Below, one piece after another: positions 1-64,000 of a DNA stretch of 64,000 nucleotides. Origin of the DNA: Oricola nitratireducens. GTDB lineage: Bacteria > Pseudomonadota > Alphaproteobacteria > Rhizobiales > Rhizobiaceae. The first letter of the stretch is position 1. The number at the start of each line of letters is the position of its first letter. A program made the position numbers and the translations under genes. The stretch spans positions 1 through 64,000 of the forward strand of contig NZ_JACZCS010000032.1 of assembly GCF_014904745.1 (NCBI RefSeq), in the 5' to 3' direction. Under the pieces are notes generated by a model. That model was not told where the DNA came from, did not search any database, and saw nothing but the letters and a program-made list of their open reading frames with translations.

Positions 1-21
1 TCTATCTGTCCCTGAAAAGCT

Positions 22-933
22 CTAGGCCGTTTCCCCGGCCTCTTCCTGCAGCTGTTTCGCCACGCCGGCCGCGCATTTCAGCAGCGCGTCGATCATCGGC
101 GTGCGCGGCTCGCGTTCGGCGGCGATCGCGCCGATCATCTGGCTGGCGACGGGCTCGATCAGCGGGATGGCGCGGATGGCGCCGGCCGCCTCGAAAATCC
201 TGACGAGCTTTTCCGGCAGGATGCCGGCCATGTTTCCGGCGAGCACATGCGAGACGATCGCGATCATGGAATCGGATTCCAGCACCGGCCTGGCCTCGGC
301 GCCCGCCTGGGCGAGATAGCCGTTGACGATGCGCCGGTTCTGCATGTCGGGGGTGAGCAGGCAGAGCGGCGTGCGGCTGACCTCGGCCCAGGTGACCGCC
401 TTGCGGCCGGGAAACAGCGCCTCGTCGGCGGTCACGAAAACATAGCGCTCCGCATAAAGCGGCACCGCCGAGACACGGCCGAGCGGTTCGTTCGCCATGT
501 AGGATATGCCGATATCGATCTCGAGATTGTCGATCAGTTCAAGGATCTCGATCGAGGTCCGCGACAGGACGACGAAGGTCACGTTCGGGTGGCGGGCCTG
601 AAAGGCGGCGGTCAGTTCGCGCACCATCGGCAGCGCGGTGGGGATCGCGGCGATGCGCACCCGGCCGCTCAGCCCCTGTTTCGCGGTCTGGATTTCCATG
701 CGCATGGAGCGCGCGTCGCCGACAATGCGGCGCGCCCATTCGAGCACGCGCTCGCCCTCCGCCGTCAGGCCCTGGTAGCGCGAACCGCGCTGCACGAGCA
801 TGACGCCGAGCTGGTCCTCGAGGTGCTTTATGGAGGCCGACAACGTCGGCTGGGAAATGTTGCAGGCCTCGGCCGCCTTGCCGAAATGCTTCTCGCGCAC
901 GAGCACCAGGAAATGTTCGAGCTTGTCGATCAT
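22..933 (-). CDS. LysR family transcriptional regulator
   Basis: This 303-residue protein has the LysR layout: an N-terminal winged helix-turn-helix at about residues 1-60 (KHFGKAAEACNISQPTLS) and a periplasmic-binding-protein-like effector domain from about residue 90 to 290. The length is normal for the family. The N-terminus resembles regulators found beside NAD-dependent formate dehydrogenase (fds) genes in rhizobia; that is recollection of the family, not proof. No divergent target lies upstream, because the next element there is tRNA-Phe, so any target would be to the left of the window or elsewhere. The ATG start places the helix-turn-helix at the expected position. Confidence 0.9.
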   Translation of the reverse strand: MIDKLEHFLVLVREKHFGKAAEACNISQPTLSASIKHLEDQLGVMLVQRGSRYQGLTAEGERVLEWARRIVGDARSMRMEIQTAKQGLSGRVRIAAIPTALPMVRELTAAFQARHPNVTFVVLSRTSIEILELIDNLEIDIGISYMANEPLGRVSAVPLYAERYVFVTADEALFPGRKAVTWAEVSRTPLCLLTPDMQNRRIVNGYLAQAGAEARPVLESDSMIAIVSHVLAGNMAGILPEKLVRIFEAAGAIRAIPLIEPVASQMIGAIAAEREPRTPMIDALLKCAAGVAKQLQEEAGETA

Positions 934-1079
934 GGCCCTCGCCGCCTGCCCCGCGCCTGTCTTTCAGAATTCATTGCGGCCCAATCCGGATTGGTCCCGT
1001 TCGGGGCCTTTTAGCGCAAAGCGACAGGCGGCGCACCTTCGAACCGGCGACTTCGTTCATCGGAGGGAAAACGGGCAGA

Positions 1080-1154
1080 TGGTGCCCGGGGGCGGATTTG
1101 AACCACCGACACGCGGATTTTCAATCCGCTGCTCTACCCCTGAGCTACCCGGGC
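1080..1154 (-). tRNA. tRNA-Phe (anticodon GAA)
   Basis: On the minus strand the 75 nt fold as a cloverleaf: a 7-bp acceptor stem (GCCCGGG with CCCGGGC), D arm with AGGGGTA loop, anticodon stem GCGGA/TCCGC around the loop TTGAAAA (anticodon GAA), a five-base variable region, and a T arm with the loop TTCAAAT. The CCA end is encoded. No integrase or attachment-site duplication is visible next to it. Confidence 0.97.
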
Positions 1155-1216
1155 ATACGCTTCACAACATCTCGCGAAGGCGCCTTCCGGGGCGGCGCCG
1201 CCGGAAAGTGCGCGGT

Positions 1217-1244
1217 TTATAGCATGTGATTTGCGCCTGTCCAG
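1217..1244 (-). promoter_or_regulatory. candidate promoter of tRNA-Phe
   Basis: Read on the minus strand there is CTATAA (1217-1222) preceded at 16 bp by CTGGAC (1239-1244), a plausible housekeeping -10/-35 pair. It would start transcription about 55 bp before the mature tRNA. The assignment rests on sequence similarity only. Confidence 0.4.
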
Positions 1245-1286
1245 CGGCAAATTCCCGATTCCGACGCAACGCAATCGCCGCCGGGA

Positions 1287-1712
1287 TCAGGTCCGGTCGG
1301 GCGGCGTTTCCGGCGCGGGCGGCGCCTTCTTTTCCTTGTCGTATTCCTCGACGATGCCAAGGAAGCGGCGGAAGAATTTCTCCATGTTGTCGAGGCCGCG
1401 GTCGAACTCCTCCTCGCTGGGGACGGCAAGCGTGCGGTCGACGCGCTCTTCCAGCGCCGTCACGCGCTCCTCCAGCCGGTCGAGCGCATCCTGGAAGGCG
1501 GCGCGCTCGTCGGCGGCGAGCTTGCAGACGATCTGGCCGCTCTTTTCGGTGCAGATCGACATTTCGCCGGTGTCGGTATCCATGCGGATGAATCCGTCTT
1601 CGGTCTTCTCCATCACGTAGCGGCCCGTATCGGCGCCGGCGGGAAGGGCCGAAGCCGCCGAGGCGGCGACAGCGATCGCGGCGATCAGGATTTCCCGGCT
1701 GATTTTCTTCAT
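1287..1712 (-). CDS. secreted hypothetical protein
   Basis: The 141-residue product starts with a clear signal peptide (MKKISREILIAAIAVAASA, probable cleavage near PAGA-DT around residue 28). A small domain with two cysteines (SICTEKSGQIVCKL) follows, then a charged helical stretch at about residues 68-95 (DRLEERVTALEERVD) that could form a short coiled coil, and a proline-rich tail. I do not recognise the family. It is probably periplasmic. It stands alone, divergent from the DUF952-pyrD operon. Confidence 0.75.
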   Translation of the reverse strand: MKKISREILIAAIAVAASAASALPAGADTGRYVMEKTEDGFIRMDTDTGEMSICTEKSGQIVCKLAADERAAFQDALDRLEERVTALEERVDRTLAVPSEEEFDRGLDNMEKFFRRFLGIVEEYDKEKKAPPAPETPPDRT

Positions 1713-1855
1713 GGCGTCTCGATTTCCCTCATATTGCGGTCCGGACGAGAGACTATCGGCAAATTCCGCGAGAATTGCGACAGGGCCGCAACAAAACTGT
1801 CCGTATCGCCGGCTTTGGTCTTTCGCGTCCGGCGGGCGCGGACTAAGGAACCCGC

Positions 1856-2203
1856 ATGGACCGGATCATCTACAAGATCGCGCCGCGGGCGCAATGGGCC
1901 GACGCCGAGGCGGCGGGCGTGTTCGAGGGCGCGCCGATCGACCTCGCCGACGGTTTCATCCATTTCTCGACAGCGGCACAGGCGAAGGAAACGGCGGCAA
2001 AGCATTTCGCCGGCCAGACCGACCTCAAGCTCATCGCCGTCGACACGGCAAAGCTCGGAGCGGCGGTGAAATACGAGGTGTCGCGCGGCGGCGCCCTGTT
2101 CCCGCATCTCTACGCGCCGCTGGAGCTGTCGGCGGTCGTCTGGGTGAAGGACCTGCCGCTCGGGCCCGACGGCGCGCATGAATTTCCGGAGATCGGCGGA
2201 TGA
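1856..2203 (+). CDS. DUF952 family protein
   Basis: This 115-residue protein matches the DUF952 family: IYKIAPRAQW near the N-terminus, then DLADGFIHFSTA at about residues 28-40, and a C-terminal GALFPHLYAPLEL motif. Members are small soluble proteins without an established reaction; the fold is related to ADP-ribosyltransferase-like domains. The stop codon overlaps the pyrD start as ATGA, so the two genes are almost certainly translated together. The pairing of DUF952 with pyrD is seen in other rhizobia (recollection). Confidence 0.85.
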   Translation: MDRIIYKIAPRAQWADAEAAGVFEGAPIDLADGFIHFSTAAQAKETAAKHFAGQTDLKLIAVDTAKLGAAVKYEVSRGGALFPHLYAPLELSAVVWVKDLPLGPDGAHEFPEIGG

Positions 2204-3294
2204 CGGCCGGCGGCCTGTGGGAATGCGCCGGGCGCTGGCTGACCTTCAGGTTCGAGCCGGAGACGGCGCATCGCATGGCGATCGCCGGATTGAAGAGCGG
2301 CGCCCTGCCCGTCCGCGCGGCAACGCCGGATCCGCGGCTCGCGGTGACGACGGCGGGCCTGACATTTGCGAACCCGCTCGGCATGGCGGCCGGTTTCGAC
2401 AAGGACGCCGAGGTGCCGGACGAGTTGCTCGGCATCGGCTTCGGTTTCGCCGAAGTGGGCACGACGACGCCGAGGCCGCAGCCCGGCAATCCGCGCCCGC
2501 GCATCTTCCGGCTGACGCGCGACCACGCCGTCATCAACCGGCTCGGCTTCAACAATCAGGGCCATGACGCGGCCTTCGGCCGGCTTGCCGCGCGGCGCGG
2601 ACGCGGCGTCGTCGGCGTCAATATCGGCGCCAACAAGGATGCCGACGACCGCATCGCCGACTATGTGACCGGGCTCAGGCGCTTCTATACGCTCGCCAGC
2701 TATTTCACGATCAACATCTCCTCGCCGAACACGCCGGGCCTTCGCGACCTGCAGGGCCGCGCGCAACTGGCGGACCTTCTAAGCCGGATCGGCGAGGCGC
2801 GGGCCGCGGAAGAGGAAATCCACAAACGGGTCGTGCCGGTGTTCCTGAAGATCGCGCCCGACATCACCGAGGAAGGGCTCGACGACATCGTCGCCGAGGT
2901 CATGGACAAGGGCCTCGACGGCATGATCGTCTCCAACACGACGCTGTCGCGGACGGGGATTTCCGCCGATCCCGGCGAAGCGGGCGGCCTTTCGGGAAAG
3001 CCGCTGTTCGAGCGCTCGACCATCGTGCTCGCCAAGACGCGCGAACGGATCGGGCCGCTCAAGACGCTGATCGGCGTCGGCGGCGTCGACTCGGGCGCAA
3101 CCGCGCTCGCCAAGATCGAGGCCGGGGCGGACTTGGTGCAGCTCTATACCGGGATGATCTATCGCGGTCCGGGCATCGCCAATGCGATCAACCGCGAACT
3201 CGCCGCCCTGCTCGACGCGCGCGGCGCGGCCTCGATTTCGGATCTGAAGGGCACGAAAGCGAAAGAATGGGCGGCGAAGTCGATCCCGGCGTGA
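2200..3294 (+). CDS. pyrD: dihydroorotate dehydrogenase (quinone), class 2
   Basis: PyrD oxidises dihydroorotate to orotate in pyrimidine synthesis and passes electrons to membrane quinones. The 364-residue length and N-terminal extension fit class 2 enzymes. Visible motifs are the FMN/substrate loop NPLGMAAGFDKDAEVP (about 63-78), GTTTPRPQPGNPRPR (about 88-102), NRLGFNNQG (about 113-121), NISSPNTPGLRDLQ with the catalytic-loop serine (about 172-185) and the FMN phosphate site IGVGGVDSG near residue 292. It overlaps the DUF952 stop by four bases. No attenuator or other regulation is evident. Confidence 0.97.
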   Translation: MTAGGLWECAGRWLTFRFEPETAHRMAIAGLKSGALPVRAATPDPRLAVTTAGLTFANPLGMAAGFDKDAEVPDELLGIGFGFAEVGTTTPRPQPGNPRPRIFRLTRDHAVINRLGFNNQGHDAAFGRLAARRGRGVVGVNIGANKDADDRIADYVTGLRRFYTLASYFTINISSPNTPGLRDLQGRAQLADLLSRIGEARAAEEEIHKRVVPVFLKIAPDITEEGLDDIVAEVMDKGLDGMIVSNTTLSRTGISADPGEAGGLSGKPLFERSTIVLAKTRERIGPLKTLIGVGGVDSGATALAKIEAGADLVQLYTGMIYRGPGIANAINRELAALLDARGAASISDLKGTKAKEWAAKSIPA

Positions 3295-3402
3295 TCGCAT
3301 GCGTTAGCGCGTAAGTCGATTCGCCGTACGCTCGGACGGCCTGTGTTTGCTTCGATCCCTTAGCTGCCGTTTAGGACGGTCGTCACGAACCACAACACTC
3401 GT

Positions 3403-4110
3403 TTACTCCGCAGTACGGAACGGCTTGCCAGTCTTGATATGATCCCGCTCGTATCCAAGTACCGCTTCCGCGATGTCTTGCTGACCTGCTTCCATGCGCG
3501 AGATGTAGTACCACCAGAAGTCTTCCACGTTCAGCATCTCCTGAAATTTGGCGGTCTTCATTGTGAAGAGTCTATTTTGAGCGGCCGTGAACTTGGCAGG
3601 TATTTTCTCACTGACGTGTCGATGTGCGTGTGCAAGACAGTTCTCGGCAAGCCTTACACAGTCCCGCGCAGCGGTGGCGCGAACGATCTCACGCGGCGTT
3701 TGTACTCGATCCGGGTCGGTGCGTAGATCGCTATACATTGACGGTTCACGGCCCTGTTTAATGTGGAAGATCAGATCCAGCGCCACCTTCAGCGCTTCGT
3801 GTTGATCCGGGCTACTCAAGGCCCACATGCTCAACGCGTAGTTGATCTTATGCCCATGGCTTTCCATCAACGTTTTCAGCTTCGTGCAAACTGCCGGATC
3901 GGACAGGTTGCGGCCCTGGGCATCGAAAGCGAGCAACGCCTTACCCGCTTCTTCAATAGAAGCGACAGCTAAGAAAAAGGCCCGTGCCATGTGGTCATGG
4001 TCACGTAAGAGCGAGGCTTCAACCAGCAGTTCACCCGCGTTGCGGAGCGCAGCTTCGCTGTACGAATGCAGAAGTGTAGTTGTCAGCTTGGGCAGGTGCG
4101 GTGAACCCAT
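3403..4110 (-). CDS. AbiV-type HEPN protein, candidate phage-defence gene
   Basis: The 235-residue product resembles the AbiV family of abortive-infection proteins: near the N-terminus NAGELLVEASLL, then HMARAFFLAVASIEEAGKA (about residues 40-58), the typical alpha-helical HEPN signature with the EEAGKA core. In lactococci AbiV stops phage growth by blocking translation; a similar role here is inference. I see no textbook Rx4-6H nuclease motif; the nearest is RLAENCLAH with a longer spacing. It stands alone between pyrD and a MATE exporter, has visibly lower GC and less biased third positions than its neighbours, and has 108-110 bp non-coding flanks, all suggesting transfer. The ATG at 4110 is chosen because the helical domain begins at once. 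Confidence 0.72.
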   Translation of the reverse strand: MGSPHLPKLTTTLLHSYSEAALRNAGELLVEASLLRDHDHMARAFFLAVASIEEAGKALLAFDAQGRNLSDPAVCTKLKTLMESHGHKINYALSMWALSSPDQHEALKVALDLIFHIKQGREPSMYSDLRTDPDRVQTPREIVRATAARDCVRLAENCLAHAHRHVSEKIPAKFTAAQNRLFTMKTAKFQEMLNVEDFWWYYISRMEAGQQDIAEAVLGYERDHIKTGKPFRTAE

Positions 4111-4220
4111 AGAGACTCCTGACCGTGATAGAGACGGGTGTCATATTTTATGCACCTATGGCTGGTTTGTCCCGCAGAGCTGCCATTTGTCGGCGTCCTA
4201 GAGAAGGCCCGCCCACCCGA

Positions 4221-5558
4221 TCAGGCGAACACCGTCCGCGCCCGCCTCGGCAAATTCGCCAGCAGCGTCAGGCCGCGCGCGCCGAGGAAGGCGTTGAGCG
4301 CGAACCACAGGCCGTGATTGCCGTAGACCGGAACCAGCACGTAGACCAGCGCGAAGAGCAGCGCGAGCGAGGCGAGCATCATGTTGCGCATGTCGCGCGA
4401 CCAGGTCGCGCCGATATAGACGCCGTCCATCTGGAAGGCGAGCACGCCCATCACCGCCGTCACCGCGGCCCATGGCAGATAGGTTTTGGCGATCTCGCGC
4501 ACGCCCTCGGCCGTCGTCATGAAGTCGATCACCGGCCCGCCCGCGAAAAACACGATCACCGTCGTGAAGCCGGCGAGGGCGAAGCCCCACAGGCAGGTCA
4601 GTTTCACCGCGCGCCAGAAAGCGGGTTTGTGGTTGGCGCCGATGGCGCGGCCGACGATCTGTTCGGCGGCGGTCGCGAAACCGTCGAGATAATAGCCGGC
4701 GATCATGAAGAAGTTCATCAGGATGGCGTTGGCGGCCAGCGTCACCGCGCCGAACTGCGCGCCGGTGCGCGTGAACAGCGAAAAGCCCGCCAGCAGCGCG
4801 AAGGAGCGGATCATGATGTCGCGGTTGACGGAGATCAGGCGGAGGAACTCGACGCGTTCGAAAATATGATCCCATGTCGGCGCATGCGCATGGTCGAAGC
4901 CGCGCCGGATCCACCAGAAACCGGCGATCGCCGCCGTCGCCTCGCCGAGCACCGTGCCGAGCGCGACACCCTCGATCGCCCAGCCGAGCACGAGGCCGAA
5001 CCAGATCGAGCCGGCGATGTTGATGCCGTTCAGCAGCGTCTGCAGGGCAAGGCTCGTCATCGCCCTGCCCTGTCCGAGCAGGAGGCCGAGCAGCGCGTAG
5101 TTGATCAGCGAAAACGGCGCGGCGAGCATGCGGATCGTGACATAGGTGCGCGTCGCGTCGGCCACGCCCTCGCCCGGGGCCATCAGCCAGACGCCGATCT
5201 CGCGGATCGGCCAGGCCAGGACGAGAAGCGCCAGCCCGAGGCCGGAGGCGAGGATGATCGCGCGCCAGAACACCGCCTGCTGCTCGGCGCCGTCGTCGCG
5301 GCCGAAGGCCTGGGCGACGAAACCGGTCGTGCCGGAACGCAGGAAATTCAGCGTCGTGAAGACGATGTCGAAGATGATCGCGCCGACGGCGAGGCCGCCG
5401 ATCAACCTGGCGTCGCCGAACTGGCCGATCACCGTGGTGTCGACAATGCCGAGGATCGGCGTCGTCAGGAAGGCCAAAGTCATCGGCGCCGCGATGGAAA
5501 AAACCATGCGGTTGGTCACCTCGAAGGGGCGCGATGCGGGCTTGACGGCGGCTGTCAT
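4221..5558 (-). CDS. MATE family efflux transporter
   Basis: This 445-residue inner-membrane protein has the MATE/DinF arrangement of about 12 transmembrane helices in two repeats. Each repeat has a family-type segment: near the N-terminus APMTLAFLTTPILGIVDTT, and in the second half TLAANAILMNFFMIAGYYLD. MATE proteins expel drugs or metabolites using a sodium or proton gradient; the substrate cannot be told. A much longer open frame exists upstream to 6122, but it runs through the divergent deacetylase gene. The start at 5558 is chosen because it follows a GAAGAG-type ribosome site and matches the family N-terminus. Confidence 0.93.
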   Translation of the reverse strand: MTAAVKPASRPFEVTNRMVFSIAAPMTLAFLTTPILGIVDTTVIGQFGDARLIGGLAVGAIIFDIVFTTLNFLRSGTTGFVAQAFGRDDGAEQQAVFWRAIILASGLGLALLVLAWPIREIGVWLMAPGEGVADATRTYVTIRMLAAPFSLINYALLGLLLGQGRAMTSLALQTLLNGINIAGSIWFGLVLGWAIEGVALGTVLGEATAAIAGFWWIRRGFDHAHAPTWDHIFERVEFLRLISVNRDIMIRSFALLAGFSLFTRTGAQFGAVTLAANAILMNFFMIAGYYLDGFATAAEQIVGRAIGANHKPAFWRAVKLTCLWGFALAGFTTVIVFFAGGPVIDFMTTAEGVREIAKTYLPWAAVTAVMGVLAFQMDGVYIGATWSRDMRNMMLASLALLFALVYVLVPVYGNHGLWFALNAFLGARGLTLLANLPRRARTVFA

Positions 5559-5642
5559 GATCTCTTCGGCGGGCGATTCCGGCAGGGCGAACCAGAGAGG
5601 CTTGATTGCTTTTTGGCGCGAAGGCAATAGGTCAATACCGCC

Positions 5643-6548
5643 ATGCGCCTGCCGATCGTCCACAATCCCGCCTATGACGCGAAGTTCTCGCCGGATCACC
5701 GCTTTCCGATGTCGAAGTACCGGCTGCTGGCCGACGCGATCATGGCCGAGGGACTGGCGGGACCCGGCGATTTCCACATTCCGGCACCCGCCCCCGCCGC
5801 CTGGGTGAAGCTCGCGCACGATCCGGCCTATGTCGACCAGGTCTACGGCTTCGCTGTTCCGGAGCGGATCGAGAAGGAAATCGGTTTTCCGGTCACCGAG
5901 CGCACGGCGTTGCGCGCGCGATGCGCGGTCGCCGGCACGGTGATGGCGGCGCGGCTGGCGCTGGAGCACGGCGTCGCCTGCAACACGGCGGGCGGCAGCC
6001 ATCATGCCGGACGGGCGCAGGGCGCGGGGTTCTGCACCTTCAACGACGCCGCCGTCGCCGCGCATGTGCTGCTTGCCGACGGCGAGATTTCGAACGCGCT
6101 CGTGCTCGATCTCGACGTGCACCAGGGCGACGGCACGGCGGAGATCTTTTCAGGCGACGGCCGCGTCTTCACGGCGTCCGTGCATGCGGAGAAAAACTAT
6201 CCGCACGTCAAGCAGACCTCCGACTACGACCTCGCCCTGCCCGACGGCATCGAGGATCTTGCCTATCTGAAAACGCTGGCGCTGGTGCTGGAGGAGTTGC
6301 GCGACCGCGTCGCGCCCGACATCGTCTTCTACAATGCCGGCGTCGACGTCCACGCCGAGGACCGGCTCGGCCGCCTGGCGCTGACCGACCGGGGCATAGA
6401 ACAGCGCGAACGCATGGTGTTTTCGCATTTCCGGCAGCGCGGCATCCCGGTCTGCGGCGTGATCGGCGGCGGCTATTCGAAGGACGTCGAAGCCCTGGCG
6501 CTGCGCCACGTCATCCTGCACCGGGTGGCGAGCGAGTTCGTGTTCTGA
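5643..6548 (+). CDS. histone deacetylase family protein (zinc amidohydrolase)
   Basis: The 301 residues form one arginase/deacetylase domain. Catalytic features are all present: FSPDHRFPMSKY near the N-terminus, GGSHHAGRAQGAGFC (the tandem histidines, about 119-133), the zinc ligands in DLDVHQGDGTAE (about 157-168) and GVDVHAEDRLG (about 233-243), and the GGGYS tyrosine loop near residue 277. Bacterial members deacetylate polyamines, acetoin-related compounds or proteins; the substrate is open. It is divergent from the MATE exporter with an 84-bp gap that must hold both promoters. Confidence 0.92.
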   Translation: MRLPIVHNPAYDAKFSPDHRFPMSKYRLLADAIMAEGLAGPGDFHIPAPAPAAWVKLAHDPAYVDQVYGFAVPERIEKEIGFPVTERTALRARCAVAGTVMAARLALEHGVACNTAGGSHHAGRAQGAGFCTFNDAAVAAHVLLADGEISNALVLDLDVHQGDGTAEIFSGDGRVFTASVHAEKNYPHVKQTSDYDLALPDGIEDLAYLKTLALVLEELRDRVAPDIVFYNAGVDVHAEDRLGRLALTDRGIEQRERMVFSHFRQRGIPVCGVIGGGYSKDVEALALRHVILHRVASEFVF

Positions 6549-6603
6549 CCTGTGGTCGCAAGTCCGGACGGAAAACCGGTGTCCAGCTTTCCCGGACCTG
6601 CTT

Positions 6604-7050
6604 CTAGGCGGATAAAACCATCGCCCAGTAGGGCCGGTTGCCGGATTTGGGGTCGCGGGCGACCGCGACGCCGAGGCGGTTGTATTTGCCCAGCATGTTG
6701 CGCCGGTGGCCGCGCGAGCCGATCCAGGCCTGGACGACCGACGCAACGGTCGGCTGGCCGGAGGCGATGTTCTCGGCGGCCGGAAAAGGCACGCCGTTTG
6801 CGACCATGCGCTGGCGGAAACTGGCGTGGCTGAGCCTGCCGCTGGCGGCAAGGCGCCTGGCCTGATCGAGCGCGGCGCGCGACAGGGCACTATCGGCGAC
6901 CAGCGGGCTCCTGCCCTTCGACTTGCGATAGGCGTTGACCAGCGAAAGCGCCTCGCCCGTGACGACGGAGCCGGAAGCGGCCTGTGCCGGCAGCGCCGGC
7001 AGAAGCATGAAAGCGGCGCCGCCCGCGATGAATTGGCGCCGTGCGATCAT
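6604..7050 (-). CDS. CAP-domain (SCP-like) secreted protein
   Basis: The 148-residue product begins with a signal peptide that looks twin-arginine-like (ARRQFIAGGAAFMLLPALPAQA), followed by a CAP/SCP domain: LSLVNAYRKSKGRSPL, ALDQARRLAASGRLSH, ENIASGQ, and WIGSRGHRRNMLGKYN. CAP proteins are small extracytoplasmic proteins of varied or unknown activity. The ATG at 7050 is chosen over an upstream in-frame start because it begins the signal peptide exactly and overlaps the stop of the preceding gene as TGATG, which implies translational coupling. Confidence 0.88.
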   Translation of the reverse strand: MIARRQFIAGGAAFMLLPALPAQAASGSVVTGEALSLVNAYRKSKGRSPLVADSALSRAALDQARRLAASGRLSHASFRQRMVANGVPFPAAENIASGQPTVASVVQAWIGSRGHRRNMLGKYNRLGVAVARDPKSGNRPYWAMVLSA

Positions 7051-7313
7051 CAGCCGCGCCTGTAGTTGAGCAACCGCAGGATGATGAAGACAGGCACGAC
7101 GACCATGCCGCCGAGGATCAGCCAGTCGCCGAAACGGCCGAGCGCGGCCCAGCCCTTTTCCCACAGGTTCACGATGAAATCGCGAAACGCGTAGAAGATG
7201 TCCAGCGGATAGAGACCGAAGACATTCATCACCATCCCGACGAGGATCGAGACGACGACGAGCTTGACGATGGTTCGGCCGACTGAGTCGCCAAGAAGCC
7301 GGTTGACCTGCAT
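7050..7313 (-). CDS. small inner-membrane protein (DUF6460-like)
   Basis: This 87-residue protein has two hydrophobic segments, at about residues 15-36 (IVKLVVVSILVGMVMNVFG) and 63-80 (WLILGGMVVVPVFIILRLL), separated by an amphipathic stretch with DIFYAFRDFI. It resembles the small rhizobial proteins labelled DUF6460, though I cannot confirm that here. It is cotranscribed with the CAP-domain gene, whose start overlaps this stop by one base. Function is unknown. Confidence 0.75.
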   Translation of the reverse strand: MQVNRLLGDSVGRTIVKLVVVSILVGMVMNVFGLYPLDIFYAFRDFIVNLWEKGWAALGRFGDWLILGGMVVVPVFIILRLLNYRRG

Positions 7314-7380
7314 GTTTCGCGCTCCCGCATGGGTTTCGGCTGTCAGCTAGGTGGAAATTGGGGCGGGTGCAAGGGCGGCG

Positions 7381-8988
7381 TCAATCCAGCATCGCCTCCA
7401 GCGTCTCCAGCCGGTCGGCTTCGTGCGGCGGCTTGTCCCATCTGAGCCGGGCGATGCGCGGGAAGCGCATGGCGACGCCGGACTTGTGGCGGGTCGAGCG
7501 GTTGAGGCCCTCGAATGCCACTTCCAGCACCAGCCCGTGGTCCGGCTCGGCGCGCACGGAACGCACCGGCCCGAAACGCTCGACGGTGTTGTCGCGGACG
7601 AACTTGTCGATCAGCTTCAGTTCCTCGTCGGTGAAGCCGAAATAGGCCTTGCCGACGGGCACCAGGACGGAATCGTCGGCGGGGCCGGTCCAGACGCCGA
7701 AGGTATAGTCGGAATAGAAGCTCGAGCGCTTGCCGTGGCCGCGCTGGGCATACATCAGCACCGCGTCGACCAGATAGGGATCGCGCTTCCACTTGAACCA
7801 GGGGCCTTTCGGGCGGCCGGGGACGTAGATCGAGTCGCGGCGCTTCAGCATCACCCCCTCGATCACCGGATCGGGCGGGTTGTTGCGCTTTTCGGCAACA
7901 TCCTCCCAGGTGTCGAAGGGGACCAGCGGCGAAAGATCGAAGCGGTCGCCGGGAAGGCTTTCGACAAAGCGTTCCAGCCGCTCGCGCCGGGCCTCGAACA
8001 CGAGCGAACGCAAATCGTCCGGTCCCGCCTGCAGGAGATCGTAGGCGCGCAGGATGACCGGGTATTTCGCCTGCAGCTTCGCCGGCACGGTCTTGCGGTT
8101 GAGCCGCTGCTGCAGGTCGGAAAAGGTGCCGGTGACGATCGCGTCGCCCTCTCCGTGTCCGACGAGAAGTTCGCCGTCGAGCGCGCCCGCGAAGTCCATC
8201 GCGGCAAGCAGATCGGGAAAGGCGGCGGAGATGTCGTCGCCGGTGCGCGAATAGATCCGGCGCTGATCCTTTTCCGCCGTGACCTGGACGCGGATGCCGT
8301 CCCATTTCCACTCGGCGAGATAGTCGGCGGGATCGTGGCGGGCGAGGTCTTCGGCGTCGGTCGGCGTCGCCAGCATGACCGGCCGGAACGGCGCGGCGGC
8401 GAGATTTTCCGGCTTTTCCGCCTTGCCGTCGAGCCATTGAAACAGCGGCAGGTAGGGCGGGGTCAGGCCGTGCCAGAGTTCCTCGATCTCGGTGACGTCC
8501 TTGCCGCCATAATCGGAGAGCGCCTGTTTCATCAGCCGCGAGGAGACGCCGATGCGCATGCCGCCGGTGATCAGTTTCAGCAGCGCGTAGCGGCCGGAGG
8601 GATCGAGCGCGTCGAGCCAGTTTTCGACCAGCTTCGGCCCGTCGGAGCGCGACGCCTGCTGCAGCGCCTCGACGATGGCCGAGAGGCGCGGATCCACGTT
8701 CCCGCTCTCCTCGACCGGCCCCGGCCAGATCAGCGAGACGGTCTCGGCGAGATCGCCGACGAAATCGTAGGAATAGCCGAACAGGATCTCGTCGACGCGC
8801 TCGGCGACGAGGGCGCGGATCATCGCCGGCTTGACCGACATGATGTCGAGATCGCGGGTGATGGCGGCGATGGCGTAGCCGCGGTCCGGGTCGGGCGTCT
8901 CGGCGACATAGTCGGCCAGGAGCTTGAGTTTCGCATTGCGCGACGGCGTCAGCACCAGGCGGTCGAGAAGTTCGGCGAAGGCTTTCAT
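7381..8988 (-). CDS. ATP-dependent DNA ligase of the ligase-associated damage-response set
   Basis: The 535-residue ligase carries the adenylation motif EWKWDGIRVQ (catalytic lysine, roughly residue 222), the later motifs DGELLVGHGEGDAIV and EGVMLKRRDSIY, PWFKWKRDPYLVDAVL, and a C-terminal OB-fold region. An N-terminal helical DNA-binding domain fills the first ~200 residues. The family (TIGR04120 type, linked to cisplatin tolerance) normally sits beside an exonuclease, a DEXH helicase and PdeM; here those lie 1.3-6 kb away. Of three in-frame starts, ATG 8988 matches the family N-terminus (MKAFAELLDRL). Confidence 0.93.
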   Translation of the reverse strand: MKAFAELLDRLVLTPSRNAKLKLLADYVAETPDPDRGYAIAAITRDLDIMSVKPAMIRALVAERVDEILFGYSYDFVGDLAETVSLIWPGPVEESGNVDPRLSAIVEALQQASRSDGPKLVENWLDALDPSGRYALLKLITGGMRIGVSSRLMKQALSDYGGKDVTEIEELWHGLTPPYLPLFQWLDGKAEKPENLAAAPFRPVMLATPTDAEDLARHDPADYLAEWKWDGIRVQVTAEKDQRRIYSRTGDDISAAFPDLLAAMDFAGALDGELLVGHGEGDAIVTGTFSDLQQRLNRKTVPAKLQAKYPVILRAYDLLQAGPDDLRSLVFEARRERLERFVESLPGDRFDLSPLVPFDTWEDVAEKRNNPPDPVIEGVMLKRRDSIYVPGRPKGPWFKWKRDPYLVDAVLMYAQRGHGKRSSFYSDYTFGVWTGPADDSVLVPVGKAYFGFTDEELKLIDKFVRDNTVERFGPVRSVRAEPDHGLVLEVAFEGLNRSTRHKSGVAMRFPRIARLRWDKPPHEADRLETLEAMLD

Positions 8989-9056
8989 TTTAACTGGACA
9001 CGGCTTGCCGCCGCTGCTCTCCATGGCAGGACAATTTGCACCGGAGGACATACTGC

Positions 9057-9455
9057 ATGCGCCAATTCCTGATTTCCGTCACGGCGATTTTCACCATTCT
9101 GCTTGCCACGCCGAGTTATGCCGCCGATTTCGGCTTCAGCTTCGACTGGGGCAACATCAAGACATGTACCAGCGGACATCCGGGCAGGGCCCCCAATCCG
9201 ATATTCAAACTGAAGAACGTCCCGCAGGGGACCGCCGCGATCCGGTTCCACATGAAGGACATCAACGTTCCGACCTACCACCACGGCGGCGGCAAGGCGA
9301 AATATAGCGGCGCCTCCACCATCGCGCCCGGCGCCTTCAAATACAAAAGCCCGTGTCCTCCAGGTGGCCGCCACACCTATGAATGGACGGCAACCGCGCT
9401 GGACGGCAAGGGCAAGACACTCGCCGTGGCCACGGCGCGGAAAAAATACCCCTAG
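9057..9455 (+). CDS. secreted PEBP/YbhB-like protein
   Basis: The 132-residue protein starts with a signal peptide (FLISVTAIFTILLATPSYAA) and continues with features of the phosphatidylethanolamine-binding/YbhB family: NVPQGTAAIRFHMKDIN, then SPCPPGGRHTYEWTATALD near the C-terminus, the region that forms the anion-binding pocket in the family. The core is shorter than typical YbhB (about 155-180 residues). Start ATG 9057 is set by GGAGG at 9043-9047. It is convergent with the next gene (10-bp gap). Periplasmic location is inferred; no substrate is known. Confidence 0.7.
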   Translation: MRQFLISVTAIFTILLATPSYAADFGFSFDWGNIKTCTSGHPGRAPNPIFKLKNVPQGTAAIRFHMKDINVPTYHHGGGKAKYSGASTIAPGAFKYKSPCPPGGRHTYEWTATALDGKGKTLAVATARKKYP

Positions 9456-9465
9456 GCGAACCGCT

Positions 9466-10341
9466 TCAAAGCTGCGGCACCAGCTCCGTGATCTCGAAGA
9501 AGGTCGGGTCCTTCGGCGACATGCCGCGTTCGTCGATGGAGACCAGGAACAGCCGCTCGCCGCTGCGCAGCACCAGCCCGACCTTGTTGCCGAAATTGCC
9601 GTTTTCGCTGTTTTCCGGCTGGTCCGGATCGTAACGCGTCTGGCCGTGGCCCGGCAGGTAGGAGCGTCCCGCGAAGGCGGTCAAACGGTCGACCCACGGC
9701 ACGGTCTCGGCGTAGAAGCCCTCGCCGGTGTTCTTGGTGATGTAGAGCGCGCCGTTGCCGCCCGCCGACACCACGCAGCGGTGGGCGCCGACCCGGCGCG
9801 CGCCCTCATCGAGAAATCCGTACCAGTAGACCGTACACCGGTAGGGGCCGGGCAGGGCCGATGCGATATCGTCGGTCTTCACCCTGCCGTCGAGCATGGC
9901 CTTGACGGTCGCGGCCTGGCCGTTCGACGGCAGCCGCTTCGCAGCGATGTCGGCAAGGGTGGCGCGGACCTGATCGCGCAAGGCGGAAAGCTGCGCCTGG
10001 TCGTCCGGCGAGAACGGCAGGGCGGGATCGCCGACCAGTTGCAGCGGGCCGCCGATTTCGGCCGTCCCCTTCGACTTGTCGTAGACGCAGACATGGTCCG
10101 CGCCGCCGTCACCCGCTTCGGTCAGGACGGCGACGCCATAGCTTTGCGTGCCGAAGGGATCGATGCGGACGGCGCCGACCTTCATCTGCCTCGCCGCGGC
10201 GGCGCGGCACGCCGTCTCGACGGTATGGCCAAATTCCTTCCAGGCCTCGCTGGTCGAGCCGACCGCATGCGAGCCGGATATCGCGAACAGGGAGAGGGCC
10301 AGGACCGACAGGCCGTGTACGATGCGAGTGCGTGCGATCAT
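9466..10341 (-). CDS. secreted protein of unknown function, coupled to exonuclease gene
   Basis: The 291-residue product has a signal peptide (RIVHGLSVLALSLFAISGSHA) and a soluble domain with several cysteines (TACRAA, DHVCVYD, YRCTVYW, GAHRCVVSAG) that could form disulfides in the periplasm. I recognise no family with confidence. Its ATG overlaps the stop of the upstream exonuclease gene as ATGA (10338-10341), so it is expected to be translated from the same message. That is odd, since the exonuclease is a cytoplasmic DNA-repair enzyme. Confidence 0.78.
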   Translation of the reverse strand: MIARTRIVHGLSVLALSLFAISGSHAVGSTSEAWKEFGHTVETACRAAAARQMKVGAVRIDPFGTQSYGVAVLTEAGDGGADHVCVYDKSKGTAEIGGPLQLVGDPALPFSPDDQAQLSALRDQVRATLADIAAKRLPSNGQAATVKAMLDGRVKTDDIASALPGPYRCTVYWYGFLDEGARRVGAHRCVVSAGGNGALYITKNTGEGFYAETVPWVDRLTAFAGRSYLPGHGQTRYDPDQPENSENGNFGNKVGLVLRSGERLFLVSIDERGMSPKDPTFFEITELVPQL

Positions 10342-11366
10342 TCCGTCTCGTCCTCGTAGCCGACAATATTGAGCGGTTTGGCGCGGATCTGGTTCAGTTC
10401 GCACCAGCGCACCAGCGCCTCCTCGCGTCCATGCGTGACCCAGACTTCCTGCGGGCGGAGTTCCAGGATCGTTTCGGTCAGTTCGTCCCAGTCGCAATGA
10501 TCGGACAGGATCAGCGGCAGTTCGACGCCGCGCTGCTTTGCGCGCTGGCGTACTCGCATCCAGCCGGAGGCGAAACAGGATACCGGATCGGGAAAGCGCC
10601 GCGCCCAGCGGTCGACGAAGGCCGCCGGCGGGCCGATGACGATGGCGCCGGCGAACTGGTCCCTCGCCGCGCGATCGATGGTCGCCGGGGCGAGCGGGCC
10701 GAGATCGACGCCGCGGGAGATGTAATAGTCGCAGAGTTTTTGCATCGCGCCGTGAATGTAGATGACGCGGTCATAGCCCGCTTCTCGCAACAGCGCTATG
10801 ACGCGCTGCGCCTTGCCGAGCGCATAGGCGCCGACGAGATGGGCGCTTTGCGGAAACTGCTCGACGCTTTTAAGCAGCCTTGCGATCTCCTCGCGGTCGT
10901 CGGGATGGCGAAAGACCGGCAGGCCGAAAGTGGCTTCGGTGATGAAGACATCGCATTCGACCGGCTCGAAAGCAGCGCATGTCGGGTCGCGGCGGCGCTT
11001 GTAGTCGCCCGAAGCGACGATGCGGACACCGTCCTTTTCGACCGCGATCTGCGCCGCGCCGAGCACGTGACCGGCGGGATGCCAGCTCACCGTCACCCCG
11101 TTCAGCGACATGACTTCGCCATAGGCCGCCGCCTGCGTCTGTCCGGCAAAGCCTTCGCCGTAGCGTATCCCCATGATGTCGAGCGTCTCGCGCGTCGCCA
11201 TGACATGGGCATGGCCCGGGCGCGCGTGATCGGCATGGCCGTGGGTCACCAACGCGCGCTCCACCGGCCGCACCGGGTCGATGTGGAAATCGCCCGGCGG
11301 GCAGTACAGGCCCTTCTCGGTCGGGCGAAGCAGGTCCTCGAAACGCATGGGCGCAAGATAAGCCAT
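10338..11366 (-). CDS. ligase-associated DNA damage response exonuclease (metallo-beta-lactamase fold)
   Basis: The 342 residues match the TIGR04122-type exonuclease, related to the SNM1/CPSF73 beta-CASP group. It has the metal-binding THGHADHARPGH motif (about 38-49), further ligands in SWHPAGHVLGA and ASGDYKRRRDP, and the C-terminal SDHCDW and VTHGREEAL motifs. It is thought to act on damaged DNA ends with the ligase and Lhr-type helicase. Start choice is uncertain: ATG 11366 or 11348 are both possible and neither has a strong ribosome site. The upstream region is shared with the divergent methyltransferase gene. Confidence 0.92.
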   Translation of the reverse strand: MAYLAPMRFEDLLRPTEKGLYCPPGDFHIDPVRPVERALVTHGHADHARPGHAHVMATRETLDIMGIRYGEGFAGQTQAAAYGEVMSLNGVTVSWHPAGHVLGAAQIAVEKDGVRIVASGDYKRRRDPTCAAFEPVECDVFITEATFGLPVFRHPDDREEIARLLKSVEQFPQSAHLVGAYALGKAQRVIALLREAGYDRVIYIHGAMQKLCDYYISRGVDLGPLAPATIDRAARDQFAGAIVIGPPAAFVDRWARRFPDPVSCFASGWMRVRQRAKQRGVELPLILSDHCDWDELTETILELRPQEVWVTHGREEALVRWCELNQIRAKPLNIVGYEDETE

Positions 11367-11460
11367 TCGATTGCGGCGAAAAGGCCTCAGATTCCGATTG
11401 CAATTTCGCGCCATGCGCAACATATGCCGGCATCGACTTCTCGTTGAGCTTTTCACGACA

Positions 11461-12468
11461 ATGACAAATCAGTCTTCGGGCAACCTGACCGCCGACCGGC
11501 GCGCCGAATTTGCCCGCCAATATGCGGGAGCCGGCGATCATGCAGCGGCGGCCGACCTGATCGCGCAGGCGCTGGAACTCGCGCCCGACCATCTGCCGTT
11601 TCTCAGCCTTCAGGGCGAATGGCTGGAAAAGGCCGGACGCGTGGCCGACGCGGCGGACATCTGGCGCCAGCTCCTGCGGCTGGACGCGCGGGACCGCTTC
11701 GGCGCGCAACTGAAGCTCGCCAGTCTCGGCATCACCGATACGCCCGATGCGCCGCCTTCGGCCTATGTCGAAAGCCTGTTCGACGATTTCGCGCCGCGCT
11801 TCGAACGGTCGCTGGTCGAACGCCTCGACTATCACGCGCCGAAAAGCCTCGCCGAAGCGATCTTCACCGCGCGCGGCCCGGATGGCGCAACGTTCCGCCA
11901 TGCTGTCGATCTCGGCTGCGGCACCGGATTGATGGGCGAGCACCTGCGCAAGACGGTCAGTTTCCTCGAAGGCGTCGACCTGTCGGCCGGCATGCTGAAG
12001 CGCGCCGGGGCGAAACGCATCTACGACCGGCTGGAAAAGGGCGACATCGCCTCTCCCCTCATCGCGGACCAGGAGCCGGGACGGGCCGACCTCACGGTCG
12101 CCGCCGACGTCTACATCTATCTCGGCGACCTGGCGGCGGCCTTCGCGCTGGCCGACCGGCTGCTGGAAGCGGGCGGGATGTTCGCCTTCACGGTCGAGGC
12201 ACATGAGGGGCCGGAGGATTACGCGCTTCGGCCGTCGCTGCGCTACGCGCATTCGCAGGCCTATCTGCGCCGCGCTCTCGCGGCAGCCGGATTCGGGATC
12301 GTGTCGCTGGAGAAATCCTTCCTGCGCAAGGACGGCGCGGCGCGGATCGAGGGCTATATCGTCGTGGCCCGGAAGGCCGGCGGAAAAATCGAGCTTGTAA
12401 AGCCGCTTGCCGGCGAAATGGAAGAAAACGAGAACATTGCGCTTGGCGAGGCCCCCTTGCGGCACTAG
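11461..12468 (+). CDS. TPR-containing class I SAM-dependent methyltransferase
   Basis: The 335-residue protein has TPR-like helices at about residues 10-75 (AADLIAQALELAPDHLPF, WLEKAGRVADAADIWRQLL). A Rossmann methyltransferase domain follows with the SAM motif VDLGCGTGLMGEHL near residue 148, GVDLSAGMLKRA, and LTVAADVYIYLGDL. The architecture resembles rhizobial TPR-methyltransferases of unknown substrate. It ends 9 bp before the helicase gene on the same strand, so it is likely the first gene of a methyltransferase-helicase-pdeM operon, divergent from the exonuclease. It is not a standard member of that repair set. Confidence 0.88.
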   Translation: MTNQSSGNLTADRRAEFARQYAGAGDHAAAADLIAQALELAPDHLPFLSLQGEWLEKAGRVADAADIWRQLLRLDARDRFGAQLKLASLGITDTPDAPPSAYVESLFDDFAPRFERSLVERLDYHAPKSLAEAIFTARGPDGATFRHAVDLGCGTGLMGEHLRKTVSFLEGVDLSAGMLKRAGAKRIYDRLEKGDIASPLIADQEPGRADLTVAADVYIYLGDLAAAFALADRLLEAGGMFAFTVEAHEGPEDYALRPSLRYAHSQAYLRRALAAAGFGIVSLEKSFLRKDGAARIEGYIVVARKAGGKIELVKPLAGEMEENENIALGEAPLRH

Positions 12469-12477
12469 TCTTGGCGC

Positions 12478-15012
12478 GTGAGCATCGCGACGCCTCCCCC
12501 AAAACCGTCATCGGGCGGTATCGACCTGCCGAAACCCTTTCTCGAATGGTTCGCTTCGAAGGGCTGGCAACCGCGCGCGCACCAGCTCGAATTGCTGGCG
12601 AAGGCCGAGGCCGGGCAATCCGCGCTGCTGATCGCGCCGACGGGCGCGGGCAAGACGCTTGCCGGCTTCCTGCCGACGCTTGTCGATCTCGCGCGGCGCG
12701 GCAGGCCGAAGCCCGGCACGCGCAAGCCCGGCGTCCACACGCTCTACATCTCGCCGCTCAAGGCGCTGGCGGTCGACATCCACCGCAACCTGTCGACGCC
12801 GGTGGAGGAAATGGGGCTGCCGGTGGAGATCGAGACCCGCACCGGCGACACGCCGCAATCGCGCCGCCAACGCCAGAAGCTCAACCCGCCGGACATCCTG
12901 CTGACGACGCCGGAACAGCTGGCGCTGCTGCTGTCGCACAAGGATGCGGAACGGTTCTTTGGCGACCTGCGCCATGTCGTGCTCGACGAATTGCATTCGC
13001 TGGTGACGTCGAAGCGCGGCCACATGCTGTCGCTCGGGCTGGCGCGGCTGCACCGGCTCTGTCCCGGCCTGAAGGCAATCGGGCTTTCGGCGACGGTGTC
13101 GGAGCCGGACCTGCTGCGCCAGTGGCTTGTGCCGCAGCGCGAAAAGACCGCGATGGCCGAAATCATCACCGTCTCCGGCGGCGCCAAGCCCGACATCGCG
13201 ATCCTGAAATCGAAGGAGCGGGTGCCGTGGAGCGGCCATTCGGCGCGCTACGCCATGCCGGAAGTCTATGAGGCGATCCGGCAGCACAAGACGACGCTGC
13301 TGTTCGTCAACACGCGCAGCCAGGCCGAGATGCTGTTCCAGGAATTGTGGCGCATCAACGAGGACAGCCTGCCGATCGCGCTGCATCACGGGTCGCTCGA
13401 CGTCAGCCAGCGGCGCAGGGTCGAACAGGCGATGCAGGAAAACGCGCTGCGCGCCATCGTCGCCACCTCGACGCTCGATCTCGGCATCGACTGGGGCGAT
13501 GTCGATCTCGTCGTCCATATCGGCTCGCCGAAGGGCGCCAGCCGGCTGGCGCAGCGCATCGGGCGCGCCAACCACCGCATGGACGAGGCGTCGAAGGCGA
13601 TCCTCGTTCCGGCGAACCGCTTCGAGGTGATGGAGTGCCAGGCGGCGCTCGACGCCAACTATCTCGGCGCGCAGGACACGCCGCCGCTGGTCGACGGCGC
13701 GCTCGACGTGCTGTGCCAGCACATCCTCGGCACCGCCTGCGCGGAGCCGTTTTTCGCCGACGATCTCTATGCCGAGATCACGACGGCGGCGCCCTACGCC
13801 AGTCTGCCGCGCGAGACCTTCGACCGCGCGGTGCAGTTCGTCGCCCATGGCGGCTACGCGCTGCAGTCCTACGAACGCTATGCGCGCATCCGGCTGACGA
13901 AGGACGGGACATGGCGCGTCTCACATCCTTCCGTGGCGCAGCAATACCGGCTCAATTGCGGCACGATCATCGAGGCGCCGATGCTCAACATCCGCCTCAC
14001 CCGCCAGCGCAAGGGCGGGCCGCTACGCGGCGGACCGGTACTCGGCAAGATCGAGGAGGGCTTCATCGAGTCGCTGGTGCCGGGCGACACGTTCCTGTTT
14101 GCCGGCAAGGTGCTGGCCTTCGAGGGCATCCACGAGAACGACTGCATCGTCTCCAAGGCAAGCGATCTCAACGCCAAGGTTCCGGCCTATGCGGGCGGCA
14201 AGTTTCCGACGACGACCTATCTGTCGGAACAGGTGCGCAAGATGCTGTCGAATCCGGCCGAATGGGACCGGCTGCCGCGCCAGGTCTCCGACTGGCTGGC
14301 GATCCAGAAGGCGAAGTCCGTCGTGCCCGGCCCGGACCAGTTGCTGGTCGAGACCTTCCCGCGCGGCCCGCGCTTCTACATGGTCGCCTATCCGTTCGAG
14401 GGGCGGCTCGCCCACCAGACACTGTGCATGCTTTTGACGCGGCGGCTGGAACGGGCGAAGGCGCGGCCGCTCGGTTTCGTCGCCTCGGACTACGCCGTCG
14501 CGATCTGGGGCCTGCGCGACATGGGCCGGATGCTGGCAAAAGGCGAATTGTCGCTTTCCGGCCTGTTCGACGAGGACATGCTCGGCGACGACCTCGAGGC
14601 GTGGCTCGACGAATCCTACCTTTTAAAACGCACTTTCCGCGCCTGTGCCACGATCGCCGGGCTGATCGAGAAGCGCCATCCGGGCAAGGAGAAGTCCGGG
14701 CGGCAGATGACGGTCTCGGCCGATCTCGTCTATGACGTGCTGCGCAGTCACGAGCCGGACCACATCCTGCTGCAGGCGACGCGCAACGACGCGCGCACCG
14801 GCCTGCTCGACGTCGGCCGGCTCGGCGACATGCTCTCGCGTATCGAGGGACGAATCGTGCATAAGGATCTGGAGATGATCTCGCCGCTCGCCGTTCCAGT
14901 GATGCTCGAAATCGGCAAGGAAACGGTGCATGGCGGCGATGCGAGCGAGGCGCTGATGGCGGAAGCGGCGGAAGACCTGATCCGCGACGCGCTTGGACAG
15001 GATATCGGATAG
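12478..15012 (+). CDS. ligase-associated DEXH-box helicase (Lhr-type)
   Basis: The 844-residue helicase has motif I PTGAGKTLAGFL (about 54-65), motif II VLDELHSL (about 169-176), motif III GLSATVSEP, motif V ATSTLDLGIDWGDVD and motif VI QRIGRANHR (about 358-366), followed by the winged-helix and Lhr C-terminal regions. It belongs to the Lhr-Core group paired with the ATP-dependent ligase, exonuclease and PdeM (TIGR04121 type). The start is GTG at 12478, 9 bp after the methyltransferase stop. pdeM begins 4 bp after its stop. Confidence 0.94.
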   Translation: MSIATPPPKPSSGGIDLPKPFLEWFASKGWQPRAHQLELLAKAEAGQSALLIAPTGAGKTLAGFLPTLVDLARRGRPKPGTRKPGVHTLYISPLKALAVDIHRNLSTPVEEMGLPVEIETRTGDTPQSRRQRQKLNPPDILLTTPEQLALLLSHKDAERFFGDLRHVVLDELHSLVTSKRGHMLSLGLARLHRLCPGLKAIGLSATVSEPDLLRQWLVPQREKTAMAEIITVSGGAKPDIAILKSKERVPWSGHSARYAMPEVYEAIRQHKTTLLFVNTRSQAEMLFQELWRINEDSLPIALHHGSLDVSQRRRVEQAMQENALRAIVATSTLDLGIDWGDVDLVVHIGSPKGASRLAQRIGRANHRMDEASKAILVPANRFEVMECQAALDANYLGAQDTPPLVDGALDVLCQHILGTACAEPFFADDLYAEITTAAPYASLPRETFDRAVQFVAHGGYALQSYERYARIRLTKDGTWRVSHPSVAQQYRLNCGTIIEAPMLNIRLTRQRKGGPLRGGPVLGKIEEGFIESLVPGDTFLFAGKVLAFEGIHENDCIVSKASDLNAKVPAYAGGKFPTTTYLSEQVRKMLSNPAEWDRLPRQVSDWLAIQKAKSVVPGPDQLLVETFPRGPRFYMVAYPFEGRLAHQTLCMLLTRRLERAKARPLGFVASDYAVAIWGLRDMGRMLAKGELSLSGLFDEDMLGDDLEAWLDESYLLKRTFRACATIAGLIEKRHPGKEKSGRQMTVSADLVYDVLRSHEPDHILLQATRNDARTGLLDVGRLGDMLSRIEGRIVHKDLEMISPLAVPVMLEIGKETVHGGDASEALMAEAAEDLIRDALGQDIG

Positions 15013-15016
15013 ACCC

Positions 15017-15739
15017 ATGCGCGCGGCGCTGAAAACGGTGGACCAAGTGACGGCAGGCGAGGCACTGGCGGTCGATTTTGCGGGATCGGAGCTGCTGCTC
15101 GACCCGGCGGGCGTGGCCTATTTCCCCGCCGAACGGATGCTCGTCGTCTCCGACATGCATCTGGAGAAGGGATCGTCGTTCGCGTGCCGGCGCGTCTATC
15201 TGCCGCCCTACGATACGGCGGCGACGCTGGCGCGCCTGTCAGCCATGACCGCGAAATACGATCCGACGACGATCATCAGCCTCGGCGACAGCTTCCATGA
15301 CGACGAGGCATCCGCCCGGCTGGGCGAGGACGCGATCGCGGCGATCGGCGCCGTCGCGCGAGGGCGCGAGATGATCTGGGTAACGGGCAATCACGATCCG
15401 TCGCCGCCCGACGGCGTGCCGGGCCAGTCGGTGGAGATGCTGGCGACGGGACGCATCGTCTTCCGCCACATTCCCGAGCCGGCGGAAACCGGCCACGAGA
15501 TTTGCGGCCACCTGCATCCCTGCGCGCGGCTGGTGCGGCGCGGCAAGGCGGTGCGGCGGGCCTGTTTCGCCAGCGACGGCGCGCGTCTCGTCATGCCGTC
15601 TTTCGGCGTTTTCACCGGCGGTCTGAACGTGCGTGACGAGGCCTATGCGGGATTGTTCGACGCGTCGCGGTTCCGCGCCTACATGCTCGGCCAGAATCGC
15701 GTCTATCCGGTCGGCGCCGGCGATCTCCGGTCGGATTGA
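15017..15739 (+). CDS. pdeM: ligase-associated metallophosphoesterase PdeM
   Basis: The 240-residue protein has the full calcineurin-like phosphoesterase signature: SDMHLEKGSSF (D-x-H), SLGDSFHDDE (GD), VTGNHDPSP (GNHD) and ICGHLHPCARL (GHxH). It belongs to the PdeM family that closes the ligase-associated repair operon. Family members have endonuclease or phosphodiesterase activity. It is the last gene of the operon. An upstream ATG at 14993 inside the helicase gene is possible, but ATG 15017 gives the family-like N-terminus. Confidence 0.92.
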   Translation: MRAALKTVDQVTAGEALAVDFAGSELLLDPAGVAYFPAERMLVVSDMHLEKGSSFACRRVYLPPYDTAATLARLSAMTAKYDPTTIISLGDSFHDDEASARLGEDAIAAIGAVARGREMIWVTGNHDPSPPDGVPGQSVEMLATGRIVFRHIPEPAETGHEICGHLHPCARLVRRGKAVRRACFASDGARLVMPSFGVFTGGLNVRDEAYAGLFDASRFRAYMLGQNRVYPVGAGDLRSD

Positions 15740-15749
15740 GCCGGCCCGC

Positions 15750-16613
15750 TCAATCCTTGCGCATCAGGACACGGGCGAGCCATCCGACGAGAAAAGCAAG
15801 CGCGACGGCGGTGAGGCCGTAGAGAAAAGCCTGGTTCTGCGCGAAGCGGTAGAGCTGGTATTCGAGGCCGGCCTTGCGGATATCGAGCGACGCCTGGGTC
15901 TGCGCCACGAGTGCGCCTTGGCGGAAAAGATAAGCCCGGGCGATGTGGTGGCCAAGCGGAACGCTTGCCGGAAGGCGCAATCGCGCGCGGAACAGCGACT
16001 GCGAGATGAAGCGGACGCCGGAGGGGAACTCCTGATAGAGCTCGGCCTTCTCCCTCAGGCCGCGCAGCGCATCGGCAAATGTCTGCACGTCGGCGGCGCT
16101 GTTGCCGCTGGTTTGGTCCGGGCGCAGCCGGATGTCGCCGATGTTCAGCGACAGGCGCGCCAGCGTCTCGGCGTCGGCGATATCCTGGGACGGCCGCGTC
16201 GAGGCGATCAGGTAGGATTGCGGGACACCGTCGAACTTCTGCGAATCCACATTCATCCAGATGCCGAAGACGCGCCCCTTGCGCCGCGCCATCATGTCGG
16301 CGGTCGGGCCTTCCAGGATGACGAAGACATCGTATCGGCTCTGGCGCTGGACCAGCGGATCGACATTGTCGACCGCACCGAAAATCGTCAGGTCGGCGCC
16401 GGAGAAGTCGGCGGTGATGGCGACCGTCTCGGTCGACAGGCCGATCTCGATACGCTCGCCCTGCGTGACCTCCCCCGACGCGGCTGCAGGGCCTTCGGCG
16501 GCGGGCACGACCGGCCGGCTTTCCGCCGCGGGCGCGGGCGTCTGGGCGTTTGCCGCGCACGTGGCGGCCAGGATCAGGGCGGCGACGGCGACGGCGACGG
16601 CGAACGATCTCAC
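15750..16613 (-). CDS. TIGR02186 family membrane-anchored protein
   Basis: The 287-residue protein has a signal peptide (FAVAVAVAALILAATCAANA), an extracytoplasmic beta-rich domain (RIEIGLSTETVAITADFSG, FVILEGP) and a single C-terminal transmembrane helix (about 262-280, FLYGLTAVALAFLVGWLARV). This matches the TIGR02186 alphaproteobacterial family, which is regularly paired with a TauE/SafE exporter as here. The ATGA overlap at 16610-16613 shows coupling with that exporter gene. A role as accessory subunit of the exporter is inferred from the pairing. Confidence 0.88.
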   Translation of the reverse strand: MRSFAVAVAVAALILAATCAANAQTPAPAAESRPVVPAAEGPAAASGEVTQGERIEIGLSTETVAITADFSGADLTIFGAVDNVDPLVQRQSRYDVFVILEGPTADMMARRKGRVFGIWMNVDSQKFDGVPQSYLIASTRPSQDIADAETLARLSLNIGDIRLRPDQTSGNSAADVQTFADALRGLREKAELYQEFPSGVRFISQSLFRARLRLPASVPLGHHIARAYLFRQGALVAQTQASLDIRKAGLEYQLYRFAQNQAFLYGLTAVALAFLVGWLARVLMRKD

Positions 16614-17533
16614 AGGGCACCGCCGAGCGTGATCGTGAAGATGTCGTCCGGGGCGACGAAGAGCGTGTAGGCCAGGCGCAGCGCGACGAGCAGAACGAGA
16701 GCGGCAAGCATGGCGCGCAACTGGTCGCCGCGCAGGCGCTGGCCGACGCGCGCGCCATATTGCGCCCCGATGACGCTGCCCACCATCAGCAGAACGGCGA
16801 GAACGGCGTCGACCGTGTGGTTGGCCGTCGCATGGACGACGGTCGTATAGGCGCTGACGAAGATGATCTGGAACAGCGACGTGCCGATGACGACATTGGT
16901 CGGCACCTTCAGGAGGTAGATCATCGCCGGGACCATGATGAAGCCGCCGCCGACGCCCATGATCGCGGAAAGGCCGCCGATCATCACGCCGAGCGCAAGA
17001 ACCGGTATGACGCTGACATAAAGCTTGGACGCCTTGAAACGCATCTTGAAGGGCAGCCTGTGCACCCAGTTGTGGGCGCCCGGCCGGCGCATGGAGACGG
17101 GCGCGCCCTGGCGCGCGCGGCGCATCGCGTTCAGGCTCTCGACCATCATCAGCCCGCCGACGACGCCGAGGAAGCCGACATAGAGAAGGGAGACTATCAG
17201 ATCGGCCTGGCCGAGTTGGCGCAGGACCGCGAAGATCCAGACGCCGATCGTCGAGCCGACAAGGCCGCCGACGAGAAGCATCATACCGAGCTTGATGTCG
17301 ACGGTCCGGCGCTTGAAATGCGAGAACACGCCGGAAACCGAGGCGGCGACAACCTGATTGGCGCCGGTGGCGACCGCGACAGCCGGGGGGATGTTGTAGA
17401 AAATAAGAAGCGGCGTGATCAGAAATCCGCCGCCGACGCCGAACATTCCCGACAAAAAGCCGACAGCTGCCCCCATGCCGAGCACAACGAAAATGTTCAC
17501 TGACATTTCCGCAATCGGCAAATAGAGCGCCAC
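16610..17533 (-). CDS. TauE/SafE family sulfite/organosulfonate exporter
   Basis: This 307-residue membrane protein has eight or so hydrophobic helices and the two glycine-rich family repeats: GFLSGMFGVGGGFLITPLL (about 24-42) and GGLSAIMGVGGGFIMVPAM (about 187-205). The family moves sulfite, sulfoacetate or similar anions. Translation starts at GTG 17533, supported by AGGAGA shortly upstream on the minus strand; the N-terminus ALYLPIAEMSVNIF is typical of the rhizobial subgroup. It is first in a two-gene operon with the TIGR02186 protein. Confidence 0.92.
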   Translation of the reverse strand: MALYLPIAEMSVNIFVVLGMGAAVGFLSGMFGVGGGFLITPLLIFYNIPPAVAVATGANQVVAASVSGVFSHFKRRTVDIKLGMMLLVGGLVGSTIGVWIFAVLRQLGQADLIVSLLYVGFLGVVGGLMMVESLNAMRRARQGAPVSMRRPGAHNWVHRLPFKMRFKASKLYVSVIPVLALGVMIGGLSAIMGVGGGFIMVPAMIYLLKVPTNVVIGTSLFQIIFVSAYTTVVHATANHTVDAVLAVLLMVGSVIGAQYGARVGQRLRGDQLRAMLAALVLLVALRLAYTLFVAPDDIFTITLGGAL

Positions 17534-17636
17534 CTGAATCTCCTGTTATTCACAAAACAGCATATATCCGTTTCATGCGCCCGCAAAACCGCAGAGTCAA
17601 ACCCCGCGAACGGCGAATCGGCAGCGACGAAACGAA

Positions 17637-17664
17637 GCGGGGCGGCACTTTCGCGCCACCCCGC
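17637..17664 (-). terminator. stem-loop downstream of podJ
   Basis: On the minus strand a 10-bp stem GCGGGGTGGC / GCCGCCCCGC (one G-T pair) encloses an 8-nt loop about 30 bp after the podJ stop. The following T-rich stretch (TTCGTTTCG) is weak, so termination may be partial. Confidence 0.5.
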
Positions 17665-17692
17665 CATTTTCCCGTCCGCAGAAGCGGCGCGC

Positions 17693-20600
17693 CTATGATT
17701 GCTTGTTGATTTCCAGCAACTTGTCGACCAGCGCGCGGTCGACCTCGCCGGTCGGGAGCAAGCCGTTATCCTTCTGGAACTGCGTGATCGCGCTGCGGGT
17801 TTTGGTGCCCATGACACCGTCCGCGTCGCCGGCGTCGTAACCGGCGTTGTTCAGGATCGCCTGGATGTTGCGGATCGCCTTCTTCATGTCGACGTCCGGC
17901 TTCGGATTGGACGCGGTCATTTCCTTGCCCGTGTTCCAGGCATCGGGAACGTCCAGCGAGTTCGCGGCGACATCGACCTGATGCGGTTTCCAGAGCTCGA
18001 CGGCGCCGCGCGCCATCTCGAGCTGGTCGGGACGCATGTATTTGGCCACTTCGTCACGCTTGGCGGCGGCGTCCTTGTCGCCGGCATTGGCGGCGAGCGA
18101 CAGCCATTTGTAGGCTTCCGCGAGATCCTGCTTCACGCCCTCGCCGCGCGCGGACAGGATGCCGAGATTGACCTGGCTGTCCTTGACGCCGAGTTCGGCT
18201 GCCTTGAGGAACCAGTTCGCGGCCGTCTTCATGTCACGCTTGCCGTTCACTTCCGTGGCGTACAGGACGGCCAGATTGTGCATGGCGCTGACATTGCCCT
18301 GTTCGGCGGCGAGCTGATACCAGGTCCTTGCGGTGTCGAGATTGCGGTCGACGCCGAAACCCTTCTCGTAAGCATTGCCTATCCGGTACTGCGCGGGAGC
18401 GAAGCCCTGTTCGGCCGCCAGTTCGTACCAGTGGGCGGCTGCCTTCATGTCGCTTCCCGGCGTTCCCGGACCCTTGCCCATCAGCCGGTCGCCGATCAGA
18501 AACAACGCCTTCGGATCGCCTTGGGCCGCAGCCTCGCGCAATGCCACCGGCCCGATCTGCCCGGGAATGTCGGACATCGAGACCGCCGTGTAGCCGGATG
18601 CATCGCCGGCAGCGGTCTGTTCGGTCGTGGCCGGAGCGGCGTCGCCGGCATCCGCGGCCGACGCGGTTTCGGTCGGCGCCATGTCGCCGGCCATGGTGTC
18701 GGCGGGCGCTTCGGCGACGGCGGCGGGTTCCGCGGTGACGGGCGCCGGCTGCTCAGGTGCGGGCGCCGGTTCCTCGGCGGCCATTTGCGGGGCGGCCGTC
18801 TCCGGCTCCGCGGGCGCTGCGTCGACGACGCGCGGCTCCAAGGAGGGCTGATCGGTGGGCAAGGCTTCCGCGGCTGCCGGCGCGGGTTCTTCGGCGGGTA
18901 CGGCCTGTTCGACCCGCGATACGCCGCCTGGCGCGTCGCCTCCCGACAGATAGCCGCGCACCAGCGGGAATGCGAGCAGGGCAAGCAGGATCGCGCCGGC
19001 GCCCAAAACCAGCGGGCGGCGGTTCGACGACAGGATGCCGCGGCCCTTCGATTTCTGCTTGCCGCCTTCGTGCGCCCCGAGGTCGAGGACGGAGGCCTCG
19101 GCGGCCGCGGCACGCGCGGCGCGGCGCGCCGCCGCGATGAAATCGGATTTGCCGGCATCGTCCTCGGCGTCCTGCGTCCCGGCCTCGGCGGCCGGGCCGG
19201 CGCGTTCGGCGCGAACGCGTTTCATGATCGCGGCGAGATCAGGACCGCCGGTCCCCGGTTCCAGCGGCTCATCGGCGAGATCCGGATCCTTGCGGGCCGC
19301 GTCCGCCTTGCCGAAGACGACCGGCTCGTCTTCATCGAGGGCGATATCGTCGGCGATTTCGTCGGGCGTGCTGCCGCCGCGCGAGATGGCTTTGCGCAGT
19401 CCGCCCAGGAGCCCCTTCTGGTTTTTTACGATCGCCGCGCGCTTGCCCGCGTCCTCGACCAGCACGTCGCCGATGCCGGGATCTTCGTCCATCGCGGCGC
19501 GTGCGGCGAGGGCCGCCGCTTCGGCCGGAGACATTGCCTGCTGGCCACCACGCGCCTTGTTCCTCGGCGGCTTGCTCCTCGGCGGCTGTTCCTCGAATTC
19601 TTCACCGGCGGCAAAATCGATCGACGGCGCGTCCTCGATATGAGTGACCGGTTCGGGTACGGCCGGTTCCTGCGGGTGCGAGAACTGAAACTCGTCTCTT
19701 GCGGGCGCATCGTGGACTTCGCCGCCGCGCAGGCTCGATTCCAGTCCCGCGATCCGGTCGGCCACCTTCACCAGCGTGTCGTGGATGGCCTCGAAGGTGC
19801 GGGCATTGCGGTCGTCGGAATTGCGGGCGAGGTCCTCGAGACCGCGCAGATCATCGGCCAGTTGCGCGAGCATGCCGCGTTCGGCTTCCGACGCTTCCGG
19901 AGAGTAGCGGCCGACGGCTTCCTCGGCGGCTTCGCGGGCAGCGGCGATGATGTCGTCGCGGCCGCCGGCCAGCTGATCGGTGATGGCGAGCAGGCGAGGC
20001 GCAAGGTCGGCGAGTGCCGCGTTGTCGGCCGCGGGCAGGGCCCCGGAGAGTTTTTCGCTGAGCGCGGCGATCTGGGCTTCGAGGCTCTCGAGCGCGCGCG
20101 AATCCGCCTGCGCGGCAGCGCCTGGCGAGAAGGCGTCGCCCGACGTCAGCATCTGGGCGATTTCCTCGATGCGGCGCTCCATGTGATCGAATGTCGGAAC
20201 ATGCGTCGAATCGCGCTCGTTCTCCTCGATGCGGCGCGCCAGTTCCTCCATGCGGGCATCGAGCGACTGGAACATCCGTTCGCCGGTCTCCTCGGCGGAA
20301 AGACGATTGGTATCGAGCCGCTTCGCGATCTCCTCGAAGCGCGCGTTCAGGCTCTCGATCATCTTGTCGGAAGCGGGTTCCGCGCCGCGCGTGTCGCTGT
20401 CGATGCGGCGGGCGAGTTCTTCCAGGCGCAGGGCGACGTTTTCGAATGCATCGTTGGCCGCCGGGGCGTTCGACACGGATTCATGCACGGCGCCAAGCCG
20501 CTCGGCGATCTCCAGCAAGCGCTGGTCGACATTGCCGGACTGGGCCGCGGTCGCGCTTTCCTCGACCTGGCGTGCCAGCGAAGACAACCGTGCCTCGATG

Positions 20601-21472
20601 CGCTCGAAGGGGGTCGTGTCGAGTTCGGGCGGCGCGCTCGATACGGATATGGCGACAAGCGCGCGGCTGATCTCGTCGAGCCGCTCCTCGATGGTGACGA
20701 GGTGGTCGGGCGACACGGCCGCGTTTTGCGACGCGAGCGTCTCGACCGCCCCGGCCAGAGCGCGCATCTGTTCTTCCATCGCGCCGATCGTCCCGGCATC
20801 CGCCAGGCCATGCAGCGCATCGTTGATCTCGTTGATCCGGTTGGCGATCGTCAGCAGATCTTCACGCGAGCCGAGCGTTTGCGGCAGGGCGCCGATCTCG
20901 CGCTCGATGACGGTCCAGCGCTCGGCCATGTCGCGCAGCGTGTCCTCGCGCGCCAGCGCGGCGACGTGGCCTTTCAGTTCTTCCACCTCCGCCCGCAAGG
21001 ATCCCGTCTCGCCGTTCTCGACGCGCGAGGCGACGACGCCCAGTTCGCGCGTCAGGCGATTGAACCCGTCGGCGAGATCGGCCGACGACATGCCGGCCCC
21101 CTGCCCCATCAGCGTCTTCAACTCGTCGCGGATGGCGCCGAACTGGCGCGCGATCGTTGACGACATTTCCCGGTTCAGTTCCTCGCGCATCCGGGCGATT
21201 TCGGCATGCAGCGAAGGTTGTGCGCCGGTGACGGGAGATGATGGCTGCGGCGCGGCACGAGGAGCCGGCGCGGTCTGGCCGCGGCGGGCAAGCGCTTCCT
21301 GGCGCGCGCGAATGGCGGAAATGTCTTCGTCTCGCGACGGGCGCGGCGCGGCAGATCCGATGCCAATTCGCTGCTCCAGCTTGGACAGCGCATCATCGAG
21401 CATCTCCAGCGTGGTGTTGGCGGAACGCCGGGATGCGGTATCGTGATCGGACTGCGATGGCTTATTGTGCAT
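17693..21472 (-). CDS. podJ: PodJ-like polar scaffold protein (coiled coil, Sel1 repeats, peptidoglycan-binding domain)
   Basis: The 1259-residue protein has the PodJ order of parts: a long acidic coiled-coil cytoplasmic region (to about 800) with many LEELARRIDS-type heptads, one transmembrane helix at about 818-838 (LVLGAGAILLALLAFPLV), a proline/alanine/glutamate-rich linker, Sel1/TPR repeats at about 975-1150 (AAHWYELAAEQG, ARTWYQLAAEQG, AANWFLKAAELG, AYKWLSLAANAG), and a C-terminal peptidoglycan-binding domain (IQAILNNAGYDAGDADGVMG). PodJ organises the new cell pole in Caulobacter and affects polar growth and division in Agrobacterium. Rhizobial copies are sometimes labelled only as peptidoglycan-binding protein. 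It is monocistronic. Confidence 0.85.
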   Translation of the reverse strand: MHNKPSQSDHDTASRRSANTTLEMLDDALSKLEQRIGIGSAAPRPSRDEDISAIRARQEALARRGQTAPAPRAAPQPSSPVTGAQPSLHAEIARMREELNREMSSTIARQFGAIRDELKTLMGQGAGMSSADLADGFNRLTRELGVVASRVENGETGSLRAEVEELKGHVAALAREDTLRDMAERWTVIEREIGALPQTLGSREDLLTIANRINEINDALHGLADAGTIGAMEEQMRALAGAVETLASQNAAVSPDHLVTIEERLDEISRALVAISVSSAPPELDTTPFERIEARLSSLARQVEESATAAQSGNVDQRLLEIAERLGAVHESVSNAPAANDAFENVALRLEELARRIDSDTRGAEPASDKMIESLNARFEEIAKRLDTNRLSAEETGERMFQSLDARMEELARRIEENERDSTHVPTFDHMERRIEEIAQMLTSGDAFSPGAAAQADSRALESLEAQIAALSEKLSGALPAADNAALADLAPRLLAITDQLAGGRDDIIAAAREAAEEAVGRYSPEASEAERGMLAQLADDLRGLEDLARNSDDRNARTFEAIHDTLVKVADRIAGLESSLRGGEVHDAPARDEFQFSHPQEPAVPEPVTHIEDAPSIDFAAGEEFEEQPPRSKPPRNKARGGQQAMSPAEAAALAARAAMDEDPGIGDVLVEDAGKRAAIVKNQKGLLGGLRKAISRGGSTPDEIADDIALDEDEPVVFGKADAARKDPDLADEPLEPGTGGPDLAAIMKRVRAERAGPAAEAGTQDAEDDAGKSDFIAAARRAARAAAAEASVLDLGAHEGGKQKSKGRGILSSNRRPLVLGAGAILLALLAFPLVRGYLSGGDAPGGVSRVEQAVPAEEPAPAAAEALPTDQPSLEPRVVDAAPAEPETAAPQMAAEEPAPAPEQPAPVTAEPAAVAEAPADTMAGDMAPTETASAADAGDAAPATTEQTAAGDASGYTAVSMSDIPGQIGPVALREAAAQGDPKALFLIGDRLMGKGPGTPGSDMKAAAHWYELAAEQGFAPAQYRIGNAYEKGFGVDRNLDTARTWYQLAAEQGNVSAMHNLAVLYATEVNGKRDMKTAANWFLKAAELGVKDSQVNLGILSARGEGVKQDLAEAYKWLSLAANAGDKDAAAKRDEVAKYMRPDQLEMARGAVELWKPHQVDVAANSLDVPDAWNTGKEMTASNPKPDVDMKKAIRNIQAILNNAGYDAGDADGVMGTKTRSAITQFQKDNGLLPTGEVDRALVDKLLEINKQS

Positions 21473-21629
21473 AACTCGCCCATTCCTGTCGGCGCCGGCA
21501 CGGTTACCGGGAGGGCTGACAGCCGTCGCGGCAACAGGCGCTTGACCTGATTGTTTCCTGAGATCCGAGCGCGCACCCTGGACACAACCACGCTGCGACC
21601 TTCAATGGTTAACGTTTTTCAAATCCTGG

Positions 21630-21645
21630 TAAACAAGCGGTTAAC
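21630..21645 (+). promoter_or_regulatory. candidate CtrA site upstream of podJ
   Basis: TAAA-N7-TTAAC matches the CtrA consensus TTAA-N7-TTAAC with one mismatch, about 160 bp upstream of the podJ start. Cell-cycle control of podJ is known in Caulobacter; binding here is inference. Confidence 0.35.
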
Positions 21646-21802
21646 CTTTTCCGGATTCCAGGAAATTCTCCGGGCTCCCGAAACACGCCATATTCCTGTG
21701 AGATGCCGCCGGACGCGAAATGAACGCCGCAAAGGCAACTTTTTGTAACAGCGGGGTAACGTGAGGAAACCTTAACAATCCCGCACGGTGCAGGTTCAAT
21801 AG

Positions 21803-21812
21803 CTTACGTAAG
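21803..21812. promoter_or_regulatory. candidate MerR autoregulatory site
   Basis: CTTACGTAAG is a perfect 10-bp palindrome about 110 bp before merR. Its centre resembles the centre (TTTACGCAAA) of the larger inverted repeat in front of the acyl-CoA dehydrogenase gene, so both may be read by the same regulator. Confidence 0.35.
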
Positions 21813-21919
21813 GGATGGGACTCTTGTCTTGGTCGGCCAATGTCAGCATTGGACCGGGGAGAGATGTTTGAATTCCATCTAGGCGCCCAAGAACAATAAG
21901 CCCGATAACGGGAACAGGA

Positions 21920-22348
21920 ATGGAAAAGGATATGAACACGGCCACTGACACCGATTCGCTAACCAGCCACGAGATCACCTACCGGATCGGCGAGCTGTCG
22001 AGCGAATTCGATGTGACGTTGCGTACCCTTCGCTTCTACGAAGACAAGGGCCTTCTTTCGCCGCGGCGGATCGGTAACACGCGGCTTTATTCGCGTGCCG
22101 ACCGCGCTCGCCTCAAACTGATCCTGCTTGGCAAACGGGTCGGGCTGTCGCTCCTCGACGTCAAGGAGATCCTGGATCTCTACAACGCCTCGGGAGACAA
22201 TCTCCGTCAGCTGACCGTCGCCCTGGAAAAGGGCGAAGAGCAGATGCAGATCCTGCAGCAGCAGCGCAAGGACATCGAAGAGGCGATCGGCGAACTGGAC
22301 CAGACCATTTTGTCGCTTCGCGACCAGATCGCCAAAACGGGCGAATAG
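21920..22348 (+). CDS. MerR family transcriptional regulator, probable beta-oxidation regulator
   Basis: The 142-residue protein has a MerR winged helix at about residues 18-85 (YRIGELSSEFDVTLRTLRFYEDKGLL, GNTRLYSRADRARL) followed by a dimerisation coiled coil (QMQILQQQRKDIEEAIGELDQ). No metal-binding cysteines are present, so it is not a metal sensor. It resembles the LiuR-like branch that controls acyl-CoA and branched-chain degradation in Proteobacteria. Its gene directly precedes the acyl-CoA dehydrogenase operon. Start may be ATG 21920 or 21932; neither is decided by a clear ribosome site. Confidence 0.88.
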   Translation: MEKDMNTATDTDSLTSHEITYRIGELSSEFDVTLRTLRFYEDKGLLSPRRIGNTRLYSRADRARLKLILLGKRVGLSLLDVKEILDLYNASGDNLRQLTVALEKGEEQMQILQQQRKDIEEAIGELDQTILSLRDQIAKTGE

Positions 22349-22428
22349 GTTACATCGCGTTACATCGCCTTCGCGGCGGCGCGTTTTTCCGCAGTTCTGC
22401 CCATCAGGACCGCAATTCCGCTTTCGAT

Positions 22429-22465
22429 ACCCCGGCATCCACAGTGGCTGCCGGGGTTTATTTTT
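22429..22465 (+). terminator. intrinsic terminator after merR
   Basis: A 9-bp stem ACCCCGGCA / TGCCGGGGT (22429-22437 with 22449-22457) is followed by a T-rich tract TTTATTTTT. It separates merR from the fatty-acid operon, which therefore needs its own promoter. Confidence 0.7.
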
Positions 22466-22563
22466 GTCCGGCGCGCCAAAAAAACACACGAAAAACGCAT
22501 TTTTCGGATGTTTTCGGACTCCGCGATGGCGATTCCCCGCGTCATCCGGTGAAATTTCAAAAT

Positions 22564-22587
22564 TTTGACGTTTACGCAAACGTCAAA
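22564..22587. promoter_or_regulatory. inverted-repeat operator in front of the beta-oxidation operon
   Basis: Two perfect 10-bp arms, TTTGACGTTT and AAACGTCAAA, flank ACGC, giving a 24-bp near-palindrome 72-96 bp upstream of the first acyl-CoA dehydrogenase. It is the strongest inverted repeat in this intergenic region and is similar in style to published LiuR-type MerR operators (recollection). The left arm contains TTGACG, which could serve as a -35 box. Confidence 0.65.
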
Positions 22588-22659
22588 GTTTGCTAGCGAC
22601 ACTCCAATTGTTCCAGCACGGCATGGCCCGTGCCCCGCAACGCCCTTCCGGAGGATGTC

Positions 22660-24456
22660 ATGCCCGCTTACCGCGCTCCCGTCGAAGACACGCTTTTCGT
22701 GCTCAACGACGTCCTCAAATACGAACGCTACAACAACCTGCCCGGCTTCGCCGACGCCTCGCCGGATATCGTCGAGGCGGTTCTGCGCGAAGCAGGCCGG
22801 ATGGCGGAAGAAGTGTTCTTCCCGCTCAACCAGTCCGGCGACCAGGAAGGCTGCATTCGCAACGAGGACGGATCGGTGACGACGCCGAAAGGCTTCAGGG
22901 AAGCCTTCGAGCAGTACAAGGAAGCCGGCTGGATGGGGCTCGCCTTCGATCCGAACTATGGCGGCCAGGGCCTGCCCTACACGCTGCATTCGGCGATCGG
23001 CGAATATTTCTCGTCGGCCAACATGGCCTTCGCCATGTATCCGGGCCTGACCCAGGGCGCGATGGCGGCGATCCTCGTTCACGGCGACGACGAGCAGAAG
23101 GCGACGTATCTGCCGAAGATGGTCGAGGGCACCTGGACCGGCACCATGAACCTGACCGAACCGCATTGCGGCACCGATCTCGGGCTGCTGCGCACCAAGG
23201 CGGTTCCGCAGGGCGACGGCTCCTACAGGATTTCCGGCCAGAAGATCTTCATCTCGGCCGGCGAACACGACATGTCGGAGAACATCATCCATCTGGTGCT
23301 CGCCCGTATCGAGGGCGCGCCGGAGGGCACCAAGGGCATCTCGCTGTTCATCGTGCCGAAATTCGTGCTCGATGCGGACGGTTCGCCGGGGACACGCAAC
23401 GGTGTGGTCTGCGGCTCGATCGAGGAGAAGATGGGCATCCACGCCAACTCGACCTGCGTCATGAACTATGACGACGCGACGGGTTACCTGATCGGCGAAG
23501 AGAACAAGGGCCTCAAGGCCATGTTCACGATGATGAACGAGGCACGGCTCGGCGTCGGGTTGCAGGGCCTGTCGATTTCCGAAGTCGCCTACCAGAACGC
23601 CGTCGCCTACGCCAAGGACCGTATCCAGGGCCGCGCGCTGACAGGCCCGGCTGCGCCGGACAGGAAGGCCGACCCGATCATCGTCCATCCGGACGTGCGC
23701 CGGAACCTGATGACCATCCGCGCGTTCAACGAGGCGGGACGCGCCTTCCTGCTGTGGGCGGCGCTGAAATCCGACGTCGCGCACCGCTCGGAAGACGCGA
23801 GCGACCGCGAATTGTCGGAGGAGATGATGGGTCTGCTGACCCCGGTCATCAAGGGCGTCTTGACCGACAAGGGCTTCGAGCACGCGGTGATGGCGCAGCA
23901 GGTCTTCGGCGGCCACGGCTATATCGAAGAACACGGGATGAGCCAGTATGTGCGCGATGCCCGCATCGCCATGATTTACGAGGGCGCCAACGGCATCCAG
24001 GCGCTCGACCTCGTCGGCCGCAAGCTGCCGATGAATGGCGGCCGCGCGATCCAGGCCTTCTTCAAGGAGGTCGGCGATTTCTGCGAGGACAACCGCGCCG
24101 ACGAAAACATGAGCTTCTTCACCAAGCACCTGAAGAAGGGCCTGAACGATTTGCAGGCGGCAACGATGTGGTTCGTGCAGAACGCCATGGCCAAGCCCGA
24201 CAATGCGGGCGCCGGCAGCCACGACTACATGCATCTGTTCGGCCTCGTCACGCTTGGCTACATGTGGGCGCTGCAGGCGAAGACGGCGCAGGAAAAGCTC
24301 GCGGACGGCGCCGGCGACCGGGCGCAGTTCCTGGAAGCGAAACTGACGACGGCGCGCTATTTCATGGAGCGCATCATGCCGGAGACCGGCGCGCATCTGG
24401 CGCGGATCTCCGCGGGCGCCGATTCGATGATGGCGCTGGCCGAAGAGGCGTTCTGA
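22660..24456 (+). CDS. acyl-CoA dehydrogenase, large type with C-terminal extension
   Basis: The 598-residue flavoprotein introduces the trans-2 double bond in acyl-CoA during beta-oxidation. Visible are the family's FAD/substrate stretch [17 protein letters not shown] (about 168-184), [10 protein letters not shown], the region [13 protein letters not shown], and [16 protein letters not shown] with [13 protein letters not shown] near the expected catalytic base. The extra ~130 C-terminal residues are typical of the ~600-residue FadE-like group. ATG 22660 is chosen because GGAGG lies just upstream; an earlier ATG at 22630 is less well placed. First gene of a five-gene operon. Confidence 0.93.
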
Positions 24457-24538
24457 TCAACGGTTCGGCCGGTTCATCCAATCGTGATGCGACCGGCCTG
24501 ATCCAATCTGCAAGACTGCGGTGTTTAGGGAGGAATGA

Positions 24539-25711
24539 ATGGCCAGCAATCCGGCGGAAATCCTTGGCGTCCCGAAACCGTCCTGGGCGAGCGAAGACGT
24601 CGTCATGCTGCAGGACATGGCGGCGCGGTTCATGACCGACGAGATCCTGCCGCGCTACGAGGAGTTCGAGAAAGCCGAGATCTTCGACCGCGAGAGCTGG
24701 GAGAAGGCCGGCGCGAACGGCCTGCTCTGCGCCTCGATGCCGGAGGAATATGGCGGCTCGGGCGGCACTTACGCGCATGAAACCGCGATCCTCGAAGCGA
24801 TCAGCCATGTCGGCGTCGACGGCTTCGGCATCCCGCTGCACAACTCGATCGTCGCGCCCTACATCCTGCATTACGGGTCGGAGGAGCAGAAGCGCAAATG
24901 GCTGCCGAAACTGGCGACAGGCGAACTGATCGGCGCGATCGCGATGACCGAACCCGGCGCGGGCTCGGACCTGCAGGGCGTCAAGACCTCGGCCAAGAAG
25001 GACGGCAACCACTACGTCCTCAACGGATCGAAGACCTTCATCACCAACGGCCAGCTCGCCAATCTGGTCATCGTCGTCACCAAGACGGACCCGGCCGCGG
25101 GCGCGAAAGGCACCTCGCTGATCGTCGTCGAGACCGACGAGGTCGAGGGCTTCGAGCGCGGCCGCAACCTCGACAAGATCGGGTTGAAATCGAACGACAC
25201 ATCGGAACTGTTCTTCAACAATGTCCGCGTGCCGACCGCCAACCTGCTCGGCCACGAGGAAGGCCTCGGCTTCGTCCAGCTGATGCAGCAATTGCCGCAG
25301 GAGCGCCTCCAGATCGGCGGCAGCGCGATCGCCATGTGCGAGCGGGCGCTGGCGGTGACCATCGACTACGTCAAGGAGCGCAAGGCCTTCGGCAAGGCGG
25401 TGATCGAGTTCCAGAACACCCAGTTCAGGCTCGCCGAACTGAAGACCGAGGCGACCGTCGGGCGCACCTTCTACAATTTCTGCGTCGGCGAACATCTCGA
25501 AGGCCGGCTGACGCCCGAACTCGCCTCGATGGCGAAGTACTGGCTGTCGGACCTGCAGGGCAAGATCGTCGACGAATGCCTGCAGCTGCATGGCGGTTAC
25601 GGTTACATGAACGAATATCCGATCGCGCGGATGTTCCGCGACGCGCGCGTGCAGCGCATCTACGGCGGCACCAACGAGATCATGAAACTGCTCATCGCAC
25701 GGGGGCTATGA
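24539..25711 (+). CDS. acyl-CoA dehydrogenase (medium/long-chain type)
   Basis: The 390-residue enzyme is a standard-length acyl-CoA dehydrogenase: [20 protein letters not shown] (about 127-146), [24 protein letters not shown]-type loop [29 protein letters not shown], and the C-terminal [18 protein letters not shown] with [10 protein letters not shown], where the glutamate is the likely catalytic base region. It follows the larger dehydrogenase by 82 bp with a strong GGGAGG ribosome site (24528-24533), and probably handles a different chain length. The GST-like gene begins one base after its stop. Confidence 0.94.
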
Positions 25712-25712
25712 G

Positions 25713-26366
25713 ATGACCGAATACACGCTTTACTGCTTCTGGGAATCCGGCAACGCCTACAAGGCGGCGCTGCTGCTGCAGCTCTGCGACGCCGACTGGG
25801 AGGTGCGCCGCGTGGCCTTCTTCACCGGCGAGACCCGCGGGCCCGAATTCCGCGACATGAACGTGATGGGCGAAGTGCCGGTGCTGGTGCATCACCGCGC
25901 CGACGGCGATTTCACCGTCACCCAGTCCGGCGCGATCCTGACCTATCTCGCCCGCAAGCTCGGCAAGTTCGGCCCGCAAACGGAGGCCGAGGAGTTCGAG
26001 GTGATACGCTGGCTGCTCTTCGACAGCCAGAAAATGTCCGGCTATGCCGGACCGCTGCGCTTCCTGCGCTATTTCATGAAGAAGGGCGAAACCGGCGAGG
26101 TGCAATATCTGCATGCCCGGCTGATGAGCGCGCTGAAGGTGCTCAACGCACGCCTCGACGGACGCGACTGGGTCGCCGCCGACCGGCCGACCATCGCCGA
26201 TCTCGCGCTCTGCGGCTACCTGTTCTGGCCGGACCAGATCGGCATCGACTACGAGGGCCTGCCCAACGTGACGGCCTGGCTGGAGCGGATCAGGGCGCTG
26301 CCCGGCTACAAGCGCGCCGAGGACCTGATGCCCTCCGGACGCGAACCCGAGACAGCGACGGCGTGA
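25713..26366 (+). CDS. glutathione S-transferase family protein
   Basis: The 217-residue protein has a thioredoxin-like N-terminal half (YTLYCFWESGNAYKAALLLQL, then GEVPVLVHH and TQSGAILTYLARKLG) and an all-helical C-terminal half (NARLDGRDWVAADRPTIADLALCGYL), the GST layout. It sits inside the fatty-acid operon between dehydrogenase and thiolase with a one-base gap to the former, so it is certainly cotranscribed. A role in removing reactive acyl or peroxide by-products is inferred only from this position. Confidence 0.88.
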   Translation: MTEYTLYCFWESGNAYKAALLLQLCDADWEVRRVAFFTGETRGPEFRDMNVMGEVPVLVHHRADGDFTVTQSGAILTYLARKLGKFGPQTEAEEFEVIRWLLFDSQKMSGYAGPLRFLRYFMKKGETGEVQYLHARLMSALKVLNARLDGRDWVAADRPTIADLALCGYLFWPDQIGIDYEGLPNVTAWLERIRALPGYKRAEDLMPSGREPETATA

Positions 26367-26396
26367 GCCGTCGAGACAGACAACAAGGAGACGAAC

Positions 26397-27605
26397 ATGG
26401 CTGACGCATTCATCTATGACGCGGTGCGAACACCGCGCGGGCGCGGCAAGAAGGACGGGAGCCTGCACGAAGTGCCGACGCCGCGCCTCGCCGCCAGGGT
26501 TCTCGAGGCGCTGCGCGAGCGCAACGGGCTCGACACCTCCAAAGTCGACGACGTGATCCTCGGCAATGTCGATCCGGTCTACGAGGCCGGCGGCGACATC
26601 GCGCGTGCCGCCGTCTTCGAGGCGGGCTACGCGACGCAGGCGCCGGGCATGCAGATCAACCGCTTCTGCGCCTCCGGCCTCGACGCGGTCAATCTCGGCG
26701 CGGCGAAGATCGCCCAGGGCGCCGACGACATCGTCATCGCCGGCGGCGTCGAATCGATGTCGCGCGTCGGCATGGGCGCGTCCGGCGGCGCCTGGTACAT
26801 GGACCCGTCGGTCAACATCCCGGCCTATTTCATGCCGCAGGGCGTGTCGGCCGACCTGATCGCCACCAAATACGGCTTCAGCCGAGACGACGTCGACGCC
26901 TATGCGGTCGAAAGCCAGCGCCGCACCGCCGAAAGCTGGGAAAAGGGCCACTTCGCCAAGTCAGTCATCCCGGTGAAGGACCAGAACGGCCTGACCATTC
27001 TCGACCGTGACGAGCACATGCGGCCCGGCACCGACATGCAGTCGCTGGCGAGCCTCAACCCGTCCTTCGTGATGCCCGGCCAGATGGGCGGCTTCGAGGC
27101 CGTCGGCATCGCCGCCCATCCGGAAGTCGAGGCGATCAACTATGTCCATCATGCCGGCAATTCGTCGGGCATCGTCGACGGCGCGGCCGGCGTGCTGCTC
27201 GGCTCGAAGCGGGGCGGCAAGACGATGGGCCTGACCCCGCGCGCCCGGATCAAGGCCTTCGCCAATATCGGCTCCGACCCGGCGCTGATGCTGACCGGCC
27301 CGGTCGACGTGACCGAGAAGCTCCTGAAGCGGGCGAAGATGAAGATCGAGGACATCGACCTGTTCGAGCTGAACGAGGCCTTCGCCGCCGTCGTGCTGCG
27401 CTACATGCAGGCCTTCGACATCGACCATTCGAAGATGAACGTCGCCGGCGGCGCGATCGCCATGGGCCATCCGCTCGGTGCAACCGGGGCGATGATCCTC
27501 GGCACGGTGCTCGACGAACTGGAGCGCCGCGACCTCAACACCGCACTGGTGACGCTGTGCATCGGCGCCGGCATGGGTTCGGCCACCATCATCGAACGGG
27601 TGTGA
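26397..27605 (+). CDS. acetyl-CoA acyltransferase (thiolase)
   Basis: The 402-residue thiolase performs the last, thiolytic step of beta-oxidation, or the reverse condensation. The nucleophilic cysteine lies in [13 protein letters not shown] (about residue 91), the histidine loop in [13 protein letters not shown] and [16 protein letters not shown] (about 345-360), and the second cysteine in [16 protein letters not shown] near the end. AAGGAG lies just upstream of ATG 26397. The neighbouring FadB/J-type gene supplies the preceding two reactions, so FadA/FadI role is likely; the gene name is left open. Confidence 0.94.
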
Positions 27606-27615
27606 CGCTGGAACG

Positions 27616-27732
27616 CCCCTCACCCCGGCCCTCTCCCCGCAAGCGGGGCGAGGGTGCGCAGGAAACAGAAGCAAGCACCCTCCCTTCTCCCCGCTTGCGG
27701 GGAGAAGGTGGCCCGAAGGGCCGGATGAGGGG
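27616..27732. repeat. rhizobial C-rich palindromic intergenic repeat
   Basis: The 117-bp element between thiolase and fadJ-like genes begins CCCCTCACCCCGG and ends CCGGATGAGGGG, with two internal hairpins built on CCCCGCAAGCGGGG and CTCCCCGCTTGCGGGGAG. Such units occur in many copies in rhizobial genomes. Located inside an operon, it may act as an mRNA-stabilising or processing hairpin; that is inference. Confidence 0.8.
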
Positions 27733-27749
27733 CAATTCGGAGAGATGAA

Positions 27750-29966
27750 ATGACCTACAAGAACTTCACAGTCGAAACCGACGCCGACGGCATCGCGCTG
27801 GTCACCTGGGACATGCCCGACAAGTCGATGAACGTCTTCACCGAAGAGGTGATGGACGAGATCGACGCGATCATCGACCAGGTGGTCGCCGACGACGCGA
27901 TCAAGGGCGCGGTCTTCACGTCGGGCAAGAAGGATTCCTTCTCCGGCGGCGCCGACATCACCATGCTGAAAAAGATGTTCGACATCATCCAGACCGAGAA
28001 GGCGAAGGATCCGCAAAAGGCGGTGCAGATGCTGTTCGACGGCGCCGGCCGGATGAGCTGGCTCTGGCGCAAGCTGGAGACCTGCGGCAAGCCCTGGGTC
28101 TCGGCGATCAACGGCACCTGCATGGGCGGCGCCTTCGAATTGTCGCTTGCCTGCCACGGCCGCGTCGCCGCCGACAGCCCCGCCGTCAAGATGGCGCTGC
28201 CCGAGGTCAAGATCGGCATCTTCCCGGGCGCCGGCGGCACCCAGCGGGTGCCGCGGCTGACCAACCAGCAGGACGCGCTGCAGATGATGACGCAGGGCTC
28301 CAGCCTGACGCCGTCGCGCGCCAAGGCGATGGGCCTGATCCACGAGGTCGTGCCGCCGAAGAAGCTGATCGAGGCGGCCAAGGCGATGATCGCGGCCGGC
28401 CTCAAGCCGGTCCAGCCCTGGGACGAGAAGGGCTTCAAGCTGCCCGGCGGCAAGATCTACACGCCGGCCGGAGCCAATCTGTGGCCGGCGGCCTCGGCGA
28501 TCCTGCGCCGCGAGACGCACATGAACTATCCCGGCGCCGCCGCGATCCTGAAATGCGTCTATGAGGGGCTGCAGGTGCCGTTCGACACGGCGCTTAAGAT
28601 CGAGCAGCGCTATTTCGCCAATGTGCTGCAGACGACCGAAGCCGGATCGATGATCCGCTCGCTGTTCGTCTCGCTGCAGGAACTCAACAAGGGCGCGCGC
28701 CGTCCGGACGGCGTCAAGCCGACGAAATTCAAGAAGATCGGCGTGCTCGGCGCCGGCTTCATGGGCGCCGGCATCGCCTATGTGACGGCGAAAGCCGGCA
28801 TCCCCGTGGTCCTGCTCGACCGCGACATGGAATCGGCGAACAAAGGCAAGGCGCATTCCGACGGCCTCGTCACCAAGGCGATGCAGAAGGGCCGCGCCAC
28901 CGCGGAAGACAAGGAAAAGCTCCTGTCGCTGATCACGCCGACCGCGGATTATGCCGACATGGAAGGCTGCGACCTGATCATCGAGGCGGTGTTCGAGGAT
29001 TCGGAAGTCAAGAAAAGCGCCACCGAACAGGGCGAAGCCGTGCTGAAGCCCTCGGCGGTCTTCGCGTCCAACACCTCGACCATTCCGATCACCTCGCTTG
29101 CGAAGAACTCGAAGCGGCCGAAGAACTTCATCGGCATCCACTTCTTCTCGCCGGTCGACCGGATGATGCTGGTCGAGATCATCATGGGCAAGCGCACCGG
29201 CGACAAGGCGCTGGCGGTCGCGATGGACTATGTCCGCGCGATCAAGAAGACGCCGATCGTCGTCAACGACACCCGCGGCTTTTACGTCAACCGCTGCGTG
29301 CTGCGCTACATGCAGGAAGCCTTCTCGATGCTGATCGAGGGCGTGCCGCCGGCGATGATCGAGAACGCGGCGAAGATGGCCGGCATGCCGGTCGGTCCGC
29401 TGTCGCTGACCGACGAGACGGCCATCGACCTCGCCCAGAAGATCATGAAGCAGACGATCCGCGATCTCGGCGACAAGGCCGTCGATCCGCGCCACATGGA
29501 CCTGATCAACACGATGGTCGACACCCATGGCCGGCACGGCCGCAAGAACGGCAAGGGCTTCTACGACTATCCGGCAAAGCCGGCCAAGAAGCATCTCTGG
29601 CCTGACCTGAAGACGCTCTACCCGCAGCAGGACGCCGATACGGTCGACTTCGAGGAGCTGAAGCAGCGCCTCCTCGTCACCATCGCCCTGGAAGCGGCGC
29701 GCGTCATGGAGGAAGGCATCGTCACCGACCCGCGCGAGGCGGATGTCGGCTCGATCCTCGCCTTCGGCTTCGCGCCCTATACCGGCGGGACGCTGTCCTA
29801 TATCGACGGCATGGGCGTGGCCAATTTCGTCGCGCTGGCCGACACCCTGCGCAAGAAATACGGCGCGCAGTTCAAGGTGCCGAAGCTGCTCAAGGACATG
29901 GCCGCCAATGGCGAGACCTTCTACGGCCGCTTCGACCCCTATGCCAAGATGGACGAAGCGGCGTAG
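27750..29966 (+). CDS. FadB/FadJ-type enoyl-CoA hydratase / 3-hydroxyacyl-CoA dehydrogenase
   Basis: The 738-residue multifunctional enzyme hydrates enoyl-CoA and oxidises 3-hydroxyacyl-CoA. The crotonase domain (1-200) has GGADITMLKK, GTCMGGAFELSLACHGRVAA and the acidic loop PEVKIGIFPGAGGTQRVPRL. The NAD-binding domain starts near 330 with IGVLGAGFMGAGIAYVTAK, and the dehydrogenase domain has NTSTIPITSLA, GIHFFSPVDRMMLVEII and NDTRGFYVNR. A degenerate copy of its last codons lies 1.6 kb downstream (31543-31629). It is the last gene of the operon and is followed by a strong terminator. Confidence 0.95.
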   Translation: MTYKNFTVETDADGIALVTWDMPDKSMNVFTEEVMDEIDAIIDQVVADDAIKGAVFTSGKKDSFSGGADITMLKKMFDIIQTEKAKDPQKAVQMLFDGAGRMSWLWRKLETCGKPWVSAINGTCMGGAFELSLACHGRVAADSPAVKMALPEVKIGIFPGAGGTQRVPRLTNQQDALQMMTQGSSLTPSRAKAMGLIHEVVPPKKLIEAAKAMIAAGLKPVQPWDEKGFKLPGGKIYTPAGANLWPAASAILRRETHMNYPGAAAILKCVYEGLQVPFDTALKIEQRYFANVLQTTEAGSMIRSLFVSLQELNKGARRPDGVKPTKFKKIGVLGAGFMGAGIAYVTAKAGIPVVLLDRDMESANKGKAHSDGLVTKAMQKGRATAEDKEKLLSLITPTADYADMEGCDLIIEAVFEDSEVKKSATEQGEAVLKPSAVFASNTSTIPITSLAKNSKRPKNFIGIHFFSPVDRMMLVEIIMGKRTGDKALAVAMDYVRAIKKTPIVVNDTRGFYVNRCVLRYMQEAFSMLIEGVPPAMIENAAKMAGMPVGPLSLTDETAIDLAQKIMKQTIRDLGDKAVDPRHMDLINTMVDTHGRHGRKNGKGFYDYPAKPAKKHLWPDLKTLYPQQDADTVDFEELKQRLLVTIALEAARVMEEGIVTDPREADVGSILAFGFAPYTGGTLSYIDGMGVANFVALADTLRKKYGAQFKVPKLLKDMAANGETFYGRFDPYAKMDEAA

Positions 29967-29988
29967 TTCAGTTACCCGACTGACTCGG

Positions 29989-30020
29989 AAAACCCCGGGG
30001 AGCGATCTCCGGGGTTTTTT
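29989..30020 (+). terminator. intrinsic terminator of the beta-oxidation operon
   Basis: AAAACCCC pairs with GGGGTTTT, extended inward by GGAG/CTCC with a small bulge and a CGAT loop, and ends in TTTTTT. It lies 23 bp after the fadJ-like stop. Confidence 0.85.
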
Positions 30021-30037
30021 GTTTTGAGATCGACGAG

Positions 30038-30454
30038 CTATTCGCCCGCACCCAGCAGGCGCGCAAGAAGCGAATAAAAGATTTCGCGTTCCTCCTCGCT
30101 CAGCGGAGCGAAAGACTTCGCCAGAACGTCATGCGATAGCCGGGTGCCCTGCTGCAGGGCATCCCGGCCCTTGTCGGTCAGTTCGTAATGGATTGCGCGG
30201 CCCTTGCCCGCGACACGGCTGACCAGTCCCTTGTCGAGCATCCTGCCTGCCAGCGCGCCAAAGGACTGGTCGGTCTGAAACGTGTATTCCGCAAGGGCGT
30301 GCGAGGTCGCTCCGGGATTGCGGTGGATCGCCCGCAATGCATCCCACTGGGCCAGGGACGAACCGGTCTCCACCAGCTGCGCATCTATCGCCCGGTGGTG
30401 CCGCGATTGCAGCTGCTTGACCGCGCGTCCCAGATCCTCGAGAGGGATTGACAT
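30038..30454 (-). CDS. MarR family transcriptional regulator
   Basis: The 138-residue protein is a MarR-type winged-helix repressor: GSSLAQWDALRAIHRNPGATSHALAEYT covers helices 2-3, the recognition region is QTDQSFGALAGRMLDKGLV, and the wing is RVAGKGRAIHYELTDKG. It is divergent from an alpha/beta hydrolase, and an AT-rich palindrome starts two bases from its start codon, so autoregulation together with control of the hydrolase is likely. The ligand is unknown. Confidence 0.92.
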   Translation of the reverse strand: MSIPLEDLGRAVKQLQSRHHRAIDAQLVETGSSLAQWDALRAIHRNPGATSHALAEYTFQTDQSFGALAGRMLDKGLVSRVAGKGRAIHYELTDKGRDALQQGTRLSHDVLAKSFAPLSEEEREIFYSLLARLLGAGE

Positions 30455-30455
30455 C

Positions 30456-30487
30456 GTATAAATATCCTTATATAAATATCTTTATAC
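30456..30487. promoter_or_regulatory. MarR operator with repeated half-sites
   Basis: This 32-bp AT-rich imperfect palindrome starts GTATAAATATC and ends ATCTTTATAC. The unit TATAAATATC occurs twice at a 14-bp step. It is the only such AT-rich block in the neighbourhood and lies between the divergent marR and hydrolase starts. Confidence 0.7.
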
Positions 30488-30517
30488 AGAATGAACATCT
30501 ATCATCGAGGTGTCAAG

Positions 30518-31321
30518 ATGAGCACAGATTTGAAGCAGGTCGCCACCGTTTCCGGCAGGCACGGGATCAGGATGGAACAGTTCGGCCATGGCAGGCCGCT
30601 GCTGCTTCTTCACGGCGGGGGCGGCCCAGCGACGTGCCGCGCGTTCGCAGAAAGCGCGGCTGACAGCTTCACCGTCCTTCTGCCGGCCCATCCGGGTTTC
30701 GACGGCACGCAGCGACCTGGCGGCATTGAAACGGTGCGCGATATTGCCAACGCCTATGCCGCCGTCCTTGCCGAGGCAGGTCTCACCGACATCATCGTCG
30801 TTGGATCGTCCATGGGCGGCTGGATTGCCGCCGAGCTTGCAATCTCCTTCCCTCATCTGCTGTCCGGTCTGATCCTCCTGGACCCGGTCGGCATCGAGGT
30901 CGAGGGGCAGGAGGTCATGAACGTCAACGCCATACCGCCCGCCGAGATTGCAGGCTACAGCTATCATCGCCCCGAAAGGTTCCGGGTCGATCCTTCGGCG
31001 CTCAGCGCGGAAATGCGTGCTGCAATGCAGGCGAATTTCGCCACGCTGGCTCACTACGCCGCTGATCACTACATGCAGGATCCGGCTCTCGCCGGCCGGC
31101 TCGGCGGAGTGGACGTTCCGACCCTCGTGCTTTGGGGCGAAAGCGACCGCATCGTTCGCCCGGCCTATGGCCGCGCCTTTGCCGATGCCATTCCCGGCGC
31201 CACATTCCGGATCATCGCCGAATGCGGTCATCTTCCCCAGATCGAACAGCCGGCCATGGTCCGAAAAGCGCTGGTTCAGTTCGCCGCAGGTCTGTCCGAC
31301 GTGTCATTACCCGTCTGTTAG
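30518..31321 (+). CDS. alpha/beta hydrolase
   Basis: The 267-residue protein has the alpha/beta-hydrolase fold: oxyanion loop LLLHGGGGPATCR, nucleophile elbow VVGSSMGGWIAAEL (serine near residue 93), an acid in WGESDRIVRP and the histidine in IIAECGHLPQIEQP. Substrate is unknown. ATG 30518 is chosen over 30491 because GAGG stands seven bases before it. It is divergent from marR and probably repressed by it. The broken DUF2798-like gene follows 12 bp later. Confidence 0.9.
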   Translation: MSTDLKQVATVSGRHGIRMEQFGHGRPLLLLHGGGGPATCRAFAESAADSFTVLLPAHPGFDGTQRPGGIETVRDIANAYAAVLAEAGLTDIIVVGSSMGGWIAAELAISFPHLLSGLILLDPVGIEVEGQEVMNVNAIPPAEIAGYSYHRPERFRVDPSALSAEMRAAMQANFATLAHYAADHYMQDPALAGRLGGVDVPTLVLWGESDRIVRPAYGRAFADAIPGATFRIIAECGHLPQIEQPAMVRKALVQFAAGLSDVSLPVC

Positions 31322-31333
31322 CGGAGATTTTTC

Positions 31334-31555
31334 ATGCGCAAATTGCGTCTCGTATTCGCCATGTAGTTGGGGGTCTATCCGACCATCACCGCCCTGCAAT
31401 ATGTGCTTGGTCCGATGACCGCCGGCCTGCCCGTCTGGGAACGGTCGTTGATCTTTACGCCGCTGATGGTCGCAAGCATCTCGCTCGTCGTCGCCCCGTT
31501 CGTCACGAAGAAGTTTGCCGGCTTTATCGCCGGCCCCGGCAGGCCGCCCGCGTGA
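31334..31555 (+). pseudogene. broken small two-helix membrane protein gene (DUF2798-like)
   Basis: Reading from ATG 31334 gives MRKLRLVFAM, then an in-frame TAG (31364), then in the same frame LGVYPTITALQYVLGP and two hydrophobic stretches (YPTITALQYVLGPMTAG and LIFTPLMVASISLVVAPFV). The pattern of two helices with a Y-P turn resembles DUF2798 proteins. Use of TTG 31367 could still give a 62-residue product lacking the first ten residues. The 3' end runs into the fadJ remnant. Confidence 0.6.
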
Positions 31556-31629
31556 TGGAGGAAGGCATCGTCACCGAGACCTTCTGCGAGCGGTTCGATC
31601 CGTAGGCGAAGATGGACGAAGAAGCGTAA
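31543..31629 (+). pseudogene. degenerate remnant of the 3' end of a fadJ-like gene
   Basis: 31543-31577 matches 29694-29728 at 32 of 35 positions (encoding ARVMEEGIVT), and 31576-31629 matches 29913-29966 at about 43 of 54 positions (encoding ETFCERFDP, stop, AKMDEEA against ETFYGRFDPYAKMDEAA). The 184 bp between the two parts in the intact gene are missing. A hairpin GGAGAGCTCTCC followed by GGGGTTTTCT (31659-31680) resembles the fadJ terminator. Confidence 0.75.
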
Positions 31630-31687
31630 GCGAGAGCTTACTCGAGTTGAAAACGCATGGAGAGCTCTCCGGGGTTTTCTCGTCCGT

Positions 31688-33502
31688 TCAGGCAGGCCGC
31701 TTCGGCTTGCGCCCCTTCGGCTTCGGCTTCTGGCCACGATCCGGCGGCGGGCCCTTGTGCTTGCGACCCGGCTTGCCACCGTCCTTGAATTTCGGTTTCT
31801 CCTGCCTCGGTTTTTCGTGCCCCGGCCTTCCACCCGCCTCACCGGCCGGTGCGATCATGATGCCTTTCTCAAGGCTGCCGGGCTGCCTGATCTGCTCGGC
31901 ATAGCCGGCGGCCTTGTCGGCGGAAATCTCGAAACGGGTTTCGGTGTCGTCGATCCTGATCGCGCCGACGTCGCGTTTCGTCACGCCGCCGGCGTTGCAG
32001 ATCATCGGCAGCAGGAATTTCGGATCGGCGCGCTGCTTGCGCCCGAGCGAGATGGTGAACCAGACACCGCCCTGCATGTCCGGGCGCGGCTCGCGCACCC
32101 GCGCCTGTTCGTCGACGGGCCGGCGGTCCCGACCGAAACGCTTGTTCTGCAAGGCCTCGACAGGAAGCGGCAGGAGTTCCTCGGGAACGGGATTGGCCGC
32201 CAGTTGCTGGCGAAGGAACGCCGCCGCAATGCGCTGCGGCCCCGCCCGTTCCAGCAACTCGGTGACAAAATCGGCCTCCGTCTCGCCGGGCTCGGCAGCC
32301 GAGACGGCGGCATCGAGGATCTGACGGCGGTAGCGCGCCTCGATATCGGCAATCCCGGGCGCCGCGCGCATGGTCGCTGTCAGCTTCGCCAATGCGAGCA
32401 CGCGCTGGGCCGCGCCACGCCTGTGTTCGGGAACGATGAGCACGCAGACGCCCTTTCGGCCGGCGCGGCCGGTCCGCCCGGAGCGGTGCAGCAGGGTCTC
32501 GGGGTTGCTCGGCACGTCGGCGTGGACCACGAGGTCGAGGTTGGGAAGGTCGATGCCGCGCGCTGCGACATCGGTCGCCACGCAGACATGCGCGCGTCCG
32601 TCGCGCATGGATTGCAGCGCATTCGACCGCTCCGATTGCGCCATCTCGCCCGAAAGCGAAACCACCGAGAAGCCGCGATTGGCAAGGCGCGCCGTCAGAT
32701 GGCGAACCGCTTCACGCGTGTGGCAGAACACCAGGGCGCTCGTCGAGTCGGAATCCAACAGCGCATTGATGATGGCGTGTTCGCGCTCGTCGCGCCGCAC
32801 CAGCATCAGCTGGTATTCGATGTCGGCATGCTGTTCGGTCGACGCGGTCGTCTCGACACGCACCGCATCCGTCTGCACGGTCCTGGCAAGTTCGGCTATG
32901 CCGCGCCGTACCGTCGCCGAAAACAGCAGCGTCCGGCGCTCCTGCGGCGCCGCGGCGAGGATGAATTCCAGGTCGTCACGAAAACCAAGGTCCAGCATCT
33001 CGTCGGCTTCGTCGAGCACCACGGCGCGAATGGCGCTCAGGTCCAACGCGCCCCGCGTGATGTGGTCGCGCAGGCGTCCGGGCGTGCCGACGACGAGATG
33101 CGCGCCGCGTTGAAGCGCGCGGCGTTGGGTGCGCATGTCCATGCCGCCAACGCAGGTCGCGATCCGGACCTGCGCCGCCGCGTAGAGCCAATCGAGTTCC
33201 CGCTGGACCTGGATTGCAAGTTCGCGCGTCGGGGCGATGATCAGGCCCAGTGGCGCGGCGGCCGCGTCGAAGCTCTCGCCGGTCCCCAGCAGCGTCGACG
33301 CGATCGCGATGCCGAAGGCGACCGTCTTTCCCGACCCGGTCTGCGCCGAGACCAGCAGGTCGGCCTCGCCATGATCTGCGTTCGTCATCGCCAACTGAAC
33401 CGGAGTCAGCTGACTGTAGCCCTTCGTCGTCAGCGCGGAGGCAAGGGCCGGATGTATGGCGGCGAACGGGGATATACGGTCTGAGTCGGCACTCAACGTC
33501 AT
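31688..33502 (-). CDS. DEAD-box RNA helicase with DbpA-type RNA-binding domain
   Basis: The 604-residue helicase has Q motif YSQLTPVQLAM, motif I AQTGSGKT (53-60), motif Ib GTPGRLRDH, motif II LDEADEMLD (about 160), motif III LFSATV, motif V ATDVAARGIDLPN and motif VI HRSGRTGRAGRKG. A DbpA/CsdA-type RNA-binding domain follows (about 485-545, GGVWFTISLGRKQ to TRFEISADKAAGYA), then a lysine/arginine/proline-rich tail. Such enzymes remodel rRNA during ribosome assembly. A longer open frame upstream is not real coding; ATG 33502 gives the family start. It converges with the fadJ remnant. Confidence 0.93.
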   Translation of the reverse strand: MTLSADSDRISPFAAIHPALASALTTKGYSQLTPVQLAMTNADHGEADLLVSAQTGSGKTVAFGIAIASTLLGTGESFDAAAAPLGLIIAPTRELAIQVQRELDWLYAAAQVRIATCVGGMDMRTQRRALQRGAHLVVGTPGRLRDHITRGALDLSAIRAVVLDEADEMLDLGFRDDLEFILAAAPQERRTLLFSATVRRGIAELARTVQTDAVRVETTASTEQHADIEYQLMLVRRDEREHAIINALLDSDSTSALVFCHTREAVRHLTARLANRGFSVVSLSGEMAQSERSNALQSMRDGRAHVCVATDVAARGIDLPNLDLVVHADVPSNPETLLHRSGRTGRAGRKGVCVLIVPEHRRGAAQRVLALAKLTATMRAAPGIADIEARYRRQILDAAVSAAEPGETEADFVTELLERAGPQRIAAAFLRQQLAANPVPEELLPLPVEALQNKRFGRDRRPVDEQARVREPRPDMQGGVWFTISLGRKQRADPKFLLPMICNAGGVTKRDVGAIRIDDTETRFEISADKAAGYAEQIRQPGSLEKGIMIAPAGEAGGRPGHEKPRQEKPKFKDGGKPGRKHKGPPPDRGQKPKPKGRKPKRPA

Positions 33503-33615
33503 GGTCACTTTCTCTGAAAGGCGCGGAATATCATGTTGCGTGCGCTTTGGGCAGCGATTGTTTGGCGGGATCACGCCGCCTGGTGGCCAGACGGACGACG
33601 GCCTCCGGCTGGAGA

Positions 33616-34521
33616 CTACAGCGCCCTGAGCCTCGCCCTCAGGACGGGAACAGCGAAATCGAGGAATATCCGCATTTTCGAAGGAAGCGTTCCGCGCGCC
33701 GCATGAATCAGATGAACCGGGATCGGTTCCACTTCGAAGTCCTCCAGCACAAGCCGCAGCGCGCCCTGATGGACCTTTTCGACGCACTGATAGTGGAGGA
33801 CGCGTGTTGCGCCGACACCTTGCGCGGCGGCATCGACTGCGGCTTCCGCGGTCGACACCGAAAGACGCGGCGAGAATTCCACCTCGATGGCCCTTCCGTC
33901 TTCGGCCGACCGGAACGGCCAGCTTGAAGCCGGCGACAGGAACTCGAAGTTGACGCATGGCAGCGCGGCCACATCCTCCGGCCTCGCGGGCAGGCCGCAA
34001 GCATCGATCAGTTTCGGGCTCGCGCAAACGACGGTCCGCATCGAGCCGATATTGGTGGCGATCATGGTGCTGTCGGGCAGCCGGCCGATCCGCACCGCCA
34101 TGTCGACATGTTCGTCGAGCAGATGGAGGTTCCGGTCCGACAGCAGCAGCCGGACATTGATCTCCGGATAGGCGGCGAGAAAATCGGCGACGATCGGCAG
34201 AATGTGCAGCCGGCCGAAGAATACCGGAGCCGTCAGGGTCAATTCGCCGCGCGGCGCATGAAACTCGCCAGAGGCGATCCTTTCCGTTTCTTCGATATCC
34301 TCGAGGATACGCCTGGCCGAGGCCAGGTAGGCCGCGCCGGTGTCGGTCAGCGCGACCTTGCGCGTCGTGCGGACCAGGAGCTTGGCGCCCAGATGCGTCT
34401 CGAGCTCGTTCACCTTGCGGCTGACGGTCGCGAGCGGCACGCCCAGGTCGCGGCTGGCGGCCGAGAAACTGCCCCTGTCGGCGACCCTGAGCAGCAGTCG
34501 CATGGCTTCGAGCCGGTCCAT
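33616..34521 (-). CDS. LysR family transcriptional regulator
   Basis: The 301-residue protein starts MDRLEAMRLLLRVADRGSFS, typical of the large LysR group that controls adjacent oxidoreductase genes. The helix-turn-helix is SAASRDLGVPLATVSRKVNELE, and an effector domain fills residues 90-295. ATG 34521 fits the family better than 34554. It is divergent from the AhpD-like gene, with direct and inverted repeats in between, so it probably regulates the 34.6-37.1 kb run of small proteins. Confidence 0.92.
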   Translation of the reverse strand: MDRLEAMRLLLRVADRGSFSAASRDLGVPLATVSRKVNELETHLGAKLLVRTTRKVALTDTGAAYLASARRILEDIEETERIASGEFHAPRGELTLTAPVFFGRLHILPIVADFLAAYPEINVRLLLSDRNLHLLDEHVDMAVRIGRLPDSTMIATNIGSMRTVVCASPKLIDACGLPARPEDVAALPCVNFEFLSPASSWPFRSAEDGRAIEVEFSPRLSVSTAEAAVDAAAQGVGATRVLHYQCVEKVHQGALRLVLEDFEVEPIPVHLIHAARGTLPSKMRIFLDFAVPVLRARLRAL

Positions 34522-34583
34522 GATTATTCCATTATTCGGGATACTAATTTCCAATACTACATGATTATTCCTTTAAATGGAAT
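34520..34583. promoter_or_regulatory. LysR operator region with 11-bp direct repeats
   Basis: ATGATTATTCC occurs at 34520-34530 and again at 34561-34571. The second copy runs into the inverted repeat ATTCC-TTTAAAT-GGAAT (34567-34583). The region is AT-rich and lies between lysR and its divergent neighbour, the expected place for a LysR binding site. Confidence 0.5.
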
Positions 34584-34645
34584 GCGGTAATCCTCCTTGT
34601 GCAAGAACCCGCCCGGGTTCCAGACCCGCAAAAGGAGAAACAACC

Positions 34646-35191
34646 ATGTCCCGCCTGACCATTCCCGCGCGCGACGATGTCCCCGCCGATTCCAGACCGA
34701 TCCTCGACGCCGTCCAAAAGCAGCTTGGCGTCGTCCCGAACATGTTTCGGCTGATCGCCTCAAGCCCCGCCGCGCTGCAGGGCTACACCGCCAACAACGC
34801 CGCGCTCGCCAAGACGCTGGACGTCAAGACGCGCGAGCGCATCGCGCTCGCCGTCGCCCAGGTGAACGGCTGCGACTACTGCCTGTCCGCGCATAGCTAT
34901 CTCGGCATGAACATGGCGAAGATCTCAAACGAGGAGATCGCGCTCAACCGCATGGGCCGGTCGGGCGATCCCAAGGCCGACGCCGCCGTCCGCTTCGCGA
35001 CCAATGTCGTTCGCGACCGTGGCCGCGTCGGTGACGCCGATATCGAAGCCGTTCGCAAAGCGGGTTTTTCCGACGGCCAGATCGTCGAGATCATCGCGGT
35101 GGTCGCCGAGAACATCTTTACGAACCTGCTCAACGTGGTCGCCGGGACCGATATCGACTTCCCCGTCGTCCAGGCCGCCGAAGCTGCCTGA
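34646..35191 (+). CDS. AhpD-like carboxymuconolactone decarboxylase family protein
   Basis: The 181-residue protein has the alkylhydroperoxidase/CMD core with the redox pair in VNGCDYCLSAHSYLGM (CxxC about residues 77-80, with downstream histidine), as in AhpD-type peroxidase-related proteins. It probably reduces peroxides or transfers thiol electrons. ATG 34646 is set by AAAGGAG about 8 bases upstream. It is the first gene of the LysR-controlled run and its 3' neighbours are also redox or stress-type proteins. Confidence 0.9.
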   Translation: MSRLTIPARDDVPADSRPILDAVQKQLGVVPNMFRLIASSPAALQGYTANNAALAKTLDVKTRERIALAVAQVNGCDYCLSAHSYLGMNMAKISNEEIALNRMGRSGDPKADAAVRFATNVVRDRGRVGDADIEAVRKAGFSDGQIVEIIAVVAENIFTNLLNVVAGTDIDFPVVQAAEAA

Positions 35192-35247
35192 CGCGAGAAG
35201 CGGGCGGGTTCCTCTGGCCCGCCCGTCCTCAACCAGGAAACACCGCC

Positions 35248-35871
35248 ATGCCCTACGGATTCCTCGACATAGCAACGACACCCAGCGTCCGCGCAGCGCA
35301 GCGGGCCATGGGCAGCGACCGTGTCTACGGGAACTTCAAGGGCGACCGCAGCTTCGACAGGTTCACACCGAACGAAGCTGCCTTCATCGCGGCGCGCGAC
35401 AGCTTCTACATGGCCACTGTCTCCGAGACCGGCTGGCCCTATGTCCAGCACCGCGGCGGGCCTCAAGGTTTCCTGAAGGTCGTGGACGAGAAGACAATGG
35501 CCTTCGCCGACTATCGCGGCAATCGCCAATATATCAGCGTCGGCAACCTCGCCGCCGAGGCCCGCGCCGCACTGATCCTTGTCGATTATGCGGCCCGCGC
35601 CCGCCTCAAGATCTATGCCCATATCGAGGCGGTTCCGATCGACGATGATCTTGCGGCGCTCGTTGCCGAGCCGGACTACAGCGCAAAACCGGAGCGCGTC
35701 CTTGTGCTCCGCCTCGCGGCATTCGACTGGAATTGCCCGCAGCACATCACCCCCCGTTTCACCGAAGCGGAAGTCACCGCGGCGATGGCGCCGTTGCATG
35801 ACCGCCTGACCTCACTTGAAGCCGAAAACGAACAGCTGCGGGCCAGGCTCGCCAGCAGGGAAGGAGACTGA
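35248..35871 (+). CDS. pyridoxamine 5'-phosphate oxidase family protein
   Basis: The 207-residue protein is a split-barrel flavin-binding protein of the PNPOx-like group: [33 protein letters not shown] spans the FMN-binding strands, followed by [17 protein letters not shown] and [18 protein letters not shown]. The last ~30 residues form a coiled-coil-like helix ([15 protein letters not shown]), unusual for a barrel of this type and possibly for dimerisation. True PNP oxidase activity is unlikely; a flavin-dependent reductase or storage role is open. DUF1348 gene follows two bases later. Confidence 0.88.
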
Positions 35872-35873
35872 CA

Positions 35874-36347
35874 ATGGAAACCGAACGCCCGCCACTGCCG
35901 CCATTCACCAGGGTCGAGGACGCCGTCAGCAAGGTCCGCCTCGCCGAGAATGCGTGGAACACGCGCGATCCGAAACGCGTCGCGCTGGCCTACACGCCGG
36001 ACAGCCATTGGCGCAATCGCGCCGAGTTCTTCGAAGGCCGCGACAGTATCGTCGCCTTCCTCATCCGGAAATGGGACCGCGAGCTCGATTATCGCCTGAT
36101 CAAGGAGCTTTGGGGCTTCCGCGAAAACCGCATCGCGGTCCGGTTCGCCTACGAATGGCGTGACGACAGCGGGAACTGGTTCCGCTCCCACGGCAACGAA
36201 CTGTGGGAGTTCGACGAGTGCGGCCTGATGCGCCGCCGCATCGCCAGCATCAACGACGCGTTGATCGGCGGTGCCGACCGGAAGTTCCACTGGCCGCTCG
36301 GGCCGCGTCCGGAAACTCATCCGGGCCTCAGCGACCTCGGCCTCTAG
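35874..36347 (+). CDS. DUF1348 / nuclear transport factor 2-like protein
   Basis: The 157-residue protein has the SnoaL/NTF2-like cone fold expected of DUF1348: [42 protein letters not shown], and [24 protein letters not shown]. Family members are small soluble proteins of unknown function. Its start lies two bases after the PNPOx-like stop, so the two are cotranscribed. Confidence 0.9.
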
Positions 36348-36595
36348 GGCCGCGCAAGCACCACCTGTCTCCGCCGGCCCGCTCGGGCCGGTGCGGCCGG
36401 CGAGGACCTCCTCGCGGTCGACGGATCGATCATGCCGGACTACGGCCGATCCAGCCAGTTCGGCGCGGCAATCGCCATTTAAGACACCCGATTGCGCGCC
36501 GGAGCCGCCGGACGTCCGGCGGATCATGCCGACGGCATGTCGCCGGCGGCTTCATCCCAGACGCCCGCGTGGCGCAAACCGAAAGGAAGACTGAC

Positions 36596-37093
36596 ATGAA
36601 GAACCTGAACACCATCATGGCGATTGCCTGTGTCATCGGCACGATCTCCGGCGTCTCGTCCGCCTTCGCGGCCGACGAATACAACGTCTCGACCGGCACC
36701 ACCGTCGACGGCCAGGGCGTCGCTCTCCGCGGCAACGATTCCGTTGCCCTGTTCACCGGACTGGACGTCACCCCCGGCCACGCCAAGTTCACCGTCGTGC
36801 ATGACAATGTCGCCTATTACTTCTCGTCCAAAGAGACGATGAAGCAGTTCTCGGCCGATCCGGCAGCCTTCATTCCGCAATATGGCGGCTTCTGCGCCTT
36901 CGGCGTCGCCAAGGGCCTGAAGCTGGACGGCAGCCCGCGCTTCGCCGACGTCGTCGACGGCAAGCTCTACCTCTTCCTCAACGCCGATGTCTTCGAGGCC
37001 TACAAGAAGGACAAGGCCGGCACGATCGCCAAGGCCGAAGCCAACTGGCCGGGCATGGAACACCGCACCGTGGAGGATGTGAACGGCCTTTGA
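36596..37093 (+). CDS. secreted YHS-domain protein
   Basis: The 165-residue protein has a signal peptide (NTIMAIACVIGTISGVSSAFA) and a YHS-type domain: GVALRGNDSVALFTGLDVTPG, YYFSSKETMKQFSADPAAFIPQYGGFCAFGVAKG, and LYLFLNADVFEAYKK. YHS domains are small modules linked to metal or haem-related proteins; here the product is periplasmic. GAAAGGA lies upstream. The 248-bp gap before it holds no clear gene, although 36420-36482 reads MPDYGRSSQFGAAIAI then a stop and may be the tail of a lost gene. It probably belongs to the LysR-controlled run, but its own promoter is possible. Confidence 0.88.
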   Translation: MKNLNTIMAIACVIGTISGVSSAFAADEYNVSTGTTVDGQGVALRGNDSVALFTGLDVTPGHAKFTVVHDNVAYYFSSKETMKQFSADPAAFIPQYGGFCAFGVAKGLKLDGSPRFADVVDGKLYLFLNADVFEAYKKDKAGTIAKAEANWPGMEHRTVEDVNGL

Positions 37094-37450
37094 TGCGTGA
37101 TGCGACCTGACCGGTTCGCACCACCCGCATCTGAAGATCCTGGAGGCAGGCCTCGCGAAAACCGTCCCCTTTTTCGCTCGCGGCCTCCAGGAGCCGGCAT
37201 CCCTCCCCCCGGATGCCGTCCCAAGGCGCTGGTGGCGATCCCCTCTCGTCACCAGCGTGCTTTCTGTTCTTTCCCACAAAATCGAAGTGAAATACCGGGA
37301 CGGAGTGGTGTCCAAATCGGATAACTGCCCCGCCACCTTTCGCCCAACTCCTTGTTTCCGCCCGCTATTCGCGATTCGCCACTCGCTCTCTATCCACCGC
37401 CCCCAAACCCTCCAGCACAATCCGCCAGCACGTTTCAAAGGAGGCAGGGC
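37094..37450. other. 357-bp intergenic region with a long inverted repeat
   Basis: CCTGGAGGC (37139-37147) and GCCTCCAGG (37183-37191) form a perfect 9-bp stem around a 35-nt loop containing CTTTTT; it may fold in the YHS-gene transcript. No open frame here has family features. The downstream half must carry the promoter for the next gene. Confidence 0.5.
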
Positions 37451-38134
37451 ATGGAATTCGACTGGCGCAGGGCGATAGACCGCTACAGCGAGGACCTGTG
37501 CGCCATCGCCGCGCGGCTGATCGTCATGGCCGGGATACAAGCCGGGCGAACGGCGCCGACCCTGCCGCGCCGTCTCTACTGGCGCATCCTCAGCCTGCTT
37601 CGCCACGCCGAATATGCGGCGCGCCGGCTGATCGTCATGGCCGCCTGCAAGCTCGTGACAATCACCATGCCTACGACCGAAGGGCGCAGAAGGCGACCAC
37701 CAAACTCCGTCATCCTCGGCCTGTGCGAGACCCTGCGGCGAGCCGCCGATACAGCGCCGGGCGCCCCCCTCCCCGCCTTCCAGCTGTTCGACCCGTTCAA
37801 GCGCACCGGCCATCCGTGGCTGGAGCCGGACGGGACCGCGGCCGACGAGGACAAAGATTTCCCGCCCGCGCTGCCCCCGGACGAGCCGGTCGACGCGAAA
37901 ACGCTGTGCCGGCGGATCCGCGCGCTCGCCAATGCGCTCTCCGATCTGGAGGGGCAGGCGCTGCGGCTGGCGCGGTGGCGGGCGCGGCGTCACATGGAGT
38001 CCGCGCGGCCCCGGCGCTGGTCGCCGCTTCGCCCGGGCCGGCCGCACGGCATCCGGAAGCGGCCGAAAACGCCAATCGGGGAATTGCTGAAGGACTGCCA
38101 TGCCCTCGCCCGGGACGCGTGGAACACATCGTGA
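37451..38134 (+). CDS. conserved hypothetical protein
   Basis: The 227-residue product starts at ATG 37451 directly behind a very strong AAAGGAGG site. The N-terminal half is helical and hydrophobic without a clear transmembrane segment (EDLCAIAARLIVMAGI, RRLYWRILSLLRHAEYAARRLIVMAAC). A proline/aspartate linker follows, then a strongly basic arginine-rich C-terminal part (ARWRARRHMESARPRR). I do not recognise the family, although similar arginine-rich proteins seem common in rhizobia. An in-frame start further upstream (37352) lacks a ribosome site. Confidence 0.72.
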   Translation: MEFDWRRAIDRYSEDLCAIAARLIVMAGIQAGRTAPTLPRRLYWRILSLLRHAEYAARRLIVMAACKLVTITMPTTEGRRRRPPNSVILGLCETLRRAADTAPGAPLPAFQLFDPFKRTGHPWLEPDGTAADEDKDFPPALPPDEPVDAKTLCRRIRALANALSDLEGQALRLARWRARRHMESARPRRWSPLRPGRPHGIRKRPKTPIGELLKDCHALARDAWNTS

Positions 38135-38280
38135 GGGGAAATCGTCACTGGATATCGTCAAAACCGGCTTCGGCAATGAAGCACCGGGCCGATTACACGC
38201 GCCCTTCCCTTTCCGCGGCCATCGCTTATGTTGCGATGCGGGAGGCCGATTTCTTCTCCACGGGGCTCCACTCAACCGAC

Positions 38281-39486
38281 ATGCGCACGACACCAGACAA
38301 TTCCACTCCCGGCGCAGCGCCGCGCGCCGCCGCCCCCGCGTCGATCGGCTTCGCCGCGACGATGCTTTTCGCCGTCGCCTGCGGCGCGCTTGCCGCCAAT
38401 CTCTATTACGCCCAGCCGCTGGTCGCGCTGATCGGCGACAGCATGGGGCTGTCCGTTTCGGCGGAAAGCACGATCTTCACGGCGGCGCAGCTCGGCTATG
38501 TCATCGGTCTCGTCTTTCTCGTGCCGCTCGGCGACATCGTCGAGAACCGCGGGCTGATCGTCGCGACCATGGCGCTCAACGTCGTCGCGCTGGCCGGGCT
38601 CGCATTCGCACAGGGCCTGACGGCGCTGTTTGCCATGTTGCTGATCGTCGGGCTGACATCGACCGCCGCGCAAGTGATCGTTCCGCTCGCCGCCAGCCTT
38701 GCGCCCGCCGCCCGGCGCGGCACGGTGGTGGGCAATGTCATGACGGGCCTGATCACCGGCATCATGCTGGCGCGGCCGGTCTCGAGCTTCCTGGCCGATT
38801 ACGTCGGCTGGCGCGGCGTCTTCGGCCTGTCGGCGGCGGTCGTCGCGGCCGTCCTCGTCGCCGGGCTGTTCATCATCCCGCGCCGCGAACCGGGCGGGCA
38901 GCACAAATATCATGCGCTGATCGGATCGCTCGGCAAGCTGATGGTCGAGCAGCCGGTGCTGCGCCGGCGCAGCCTCTACCAGGCCGCCATGTTCAGTTCG
39001 TTCTCGATCTTCTGGACCGCCGCGCCGATCATCCTGCTGCGCCAGGGCTATTCGTCGAGCCAGGTCGCGCTGTTCGCGCTTGCCGGCGTCGCCGGCGTCT
39101 TCGCCGCGCCGATCGCCGGGCGGCTTGCCGACCGGAACTACATCCGGCCGGGAACGATCCTGTCGATCGGTCTCGGCGTCCTGTGCTTCGTGCTCGCATG
39201 GTTCGGTGAAAACACGTTCTGGATGCTGGTGCTGGCCGGTATCGTCATCGACCTCGGCGTCCAGGGCAACATGGTGCTGAGCCAGCGCGAGATCTTCCAG
39301 CTCGACGAAGCGATCCGCAGCCGGCTCAACTCCGCCTACATGACCACCTTCTTTATCGGCGGCGCGATCGGTTCGGCGCTGACGAGCCCGGTGCTGGAGC
39401 GTTTCGGCTGGACGGGGATCTGCCTTCTCGGCGGCCTCGTGCCGCTGGCGGCGCTGGCCTGGTTCGCCATCGCGGAGAGGCGCTGA
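38281..39486 (+). CDS. MFS transporter
   Basis: The 401-residue protein has twelve hydrophobic helices in two halves and the drug-exporter-like loop GDIVENRGLIVATM after helix 2 (about residues 80-93), with a related loop GRLADRNYIRPG in the second half. The N-terminus (CGALAANLYYAQPLVALIGDSMG) is that of the YnfM/AraJ-like group that exports sugars or small drugs. Much longer open frame upstream is a shadow of the preceding gene; ATG 38281 gives the family start. Monocistronic. Confidence 0.92.
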   Translation: MRTTPDNSTPGAAPRAAAPASIGFAATMLFAVACGALAANLYYAQPLVALIGDSMGLSVSAESTIFTAAQLGYVIGLVFLVPLGDIVENRGLIVATMALNVVALAGLAFAQGLTALFAMLLIVGLTSTAAQVIVPLAASLAPAARRGTVVGNVMTGLITGIMLARPVSSFLADYVGWRGVFGLSAAVVAAVLVAGLFIIPRREPGGQHKYHALIGSLGKLMVEQPVLRRRSLYQAAMFSSFSIFWTAAPIILLRQGYSSSQVALFALAGVAGVFAAPIAGRLADRNYIRPGTILSIGLGVLCFVLAWFGENTFWMLVLAGIVIDLGVQGNMVLSQREIFQLDEAIRSRLNSAYMTTFFIGGAIGSALTSPVLERFGWTGICLLGGLVPLAALAWFAIAERR

Positions 39487-39508
39487 CGCGCCTCCCCGAA
39501 CGCCGGCT

Positions 39509-40885
39509 CTAGAGCGCGGCGCAGACTTCTTCCACGGCTTCCTTCGTCGCCTTGACGATCACGTCCGCCTCGTCCTGGCTCAGGCAGAGCGGCGGGGCGA
39601 AGCCGATGATGTCACCTTCCGGCATGGCGCGGGCGATGACGCCGCGTTTCAGCATGGCGGCGACGGCTTTCGCGGCGACAGTCTTGCCCGGATCGAAGAA
39701 GGTCCGCGACGCCTTGTCCTCGACCAGCTCGACGGCGCAGAGCATGCCCTCGCCGCGCACGTCGCCGACATTGCGGTGGCCGGCGAGCGCTTCCGCCATC
39801 TTCGCGTTGAGATAGGCGCCGACCGTGCCGGCGTTCTCCACGAGGCCGAGGTCGTCGATGACCTTGAGATTGGCGACGGCGGCGGCCGCGCCGATCGGGT
39901 GGGCGGAATAGGTCCAGCCATGGCCGATGGCGCCGAACTTGTCGGTGCCGTCCTCCAGCACCTTCCAGACCTTCTCGGAAATGATCGAGCCGGACAGCGG
40001 CGCGTAAGCCGAGGTCAGCCCCTTGGCGATGGTGATGATATCCGGTTCGATGCCGCAATGGACGGAGCCGAACATCGTGCCGAGACGGCCGAAGCCGGTG
40101 ACGACCTCGTCGGCGATCAGCAGGATGTCGTGCTTCTTCAGCACCGCCTGGATCTTTTCCCAGTAACCGGCCGGCGGCGGCACGATGCCGCCGGTGCCGA
40201 GCACCGGCTCGCCGATGAAGGCGGCGATCGTGTCGGCGCCCTCGCGCTCGATCAGGGCTTCCAGCTCGGCGGCGCAATGGGCGGAGAATTCCTCCTCGCT
40301 CTGGCCGGCGTCCTTGCGGCGGAAATAATAGGGCGCCTCGGTGTGCAGCACCTGCGGCAGCGGCAGGTCGAACTGCTTGTGGAACAGGCCGAGGCCGGTC
40401 AGCGAGCCGGTCATCAGGCCGGAGCCGTGATAGCCGCGCCAGCGCGAGATGATCTTCTTCTTCTCCGGCCGGCCGAGGACGTTGTTGTAATACCAGACCA
40501 GCTTGACATTGGTCTCGTTGGCGTCGGAGCCGCCGAGGCCGTAATAGATGCGGGACATGTTCGACGGCGCGCGGTCGATGACCATTTTCGACAGCGTGAT
40601 CGAGGCTTCCGTGCCGTGGCCGACATAGGCGTGGTAATAGGCGAGTTCCTTCGCCTGTTTGGCGATCGCCTCGGCGACCTCCTGGCGGCCGTAGCCGATA
40701 TTGACGCAATAGAGCCCGGCGAAGCCGTCGAGCAGGCGGTTGCCGTCGCGGTCCTCGATAAAGACCCCCTTGCCGCCGGTGACGATGCGCTCCGGCAACT
40801 CGCCGCGCGCGAACTGGGCGAGATGGGTGGACGGGTGGAAGAAGTGCTCGCGGTCCCACTGCTCGAGCGGATCGTTTCTCAACAT
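39509..40885 (-). CDS. doeD: class III aminotransferase of ectoine catabolism (diaminobutyrate to aspartate semialdehyde)
   Basis: The 458-residue PLP enzyme has the class III layout: LLDGFAGLYCVNIGYG near the N-terminus, YGLGGSDANETNVKLVWYY, the PLP-binding aspartate in LLIADEVVTGFGRLG and the Schiff-base lysine in ITIAKGLTSAYAPL (about residue 287). On its own it would be called an omega-amino-acid:pyruvate transaminase. Its position beside doeC, doeX, doeA and doeB makes DoeD the best reading. It is the last gene of the doeX-doeC-doeD strand, 29 bp after doeC. Confidence 0.85.
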   Translation of the reverse strand: MLRNDPLEQWDREHFFHPSTHLAQFARGELPERIVTGGKGVFIEDRDGNRLLDGFAGLYCVNIGYGRQEVAEAIAKQAKELAYYHAYVGHGTEASITLSKMVIDRAPSNMSRIYYGLGGSDANETNVKLVWYYNNVLGRPEKKKIISRWRGYHGSGLMTGSLTGLGLFHKQFDLPLPQVLHTEAPYYFRRKDAGQSEEEFSAHCAAELEALIEREGADTIAAFIGEPVLGTGGIVPPPAGYWEKIQAVLKKHDILLIADEVVTGFGRLGTMFGSVHCGIEPDIITIAKGLTSAYAPLSGSIISEKVWKVLEDGTDKFGAIGHGWTYSAHPIGAAAAVANLKVIDDLGLVENAGTVGAYLNAKMAEALAGHRNVGDVRGEGMLCAVELVEDKASRTFFDPGKTVAAKAVAAMLKRGVIARAMPEGDIIGFAPPLCLSQDEADVIVKATKEAVEEVCAAL

Positions 40886-40914
40886 TGGCGGATTTTCCTT
40901 TCAGGTTCGAGTTT

Positions 40915-42408
40915 TCAGGCCCAGTCGCGGCACAGATATTTGACGTCCGTAAAGGCCTCGAGACCCAAACGCGACCCCTCGCGCTCCAGCCCGGACTGTT
41001 TCATGCCGCCGAAGGGAATCGGCGCACCGGTGACCTTGGTGCGGTTGACGGCGACCATGCCGAAGGCAAGCGCGCGCGAGGCGCGGTAGATGCGGCGCGG
41101 ATCCAGCGTGTGCAGATAGGCGACGAGACCGTATTCGGTATCGTTGGCGCGGGTGAGCGCCTCCTCCTCGGTGTCGAACGGCGCGATGGCCGCGACGGGG
41201 CCGAAGGTCTCCTCGCGCATGATCAACGCGTCGGCGGGCACATCCGCCAACACGGTCGGCTGGAAGAACAGGTCGCCGGCGGGATGGCGCTTGCCGCCGA
41301 CGAGACGCTTCGCGCCTTTCTTCAGCGCGTCGGTGACGTGGTCTTCCTGCTTGGCGACGGCGCCTTCGTTCATCAGCGGGCCGATATCGGGATCGTCCAT
41401 GCCGAAGCCGACGGAAAGCCTGGCCGTGCGCTCGGCGAACGCCTTGCAGAAGGCGTCATAGACGGGGCGCTCGACGAAGAAGCGGTTGGCGCCCAGGCAG
41501 TCCTGCCCGGAGGTGGCGAATTTCGCCTTGATCGCCTCGTCGACCGCCTGGTCGAGATCGGCATCGGCGAAGACGATGAAGGGCGCGTGGCCGCCGAGCT
41601 CCAGCACCAGCCGTTTCACGGTGTCGGCACCCTGGCGGTAGAGGAGCTTGCCGACCTCGGTCGAGCCGGTGAAGGACAGCGCGCGCACGCGCTTGTCGGC
41701 CATCCATGCGCCGACGATCTCGGGCGCGTCGCCGGTGACGACATTGAACACGCCGGCGGGCAGGCCGGCGCGTTCGCCGAGTTCCGCCAGCGCGAGCGCG
41801 GAGAACGGCGTCGTGATGGAAGGATGCACGACGACGGTGCAGCCGGCGGCGAGCGCCGCGCCCGCCTTGCGGGTAATCATGGCGCAGGGGAAGTTCCACG
41901 GCGTGACGAGCGCGGCGACGCCGACGGGCTCGCGCCAGACCTCCACCTCGGCGTCGTGCAGATGCGAGGTCACGCTCTCGATGTTCGGGCGTTTCGCCTC
42001 CTCGGCATAGAACTCGATGAAGGAGGCTGCGTAGTCGATTTCGCCGCGCGATTCCGAAATCGGCTTGCCCTGCTCGCGCGTCATGATGACGGCGAGGTCC
42101 TCGCGGTTGGCAAGCATCAAGTCGTACCAGCGCCTGAGGATCGCCGACCGCTCCTGCGGCAGCATCCGGGCCCAGGCGTGAAACGCCGCGTCGGCGGCAT
42201 CGACGGCGGCGATACTGCCTTGACGACCGATCCGCGCGACTTCGCCGATCCATGTGCCATCGGCCGGATCGGTGACCGGCAGGAAAGCGGCGTCATCGGC
42301 TGCGGTCCAGCGCCCGCCGACATAGGCGAGCGACCGCATCAGGCGGCGGTCGGCGAGACCGACCGGCGTATCCTGGCGGGCGTCGTGGCGTATGGCGGCG
42401 CGGACCAT
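40915..42408 (-). CDS. doeC: aspartate-semialdehyde / succinate-semialdehyde dehydrogenase of ectoine catabolism
   Basis: The 497-residue NAD(P)-dependent aldehyde dehydrogenase has the cofactor region ALVTPWNFPCAMITRK, SFTGSTEVGKLLYRQ, the general-base glutamate in VLELGGHAPFIVF and the catalytic cysteine in SGQDCLGANRFFVE (about 300). The family is succinate-semialdehyde dehydrogenase-like. In the doe pathway it oxidises aspartate semialdehyde to aspartate. ATG 42408 is chosen because AGGAGA (42415-42420) stands before it; a later ATG at 42339 has none. Confidence 0.86.
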   Translation of the reverse strand: MVRAAIRHDARQDTPVGLADRRLMRSLAYVGGRWTAADDAAFLPVTDPADGTWIGEVARIGRQGSIAAVDAADAAFHAWARMLPQERSAILRRWYDLMLANREDLAVIMTREQGKPISESRGEIDYAASFIEFYAEEAKRPNIESVTSHLHDAEVEVWREPVGVAALVTPWNFPCAMITRKAGAALAAGCTVVVHPSITTPFSALALAELGERAGLPAGVFNVVTGDAPEIVGAWMADKRVRALSFTGSTEVGKLLYRQGADTVKRLVLELGGHAPFIVFADADLDQAVDEAIKAKFATSGQDCLGANRFFVERPVYDAFCKAFAERTARLSVGFGMDDPDIGPLMNEGAVAKQEDHVTDALKKGAKRLVGGKRHPAGDLFFQPTVLADVPADALIMREETFGPVAAIAPFDTEEEALTRANDTEYGLVAYLHTLDPRRIYRASRALAFGMVAVNRTKVTGAPIPFGGMKQSGLEREGSRLGLEAFTDVKYLCRDWA

Positions 42409-42531
42409 GGCGCATCTCCTCTGGCAGGGGGCGAATACTGCGAGGCTAGCAGGGGCTCCGGCGAGGATGCCTCCGAAGGTCCTGATACAGGGAGAGGATC
42501 TTTCTTTTTATCGGCCGCAAAACAGCGGATC

Positions 42532-43014
42532 TTACTCCGCGCTTCCCAGAAGCGCGGCGAGCGGGAGGCCGCCGGACTTGATGTCCTTGGTGACGATATA
42601 GGTGAAGTAGCGCGCCATGGCGGCCTTGCGTTCGAGCAGCGTGTCCATCAGCCGCTGGTAGGAATCGATGTCGCGGGCGACGACCTGCATCAGGTAGTCG
42701 TAACCGCCGCCAAGCGCCCAGCAGGCGACGATCTCGTCATAATGGGCGACCGCCTTTTCGAAGGCCTGGAACGCCTCGGCGCGGTGGTTCTCGAGTTCGA
42801 CGACAACGAACACAACCACATGAGACGCAACGGATTTCAGGGAAATCTCGGCGCGATAGCCCTGGATGACGCCGGCATCCTCGAGGCGCTTGAGGCGCTC
42901 CCAGCAGGGCGTCGGAGAGAGATTGATGCGGCGCGCGAGATCGGTCTTCGAAATCCGCCCCTCGCGCGACAGGATCGAGAGGATGCTGATGTCCCTGTCG
43001 TCGAGCTTGAGCAT
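42532..43014 (-). CDS. doeX: Lrp/AsnC family regulator of ectoine catabolism
   Basis: The 160-residue protein has an AsnC-type helix-turn-helix (LDDRDISILSILSREGRISKTDLARRINLSPTPCWERLKRL) and a RAM ligand-binding domain (VELENHRAEAFQAFEKA, WALGGGYDYLMQVVARDIDSYQRLM). In other bacteria DoeX/AsnC controls ectoine use and senses pathway intermediates. It is divergent from doeA. ATG 43014 gives the family N-terminus; a longer frame to 43092 is unlikely. About 120 bp separates it from doeC. Confidence 0.88.
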   Translation of the reverse strand: MLKLDDRDISILSILSREGRISKTDLARRINLSPTPCWERLKRLEDAGVIQGYRAEISLKSVASHVVVFVVVELENHRAEAFQAFEKAVAHYDEIVACWALGGGYDYLMQVVARDIDSYQRLMDTLLERKAAMARYFTYIVTKDIKSGGLPLAALLGSAE

Positions 43015-43108
43015 GATTTGTCCCGCCTCGCCTGCCGCTACCGGCACATGGTTTCGTCGGGATTCATACGCTCCGATGCCGCCGGGCGACAAGCGCGGGC
43101 GCGAAATT

Positions 43109-43153
43109 CGTCAATAATCGCGGCAAGTTGCGGCGCGGAAAATTATCTTGACG
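43109..43153. promoter_or_regulatory. candidate DoeX operator between doeX and doeA
   Basis: CGTCAATAAT (43109-43118) and ATTATCTTGACG (43142-43153) form an imperfect inverted repeat in the divergent region. It overlaps a possible TTGACG -35 box for doeA. Binding by DoeX is inference from position. Confidence 0.35.
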
Positions 43154-43214
43154 AGTTGCGCGCGCTGTCGCCTGTTTGCTTGCGGAACCTTTACCGCCGT
43201 CCAAGGAGTGGGGC

Positions 43215-44396
43215 ATGGCCGAACCGAGACGCGATTTCACGCCGGAGGAATACCAGTTGCGCATCCGGCGAACGCGCAGCGCCATGGCCGACAAGGGCCT
43301 CGATCTCCTGGTCGTTTCCGATCCTTCCAACATGGGCTGGCTGACCGGCTATGACGGCTGGTCGTTCTACACGCACCAGGCGGTGCTGCTCGGCATGGAG
43401 GGCGAGCCGGTCTGGTGGGGCCGCGGCATCGATGCGCTCGGCGCACGGCGCACGGTGACCATGGCCGACGAGAACATCGTCGGTTACGACGACATCTACG
43501 TCCAGAACCCGGCAATGCACCCGATGGAGACACTTGCCGGCCTGATCAAGCAGCGCGGCTGGGATACGTCGCGGGTCGGTGTCGAACTCGACAACTACTA
43601 TTATTCCGCCGCCGCCCACCTGTCGCTGACCAGGGGCCTGCCGGAAGCCGAGATCGTCGACGTGACGGGCCTGGTGAACTGGCAGCGCGCGGTGAAAAGC
43701 CCGACCGAGATCGAATATATGCGCCGCGCCGCGCGGATCGTCGAACAGATGCACCTGACCGTGGTGGAAAAGGCCGAGCCCGGCCTGCCAAAGAACAAGC
43801 TGGTCGCGGAAATCTACCACACCGCGATCACCGGAGCGGACGGCCATTGGGGCGACTATCCGGCGATCGTGCCGATGGCGCCGTCGGGCATGGACGCGAC
43901 CGCGCCGCACCTGACCTGGGACGATTATCCGTTGCAGGACAACGAAAGCACCTTCTTCGAGATCGCCGGGGTGCACCGGCGCTACCACTGCCCGCAATCG
44001 CGCACGCTGTTCATCGGCAAGCCGCCGCAGAAATATCTCGATGCGGAAAAGGCCGTGCTGGAATCCGTCGAGGCCGGTTTGGAGCAGGCCAAGCCGGGAA
44101 ACCGCTGCGAGGACATCGCCAATGCCTTCAACGCGACGCTGAACAAGTTCGGTTTCGTCAAGGACAATCGCTGCGGCTATTCCATCGGCCTGTCCTACCC
44201 GCCCGACTGGGGCGAGCGCACCATGTCGTTCCGGCGCGGCGACAAGACCGAACTGAGGCCCGGCATGACCTTCCACTTCATGCCGGCGATCTGGCTCGAC
44301 GACGGAGGGCTGGAGATCACCGAACCGATCCTGATCACAGAGACCGGCGTCGAGTGTTTCTGCAACACGCCGCGCAAACTGTTCGTGAAGGACTGA
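43215..44396 (+). CDS. doeA: ectoine hydrolase
   Basis: The 393-residue protein is an M24 (creatinase/prolidase) family enzyme: N-terminal domain LLVVSDPSNMGWLTGYDGWSF and a pita-bread domain with YHTAITGADGHWGDYPAIVP, EIAGVHRRYHCPQSRTLFIG and ITEPILITETGVECF. Members of the DoeA/EutD group open the ectoine ring to N-acetyl-diaminobutyrate. Classical M24 metal ligands are partly replaced, as in that group. AAGGAG lies before ATG 43215. doeB begins four bases after its stop. Confidence 0.92.
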   Translation: MAEPRRDFTPEEYQLRIRRTRSAMADKGLDLLVVSDPSNMGWLTGYDGWSFYTHQAVLLGMEGEPVWWGRGIDALGARRTVTMADENIVGYDDIYVQNPAMHPMETLAGLIKQRGWDTSRVGVELDNYYYSAAAHLSLTRGLPEAEIVDVTGLVNWQRAVKSPTEIEYMRRAARIVEQMHLTVVEKAEPGLPKNKLVAEIYHTAITGADGHWGDYPAIVPMAPSGMDATAPHLTWDDYPLQDNESTFFEIAGVHRRYHCPQSRTLFIGKPPQKYLDAEKAVLESVEAGLEQAKPGNRCEDIANAFNATLNKFGFVKDNRCGYSIGLSYPPDWGERTMSFRRGDKTELRPGMTFHFMPAIWLDDGGLEITEPILITETGVECFCNTPRKLFVKD

Positions 44397-44400
44397 GACC

Positions 44401-45393
44401 GTGACGACCAATCCGATTCGGCCGACCATCCCGTTCGACGACGACGGCGTGCATCACGGCTTTCTGCGCCTGCCCTACAGCCGCGACGATTCCGCCTGGG
44501 GATCGGTGATGATCCCGATTACCGTCATCAAGAACGGCGACGGGCCGACGGCGCTTGCGACCGGCGCCAATCACGGCGACGAATATGAGGGGCCGGTGGC
44601 GCTGCAGGAACTGGCGGCGACGCTGAATGCCGGCGACGTCACGGGCCGGGTGATCATCGTCCCGTTCTTCAACTATCCGGCTTTCCGCGCCGGGACGCGC
44701 ACCTCGCCGATCGACAAGGGCAATCTCAACCGGATCTTCCCGGGCAAGCCGGACGGCACGGTGACGCAGAAGATCGCCGACTATTTCAACACGGTGCTGG
44801 TGCCGCATGCCGACATCGTTCTCGACTTCCATTCCGGCGGCAAGACGCTCGATTTCCTGCCTTTCGCCGCGGCGCATATTCTCGATGACTCGATGCAGCA
44901 ACATGCCTGCGTCGCCGCCATGGAGGCGTTCAACGCGCCCTATTCGATGATGATGCGAGAGATCGACAATGTCGGGATGTACGACACGGCGGTCGAGGAG
45001 CAGGGCAAGGTGTTCGTCACAACCGAACTCGGCGGCGGCGGCTCGGCGACGGCGAAGAGCATCGCGATCGCACGCAAGGGGCTGCGCAACGTGCTGATCC
45101 ATGCCGGAATTCTGAAAGGCAAGCCGGAGATCGGCAAAAGCGTCTATCTGGACATGCCGGACGACGACTGTTTCGTCTTCGCGACGCATGACGGCATGAT
45201 CGAGCCGTGCGCCGATCTCGGCGATACGGTCAAAAAGGGCGATTGCCTTGCGAGGATATGGTCGGTCGACAGGACCGGCGTGGCGCCGACGCAGTACCGC
45301 GCGAAACGCGGCGGCCTGATGACGGCACGGCATTTCCCCGGCCTGGTAAAGGCCGGGGATTGTCTGGCTGTGATCGCCGACGCGCGATCGTAA
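44401..45393 (+). CDS. doeB: N-alpha-acetyl-diaminobutyrate deacetylase
   Basis: The 330-residue protein belongs to the succinylglutamate desuccinylase/aspartoacylase family. The zinc site is in TGANHGDEYEGPVAL (about 56-70) and the second part in IVLDFHSGGKTLDFLPF (about 139-155). The DoeB/EutE group removes the acetyl group from N-alpha-acetyl-L-2,4-diaminobutyrate, yielding the substrate of DoeD. Start is GTG 44401. It ends three bases before the convergent rhlE-like stop, so no terminator room exists between them. Confidence 0.92.
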   Translation: MTTNPIRPTIPFDDDGVHHGFLRLPYSRDDSAWGSVMIPITVIKNGDGPTALATGANHGDEYEGPVALQELAATLNAGDVTGRVIIVPFFNYPAFRAGTRTSPIDKGNLNRIFPGKPDGTVTQKIADYFNTVLVPHADIVLDFHSGGKTLDFLPFAAAHILDDSMQQHACVAAMEAFNAPYSMMMREIDNVGMYDTAVEEQGKVFVTTELGGGGSATAKSIAIARKGLRNVLIHAGILKGKPEIGKSVYLDMPDDDCFVFATHDGMIEPCADLGDTVKKGDCLARIWSVDRTGVAPTQYRAKRGGLMTARHFPGLVKAGDCLAVIADARS

Positions 45394-45396
45394 GGA

Positions 45397-46758
45397 TCAG
45401 GCGGCGCGGCTCTTGCGGTTCCTGCGCCAGCTCGGACGGCTGGCGGGACGCGACGGCGTTCCGGCACCCTGTTCGGCCTGCTGGCCCTGGGGACGCTTGC
45501 CGCGATTGGGACGGCCACGGTTCTCGTTATCCGCACTCCGTTCTTCACGCGGCTTTCCGCCCTGGCCATTACGGTTTCCACGCGGTCCGCGATTGGGCTT
45601 GGCATCCTTGCGCACGCCGTGGCCGAAGCCCGGATGTTCGCCGCTTGCCACCTCGATTGGCACGTTGGTCAGGCGTTCGATGTCGCGCAGCATCTTGGTT
45701 TCCTCCGGCGAGCAGAAGGAAACGGCAAGCCCCTCGGCGCCGGCGCGCGCGGTGCGGCCGATCCGGTGGACATAGCTTTCGGCAACCTGCGGCATGTCGA
45801 AATTGTAGACATGGCTGACGCCCGGAATGTCGATGCCGCGCGCGGCGACATCAGTCGCCACGAGGACGCGGGTCGCACCGCTGCGAAAATCGCGGATGGC
45901 GCGGTCGCGCTGGCCCTGGCTCTTGTTGCCGTGGATCGAGGCGGCGGAAAAGCCGCTGGCCACGAGGTGATGCATCAGCTTCTCGGCGCCGTGCTTGGTG
46001 CGCGCGAAGACAAGCGACAGATCCCCGGGGCGCTCGCCGAGGCATTTCTTGAGCAGGTCCGCCTTGGCGCGCTGGCCGATGAAATGCACCGACTGCGCGA
46101 CCTTGTCGGCCGCCTTGCCGGGCGGCGAAACCTCGATGCGAACCGGGTCTTTCAGGAATGTCCTGGAGAGATCGGCGATCTCCTTCGGCATGGTGGCCGA
46201 GAAGAGCAGCGTCTGGCGCTCGGCGGGAATAGCCTTCGCGATCTTGCGCAGCGAATGGATGAAGCCGAGATCGAGCATCTGGTCGGCCTCGTCGAGGACG
46301 AGGAAATGGGTCTGCGCCAGAATGACGGCGCGGCGTTCCATCAGGTCGAGGAGACGGCCGGGCGTCGCGACAAGGATGTCCTTGCCCTGGCCAAGATCAC
46401 GGATCTGGACATTGATCGACTGGCCGCCGACGACGGTCGCGATCTTGAGCGGGGTCTTCTTCATGAAGCCGCGCAGGCTGGTCGTAATCTGGTTGGCCAG
46501 TTCACGCGTCGGCGCAAGAATCAGAACGCGGCAGCTCTTGGGATAGGGCCGCTGCGGATTGGCGAGAAGCTTTTCGATCAGCGGCAGGCCGAAAGCGGCC
46601 GTCTTGCCGGTGCCGGTCTGGGCGAGGCCCATGATGTCATGTCCTTCCAGCACCGCGGGAATCGCGGCCTTCTGGATCGGCGTCGGCGTGTCATAACCGG
46701 ACGCAGCAACGGACTGGAGAATACGGTCGGAAAGACCGAGGGTGGAAAAATCAGTCAA
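45397..46758 (-). CDS. rhlE: DEAD-box RNA helicase, RhlE type
   Basis: The 453-residue helicase has Q motif YDTPTPIQKAAIP, motif I AQTGTGKT (46-53), motif II LDEADQMLD (about 155), LFSATMP, ATDVAARGIDIPG and HRIGRTARAG. A long basic glycine/arginine/asparagine-rich tail follows from about 385, as in RhlE proteins. It acts in rRNA maturation and cold adaptation. The start codon is TTG at 46758 with AAAGG eight bases before it; an ATG just upstream opens only a four-codon frame (MTID) that overlaps the TTG. Confidence 0.9.
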   Translation of the reverse strand: MTDFSTLGLSDRILQSVAASGYDTPTPIQKAAIPAVLEGHDIMGLAQTGTGKTAAFGLPLIEKLLANPQRPYPKSCRVLILAPTRELANQITTSLRGFMKKTPLKIATVVGGQSINVQIRDLGQGKDILVATPGRLLDLMERRAVILAQTHFLVLDEADQMLDLGFIHSLRKIAKAIPAERQTLLFSATMPKEIADLSRTFLKDPVRIEVSPPGKAADKVAQSVHFIGQRAKADLLKKCLGERPGDLSLVFARTKHGAEKLMHHLVASGFSAASIHGNKSQGQRDRAIRDFRSGATRVLVATDVAARGIDIPGVSHVYNFDMPQVAESYVHRIGRTARAGAEGLAVSFCSPEETKMLRDIERLTNVPIEVASGEHPGFGHGVRKDAKPNRGPRGNRNGQGGKPREERSADNENRGRPNRGKRPQGQQAEQGAGTPSRPASRPSWRRNRKSRAA

Positions 46759-47127
46759 TAGTCATGCCTTTCGTGGCATTGGCGCACGGGAATAGCCCGC
46801 ATGCATGCGAAAACATACGCGTCCCCTCCGCCATATGCGGATCGGCGCGTCATGAGGTTTGCGACCCGACTGCTCTCCGGGACTGAATTGTCCTGCGGAT
46901 CAGCGGATCGTCAGCACCCCGCGTGAAATGGGAACTTGTGGGAGAATACCGGCGCGAGGATCGCAGCCGGGAGGAAACGCGCTTTGCACCGGGCGAACAA
47001 CATTTCGCTTTGGATGGTGCGGGCTGCTCACGCGGCAGCCAGATCGCTTTCACACTGCGCATATCGGCGTTGTGCGCTGCAATGTCAAGCGATCATATGG
47101 CGCGCTTGCCGCCGCGGCGCGAATCCA
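46759..47127. other. 369-bp gene-free region, probable long leader of rhlE
   Basis: Several short frames on both strands lack domain or codon-usage support. On the rhlE side it would give a long 5' leader, as is common for cold-induced helicase genes, but no cold-shock box can be assigned by eye. The right edge holds the arsR control region. Confidence 0.5.
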
Positions 47128-47177
47128 ATATTCAACCAAGCAGTTGACAATTAGAGCGCAAAACGATATTCAACCAA
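47128..47177 (+). promoter_or_regulatory. arsR promoter with two 12-bp direct repeats
   Basis: ATATTCAACCAA is present at 47128-47139 and 47166-47177, the second ending at the base before the arsR ATG. Between them TTGACA (47144-47149) stands 17 bp before TATTCA (47167-47172). The predicted start of transcription is at or one base into the ATG, suggesting a leaderless message and repression by binding both repeats. Confidence 0.55.
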
Positions 47178-47567
47178 ATGGGTGAACAATTGCAGGAACA
47201 ACGGCTTTCTGAGGTTCTGAAAGCGGTCAGCGATGCAACCCGACGGTCGATCCTGACCACGCTGGTGCAGGAAGGACCGCTTCGGGTGACCGAACTGGCC
47301 GGGCGCTACGACATGTCGCTGAACGCGATCTCCAAGCACATCAAGGTGCTGGAGTCAGCGCATCTCGTCACGCGCAGAACCATCGGCAGGGTCCACCTGA
47401 TCGAGGCCGATCTCGATCCGGTGCGCGCTGTCGACGCCTGGTTCGGACAACTGCGTTCGATCTGGGACCTGCGATTGGAGCGCCTTGGCGAAGTGATTGC
47501 AAAAGGAGTTACGCGTGATGAGCGACCTGTCCCTGACGGTAACAAAGACGATCCCGGCCCCGGTTGA
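47178..47567 (+). CDS. ArsR-family winged-helix regulator
   Basis: The 129-residue protein has an ArsR/SmtB winged helix (VLKAVSDATRRSILTTLVQEGPLRVTELAGRYDMSLNAISKHIKVLESAHLV). No metal-binding cysteine motif is visible, so a non-metal signal is likely. It overlaps the following SRPBCC gene by 50 bp, the usual arrangement for this regulator-AHSA1 pair. The start at 47178 may be leaderless. Confidence 0.9.
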   Translation: MGEQLQEQRLSEVLKAVSDATRRSILTTLVQEGPLRVTELAGRYDMSLNAISKHIKVLESAHLVTRRTIGRVHLIEADLDPVRAVDAWFGQLRSIWDLRLERLGEVIAKGVTRDERPVPDGNKDDPGPG

Positions 47568-47943
47568 AGCCGTGTTCAACGCATGGCTGGATGCCCGGAT
47601 GCTGGCGAAGTTCATGGCGCCCGGACCCGACATGACCGTGCCGAAGGCGGAAACCGACGGACGCGAGGGCGGCCGGTTCTCGATCGTGATGGCGGCCGGG
47701 GACACCGAAATTCCCCATGCCGGCACCTATCTCGAAGTGAAGCCGCATCACCGCATCGTCTTCACCTGGGAATCGCCCTATTCGGTCGATGGCTCCACCG
47801 TGACCCTCGCCTTCAAGCCCGTCGACGGCGGCGCAACGGAGGTGGAACTGACGCATGTGAAATTCGCGACCGAGGAATCGCGCGACAACCACAAGGGCGG
47901 CTGGACGGCGATCCTGGAGAAGCTCGCAGAGACAATCGGCTGA
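47518..47943 (+). CDS. SRPBCC / AHSA1 domain protein
   Basis: The 141-residue protein has a START-like SRPBCC fold: VTKTIPAPVEAVFNAWLDARMLAKFM, GGRFSIVMAAGD, HAGTYLEVKPHHRIVFTWESP, and the C-terminal helix NHKGGWTAILEKLAETI. The family binds hydrophobic ligands; its partner regulator is encoded just upstream. ATG 47518 is chosen because AAAAGGAG lies at 47501-47508. It converges with the PycTM-like gene (3-bp gap). Confidence 0.9.
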   Translation: MSDLSLTVTKTIPAPVEAVFNAWLDARMLAKFMAPGPDMTVPKAETDGREGGRFSIVMAAGDTEIPHAGTYLEVKPHHRIVFTWESPYSVDGSTVTLAFKPVDGGATEVELTHVKFATEESRDNHKGGWTAILEKLAETIG

Positions 47944-47946
47944 TGG

Positions 47947-48516
47947 TCACGCCATGCCGGCAAGCCGGACGCAGACGATCGCCAGCACCGCGATCGAGAA
48001 GACGAAGGCGACGCGCAGCGCCGTGTATTTGCGCAGCAACACGCGGGCGACCGCGGCATTGCTGACGGACAGCGACTGGACGAGTTGCGAGATTTCCGCG
48101 GTCTGCATGAATTTCGCGTAGGCGGCAGGATCGAGCGTATCGGCGGCAAGCGACGGCCATGACCAGCGGTCGAAACCGATCATGTCGCGTCGCATCCGCG
48201 CGGACGGATAGCGCGGGAACACCGCCCAGAAGCAGCAGAACACCGCTGTCGCGCTGAGCACGAGAAATACGTAGCGCAAGACCGGATCCTCGCCGGTGGA
48301 ATGCATCTCGATCGGCCCGCGCAGGGCGATCAGGCCGAGCAGCGTCATCAGCGCGACCGCCTTGGCGTCGGCGAACTGGATCTGCGTCAGCAGCGCCTGA
48401 TGCTGATTGCACAGATACTGGATGCGCGCCCGGCTGGCATGGTTGATGTCGTGGCCTTCCGACCCGGCCAGCGCCAGGGACAGATCGACCTCTTCCAATA
48501 TCGGGGGCTTGGACAT
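47947..48516 (-). CDS. PycTM-like (Pycsar effector-type) membrane protein
   Basis: The 189-residue protein has the layout of Pycsar TM effectors (DUF5706-like): an N-terminal helix, then QIQFADAKAVALMTLLGLIA forming TM1 (about 50-66), TM2 at about 81-100 ending in the conserved FPRYP, a cytoplasmic helical part, and a C-terminal TM3 (about 168-187). In Pycsar systems such proteins damage the membrane when a cyclic nucleotide is bound. No cyclase is present here; the divergent neighbour is an S24 regulator. Toxicity and defence role are inference. ATG 48516 has GAGGAG 13 bases away, so a nearer TTG (48525) is possible. Confidence 0.7.
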   Translation of the reverse strand: MSKPPILEEVDLSLALAGSEGHDINHASRARIQYLCNQHQALLTQIQFADAKAVALMTLLGLIALRGPIEMHSTGEDPVLRYVFLVLSATAVFCCFWAVFPRYPSARMRRDMIGFDRWSWPSLAADTLDPAAYAKFMQTAEISQLVQSLSVSNAAVARVLLRKYTALRVAFVFSIAVLAIVCVRLAGMA

Positions 48517-48534
48517 GATGGGCAAACCGCTCCT

Positions 48535-48558
48535 CGAACCCAGGGTTCGGTGATTATA
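48535..48558 (-). promoter_or_regulatory. promoter and palindromic operator of the PycTM-like gene
   Basis: On the minus strand TATAAT (48553-48558) is a perfect -10 box. The 15-bp palindrome CGAACCC-A-GGGTTCG (48535-48549) covers the predicted transcription start, a classical repressor position. GAAC/GTTC half-sites recall LexA-type operators, but the spacing differs from the known GTTC-N7-GTTC box of alphaproteobacteria. No good -35 box is seen. Confidence 0.55.
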
Positions 48559-48710
48559 GCGCGAAACCGCGCCGAATATCTCGACCGGGCGCTTGCAACC
48601 GGGCGCAAACCCTTCGCTGCATCTGCGGATTAACGGCGCGTTCGCGCATTGTGCCCTTGTGGGAAGCGGCGACCAGAGGTATTTATTCCTGAATATCATC
48701 AGGAAGCGCC

Positions 48711-49385
48711 ATGCTCTCCCACAAACGCATCTGGGCCGCCATCGACGCGCTCGCCGAACGCAATGACCTGTCGGCATCGGGCCTGGCCAAACGCGCCGGA
48801 CTCGATTCGACGACCTTCAACAAGTCGAAGCGGTTTGCCGCCGACGGACGGCCGCGCTGGCCGTCGACGGAATCGCTGGCGAAGATCATGGAAGCGACAG
48901 GCTCCTCGCTCGACGCGTTCATGGCGCTGGTGCAGGGCGAGGCACCTGCCGTCAGCGACAAGGTGGTGCCGCTCTCCCGCATGAGCACGGTGCCCTTGCG
49001 CGAAGTGCCGCTGATCGGCATGGCGCAGGCAGGCGCCGGCGGCTATTTCGACGATGCCGGCTTTCCGGCCGGACAGGGCTGGGACACGGTCGCCTTTCCG
49101 GGAACCGATCTCGACGAAGGCGCCTACGCGCTGGAGATCACCGGCGACTCGATGCTGCCGCTCTATCGCGAAGGCGACATCGTCATCGTCTCGCCGACCG
49201 CGCAGGTGCGGCGCGGCGACCGGGTCGTCGTCAAGACACGCGACGGTGAGGTGATGGCGAAGACGCTTTTGCGCATGACCTCGCTGGTCGTCGAGCTGGA
49301 ATCGGCCAATCCGGCCCACCCGCCGAGGACCTTCCCGGCGGGCGAGATCGAGTGGATGGCCCGCATCGTGTGGGCCAGCCAGTAA
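48711..49385 (+). CDS. LexA-like S24 transcriptional regulator (HTH plus self-cleaving domain)
   Basis: The 224-residue protein has an N-terminal HTH (LAERNDLSASGLAKRAGLDSTTFNKS) and a C-terminal S24 domain. The cleavage site is AQAG (Ala107-Gly108), the serine is in ITGDSMLPLY (Ser147), and the lysine in GEVMAKTL (Lys184), 37 residues later, exactly the LexA Ser-Lys spacing. So it can plausibly cut itself with RecA or another trigger. It is not LexA itself, whose HTH differs. AGGAAG precedes ATG 48711. Its divergent neighbour is a PycTM-like gene. Confidence 0.88.
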   Translation: MLSHKRIWAAIDALAERNDLSASGLAKRAGLDSTTFNKSKRFAADGRPRWPSTESLAKIMEATGSSLDAFMALVQGEAPAVSDKVVPLSRMSTVPLREVPLIGMAQAGAGGYFDDAGFPAGQGWDTVAFPGTDLDEGAYALEITGDSMLPLYREGDIVIVSPTAQVRRGDRVVVKTRDGEVMAKTLLRMTSLVVELESANPAHPPRTFPAGEIEWMARIVWASQ

Positions 49386-49391
49386 TCCGGA

Positions 49392-51050
49392 TCAGGCGAG
49401 TTCGCCGGCGAGCGCCTTGTTGATGAGCGCGACCGTCTCGTTCAGGCCGTAGAGCGCGACGAAGGAACCGAAGCGCGGGCCGCGTTCCTGGCCGAGCAGC
49501 ACCTGGTAGAGCATCTGGAACCAGTCGCCGGTGACCGCCGGGCCGCCGTCCGGGCCGGTCTTCGACGGATCCTGGTAACGCTCGAAGCCGCGCGCCACGT
49601 CGAGCGCGGCATCCTGGATCGCCGCGCCGTCGGCATCGTCCGGCAATATGTCGAGAGAGGCGGCAAGTTTCGCCAGCGCCTCGCGCTCGACATCGTCGGG
49701 GGCGCGGAATTTCTTGTTCGGCTTCACGAAGTCGTCGAAATAGCGGATCGCATAGCCGACCAGCTCGTCGAGCTTGGGATGGGTCCCGGCGGTGACGCCC
49801 GGGGCATAGCGCGAGATGAAACCCCACAGCACCGCCTTGTCATGCGCATTGGACGCGCTGACGAGATTGAGCAGCATCGCGAACGGCACCGGCATGTCGG
49901 CCGCCGGCGGCTTGCCGGAATGGATGTGCCAGACGGGATTGTTCAGCCGCGACGCCCAGTCCTGACGCTCGAAGGCGGCAAGGAAGGTGAAATACTCGTC
50001 GACGGCCTTCGGGATGACGTCGAAATAGAGCCGCTTGGCGGTACGCGGCTTCTGGAACATGTAGAGCGCGAGGCTTTCGGTCGGGGCGTAGGTCAGCCAT
50101 TCGTCGATGGTCAGGCCGTTGCCCTTCGACTTGGAGATCTTCTCGCCGTTCTGGTCGAGGAAAAGTTCGTAGACGTAATGCTCCGGCGGACGGCCGCCGA
50201 GCGCCGAACAGATGCGGTCATAGACCGGCATGTTGGGGCCATGATCCTTGCCGAACATCTCGAAATCGACGCCGAGCGCCGCCCAGCGGGCGCCGAAATC
50301 CGGCTTCCACTGGAGCTTGACCTGGCCGCCGGTGATCGACTGCGTCACGTCCTCGCCGTCCTCGTCGACATAGGTCACCGTGCCCGCCTTGGCGTCGACG
50401 GCCTTCATCGGCACGTAGAGGACGCGGCCGGTCTTCGGCGAGATCGGCAGGAATGCCGAATAGGTGGCGCGGCGCTCCTCGCCCAGTGTCGGCAGCATGA
50501 TCGCCATGACGTCGTCATAGCGCTCGGCGACGCGCAGCAGAATCTCGTCGAAGCGGCCGGACTTGTAGTAATCGGTGGCGCTGGCGAATTCGTAGTCGAA
50601 ACCGAACGTGTCGAGGAAGCGGCGCAGCATCGCATTGTTGTGATGGCCGAAGCTCTCGAAGTCGCCGCCGAACGGGTTCGGCACGACGGTCAGCGGTTTG
50701 TGCAGATGCGGCTCGAGGAAGGACCTGTCCGGCACGTTGTCCGGGATCTTGCGCATGCCGTCCATGTCGTCGGAGAAGCACAGCAGCTTGGTCGCGACCT
50801 TGTCCCCGGTCAGCACGCGGAAAGCGGTGCGCACCATGGTCGTGCGGGCCACTTCGCCGAAGGTGCCGATATGCGGCAGGCCGGACGGGCCGTAGCCGGT
50901 CTCGAACAGGACGACGTCCGGAAAACCAGTCTTCTCGTAGCGCTTGACGATCTTGCGCGCTTCCTCGAACGGCCAGGCTTTCGTTTTCGCGGCGGCCTCC
51001 AGCAGATCGGGTGTCAGATCGAGGGCGGGCAAGGCCGGATTGGCGCTCAT
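49392..51050 (-). CDS. lysK: lysyl-tRNA synthetase, class I
   Basis: The 552-residue enzyme charges tRNA-Lys. It is the class I type found in archaea and many alphaproteobacteria: the HIGH-like signature [20 protein letters not shown] is near residue 45 and the KMSKS-like signature is [11 protein letters not shown] at about 300. Normal class I length. ATG 51050 is chosen over an upstream in-frame start (51152) because [12 protein letters not shown] is the family start. It ends seven bases from the S24-regulator stop. Confidence 0.95.
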
Positions 51051-51196
51051 TTCTTCAGGTCCTGGTCGTCGGATATTGCGGAAGGCGGCCCGCCGTCGCA
51101 TCGGCGCGCCATTTGTCCGCCAGCCTTTACCGTCTCGCGCTTGCGAAGCCAAGCGCGCAACACTACGTTCGCTGCGAACACGGCAAGAGGGCTTTC

Positions 51197-51607
51197 ATGA
51201 GCGCGATTTCACAACAAGAAGCACTGGTCTTCATCATGGTAACGATGGCGGCCGCCGACTCCGCCCTTTCCGAGCGCGAACTCTCCCGGATCGGAAACGT
51301 GGTCGACACGCTGCCGGTCTTCGAAGGTTATTCGCGCGACCATCTCGTCGAGACGGCAAACCGCTGCACGGAGATCCTCAACGAGCCGTCGGGCATCGAC
51401 CAGATCCTCGGCATGGTCAAGGCGAGCCTGCCCGACCGGCTCTACGACACGGCCTATGCCGTGGCGATCGAGATCGCGTCCGCCGACCTGCATGCCTCGC
51501 AGGAGGAACTGCGCTTCCTGCAGATCCTGCGCGACGAACTCGAACTCGACAACCTCGTCTCCGCGGCGATCGAGCGATCGGCGCGGGCGCGTTTCCGCCT
51601 GCCCTGA
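51197..51607 (+). CDS. TerB-like (tellurite resistance-type) protein
   Basis: The 136-residue protein is all-helical with the TerB-like pattern VFIMVTMAAADSALSERELSRI and, in its second repeat, AYAVAIEIASADLHASQEELRFLQIL. The acidic residues following AADS and ASAD would bind a divalent ion, as in TerB. Alone, without other ter genes, a tellurite role is not supported. The ATG 51197 is chosen by domain fit. The gene reads toward the sterol-desaturase gene. Confidence 0.82.
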   Translation: MSAISQQEALVFIMVTMAAADSALSERELSRIGNVVDTLPVFEGYSRDHLVETANRCTEILNEPSGIDQILGMVKASLPDRLYDTAYAVAIEIASADLHASQEELRFLQILRDELELDNLVSAAIERSARARFRLP

Positions 51608-51685
51608 CATGAAAGTGAATTGCCAGTGACGCGCCTGGCCCGGCATGTAACGGGCCAGTGCACAATCGTCATGCGCTGAGGCACA

Positions 51686-52489
51686 ATGGAAATCTCCGAA
51701 GCGACAATAAGGCTCGCCGCCTTTCTGATCATCTTCGCCGCGATGGCCGGTTACGAATTGTGGTCGCCGCGCCTCGAACGAGACGAAATGCGCGGCGCGA
51801 TGAAATCGAAGCGCTGGTTCACCAATCTGTCGATGGTTGTGCTGTCGTCGATCTGCCTTCGGATCATCTTTCCGGCGGCCGCAGTCGGCACGGCGATCTA
51901 TGCGCAAGATCAGGGCCTCGGATTGTTTCCGGCGCTCGGCATTGCGCCGGTCGTCGCCGGCATCGCTTCCTTCGTCATCCTCGATTTCGCAGTGTGGCTG
52001 GAGCATGTCGTCAGCCACAAGATCCCGCTGCTGTGGCGCATCCACCGCATGCACCATGCCGACAACGGCTTCGACGTGACGACGGCGTTGCGGTTCCATC
52101 CGATCGAGATCGTGCTGTCGATGTTCTGGAAGGCGGGCATCATCATCGCGCTGGGCGCGCCGGTGGCCTCCGTGCTCGTCTTCGAGATCGTGCTCAACGG
52201 CACCGCGATGTTCAACCATTCCAACATCAACCTGCCGCAATCGGTAGACCGGTTGTTGCGCATGGTGATCGTGACACCCGACATGCACCGCGTGCACCAT
52301 TCGTCGACGCCGCGCGAAACGAATTCCAACTACGGCTTCAACTTCCCGTTCTGGGATCGGCTCTTCCAGACCTACAACGCCCAGCCGAAACTCGGCCATG
52401 ACGGGATGGAAATCGGCCTGAAGGAATTTCGCGGCCCGAAATCAGCCGGACTGCTCTGGGCGCTCCGCCTTCCCTTCACCCGGCTTTGA
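51686..52489 (+). CDS. sterol desaturase / fatty acid hydroxylase family protein
   Basis: The 267-residue membrane protein has four hydrophobic helices and the eight-histidine di-iron signature of the fatty acid hydroxylase superfamily: HVVSHK, HRMHHAD, HP (in ALRFHPIEI), and TPDMHRVHHSS. Substrates in bacteria include sterol-like lipids, carotenoids or ornithine lipids. The exact lipid here is unknown. It overlaps the convergent binding-protein gene by 48 bp at its 3' end. Confidence 0.9.
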   Translation: MEISEATIRLAAFLIIFAAMAGYELWSPRLERDEMRGAMKSKRWFTNLSMVVLSSICLRIIFPAAAVGTAIYAQDQGLGLFPALGIAPVVAGIASFVILDFAVWLEHVVSHKIPLLWRIHRMHHADNGFDVTTALRFHPIEIVLSMFWKAGIIIALGAPVASVLVFEIVLNGTAMFNHSNINLPQSVDRLLRMVIVTPDMHRVHHSSTPRETNSNYGFNFPFWDRLFQTYNAQPKLGHDGMEIGLKEFRGPKSAGLLWALRLPFTRL

Positions 52490-53368
52490 CGCCGGAGACC
52501 CCGGCCCCTCCGCGAAGGGATCGAGCGGGAAGTAGCGCTCGAAGATTTCCTGATAAACGCCCTTTTCCTCCAGCGCGCCGAGCGCGGCATCGATCGCCGT
52601 GATGACGCGGTGCCCGTCCTTGCGCATCACGATGACCATGCCGGCCCCGAGAAAATGATCGGAGAAAAAGGGCCCGGAGATGAAACCGCAGCAGGACGCC
52701 GCATCGGGTGAAGCGAGCCAGAAGGAAAGCGCGACTCCATCGCCGAAGATGAGATCGGCATCCCCGTCCGTCAGGGCGGCATAGGTTTCGGCGGCATCGG
52801 CGCGTTCGACCGGAACGGCGTCGGGGAACCAGGCTTTCAGCATCGCCTCGTGGGCGCTGCCGCTGACGACGGCGACATTCTTTCCCTTGGCGAGCGCGGT
52901 CATGTCCGTGGTGTCGACGGCAAAGTCGCGCTTCGCCACGAACCGGGCCGGAAAGCGGAAATAGGGCAGACTGACCGCGCGTGCCTCGCGCAGTTTCGCG
53001 GTGATGCCGTGACCCGCGATGATCGCCTCGCCACGCAACCCGTCAAGCGCGGGATCGAGTTCCTCCCAGGGCATCGCCTGGATTTCGCATTTGGACTCGA
53101 TACCGAGTTCGTCGCACAGCGCGCGCGTGATCTCGACATTGAACCCGGCCGGCTTGCGGTCCGGATCGGCGAAGTTGAAAGGCGGGAAATCGAGCGACGT
53201 CAGAAAGCGCATCCGAACCAGACCGGACAGGTCGGGACGCGCGATGCGGTCGCTGGGATCCGACAGGCGCGGCGCGTCGCCCGCCCGGCACGGAGCGGCG
53301 GCAATCAACAGGGCGGCAAGCGTGAAAAGGATGCCCGCCTTCGATCCGGATGTGTTCAGAAAAACCAT
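52442..53368 (-). CDS. periplasmic solute-binding protein, amino-acid type
   Basis: The 308-residue protein has a signal peptide (GILFTLAALLIAAAPCRAG) and the type II binding-protein fold of the amino-acid transporters: MRFLTSLDFPPFNFADPDRKPAGFNVEITRALCDEL, then AIIAGHGITAKLREA, and VAVVSGSAHEAML. No permease or ATPase gene adjoins it, so it is an orphan or works with a distant transporter. A proline/glycine-rich tail extends the C-terminus. ATG 53368 starts the signal peptide. The gene overlaps the sterol-desaturase-like 3' end. Confidence 0.88.
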   Translation of the reverse strand: MVFLNTSGSKAGILFTLAALLIAAAPCRAGDAPRLSDPSDRIARPDLSGLVRMRFLTSLDFPPFNFADPDRKPAGFNVEITRALCDELGIESKCEIQAMPWEELDPALDGLRGEAIIAGHGITAKLREARAVSLPYFRFPARFVAKRDFAVDTTDMTALAKGKNVAVVSGSAHEAMLKAWFPDAVPVERADAAETYAALTDGDADLIFGDGVALSFWLASPDAASCCGFISGPFFSDHFLGAGMVIVMRKDGHRVITAIDAALGALEEKGVYQEIFERYFPLDPFAEGPGSPASKPGEGKAERPEQSG

Positions 53369-53443
53369 GTTTCCGATTAGCCGATGCGCCGTTCCGGTTC
53401 CAGAACGAAATGAAGCGCCCGGCCGCCGATACAACGAATGCTT

Positions 53444-53472
53444 GCAATACTGCCGATTCGCAATACTATTGC
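53444..53472. repeat. short direct and inverted repeat in a divergent promoter region
   Basis: GCAATACT occurs at 53444-53451 and 53460-53467, and the second copy continues into ATTGC, making GCAAT-ACT-ATTGC. It lies between the binding-protein gene and the glycosyltransferase gene. A regulator binding here is inference; none is encoded nearby. Confidence 0.3.
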
Positions 53473-53507
53473 TTGTGGGAACTTGTTTGTCTGTATGTTG
53501 ACGAGTT

Positions 53508-55490
53508 ATGGGGGCAGTCATTCCGGTTCAGGAGCCCATTTCCGCGGGGCCGCGCCCCGGCGCTATGCCGCGCCACGAGCCGGTGACGACACGGCTCGAC
53601 CGGGCACGCGCGCTTTCGCGAACGATCCGGGACGCACCGGCCGATGCGGCCAACGAGAACCGGATCTGCCCGTCGATCGCTTTTCTTGCCGCCGACGCCT
53701 TTCCGCGCCTGTTCCTTTCCAGGGCGAGCCGCCATGCGATCCGCAACGGGACAAGCGGCGCAGCCGAACTGCTTGCCCACGGCCTCGTCAGCGAGGACGC
53801 CTATTACCGTTCGCTCGCCAACCACGCCGGCGTGGCCTTCGTCGAACCGACATCGATCGCCGAAGTGTTGACCGGCGAAAACGAGGCCGGTGGAGAAGCA
53901 CTTTCACGACAAGCCGCCTGGTGCCGGTTGCACGACGGCAGCGTTCGACCGCTTTTCGCGCCGACACCCGACCGGCCGGGCATCGGGACCGACCTTTTCC
54001 GCGCCAGAATCGGGAAATCTCCGGACATCGCGATCACCGCGCCGTCGGGGCTCCGCGCCGCGCTCGCCCGGCAAATCCGCCGCAAACTCGGCCATGACGC
54101 CTGCAACCGGCTTGCAACTGAAAATCCGTGGTTTTCGGCCAAGCACGGCGCGGGCGCGTGGCACGGTTTCATGACCGCCGGCGTCGTCACCGGGCTCGCC
54201 GGAGGACTTGCCGTCGCGCCCGCCGCAACGCTGCTGGCGCTGCATGGTGCGGTGACGCTGTTTTTCCTGGCGACCGTCACGCTGCGGCTTTTCGCAGCGG
54301 CAACATATCGTTTTCTGCCGCCGACCCCGCTGATGCGCTTCGCCAATAGCGAGCGGCCGCTCTATTCGGTCGTCGTCGCGCTGCACAGGGAAGCGCCCGT
54401 CGTCGCGGATTTGATCACGGCGCTGAAGGCGCTGCGATGGCCGCGCGCGAAGCTGGAAATCAAGCTGGTCTGTGAGGAAGGCGACCGCGAGACATTGGCC
54501 GCGCTGGCCAGGGAACGGCTCGACCGGCGCTTCGAGATCGTCACCGTGCCGCTGATCGGCCCGCAAACCAAGCCGAAGGCGCTGAATTTCGCCCTGCCGT
54601 TTTCGACCGGCTCGCTCATCACGCTTTACGACGCCGAGGACCGGCCGCATCCCGACCAGCTCGAGGAAGCCTGGCAGGTCTTCCGGCAGTCCGACGCGAC
54701 GCTCGGGGCATTGCAGGCGCCGCTGATCATCGCCAATCCGCGCCGCAACTGGCTGACAACACATTTCCACCTCGAATATGCCGCGCTGTTCCGCGGCATC
54801 CTGCAATTGCTGACGCGGCATGGCCTGCCCGTCCCGCTCGGCGGCACGTCGACACATTTCCGGCGTGCGGCGATCGAGGACTGCGGCAGCTGGGATCCGT
54901 ACAACGTCACCGAGGATGCCGATCTCGGCTTCCGGCTGTGGCGCAAGGGCTATCGCGTCGGGCTGATCAGCCGGCCGACACTGGAAGACGCACCGGACGC
55001 GGCAGCGGTGTGGCTGCGCCAGCGGACGCGATGGATCAAGGGCTGGATCCAGACCTGGGTCGTGCATTCGCGCCGATCAGCCGCATGGCCGGCCGTCAAG
55101 CGTTTTCCCGGCGCGGCGATCATGCACCTGCTGCTCGCGGGCACCGTCGCCTGCGCATTGTTCTATCCCTTCACGGTGCTGACCGTCGCCGTTCTCGGCG
55201 GCTGGAGCCTTTACAGCGGAACGCTGCCTGCCGCATGGTCGGCGCTTGCCGTGCTCGACTGGTCGAACATTCTTCTCGCCTTTGCCGCGCATGCCGCACT
55301 CGGCCTGCGCACGATCGACCGACCCCTGCGGCCGCTGGCGCTGAAAACGCTGCCGCTGATGCCTGTCTACTGGCTCCTCGGAGCACTCGCCGGCTGGCGG
55401 GCGGTCCGGCAGTATTTCTCCGAGCCGTTCCTGTGGGAAAAGACACCGCACAGGCCGCATGACCCGTCGGGCGAGATGCATCACGTCTGA
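53508..55490 (+). CDS. membrane glycosyltransferase, family 2, with GspE-N-like domain
   Basis: The 660-residue protein has three parts. The N-terminal part (about 85-200) resembles the GspE/MshE N-terminal domain (LLAHGLVSEDAYYRSLANHAGVAFV), a region that in other proteins binds cyclic di-GMP. Two helices follow, then a GT2 core (about 280-510) with VVVALHREAPVV, the DxD-like TLYDAEDRPHP, TEDADLGFRLWR and QRTRWIKG. C-terminal helices (about 545-640) complete a cellulose-synthase-like pore. The product polymer is unknown. Confidence 0.9.
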   Translation: MGAVIPVQEPISAGPRPGAMPRHEPVTTRLDRARALSRTIRDAPADAANENRICPSIAFLAADAFPRLFLSRASRHAIRNGTSGAAELLAHGLVSEDAYYRSLANHAGVAFVEPTSIAEVLTGENEAGGEALSRQAAWCRLHDGSVRPLFAPTPDRPGIGTDLFRARIGKSPDIAITAPSGLRAALARQIRRKLGHDACNRLATENPWFSAKHGAGAWHGFMTAGVVTGLAGGLAVAPAATLLALHGAVTLFFLATVTLRLFAAATYRFLPPTPLMRFANSERPLYSVVVALHREAPVVADLITALKALRWPRAKLEIKLVCEEGDRETLAALARERLDRRFEIVTVPLIGPQTKPKALNFALPFSTGSLITLYDAEDRPHPDQLEEAWQVFRQSDATLGALQAPLIIANPRRNWLTTHFHLEYAALFRGILQLLTRHGLPVPLGGTSTHFRRAAIEDCGSWDPYNVTEDADLGFRLWRKGYRVGLISRPTLEDAPDAAAVWLRQRTRWIKGWIQTWVVHSRRSAAWPAVKRFPGAAIMHLLLAGTVACALFYPFTVLTVAVLGGWSLYSGTLPAAWSALAVLDWSNILLAFAAHAALGLRTIDRPLRPLALKTLPLMPVYWLLGALAGWRAVRQYFSEPFLWEKTPHRPHDPSGEMHHV

Positions 55491-55510
55491 GCAGCGATCA
55501 TCGAGGCTTG

Positions 55511-56599
55511 CTACGACCGGAAATGCTTGGAAAGCTTCAGGCCCTGGGCTTGGTAGTTCGACTTGAGATCGGCGCCATAGAGCCGGTCGGGGCGCTTTTC
55601 CATGCGCTCATAGACGAGGCGGCCGACCGTCTGACCGTCTTCGAGCACGAAAGGCACCTCGTGGCTGCGCACCTCGAGGACCGCGCGGCTGCCCGAACCA
55701 CCGGCGGCCGTATGGCCGAAGCCGGGATCAAAGAAACCGGCATAATGGACGCGGAACTCGCCGACGAGCGGATCGAACGGCGTCATCTCGGCGGCATAGT
55801 CCGGCGGCACATGCACCGCCTCGCGCGAGACGAGGATATAGAACTCGTCGGGATCGAGGATCAGTTCCTTGCGGCCGCGCACATGCAGCGGCTCCCAGAA
55901 ATCGAGCACCTCAAGGGCGGCGCGCTTGTCGACATCGACGACCGCCGTGTGATGCTTGCCGCGATAACCGACCAGGCCATTCTCGTCGCCGGACAGGTCG
56001 ACGGATACGGCGATGCCGGCATGAGTGATGATCGGATCGTCGCCGGCGACCAGCGTTGCAGAGGCGTGCAGCGCGGCAAGATCGTCGGCGCCGAGGATCG
56101 TGTCGGCGGAGCGGAAGCGGACCTGCGACAGCCGCGACCCGGTGCGCACGACAATCGGGAAGGTGCGCGGGCTCACTTCCAGATAGAGCGGGCCATGGTA
56201 GCCGGCCGGGATCTTGTCGAACTCGATACCGTGATCGGTCATGACGCGCGTGAAGATGTCGAGCCGGCCGGTCGAACTTTTCGGATTGGCCGAGGCCGCG
56301 ATTCCGGCGGGCAGCGCCAGCGATTCCAGCAGCGGCACGATGTAGACGCAGCCGGTTTCGAGCACCGCGCCCGGCGCGAGATCGATCTCGTGCAGCTTCA
56401 ACTGCTCGAGCTTGTCGACCACGGTGCAGCCCTTGCCGGGCATGAAGCTGGCGCGCACACGATAGGCTTTGGCGCCAAGCCGCAGGTCGAGGCTTGCCGG
56501 CTGAATCTGGTCGGCATCGAGCGGGCGCTCGGCGCGGAGCGCTTTCGCCTCGAACAAGGCGGCAATGGCGCTGTCGGGCAGGATGCCCCCTGTTGTCAC
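55511..56599 (-). CDS. dcd: 2'-deoxycytidine 5'-triphosphate deaminase (double-length form)
   Basis: The 362-residue protein belongs to the dCTP deaminase/dUTPase family but is about twice the length of E. coli Dcd. Features: LDADQIQPASLDLRLGAKAYR near the N-terminus, ASANPKSSTGRLDIFTRVMTDHG, FDKIPAGYHGPLYLEV, and a second half ending with GSGSRAVLEVRSHEVPFVLEDGQ. It converts dCTP to dUTP for thymidylate synthesis. This long form is usual in rhizobia. It is divergent from metZ. Confidence 0.88.
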   Translation of the reverse strand: MTTGGILPDSAIAALFEAKALRAERPLDADQIQPASLDLRLGAKAYRVRASFMPGKGCTVVDKLEQLKLHEIDLAPGAVLETGCVYIVPLLESLALPAGIAASANPKSSTGRLDIFTRVMTDHGIEFDKIPAGYHGPLYLEVSPRTFPIVVRTGSRLSQVRFRSADTILGADDLAALHASATLVAGDDPIITHAGIAVSVDLSGDENGLVGYRGKHHTAVVDVDKRAALEVLDFWEPLHVRGRKELILDPDEFYILVSREAVHVPPDYAAEMTPFDPLVGEFRVHYAGFFDPGFGHTAAGGSGSRAVLEVRSHEVPFVLEDGQTVGRLVYERMEKRPDRLYGADLKSNYQAQGLKLSKHFRS

Positions 56600-56646
56600 G
56601 TGTCGCTCCCTTTACTGTCGAGCGGCACCATTCCCGAGCAGGATTA

Positions 56647-56675
56647 TTGACGCAAGCGCCCCGAAGCCTTATGGA
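56647..56675 (+). promoter_or_regulatory. candidate metZ promoter
   Basis: TTGACG (56647-56652) and TATGGA (56670-56675) are separated by 17 bp. The predicted transcription start is about 56682, just before the riboswitch, which supports the assignment. Confidence 0.5.
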
Positions 56676-56685
56676 CAGCTTTCGT

Positions 56686-56740
56686 TCGTGGTGATTTGGC
56701 CGGTCGGCTTGCAGCCACGTAAAACAACTCGCTAAAAGGC
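56686..56740 (+). promoter_or_regulatory. SAM-II riboswitch upstream of metZ
   Basis: The 55-nt stretch contains the SAM-II consensus in order: P1 5' strand CGTGG (56687-56691), GTGATTTGGCC, a GGCTTGCAG block, P1 3' strand CCACG (56715-56719), the spacer GTAAAACAACTC, and the pseudoknot strand GCTAAAAGG (56731-56739). P1 pairs perfectly. SAM-II aptamers are typical of alphaproteobacterial metA/metZ genes; high S-adenosylmethionine should turn metZ off. Confidence 0.88.
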
Positions 56741-56767
56741 CGCGCGACACGTCAAGGGACGTGGGTC

Positions 56768-56801
56768 AACCGGTTTTGCGGCGACGCGGAACCGGTTTTT
56801 T
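56768..56801 (+). terminator. intrinsic terminator between SAM-II aptamer and metZ
   Basis: AACCGGTTTTGCG (56768-56780) pairs over 13 bp, with two G-T pairs, with CGCGGAACCGGTT (56785-56797) around a GCGA tetraloop, followed by six T residues (56796-56801). The metZ ribosome site GGAGA and ATG 56817 follow at once. Premature termination before metZ is therefore likely under SAM excess. Confidence 0.8.
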
Positions 56802-56816
56802 ATTTGGAGACAGCTC

Positions 56817-58007
56817 ATGGGTTCTGATTGGTCGAAATTCGGCGCCGCCACGCAGATGGTGCATGGCGGAACGTTGCGGTCGCAGTTCGGCGAGACATCG
56901 GAAGCCATGTTCCTGACGCAGGGCTTCGTCTACGACACGGCGGAAGCCGCAGAAGCCCGCTTCAAGGGTGACGAGGGCGGTTTTATCTATTCGCGCTACG
57001 CCAATCCCACCAACGAGATGTTCGAGCAGCGCATGTGCATGCTGGAAGGCGCCGAGGCCGCGCGCTCCACGGCCTCGGGCATGGCCGCCGTCGCCGCGGC
57101 GATCCTCTGCCAGGTGAAGGCCGGCGACCATGTCGTGGCGGCGCGCGCGCTGTTCGGCTCCTGCCGCTGGATCGTCGAGACCCTGCTGCCGCGCTACGGC
57201 GTGGAGACGACGCTGGTCGACGGCACGGACCCGGCCGCCTGGGAACAGGCGGTGAAAAAGAACACCAAGGTCCTGTTCTTCGAAAGCCCGACCAATCCGA
57301 CGCTGGAAGTGATCGACATCGAGCATGTCGTCGCGGTGGCGCGGAGCGTCGGCGCCAAGGTGGTGATCGACAATGTCTTCGCGACGCCGATCCTGCAGAA
57401 GCCGATGGAACTCGGCGTCGACATCGTCGTCTATTCGACCACCAAGCATATCGACGGACAGGGGCGCTGTCTCGGCGGCGTGGTGCTGGCAAGCGAGGAA
57501 TGGATCGACGAAAACCTGCATGACTATTACCGCCATACCGGCCCGTCGATGAGCCCGTTCAACGCATGGGTCATGCTGAAGGGGCTGGAGACGCTGCCGC
57601 TGCGCGTGCACGCGCAGACCGCGAATGCCGGGCGCATCGCCGATTTCCTGGCGACGCGGTCGGAGGTCAAGCACGTGATCTATCCGGGCCGGCCGGACCA
57701 CCCGCAGGCCAACATCATCCCGAAGCAGATGAAGGGCGGCTCGACGCTGGTGTGTTTCGAACTGAAGGGCGGCAAGTCCGAAGCCTTCGCCTTCGAGAAC
57801 GCGCTGAATATCGTCAAGATTTCCAACAATCTCGGCGACGCCAAGAGCCTGATCACCCATCCGGCGACGACAACGCACAAGAACCTCACCCCGGAAGCGC
57901 GTGCCGAACTCGGCATCACCGACGGCACGCTGCGCCTCTCGGTCGGACTGGAAGACGCGGACGACCTGCTCGACGATTTCGACCGGGCGCTGGCGAAGGC
58001 GGGCTGA
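56817..58007 (+). CDS. metZ: O-succinylhomoserine sulfhydrylase
   Basis: The 396-residue PLP enzyme makes homocysteine from O-succinylhomoserine and sulfide. Motifs of the Cys/Met-metabolism family: YSRYANPTNEMFEQRMC, TASGMAAVAAAILCQ, DNVFATPILQKPMELG, and the PLP lysine in STTKHIDGQG (about residue 210). The C-terminus NLGDAKSLITHPATTTH is typical of MetZ. Regulated by the SAM-II riboswitch. It ends one base before the convergent amidohydrolase stop. Confidence 0.94.
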   Translation: MGSDWSKFGAATQMVHGGTLRSQFGETSEAMFLTQGFVYDTAEAAEARFKGDEGGFIYSRYANPTNEMFEQRMCMLEGAEAARSTASGMAAVAAAILCQVKAGDHVVAARALFGSCRWIVETLLPRYGVETTLVDGTDPAAWEQAVKKNTKVLFFESPTNPTLEVIDIEHVVAVARSVGAKVVIDNVFATPILQKPMELGVDIVVYSTTKHIDGQGRCLGGVVLASEEWIDENLHDYYRHTGPSMSPFNAWVMLKGLETLPLRVHAQTANAGRIADFLATRSEVKHVIYPGRPDHPQANIIPKQMKGGSTLVCFELKGGKSEAFAFENALNIVKISNNLGDAKSLITHPATTTHKNLTPEARAELGITDGTLRLSVGLEDADDLLDDFDRALAKAG

Positions 58008-59168
58008 CTAGCCGCATTGCCCCCTTGCGATCTGTTCGAAGATCGCAAGGCCGGCCGGGATGATCTCGTCGGGAAAGTCGTAGTCCGGATTGTGCAGTTG
58101 CGGGTGGCCCTCGCCCGCGCCGAGCACGAAGAAGGCGGACGGGCAGACGCTGCCGAAGACACCGAAATCCTCCGACCAGCGGAACGGGCCGTCTATATCG
58201 GCGCAGGCGATACCGGCCTGCGCGCAGGCGTCGCGCACCATCGCTGTCGCGCCGGCATCGTTGAAACAGGCGGCGAAGCGCTCCGACGTCTCGATGTCGA
58301 TACCCAGTCCGGCCGCCTCTGCTGCGGCGACCGCCATGTCGCGCGCCGCCGTCATCAGCTTTTCCTGAAGCGCGTCCGTTCGCGATCGCAACGTCGCCAT
58401 GACCCGGGCCTCTCCGGGCGAGATGCCGAAAGCCGGTTCGCCCAGACGCGCATGCGACAGCGTCACCAGCGCATCGCCGGGCTCGATACCGAGCGTCTCG
58501 GGCAGTCGCGGGAGCCGGGTAACGAGGTCCGTCATCGCGGCCGCCGGGCTTCTGCCGTCCTCGGGATGGGCGGCATGCGACGTCCACCCGGTCAGGTGGA
58601 TCGTCATGCCTTCCGAGGCGAAGCACAAAGACCCTTCGCGGATGGCCGCCTGTCCAAGCTTCATGCCGGGCAGGTTGTGCAGACCGAAGGCGAAGTCGGG
58701 ACGGATGGACGCGAACCGCTCATCCTCGACGACCCCGCGCGCGCCGGCGCCGGTTTCCTCGGCGGGCTGGAAGAGCAGAACCACGCGGCCCCTGGCAGGG
58801 CGCCGGGCCTGCAGCCGCCTGGCGAGACCGCAGATGACCGCCATGTGGCCGTCATGACCGCACATGTGCCCCTTTCCTGCAATCCCGGAACGCCACGCGG
58901 GCGATCCGGTTTCGTGGATCGGAAGTGCGTCGAGCTCGCAGCGAAACAGGATCGCCGGGCCAGCTTCGCCGCTGTCGAATATGCCGACGACGCCGTGGCC
59001 GCCCAATCCGGTGACAATGTCGTCCGCATCGCAGTCGTGCAGCCACTGCGCCATGCGCGCCGCCGTTTCCTCCTCCTCGCCGGATATTTCCGGCGCACAA
59101 TGCAGGTTGCGCCGCAGCGCGGTCAATTCCGCGATAAGGGTCTCGTTGTCGTCCAAAACGCAGTCCAT
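58008..59168 (-). CDS. M20 family amidohydrolase
   Basis: The 386-residue protein is an M20D amidohydrolase: NLHCAPEISGEE near the N-terminus, ILFRCELDALPIHE, the metal site GHMCGHDGHMAV, FQPAEETGAGARG with the catalytic glutamate, TGWTSHAAHPEDG and the C-terminal LGAGEGHPQLHNPDYDFPD. Such enzymes remove acyl groups from N-acyl amino acids such as N-acetylcysteine. The substrate here is unknown. It is the second gene of an operon with the CDP-alcohol phosphatidyltransferase (11-bp gap); ATG 59168 is the likely start. Confidence 0.92.
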   Translation of the reverse strand: MDCVLDDNETLIAELTALRRNLHCAPEISGEEEETAARMAQWLHDCDADDIVTGLGGHGVVGIFDSGEAGPAILFRCELDALPIHETGSPAWRSGIAGKGHMCGHDGHMAVICGLARRLQARRPARGRVVLLFQPAEETGAGARGVVEDERFASIRPDFAFGLHNLPGMKLGQAAIREGSLCFASEGMTIHLTGWTSHAAHPEDGRSPAAAMTDLVTRLPRLPETLGIEPGDALVTLSHARLGEPAFGISPGEARVMATLRSRTDALQEKLMTAARDMAVAAAEAAGLGIDIETSERFAACFNDAGATAMVRDACAQAGIACADIDGPFRWSEDFGVFGSVCPSAFFVLGAGEGHPQLHNPDYDFPDEIIPAGLAIFEQIARGQCG

Positions 59169-59179
59169 TTCCGTCCGGT

Positions 59180-59785
59180 TCAGCGCAGAATGCGCGCGGT
59201 CGCCACAATGCGCGACAGAGCCGTATAAAGGCAAATCGCCGCAAAAACACAGGCCAGAACGGGAAACCAGCCGGGAAACAAACAGGCGAGAACGAAGACG
59301 GCGATCGTCTCGGTGGCTTCAGCGAGCCCGGTGGTGAAAAAGAAGGATTTCTCGCCGCGCTGGTCGGTCGACAGTCCGTGCTTCTCGGCCATGATCGCGA
59401 AGGCAAGGAAGCTCGCGCCATTGACGTAGAACGAAAAAACGAGAACCACCGCAGCGACCGCATTTGCAGCCGGATCGGCGAGTGCGAAGCCGACGGGAAT
59501 AGCGCCGTAGATCGCGAAATCGAGCACGATGTCGAGATAGCCGCCGAAATCGGTCTTGCCGTTGATGCGCGCGACCGCGCCGTCGAGACCGTCGGCGAGC
59601 CGGCTCGCCAGAAGGACGATCATGCCCGCCAAATAGACGTGCCAGGCGATCAGTCCGGCCGCCGCGACACCGAGCACCCATGCAAGCACGGTGATCGCGT
59701 TCGCCGAGACGCCCGTCCGCGCAATGGCGCGGGCCAAGCCGTTTATCGCCGGTTCGATCCTCGCGCGCACGGCGCCGTCAAGCAT
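59180..59785 (-). CDS. CDP-alcohol phosphatidyltransferase family protein
   Basis: The 201-residue integral membrane protein has the CDP-alcohol phosphotransferase motif in RLADGLDGAVARINGKTDFGGYLDIVLDF (D-G-x2-A-R-x8-G-x3-D-x3-D; residues about 62-90) and six predicted helices. It moves a CDP-linked group onto an alcohol to make a phospholipid or related lipid. The alcohol is unknown. The second ATG (59785) is chosen because GAGGGGAG is eight bases upstream; the first ATG (59791) leaves no spacing. Short compared with PgsA/PssA homologues but normal for the rhizobial form. Confidence 0.9.
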   Translation of the reverse strand: MLDGAVRARIEPAINGLARAIARTGVSANAITVLAWVLGVAAAGLIAWHVYLAGMIVLLASRLADGLDGAVARINGKTDFGGYLDIVLDFAIYGAIPVGFALADPAANAVAAVVLVFSFYVNGASFLAFAIMAEKHGLSTDQRGEKSFFFTTGLAEATETIAVFVLACLFPGWFPVLACVFAAICLYTALSRIVATARILR

Positions 59786-59977
59786 GTCCATCTCCCCTCT
59801 TGCGGATTTTCCCACGCTTAGGCCGGCCTGCGCGTCCTGTCATGCCACAAACGATCATTTCCCGTTCACGGCTGCGTGCGCGCGGCAAAGCCGACCGCGC
59901 ATCCCTTCCCGGATTCGCAGAATTATCCTTCGCCGGAACGATTCCCTTTCGGCCCGAAACGCTCTAAATCTCCTCGC

Positions 59978-60370
59978 ATGTACCGTGAAACGACAGACGG
60001 CATCGAGATCATTGTCGAGCCGCAATACCTGCATGACCAGTCCGAGCCGGAGGCGCACCGCTATATCTGGGCCTATACGGTGGTTATCGCCAACAACTCC
60101 GATCACACGGTTCAGCTGGAAACGCGCTACTGGCGCATCACCAATGCGCTCGGCCAGATCGAGGAGGTCGAGGGACCGGGCGTGGTCGGCGAATTTCCGA
60201 CGCTGACGCCCGGCGACAGCTACCAGTACACGTCTGGTTGTCCGCTCAACACGCCGTCGGGGACAATGGTCGGCCATTACGTCATGCGGCGCGACGACGG
60301 AACGCGATTCGAGGCGCATATCCCGGCCTTCTCGCTCGACAGGCCCGACGCGGCACGGACACTGAATTGA
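59978..60370 (+). CDS. apaG: ApaG domain protein
   Basis: The 130-residue protein is an ApaG fold (fibronectin-like) protein: [63 protein letters not shown], and [15 protein letters not shown]. ApaG is tied to Co/Mg resistance in Salmonella; the biochemical function is uncertain. ATG 59978 fits the family start. Its stop overlaps the trkH TTG start (TTGA). Confidence 0.93.
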
Positions 60371-61830
60371 GCGCCGTCCTCGACCTGCGGCCGGTCATCC
60401 TTGTCACGGGCATTCTGCTGACGACGCTTGGCGCGGCGATGCTGATCCCGGCACTGGTCGACGCCGTTGCCGGCAATCCGGACTGGCAGGTCTTCGCCGG
60501 ATCTTCGGCGGCGACCATCCTGGTCGGCATCACCTTCTATGCGGCGACGCGCGGCATGCCGCGCAGCCTGTCGACGCGACAGGCGATGCTGATGACGGTC
60601 GTCGTCTGGCTGGCGCTGGTCACGGCGGGCGCGCTGCCGTTTCGCTGGTCGGGGATCGTGCCGAGCTACACGGATGCCTTTTTCGAGGCGATGTCGGGGC
60701 TGACGACGACGGGAGCGACGGTGATCACCGGGCTCGATCATGCGCCGCCCGGCATCCTGTTGTGGCGCGCCATCCTGCAATGGCTGGGCGGTCTCGGCAT
60801 CATCGTGATGGCCGTTGCCGTGCTGCCGATGCTGCAGATCGGCGGCATGCAGGTGTTCAAGGCGGAAGCCTTCGAGACACCGGAAAAGATCCTGCCGCGC
60901 GCGACACAGATCTCCGGCTCGATGACGCTCGTCTTCGTCGCCTTCACGGCGCTTTGCGCGGGCGCCTATCTCGTCGCCGGAATGCGGCCGAACGATGCCT
61001 TGATTCACGCGATGACAACGGTGGCGACGGGCGGGTTTTCGACCCGCGACGCGTCGATCGGCTTCTATCAGGATCCGGCAATCGAATGGATCGCGATCCT
61101 CTTCATGATCGCCGGTTCGATCCCGTTCCTGCTCTATGTGCAGGTGCTGCAGGGCCGTCCGGTCGCATTGTGGCGCGACCAGCAGGTGCGCGCATTCATC
61201 GCCGTCATCGGGCTGATGATCCTTGCCGGCTGGATCGTCGCCGACCATTCGCAGGCGGGATTCCGGAGCGAAGCGGACTCCTTCCGGGCGGCCGCGTTCA
61301 ACACGGTCTCGGTGATGACCGGAACCGGCTACGCCTCGGCCGATTACGGCCTGTGGGGGGCGCAGTCGATCGCCTTCTTCTTCATCATCATGTTCATCGG
61401 CGGATGCGCCGGATCCACCTCCTGCGGCATCAAGATCTTCCGGTTCCAGGTGCTTTTCGCGGAAGTGCGCGAACGGCTGGTGAAGGTGCTGTATCCGCAT
61501 GGCGTGTTCGTCAAGCGCTTCAACGGCAGGCCGCTCGACAACCGCGTGCCGCTCGCGGTGACGACCTTCATCTTCCTCTATCTCGCCGCCTTCGCCGTGT
61601 TGTCGATCGCGTTGCAGCTGACCGGCCTCGATCTCCTGACCGCGATTTCGGGGGCAGGGTCGGCGATCTCGAATGTCGGACCGGGGCTCGGTCACCGCAT
61701 CGGACCGGCAAGCACCTACCAGTCGCTGAACGACACGGCCAAATGGCTCCTGTCGTTCGGCATGCTGCTCGGGCGGCTGGAACTGTTCACCGTCCTGGTG
61801 CTGTTCCTGCCACGCTTCTGGAGGAGCTGA
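60367..61830 (+). CDS. trkH: TrkH family potassium uptake protein
   Basis: The 487-residue membrane protein has the four pore-helix repeats of Trk[54 protein letters not shown] and [18 protein letters not shown], each with the central filter-type glycine. It takes up potassium together with a cytoplasmic NAD/ATP-binding TrkA subunit that is not in this window. The start is assigned to TTG 60367, overlapping the apaG stop by four bases; an ATG far downstream would cut into the first helix. Confidence 0.9.
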
Positions 61831-61836
61831 GAATCG

Positions 61837-62835
61837 TCAGTGGGTGGTGTCGAAATCCGACGGCGAAAAGCGGTAGACCGTGGAGCAGAACTCGCACTTC
61901 ACGGTGATCTTGCCGTCCTCGACGGATTCCGCGCGCTCTTCCGGAGACAGGGAGCGCAGCACGTTCTCCACCTTTTCACGCGAACAGGTGCAGCGGTCGT
62001 GGACGGGGCTCGGCTCGTTCGCCGTCACGCCGCGCTCGTGGAAAAGCCGGTAGAGCAGCGTATGAACGCCCACCGCGTCGTCGACGAGTTCGTCGGCGGC
62101 GACGGTGTCGAGCAACGCCTTGACCTCTAGCCAGGCGTCATCCTCCTCGATGTCGTGCAGTTCCGTGCCTTCCGGCGCTTCGCCGGGATGCAGGTCGGGC
62201 TGGCGCATGCGCTCCGGCGAGTCGGGCAGGAACTGGGCGAGTATGCCGCCGGCGCGCCAGTGATTGTGGCTCTGGCCGTCATCGCCGCGCACGATCAGGC
62301 GGCCGACCGCGAGACGCAGCTCGGTCGGGATCTGTTCGGACTGGCGGAAATAGTTGCGCGCAACCTCCTCCAGCGAGGTCCCGTCAAGCGCCACGATGCC
62401 CTGGTAGCGCTGCATGTATTCGCCCTGATCGACGGTCAGCGCCAGAACGCCCTTGCCGAGCAGACCGGCGGGATCGGCCGATCCGGATTCCACGGCCGCG
62501 TTGACCGCGTCCTCATCCCAGCGGGCGTAGGCGCGCACGCCATCGGGCGTCGCGAAATCGACGACGAGAAACGACACCGGGCCGTCCGTCTGGCACTGGG
62601 CGATGAACTTGCCCTCGAATTTCAGCGACGTGCCGAGCAACACCGTCAGCACGATCATCTCTGCGAGCAGGCGGGCGACGGGTTCGGGATAGTCGTGCCG
62701 GTCGAGAATGGCGTCCAGCATCGGGCCGATCATCACGGCGCGGCCGCGCGCATCGAGGGCGTCGACGCGGAACGGAACGACCGCGTCCATCGGGTCGGTT
62801 TCATTCATGCCGGCAAATGCAGAGTGTCCGCTCAC
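61837..62835 (-). CDS. hslO: redox-regulated molecular chaperone Hsp33
   Basis: The 332-residue protein is Hsp33: N-terminal domain [23 protein letters not shown], and C-terminal zinc-cysteine switch with [15 protein letters not shown] and [13 protein letters not shown], giving the four cysteines that sense oxidative stress by releasing zinc. Disulfide formation turns it into a holdase chaperone. GTG 62835 overlaps the argF stop as GTGA and gives the best N-terminus; a nearby ATG at 62808 is possible. It follows argF in an operon, an arrangement seen in many rhizobia. Confidence 0.92.
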
Positions 62836-63758
62836 GATTGGGACGCCTCCAACCCGAGACACCAGGCAATGATCGCCTTTTGCGCATGCAGGCGGTTCTC
62901 CGCCTCGTCGAAGACGACGGATTGCGGACCGTCGATAACGCCGTCCGTCACCTCCTCGCCGCGGTGTGCGGGCAGGCAGTGCATGAACAGCGCGTCATTC
63001 TTGGCATGCGCCATCAGCCGCTCGTTGACCTGATAGGGCATGAAGATGTTGTGGCCGCGGGCCTTTTCTTCCTGTCCCATGGACACCCATGTGTCGGTGA
63101 CGACGGCATCGGCGCCGTCGACCGCGGCCTCCGGATCGTGGCCGATCGTCACATTCGCGCCCTTCGAGCGCGCCCAGTCGGTGTAGCGGCTCTGGGGCTC
63201 GTTGCCCTCCGGCACGGCGACCGACAGGTCGAAGCCGAATTGCGGCGCCGCCTCGATGAAGGAATGGAGCACGTTGTTGCCGTCGCCCGACCACGCGATC
63301 CGCCGCCCCTCGACCGGCCCGCGATGTTCCTCGTAGGTCATCACGTCGGCCATGATCTGGCAGGGGTGCGTATCGTCGGTCAGCGCGTTGATGACGGGAA
63401 CCGTCGCCGCGTCAGCGAGTTCGAGCAGGCGGTCATGTTCCTTGGTGCGGATCATGATGATGTCGACATAGCGCGACAGCACCCGCGCGGTGTCGGCGAT
63501 CGTCTCGTCGCGGCCAAGCTGCATTTCCGCGCCGGTCAGCATGATCGTCTCGCCGCCGAGCTGGCGCATGGCGACATCGAAGGAGACGCGGGTCCGCGTC
63601 GACGGCTTCTCGAAAATCATCGCAAGCACCTTGCCGGCAAGCGGCGAGCCGGCAGTGCCGCCCTTCTGCGCGCTCTTGCGGGTTTTGGCGTTGTCGAGAA
63701 TGGCCCGCAGGTCACCGGCCGAAACGGCGGCAATATCGAGAAAATGACGAACACTCAT
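62832..63758 (-). CDS. argF: ornithine carbamoyltransferase
   Basis: The 308-residue enzyme joins carbamoyl phosphate and ornithine to citrulline. The carbamoyl-phosphate site is [12 protein letters not shown] (STRTR at 53-57), the second site is HPCQIMAD (131-138), and the ornithine loop is [13 protein letters not shown] (about 260). Normal length. It stands between argD (43 bp upstream) and hslO (four-base overlap) and is expressed with them. Confidence 0.96.
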
Positions 63759-63801
63759 AACTCAGTTCCAAATCTGCTTTTCATCAAGGGATGGAATGCG
63801 G

Positions 63802-64000
63802 TCAACGGCCGCCATGTCCGCTGGACAGGCTTGCGGCGGCCTTTTCGATGCGCTCCAGGGCGATGCGGATATCCTCGTCGGTCGAGGTCAGCGGCGGCAG
63901 GATGCGCACGACGTTATCGCCGGCCGGCACGGTCAGCATATGGTTGGCGTAAAGCTCTTTCACAAGAGCGGTGTTGGGAACCACGCATTTGAGGCCCAGC
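63802..64000 (-). CDS. argD: acetylornithine aminotransferase, C-terminal part (runs off the window)
   Basis: The last ~65 residues of a class III aminotransferase are present: LGLKCVVPNTALVKELYANHM, then TVPAGDNVVRILPPLTSTDEDI and IEKAAASL. This C-terminal pattern matches acetylornithine/succinyldiaminopimelate aminotransferase, and the following argF gene supports ArgD. The catalytic part lies beyond position 64000. Confidence 0.85.
   Translation of the reverse strand, partial: LGLKCVVPNTALVKELYANHMLTVPAGDNVVRILPPLTSTDEDIRIALERIEKAAASLSSGHGGR

Follow-up and report, generated by a model that had tools for sequence, protein, structure and literature searches.

The window, a 64,000-nt stretch of the Oricola nitratireducens genome, carries metZ, encoding an O-succinylhomoserine sulfhydrylase, on the plus strand behind a SAM-II riboswitch, an aptamer thus placed upstream of a methionine/SAM biosynthesis gene. 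MetZ scores over the cut-offs of two protein models, and the Oricola indica MetZ, retrieved by a search of named genomes, shares 92% identity with it. A divergent gene for a 2'-deoxycytidine 5'-triphosphate deaminase occupies the minus strand (55511–56599; NF005734, 622 bits), its start lying upstream of the metZ −35 box, 47 bases away. On the other side, an amidohydrolase gene (58008–59234, minus strand; TIGR01891, over its cut-off) converges on metZ; the two stop codons abut, leaving no room between the genes for a metZ terminator. The sole tRNA that ARAGORN finds in the window is a tRNA-Phe (GAA) at 1080–1154 on the minus strand. The metZ leader and gene comprise the following features:

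56647–56675, plus strand: sigma-70-like promoter, TTGACG-17-TATGGA, read from the sequence
56678–56755, plus strand: SAM-II aptamer (SAM_alpha, RF00521), Rfam 75.8 bits, E 2.9e-15
56687–56692 with 56714–56719, plus strand: P1 stem, from the aptamer match and conservation in the genus
56701–56705 (CGGUC) with 56738–56742 (GGCCG), plus strand: P2 pseudoknot, assigned by analogy with the SAM-II consensus
56729–56784, plus strand: predicted antiterminator, UCGCU (56729–56733) with GGCGA (56780–56784) and AAGGCCG (56736–56742) with CGGUUUU (56771–56777), from minimum free energy (MFE) folds, pair probabilities and a flip control
56748–56763, plus strand: small hairpin CACGTC/GACGTG in the antiterminator loop, from covariation in the genus
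56768–56801, plus strand: intrinsic terminator of 13 bp with a GCGA loop and a U-tract at 56796–56801, from a pattern scan and folding
56806–56809, plus strand: metZ ribosome site GGAG, read from the sequence and invariant in the genus
56817–58007, plus strand: metZ, NF005696 740 bits (cut-off 675) and TIGR01325 568 bits (cut-off 510)

The promoter that an earlier note on this DNA had placed ahead of the aptamer is present, with the −35 box TTGACG (56647–56652) and TATGGA (56670–56675) separated by a 17-nt spacer and both boxes invariant in 6/6 congeneric leaders. TTGACG is also the top-scoring −35 element in 80 of 100 metZ leaders. A simple promoter pattern scan called 0 sites, passing over the TTGACG/TATGGA pair. 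Transcription probably starts at about 56682–56684. The aptamer, likewise recognized in the earlier note, covers positions 1–79 of the 79 in the RF00521 model, scores 75.8 bits against a gathering score of 36 and is the only riboswitch in the window over gathering scores. All six P1 pairs and all five P2 pseudoknot pairs are possible in 6/6 congeners, every one of them invariant, and the aptamer presumably binds SAM. SAM-II is present in 6/6 genomes of the genus, 284/297 of the family and 159/199 of the order.

Comparative counts draw on 184 loci, gathered by searching the genus, the family, the order and named genomes. Nineteen loci failed a string filter and were left out (one of them, L114, being a distant match); removal of 16 duplicates (10 metZ, 6 metA) from the 165 kept yielded 103 metZ, 35 metA and 11 other leaders. 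Antiterminator counts exclude 17 leaders lacking a −8 kcal/mol terminator (3 metZ, 10 metA, 4 other), and the truncated-fold flip control described below also excludes L037, for which the hairpin finder chose the wrong hairpin. The sample is non-random: the automatic loci are the best-scoring matches, 60 places were added among the family matches listed (58 with 78-nt matches, chosen in the hope of metZ) and 40 among the order matches listed. The 59 genus labels comprise 54 codes and five named or unplaced records, so a small number of genera may appear twice. Three congeners have leaders identical to those of L103, L104 (labelled as an Ahrensia MAG) and L105.

An intrinsic terminator sits between the aptamer and the start codon, the arrangement of a transcription-attenuating OFF riboswitch. 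Its hairpin (56768–56797) and T-run (56796–56801) match the description in the earlier note, a 13-bp, GCGA-capped stem with six Ts before the metZ ribosome site. The terminator fold reaches −21.2 kcal/mol (z −5.07), and 0/200 shuffles are equally stable. The pattern scan alone found one site where 1.0 was expected, which is not above chance, and the folding stability of the whole leader is unremarkable (z −0.78); the case for the terminator therefore rests on its local stability, position and conservation. Relatives, where the earlier note had proposed looking, keep it: a terminator of −8 kcal/mol or better precedes the start codon in 100 of the 103 distinct metZ leaders. GGAG begins 63 nt past the end of the pseudoknot strand (56742), outside the aptamer, and the translation-occluding architecture of the metX type, with the ribosome site inside the P2 pseudoknot, is absent from this leader. 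The terminator stem ends 8 nt ahead of GGAG, a proximity that would allow SAM-induced terminator folding to hinder the ribosome site on full-length messages in addition to stopping transcription, but the single fold that includes GGAG leaves it unpaired in the centroid (folds to 56804 end before it), and such dual control is very unlikely.

With 56683 taken as its start, the RNA was folded to a series of 3' ends, the pseudoknot energy lying outside the model. At ends 56780–56790, the MFE fold includes P1 and the antiterminator, which has 12 pairs from 56784 on and encloses the small hairpin in its loop, and from end 56792 the terminator displaces it. The antiterminator reaches a mean pair probability of 0.96 at end 56784, and the terminator one of 0.98 at end 56796. 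Both in sequence and in these folds, the antiterminator strand overlaps the terminator 5' arm and an aptamer strand that the ligand would stabilize, the shared pairing that characterizes an attenuator. It covers the whole pseudoknot 3' strand (56738–56742), so that a SAM-bound aptamer would exclude the antiterminator.

In short RNAs, the program favours a fold that lacks P1; with the pseudoknot energy left out, this makes the early SAM-free state uncertain. At full length, P1 plus antiterminator (−38.6 kcal/mol) lies 12.8 kcal/mol above the free fold with the terminator (−51.4 kcal/mol), and SAM-free read-through must therefore be kinetic. Dependence of read-through on timing is usual for such switches. 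A mimic of the SAM-bound state, with P1 held and pairing of 56730–56742 forbidden, lacks the antiterminator by construction; the terminator still forms in it from end 56792, and at ends 56780–56784 the bases just past the blocked strand pair weakly with the terminator arm.

What computation establishes is the set of parts, the way the competing strands overlap, their predicted folds and their conservation; binding of SAM, kinetics, and termination with its direction are what we infer. It is highly probable that the SAM-II riboswitch is an OFF switch for metZ that works by premature transcription termination, with an aptamer strand serving in the antiterminator. At low SAM, the aptamer 3' strand (56729–56742, GCUAAA and GGCCG) would pair with the terminator 5' arm and loop (56771–56784), and RNA polymerase would read into metZ. 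With SAM bound, the 3' strand would be locked in the P2 pseudoknot and the terminator 5' arm left free; the 13-bp terminator would form, transcription would stop near 56801 and a riboswitch RNA of ~120 nt would be released. The hairpin at 56748–56763 is expected to form in both states and to shorten the antiterminator loop.

This small hairpin, also picked out in the earlier note, is real and covaries in the genus, with 36/36 cells paired in the six congeneric metZ leaders and three pairs changed on both sides. The distance from GCUAAA to the terminator measures 36–37 nt in five of these six leaders (the sixth is misparsed) and at most 35 nt in 88 of the 94 metZ leaders from other genera.

The earlier note had located the switch elsewhere: CCACGT (56715–56720) would pair with ACGTGG (56759–56764), undo P1 and act as the switching element. 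The two strands are complementary, as it stated, and 33/36 cells (91.7%) are pairable across the six congeners, where the stem is complete in four and broken in L035 and L040. The covariation check it proposed reveals no both-sided changes in these six leaders. The pairing probability is 0.000 (rounded) at all 10 RNA ends tried, and forcing the stem costs 6.8, 13.3 and 13.7 kcal/mol relative to the free fold (ends 56786, 56803 and 56766, respectively). Among the 94 metZ leaders outside the genus, a 6-nt complement to the CCACGT P1 strand occurs in none, the longest complement spanning 3 nt or fewer in 68, 4 nt in 12 and 5 nt in 14. ACGTGG belongs mostly to the small hairpin, whose covariation can explain the partial conservation of the stem, and since the stem does not overlap the terminator, it could not by itself turn the terminator on or off. 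We therefore rejected this stem as a fold competing with P1, on its pairing probability, its two broken congeners and its want of compensatory change, and consider it extremely unlikely to be the switching element. What stands of that proposal is control by termination, backed by the conserved terminator and a published metZ precedent; 56759–56764 as the shared switching strand falls on both pairing and conservation. Its premise that SAM-II usually acts on translation fits α-proteobacteria poorly, terminators being the commonest predicted association in the account of PMC2258182.

For the antiterminator that we propose, all 12 pairs are invariant among the six congeners. The terminator 5' arm and loop are invariant there in 13/13 and 4/4 columns, whereas the 3' arm is invariant in only 7/13, a count that partly reflects the alignment of one-base deletions in L036–L038. 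Such asymmetry between the arms is not expected from selection on the terminator alone but is expected if the 5' arm has a second partner; judged from the alignment, the 5' arm seems to carry a second constraint.

Across the wider sample, the flip control compares each leader with the same hairpin reversed, its own complementarity kept, in RNAs truncated close to the terminator loop. In 88 of 99 metZ leaders, 8 or more bases from the 3' segment of the aptamer pair with the terminator arm, compared with 56 when flipped. Averaged by genus label, the real orientation is better in 51 of 59 and worse in three (p 2.9e-12, truncated folds); with a shuffled terminator arm, the fraction attaining 8 bases averages 0.54. 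Duplex energies are better than the flipped ones in 71/100 metZ leaders and, by genus label, better in 44 and worse in 14 of 59 (p 0.0001). For the bases preceding GCUAAA, 33 genus labels have a longer complement than in the flip and 12 a shorter one. Mononucleotide shuffles of the arm are beaten at 0.05 by 78/100 metZ leaders and 14/25 metA leaders.

A partner-swap control, in which the own partner beats those of other leaders in only 59/100, shows a weak effect that is attributed to the near-constant GGCC/CCGG core. The pair beside GCUAAA is C with G in 41/100 leaders and A with T in 16/100. Pair-level covariation looks strong on these raw counts but was rejected as proof of the antiterminator: on the tree the C-G to A-T change amounts to one independent event and is not significant; independent base-pair covariation for the antiterminator is thin. 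Its second element is unlocatable by pattern in 29/100 metZ leaders, and 6/100 have fewer than 5 antiterminator bases. At least 70% of the terminator pairs are retained in the full-length fold in 76/100 metZ leaders.

The same data bear on a constitutive terminator, which would set a low basal level or make a small RNA while SAM-II acts on RNA stability or translation. The strength of the terminator and its advantage at full length accord with such an arrangement, as do several observations described for Sinorhizobium meliloti (PMC9373788): no SAM effect is predicted for the terminator of its metA SAM-II, both leader RNAs and mRNAs have greater stability in rich medium, and in either medium there are far more leader RNAs than mRNAs. 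The position of the metZ ribosome site, outside the aptamer and beyond the terminator stem, makes direct occlusion by the pseudoknot impossible, however, and antiterminator pairing exceeds the flip control in the large majority of genus labels given above; we regard a constitutive terminator as unlikely and SAM-controlled termination as the better reading.

The genome holds a second SAM-II on another contig (locus L001, positions 1400–1600 of contig C16, minus strand), ahead of a gene that passes the NCBIfam threshold for homoserine O-acetyltransferase MetA. The terminator of this leader reaches −17.8 kcal/mol, and its 5' arm can pair with the aptamer 3' strand. Terminators occur in 25/35 distinct metA leaders. 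The antiterminator is not established for metA, where 25/25 real against 21/25 flipped leaders reach the pairing threshold, six of 10 genus labels are better and three worse (p 0.51), and duplex energies are better than the flip in five labels and worse in five.

SAM-II leaders with terminators have been described before. Corbino 2005 noted putative intrinsic terminators after P2 in many SAM-II RNAs and proposed an OFF switch (PMC1273637). Barrick & Breaker 2007 predicted terminators for most SAM-II in α- and β-proteobacteria, experimental proof being absent at that time, and described the distal pseudoknot as the interface linked to them (PMC2258182). A 2014 survey placed SAM_alpha upstream of metY as its core target, and less often of other methionine genes, metA among them, in the Rhizobiales and the Rhodobacterales (PMC4239095). 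Whole-riboswitch covariation has been derived for other classes, SAM-II not being among those named in the account of PMC13273304.

The nearest published counterpart is the S. meliloti metZ SAM-II, which, by its published description, shares the aptamer class, the gene and a predicted SAM-dependent terminator with the leader here. Scheuer 2022 predicted SAM-induced termination for it and found that an RNA of ~100 nt rises and metZ mRNA falls with SAM, and also on metK titration (PMC9373788). Activity of the S. meliloti metZ promoter is likewise lower in rich medium, so the loss of mRNA there is not all due to termination, and for metA that report could not predict a SAM-II-driven antiterminator (PMC9373788). 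The Agrobacterium metA/SAM-II motif (PMC1273637) is alike in P1, the P2 pseudoknot, a promoter just before P1, a terminator after P2 and OFF logic; the gene assayed was metA rather than metZ, and the main text does not use the word antiterminator. OFF riboswitches of the terminator/antiterminator kind (PMC2258182) resemble our scheme in that ligand disrupts an antiterminator holding terminator bases, but the antiterminator strand here would be the pseudoknot 3' strand in place of a P1 strand. The metX SAM-II differs in occluding its ribosome site directly, the site lying inside P2 (PMC10907184), a feature absent from the metZ leader. Termination control here is thus not new, with precedent in relatives; the additions are the proposed antiterminator strands, a flip control spanning the order and the hairpin that covaries in the genus.

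The leader is very probably an ordinary but well-formed SAM-II transcription attenuator for metZ. With this analysis it joins an already published class of regulation, and the proposed switch shifts to a strand that is specific and testable. We suggest, tentatively and with the balance somewhat against it, that SAM-II metZ leaders across the order might share one platform, in which the pseudoknot strand has its complement in the 5' arm of the terminator, as do, in many leaders, the UCGC bases ahead of GCUAAA; a single strand would then serve ligand binding, the pseudoknot and antitermination, and the same may hold for metA leaders that have a terminator. If the antiterminator is shared across the order, it would offer a simple rule separating transcription-acting from translation-acting SAM-II, and one could ask whether the unexplained metA terminators are also under SAM control.
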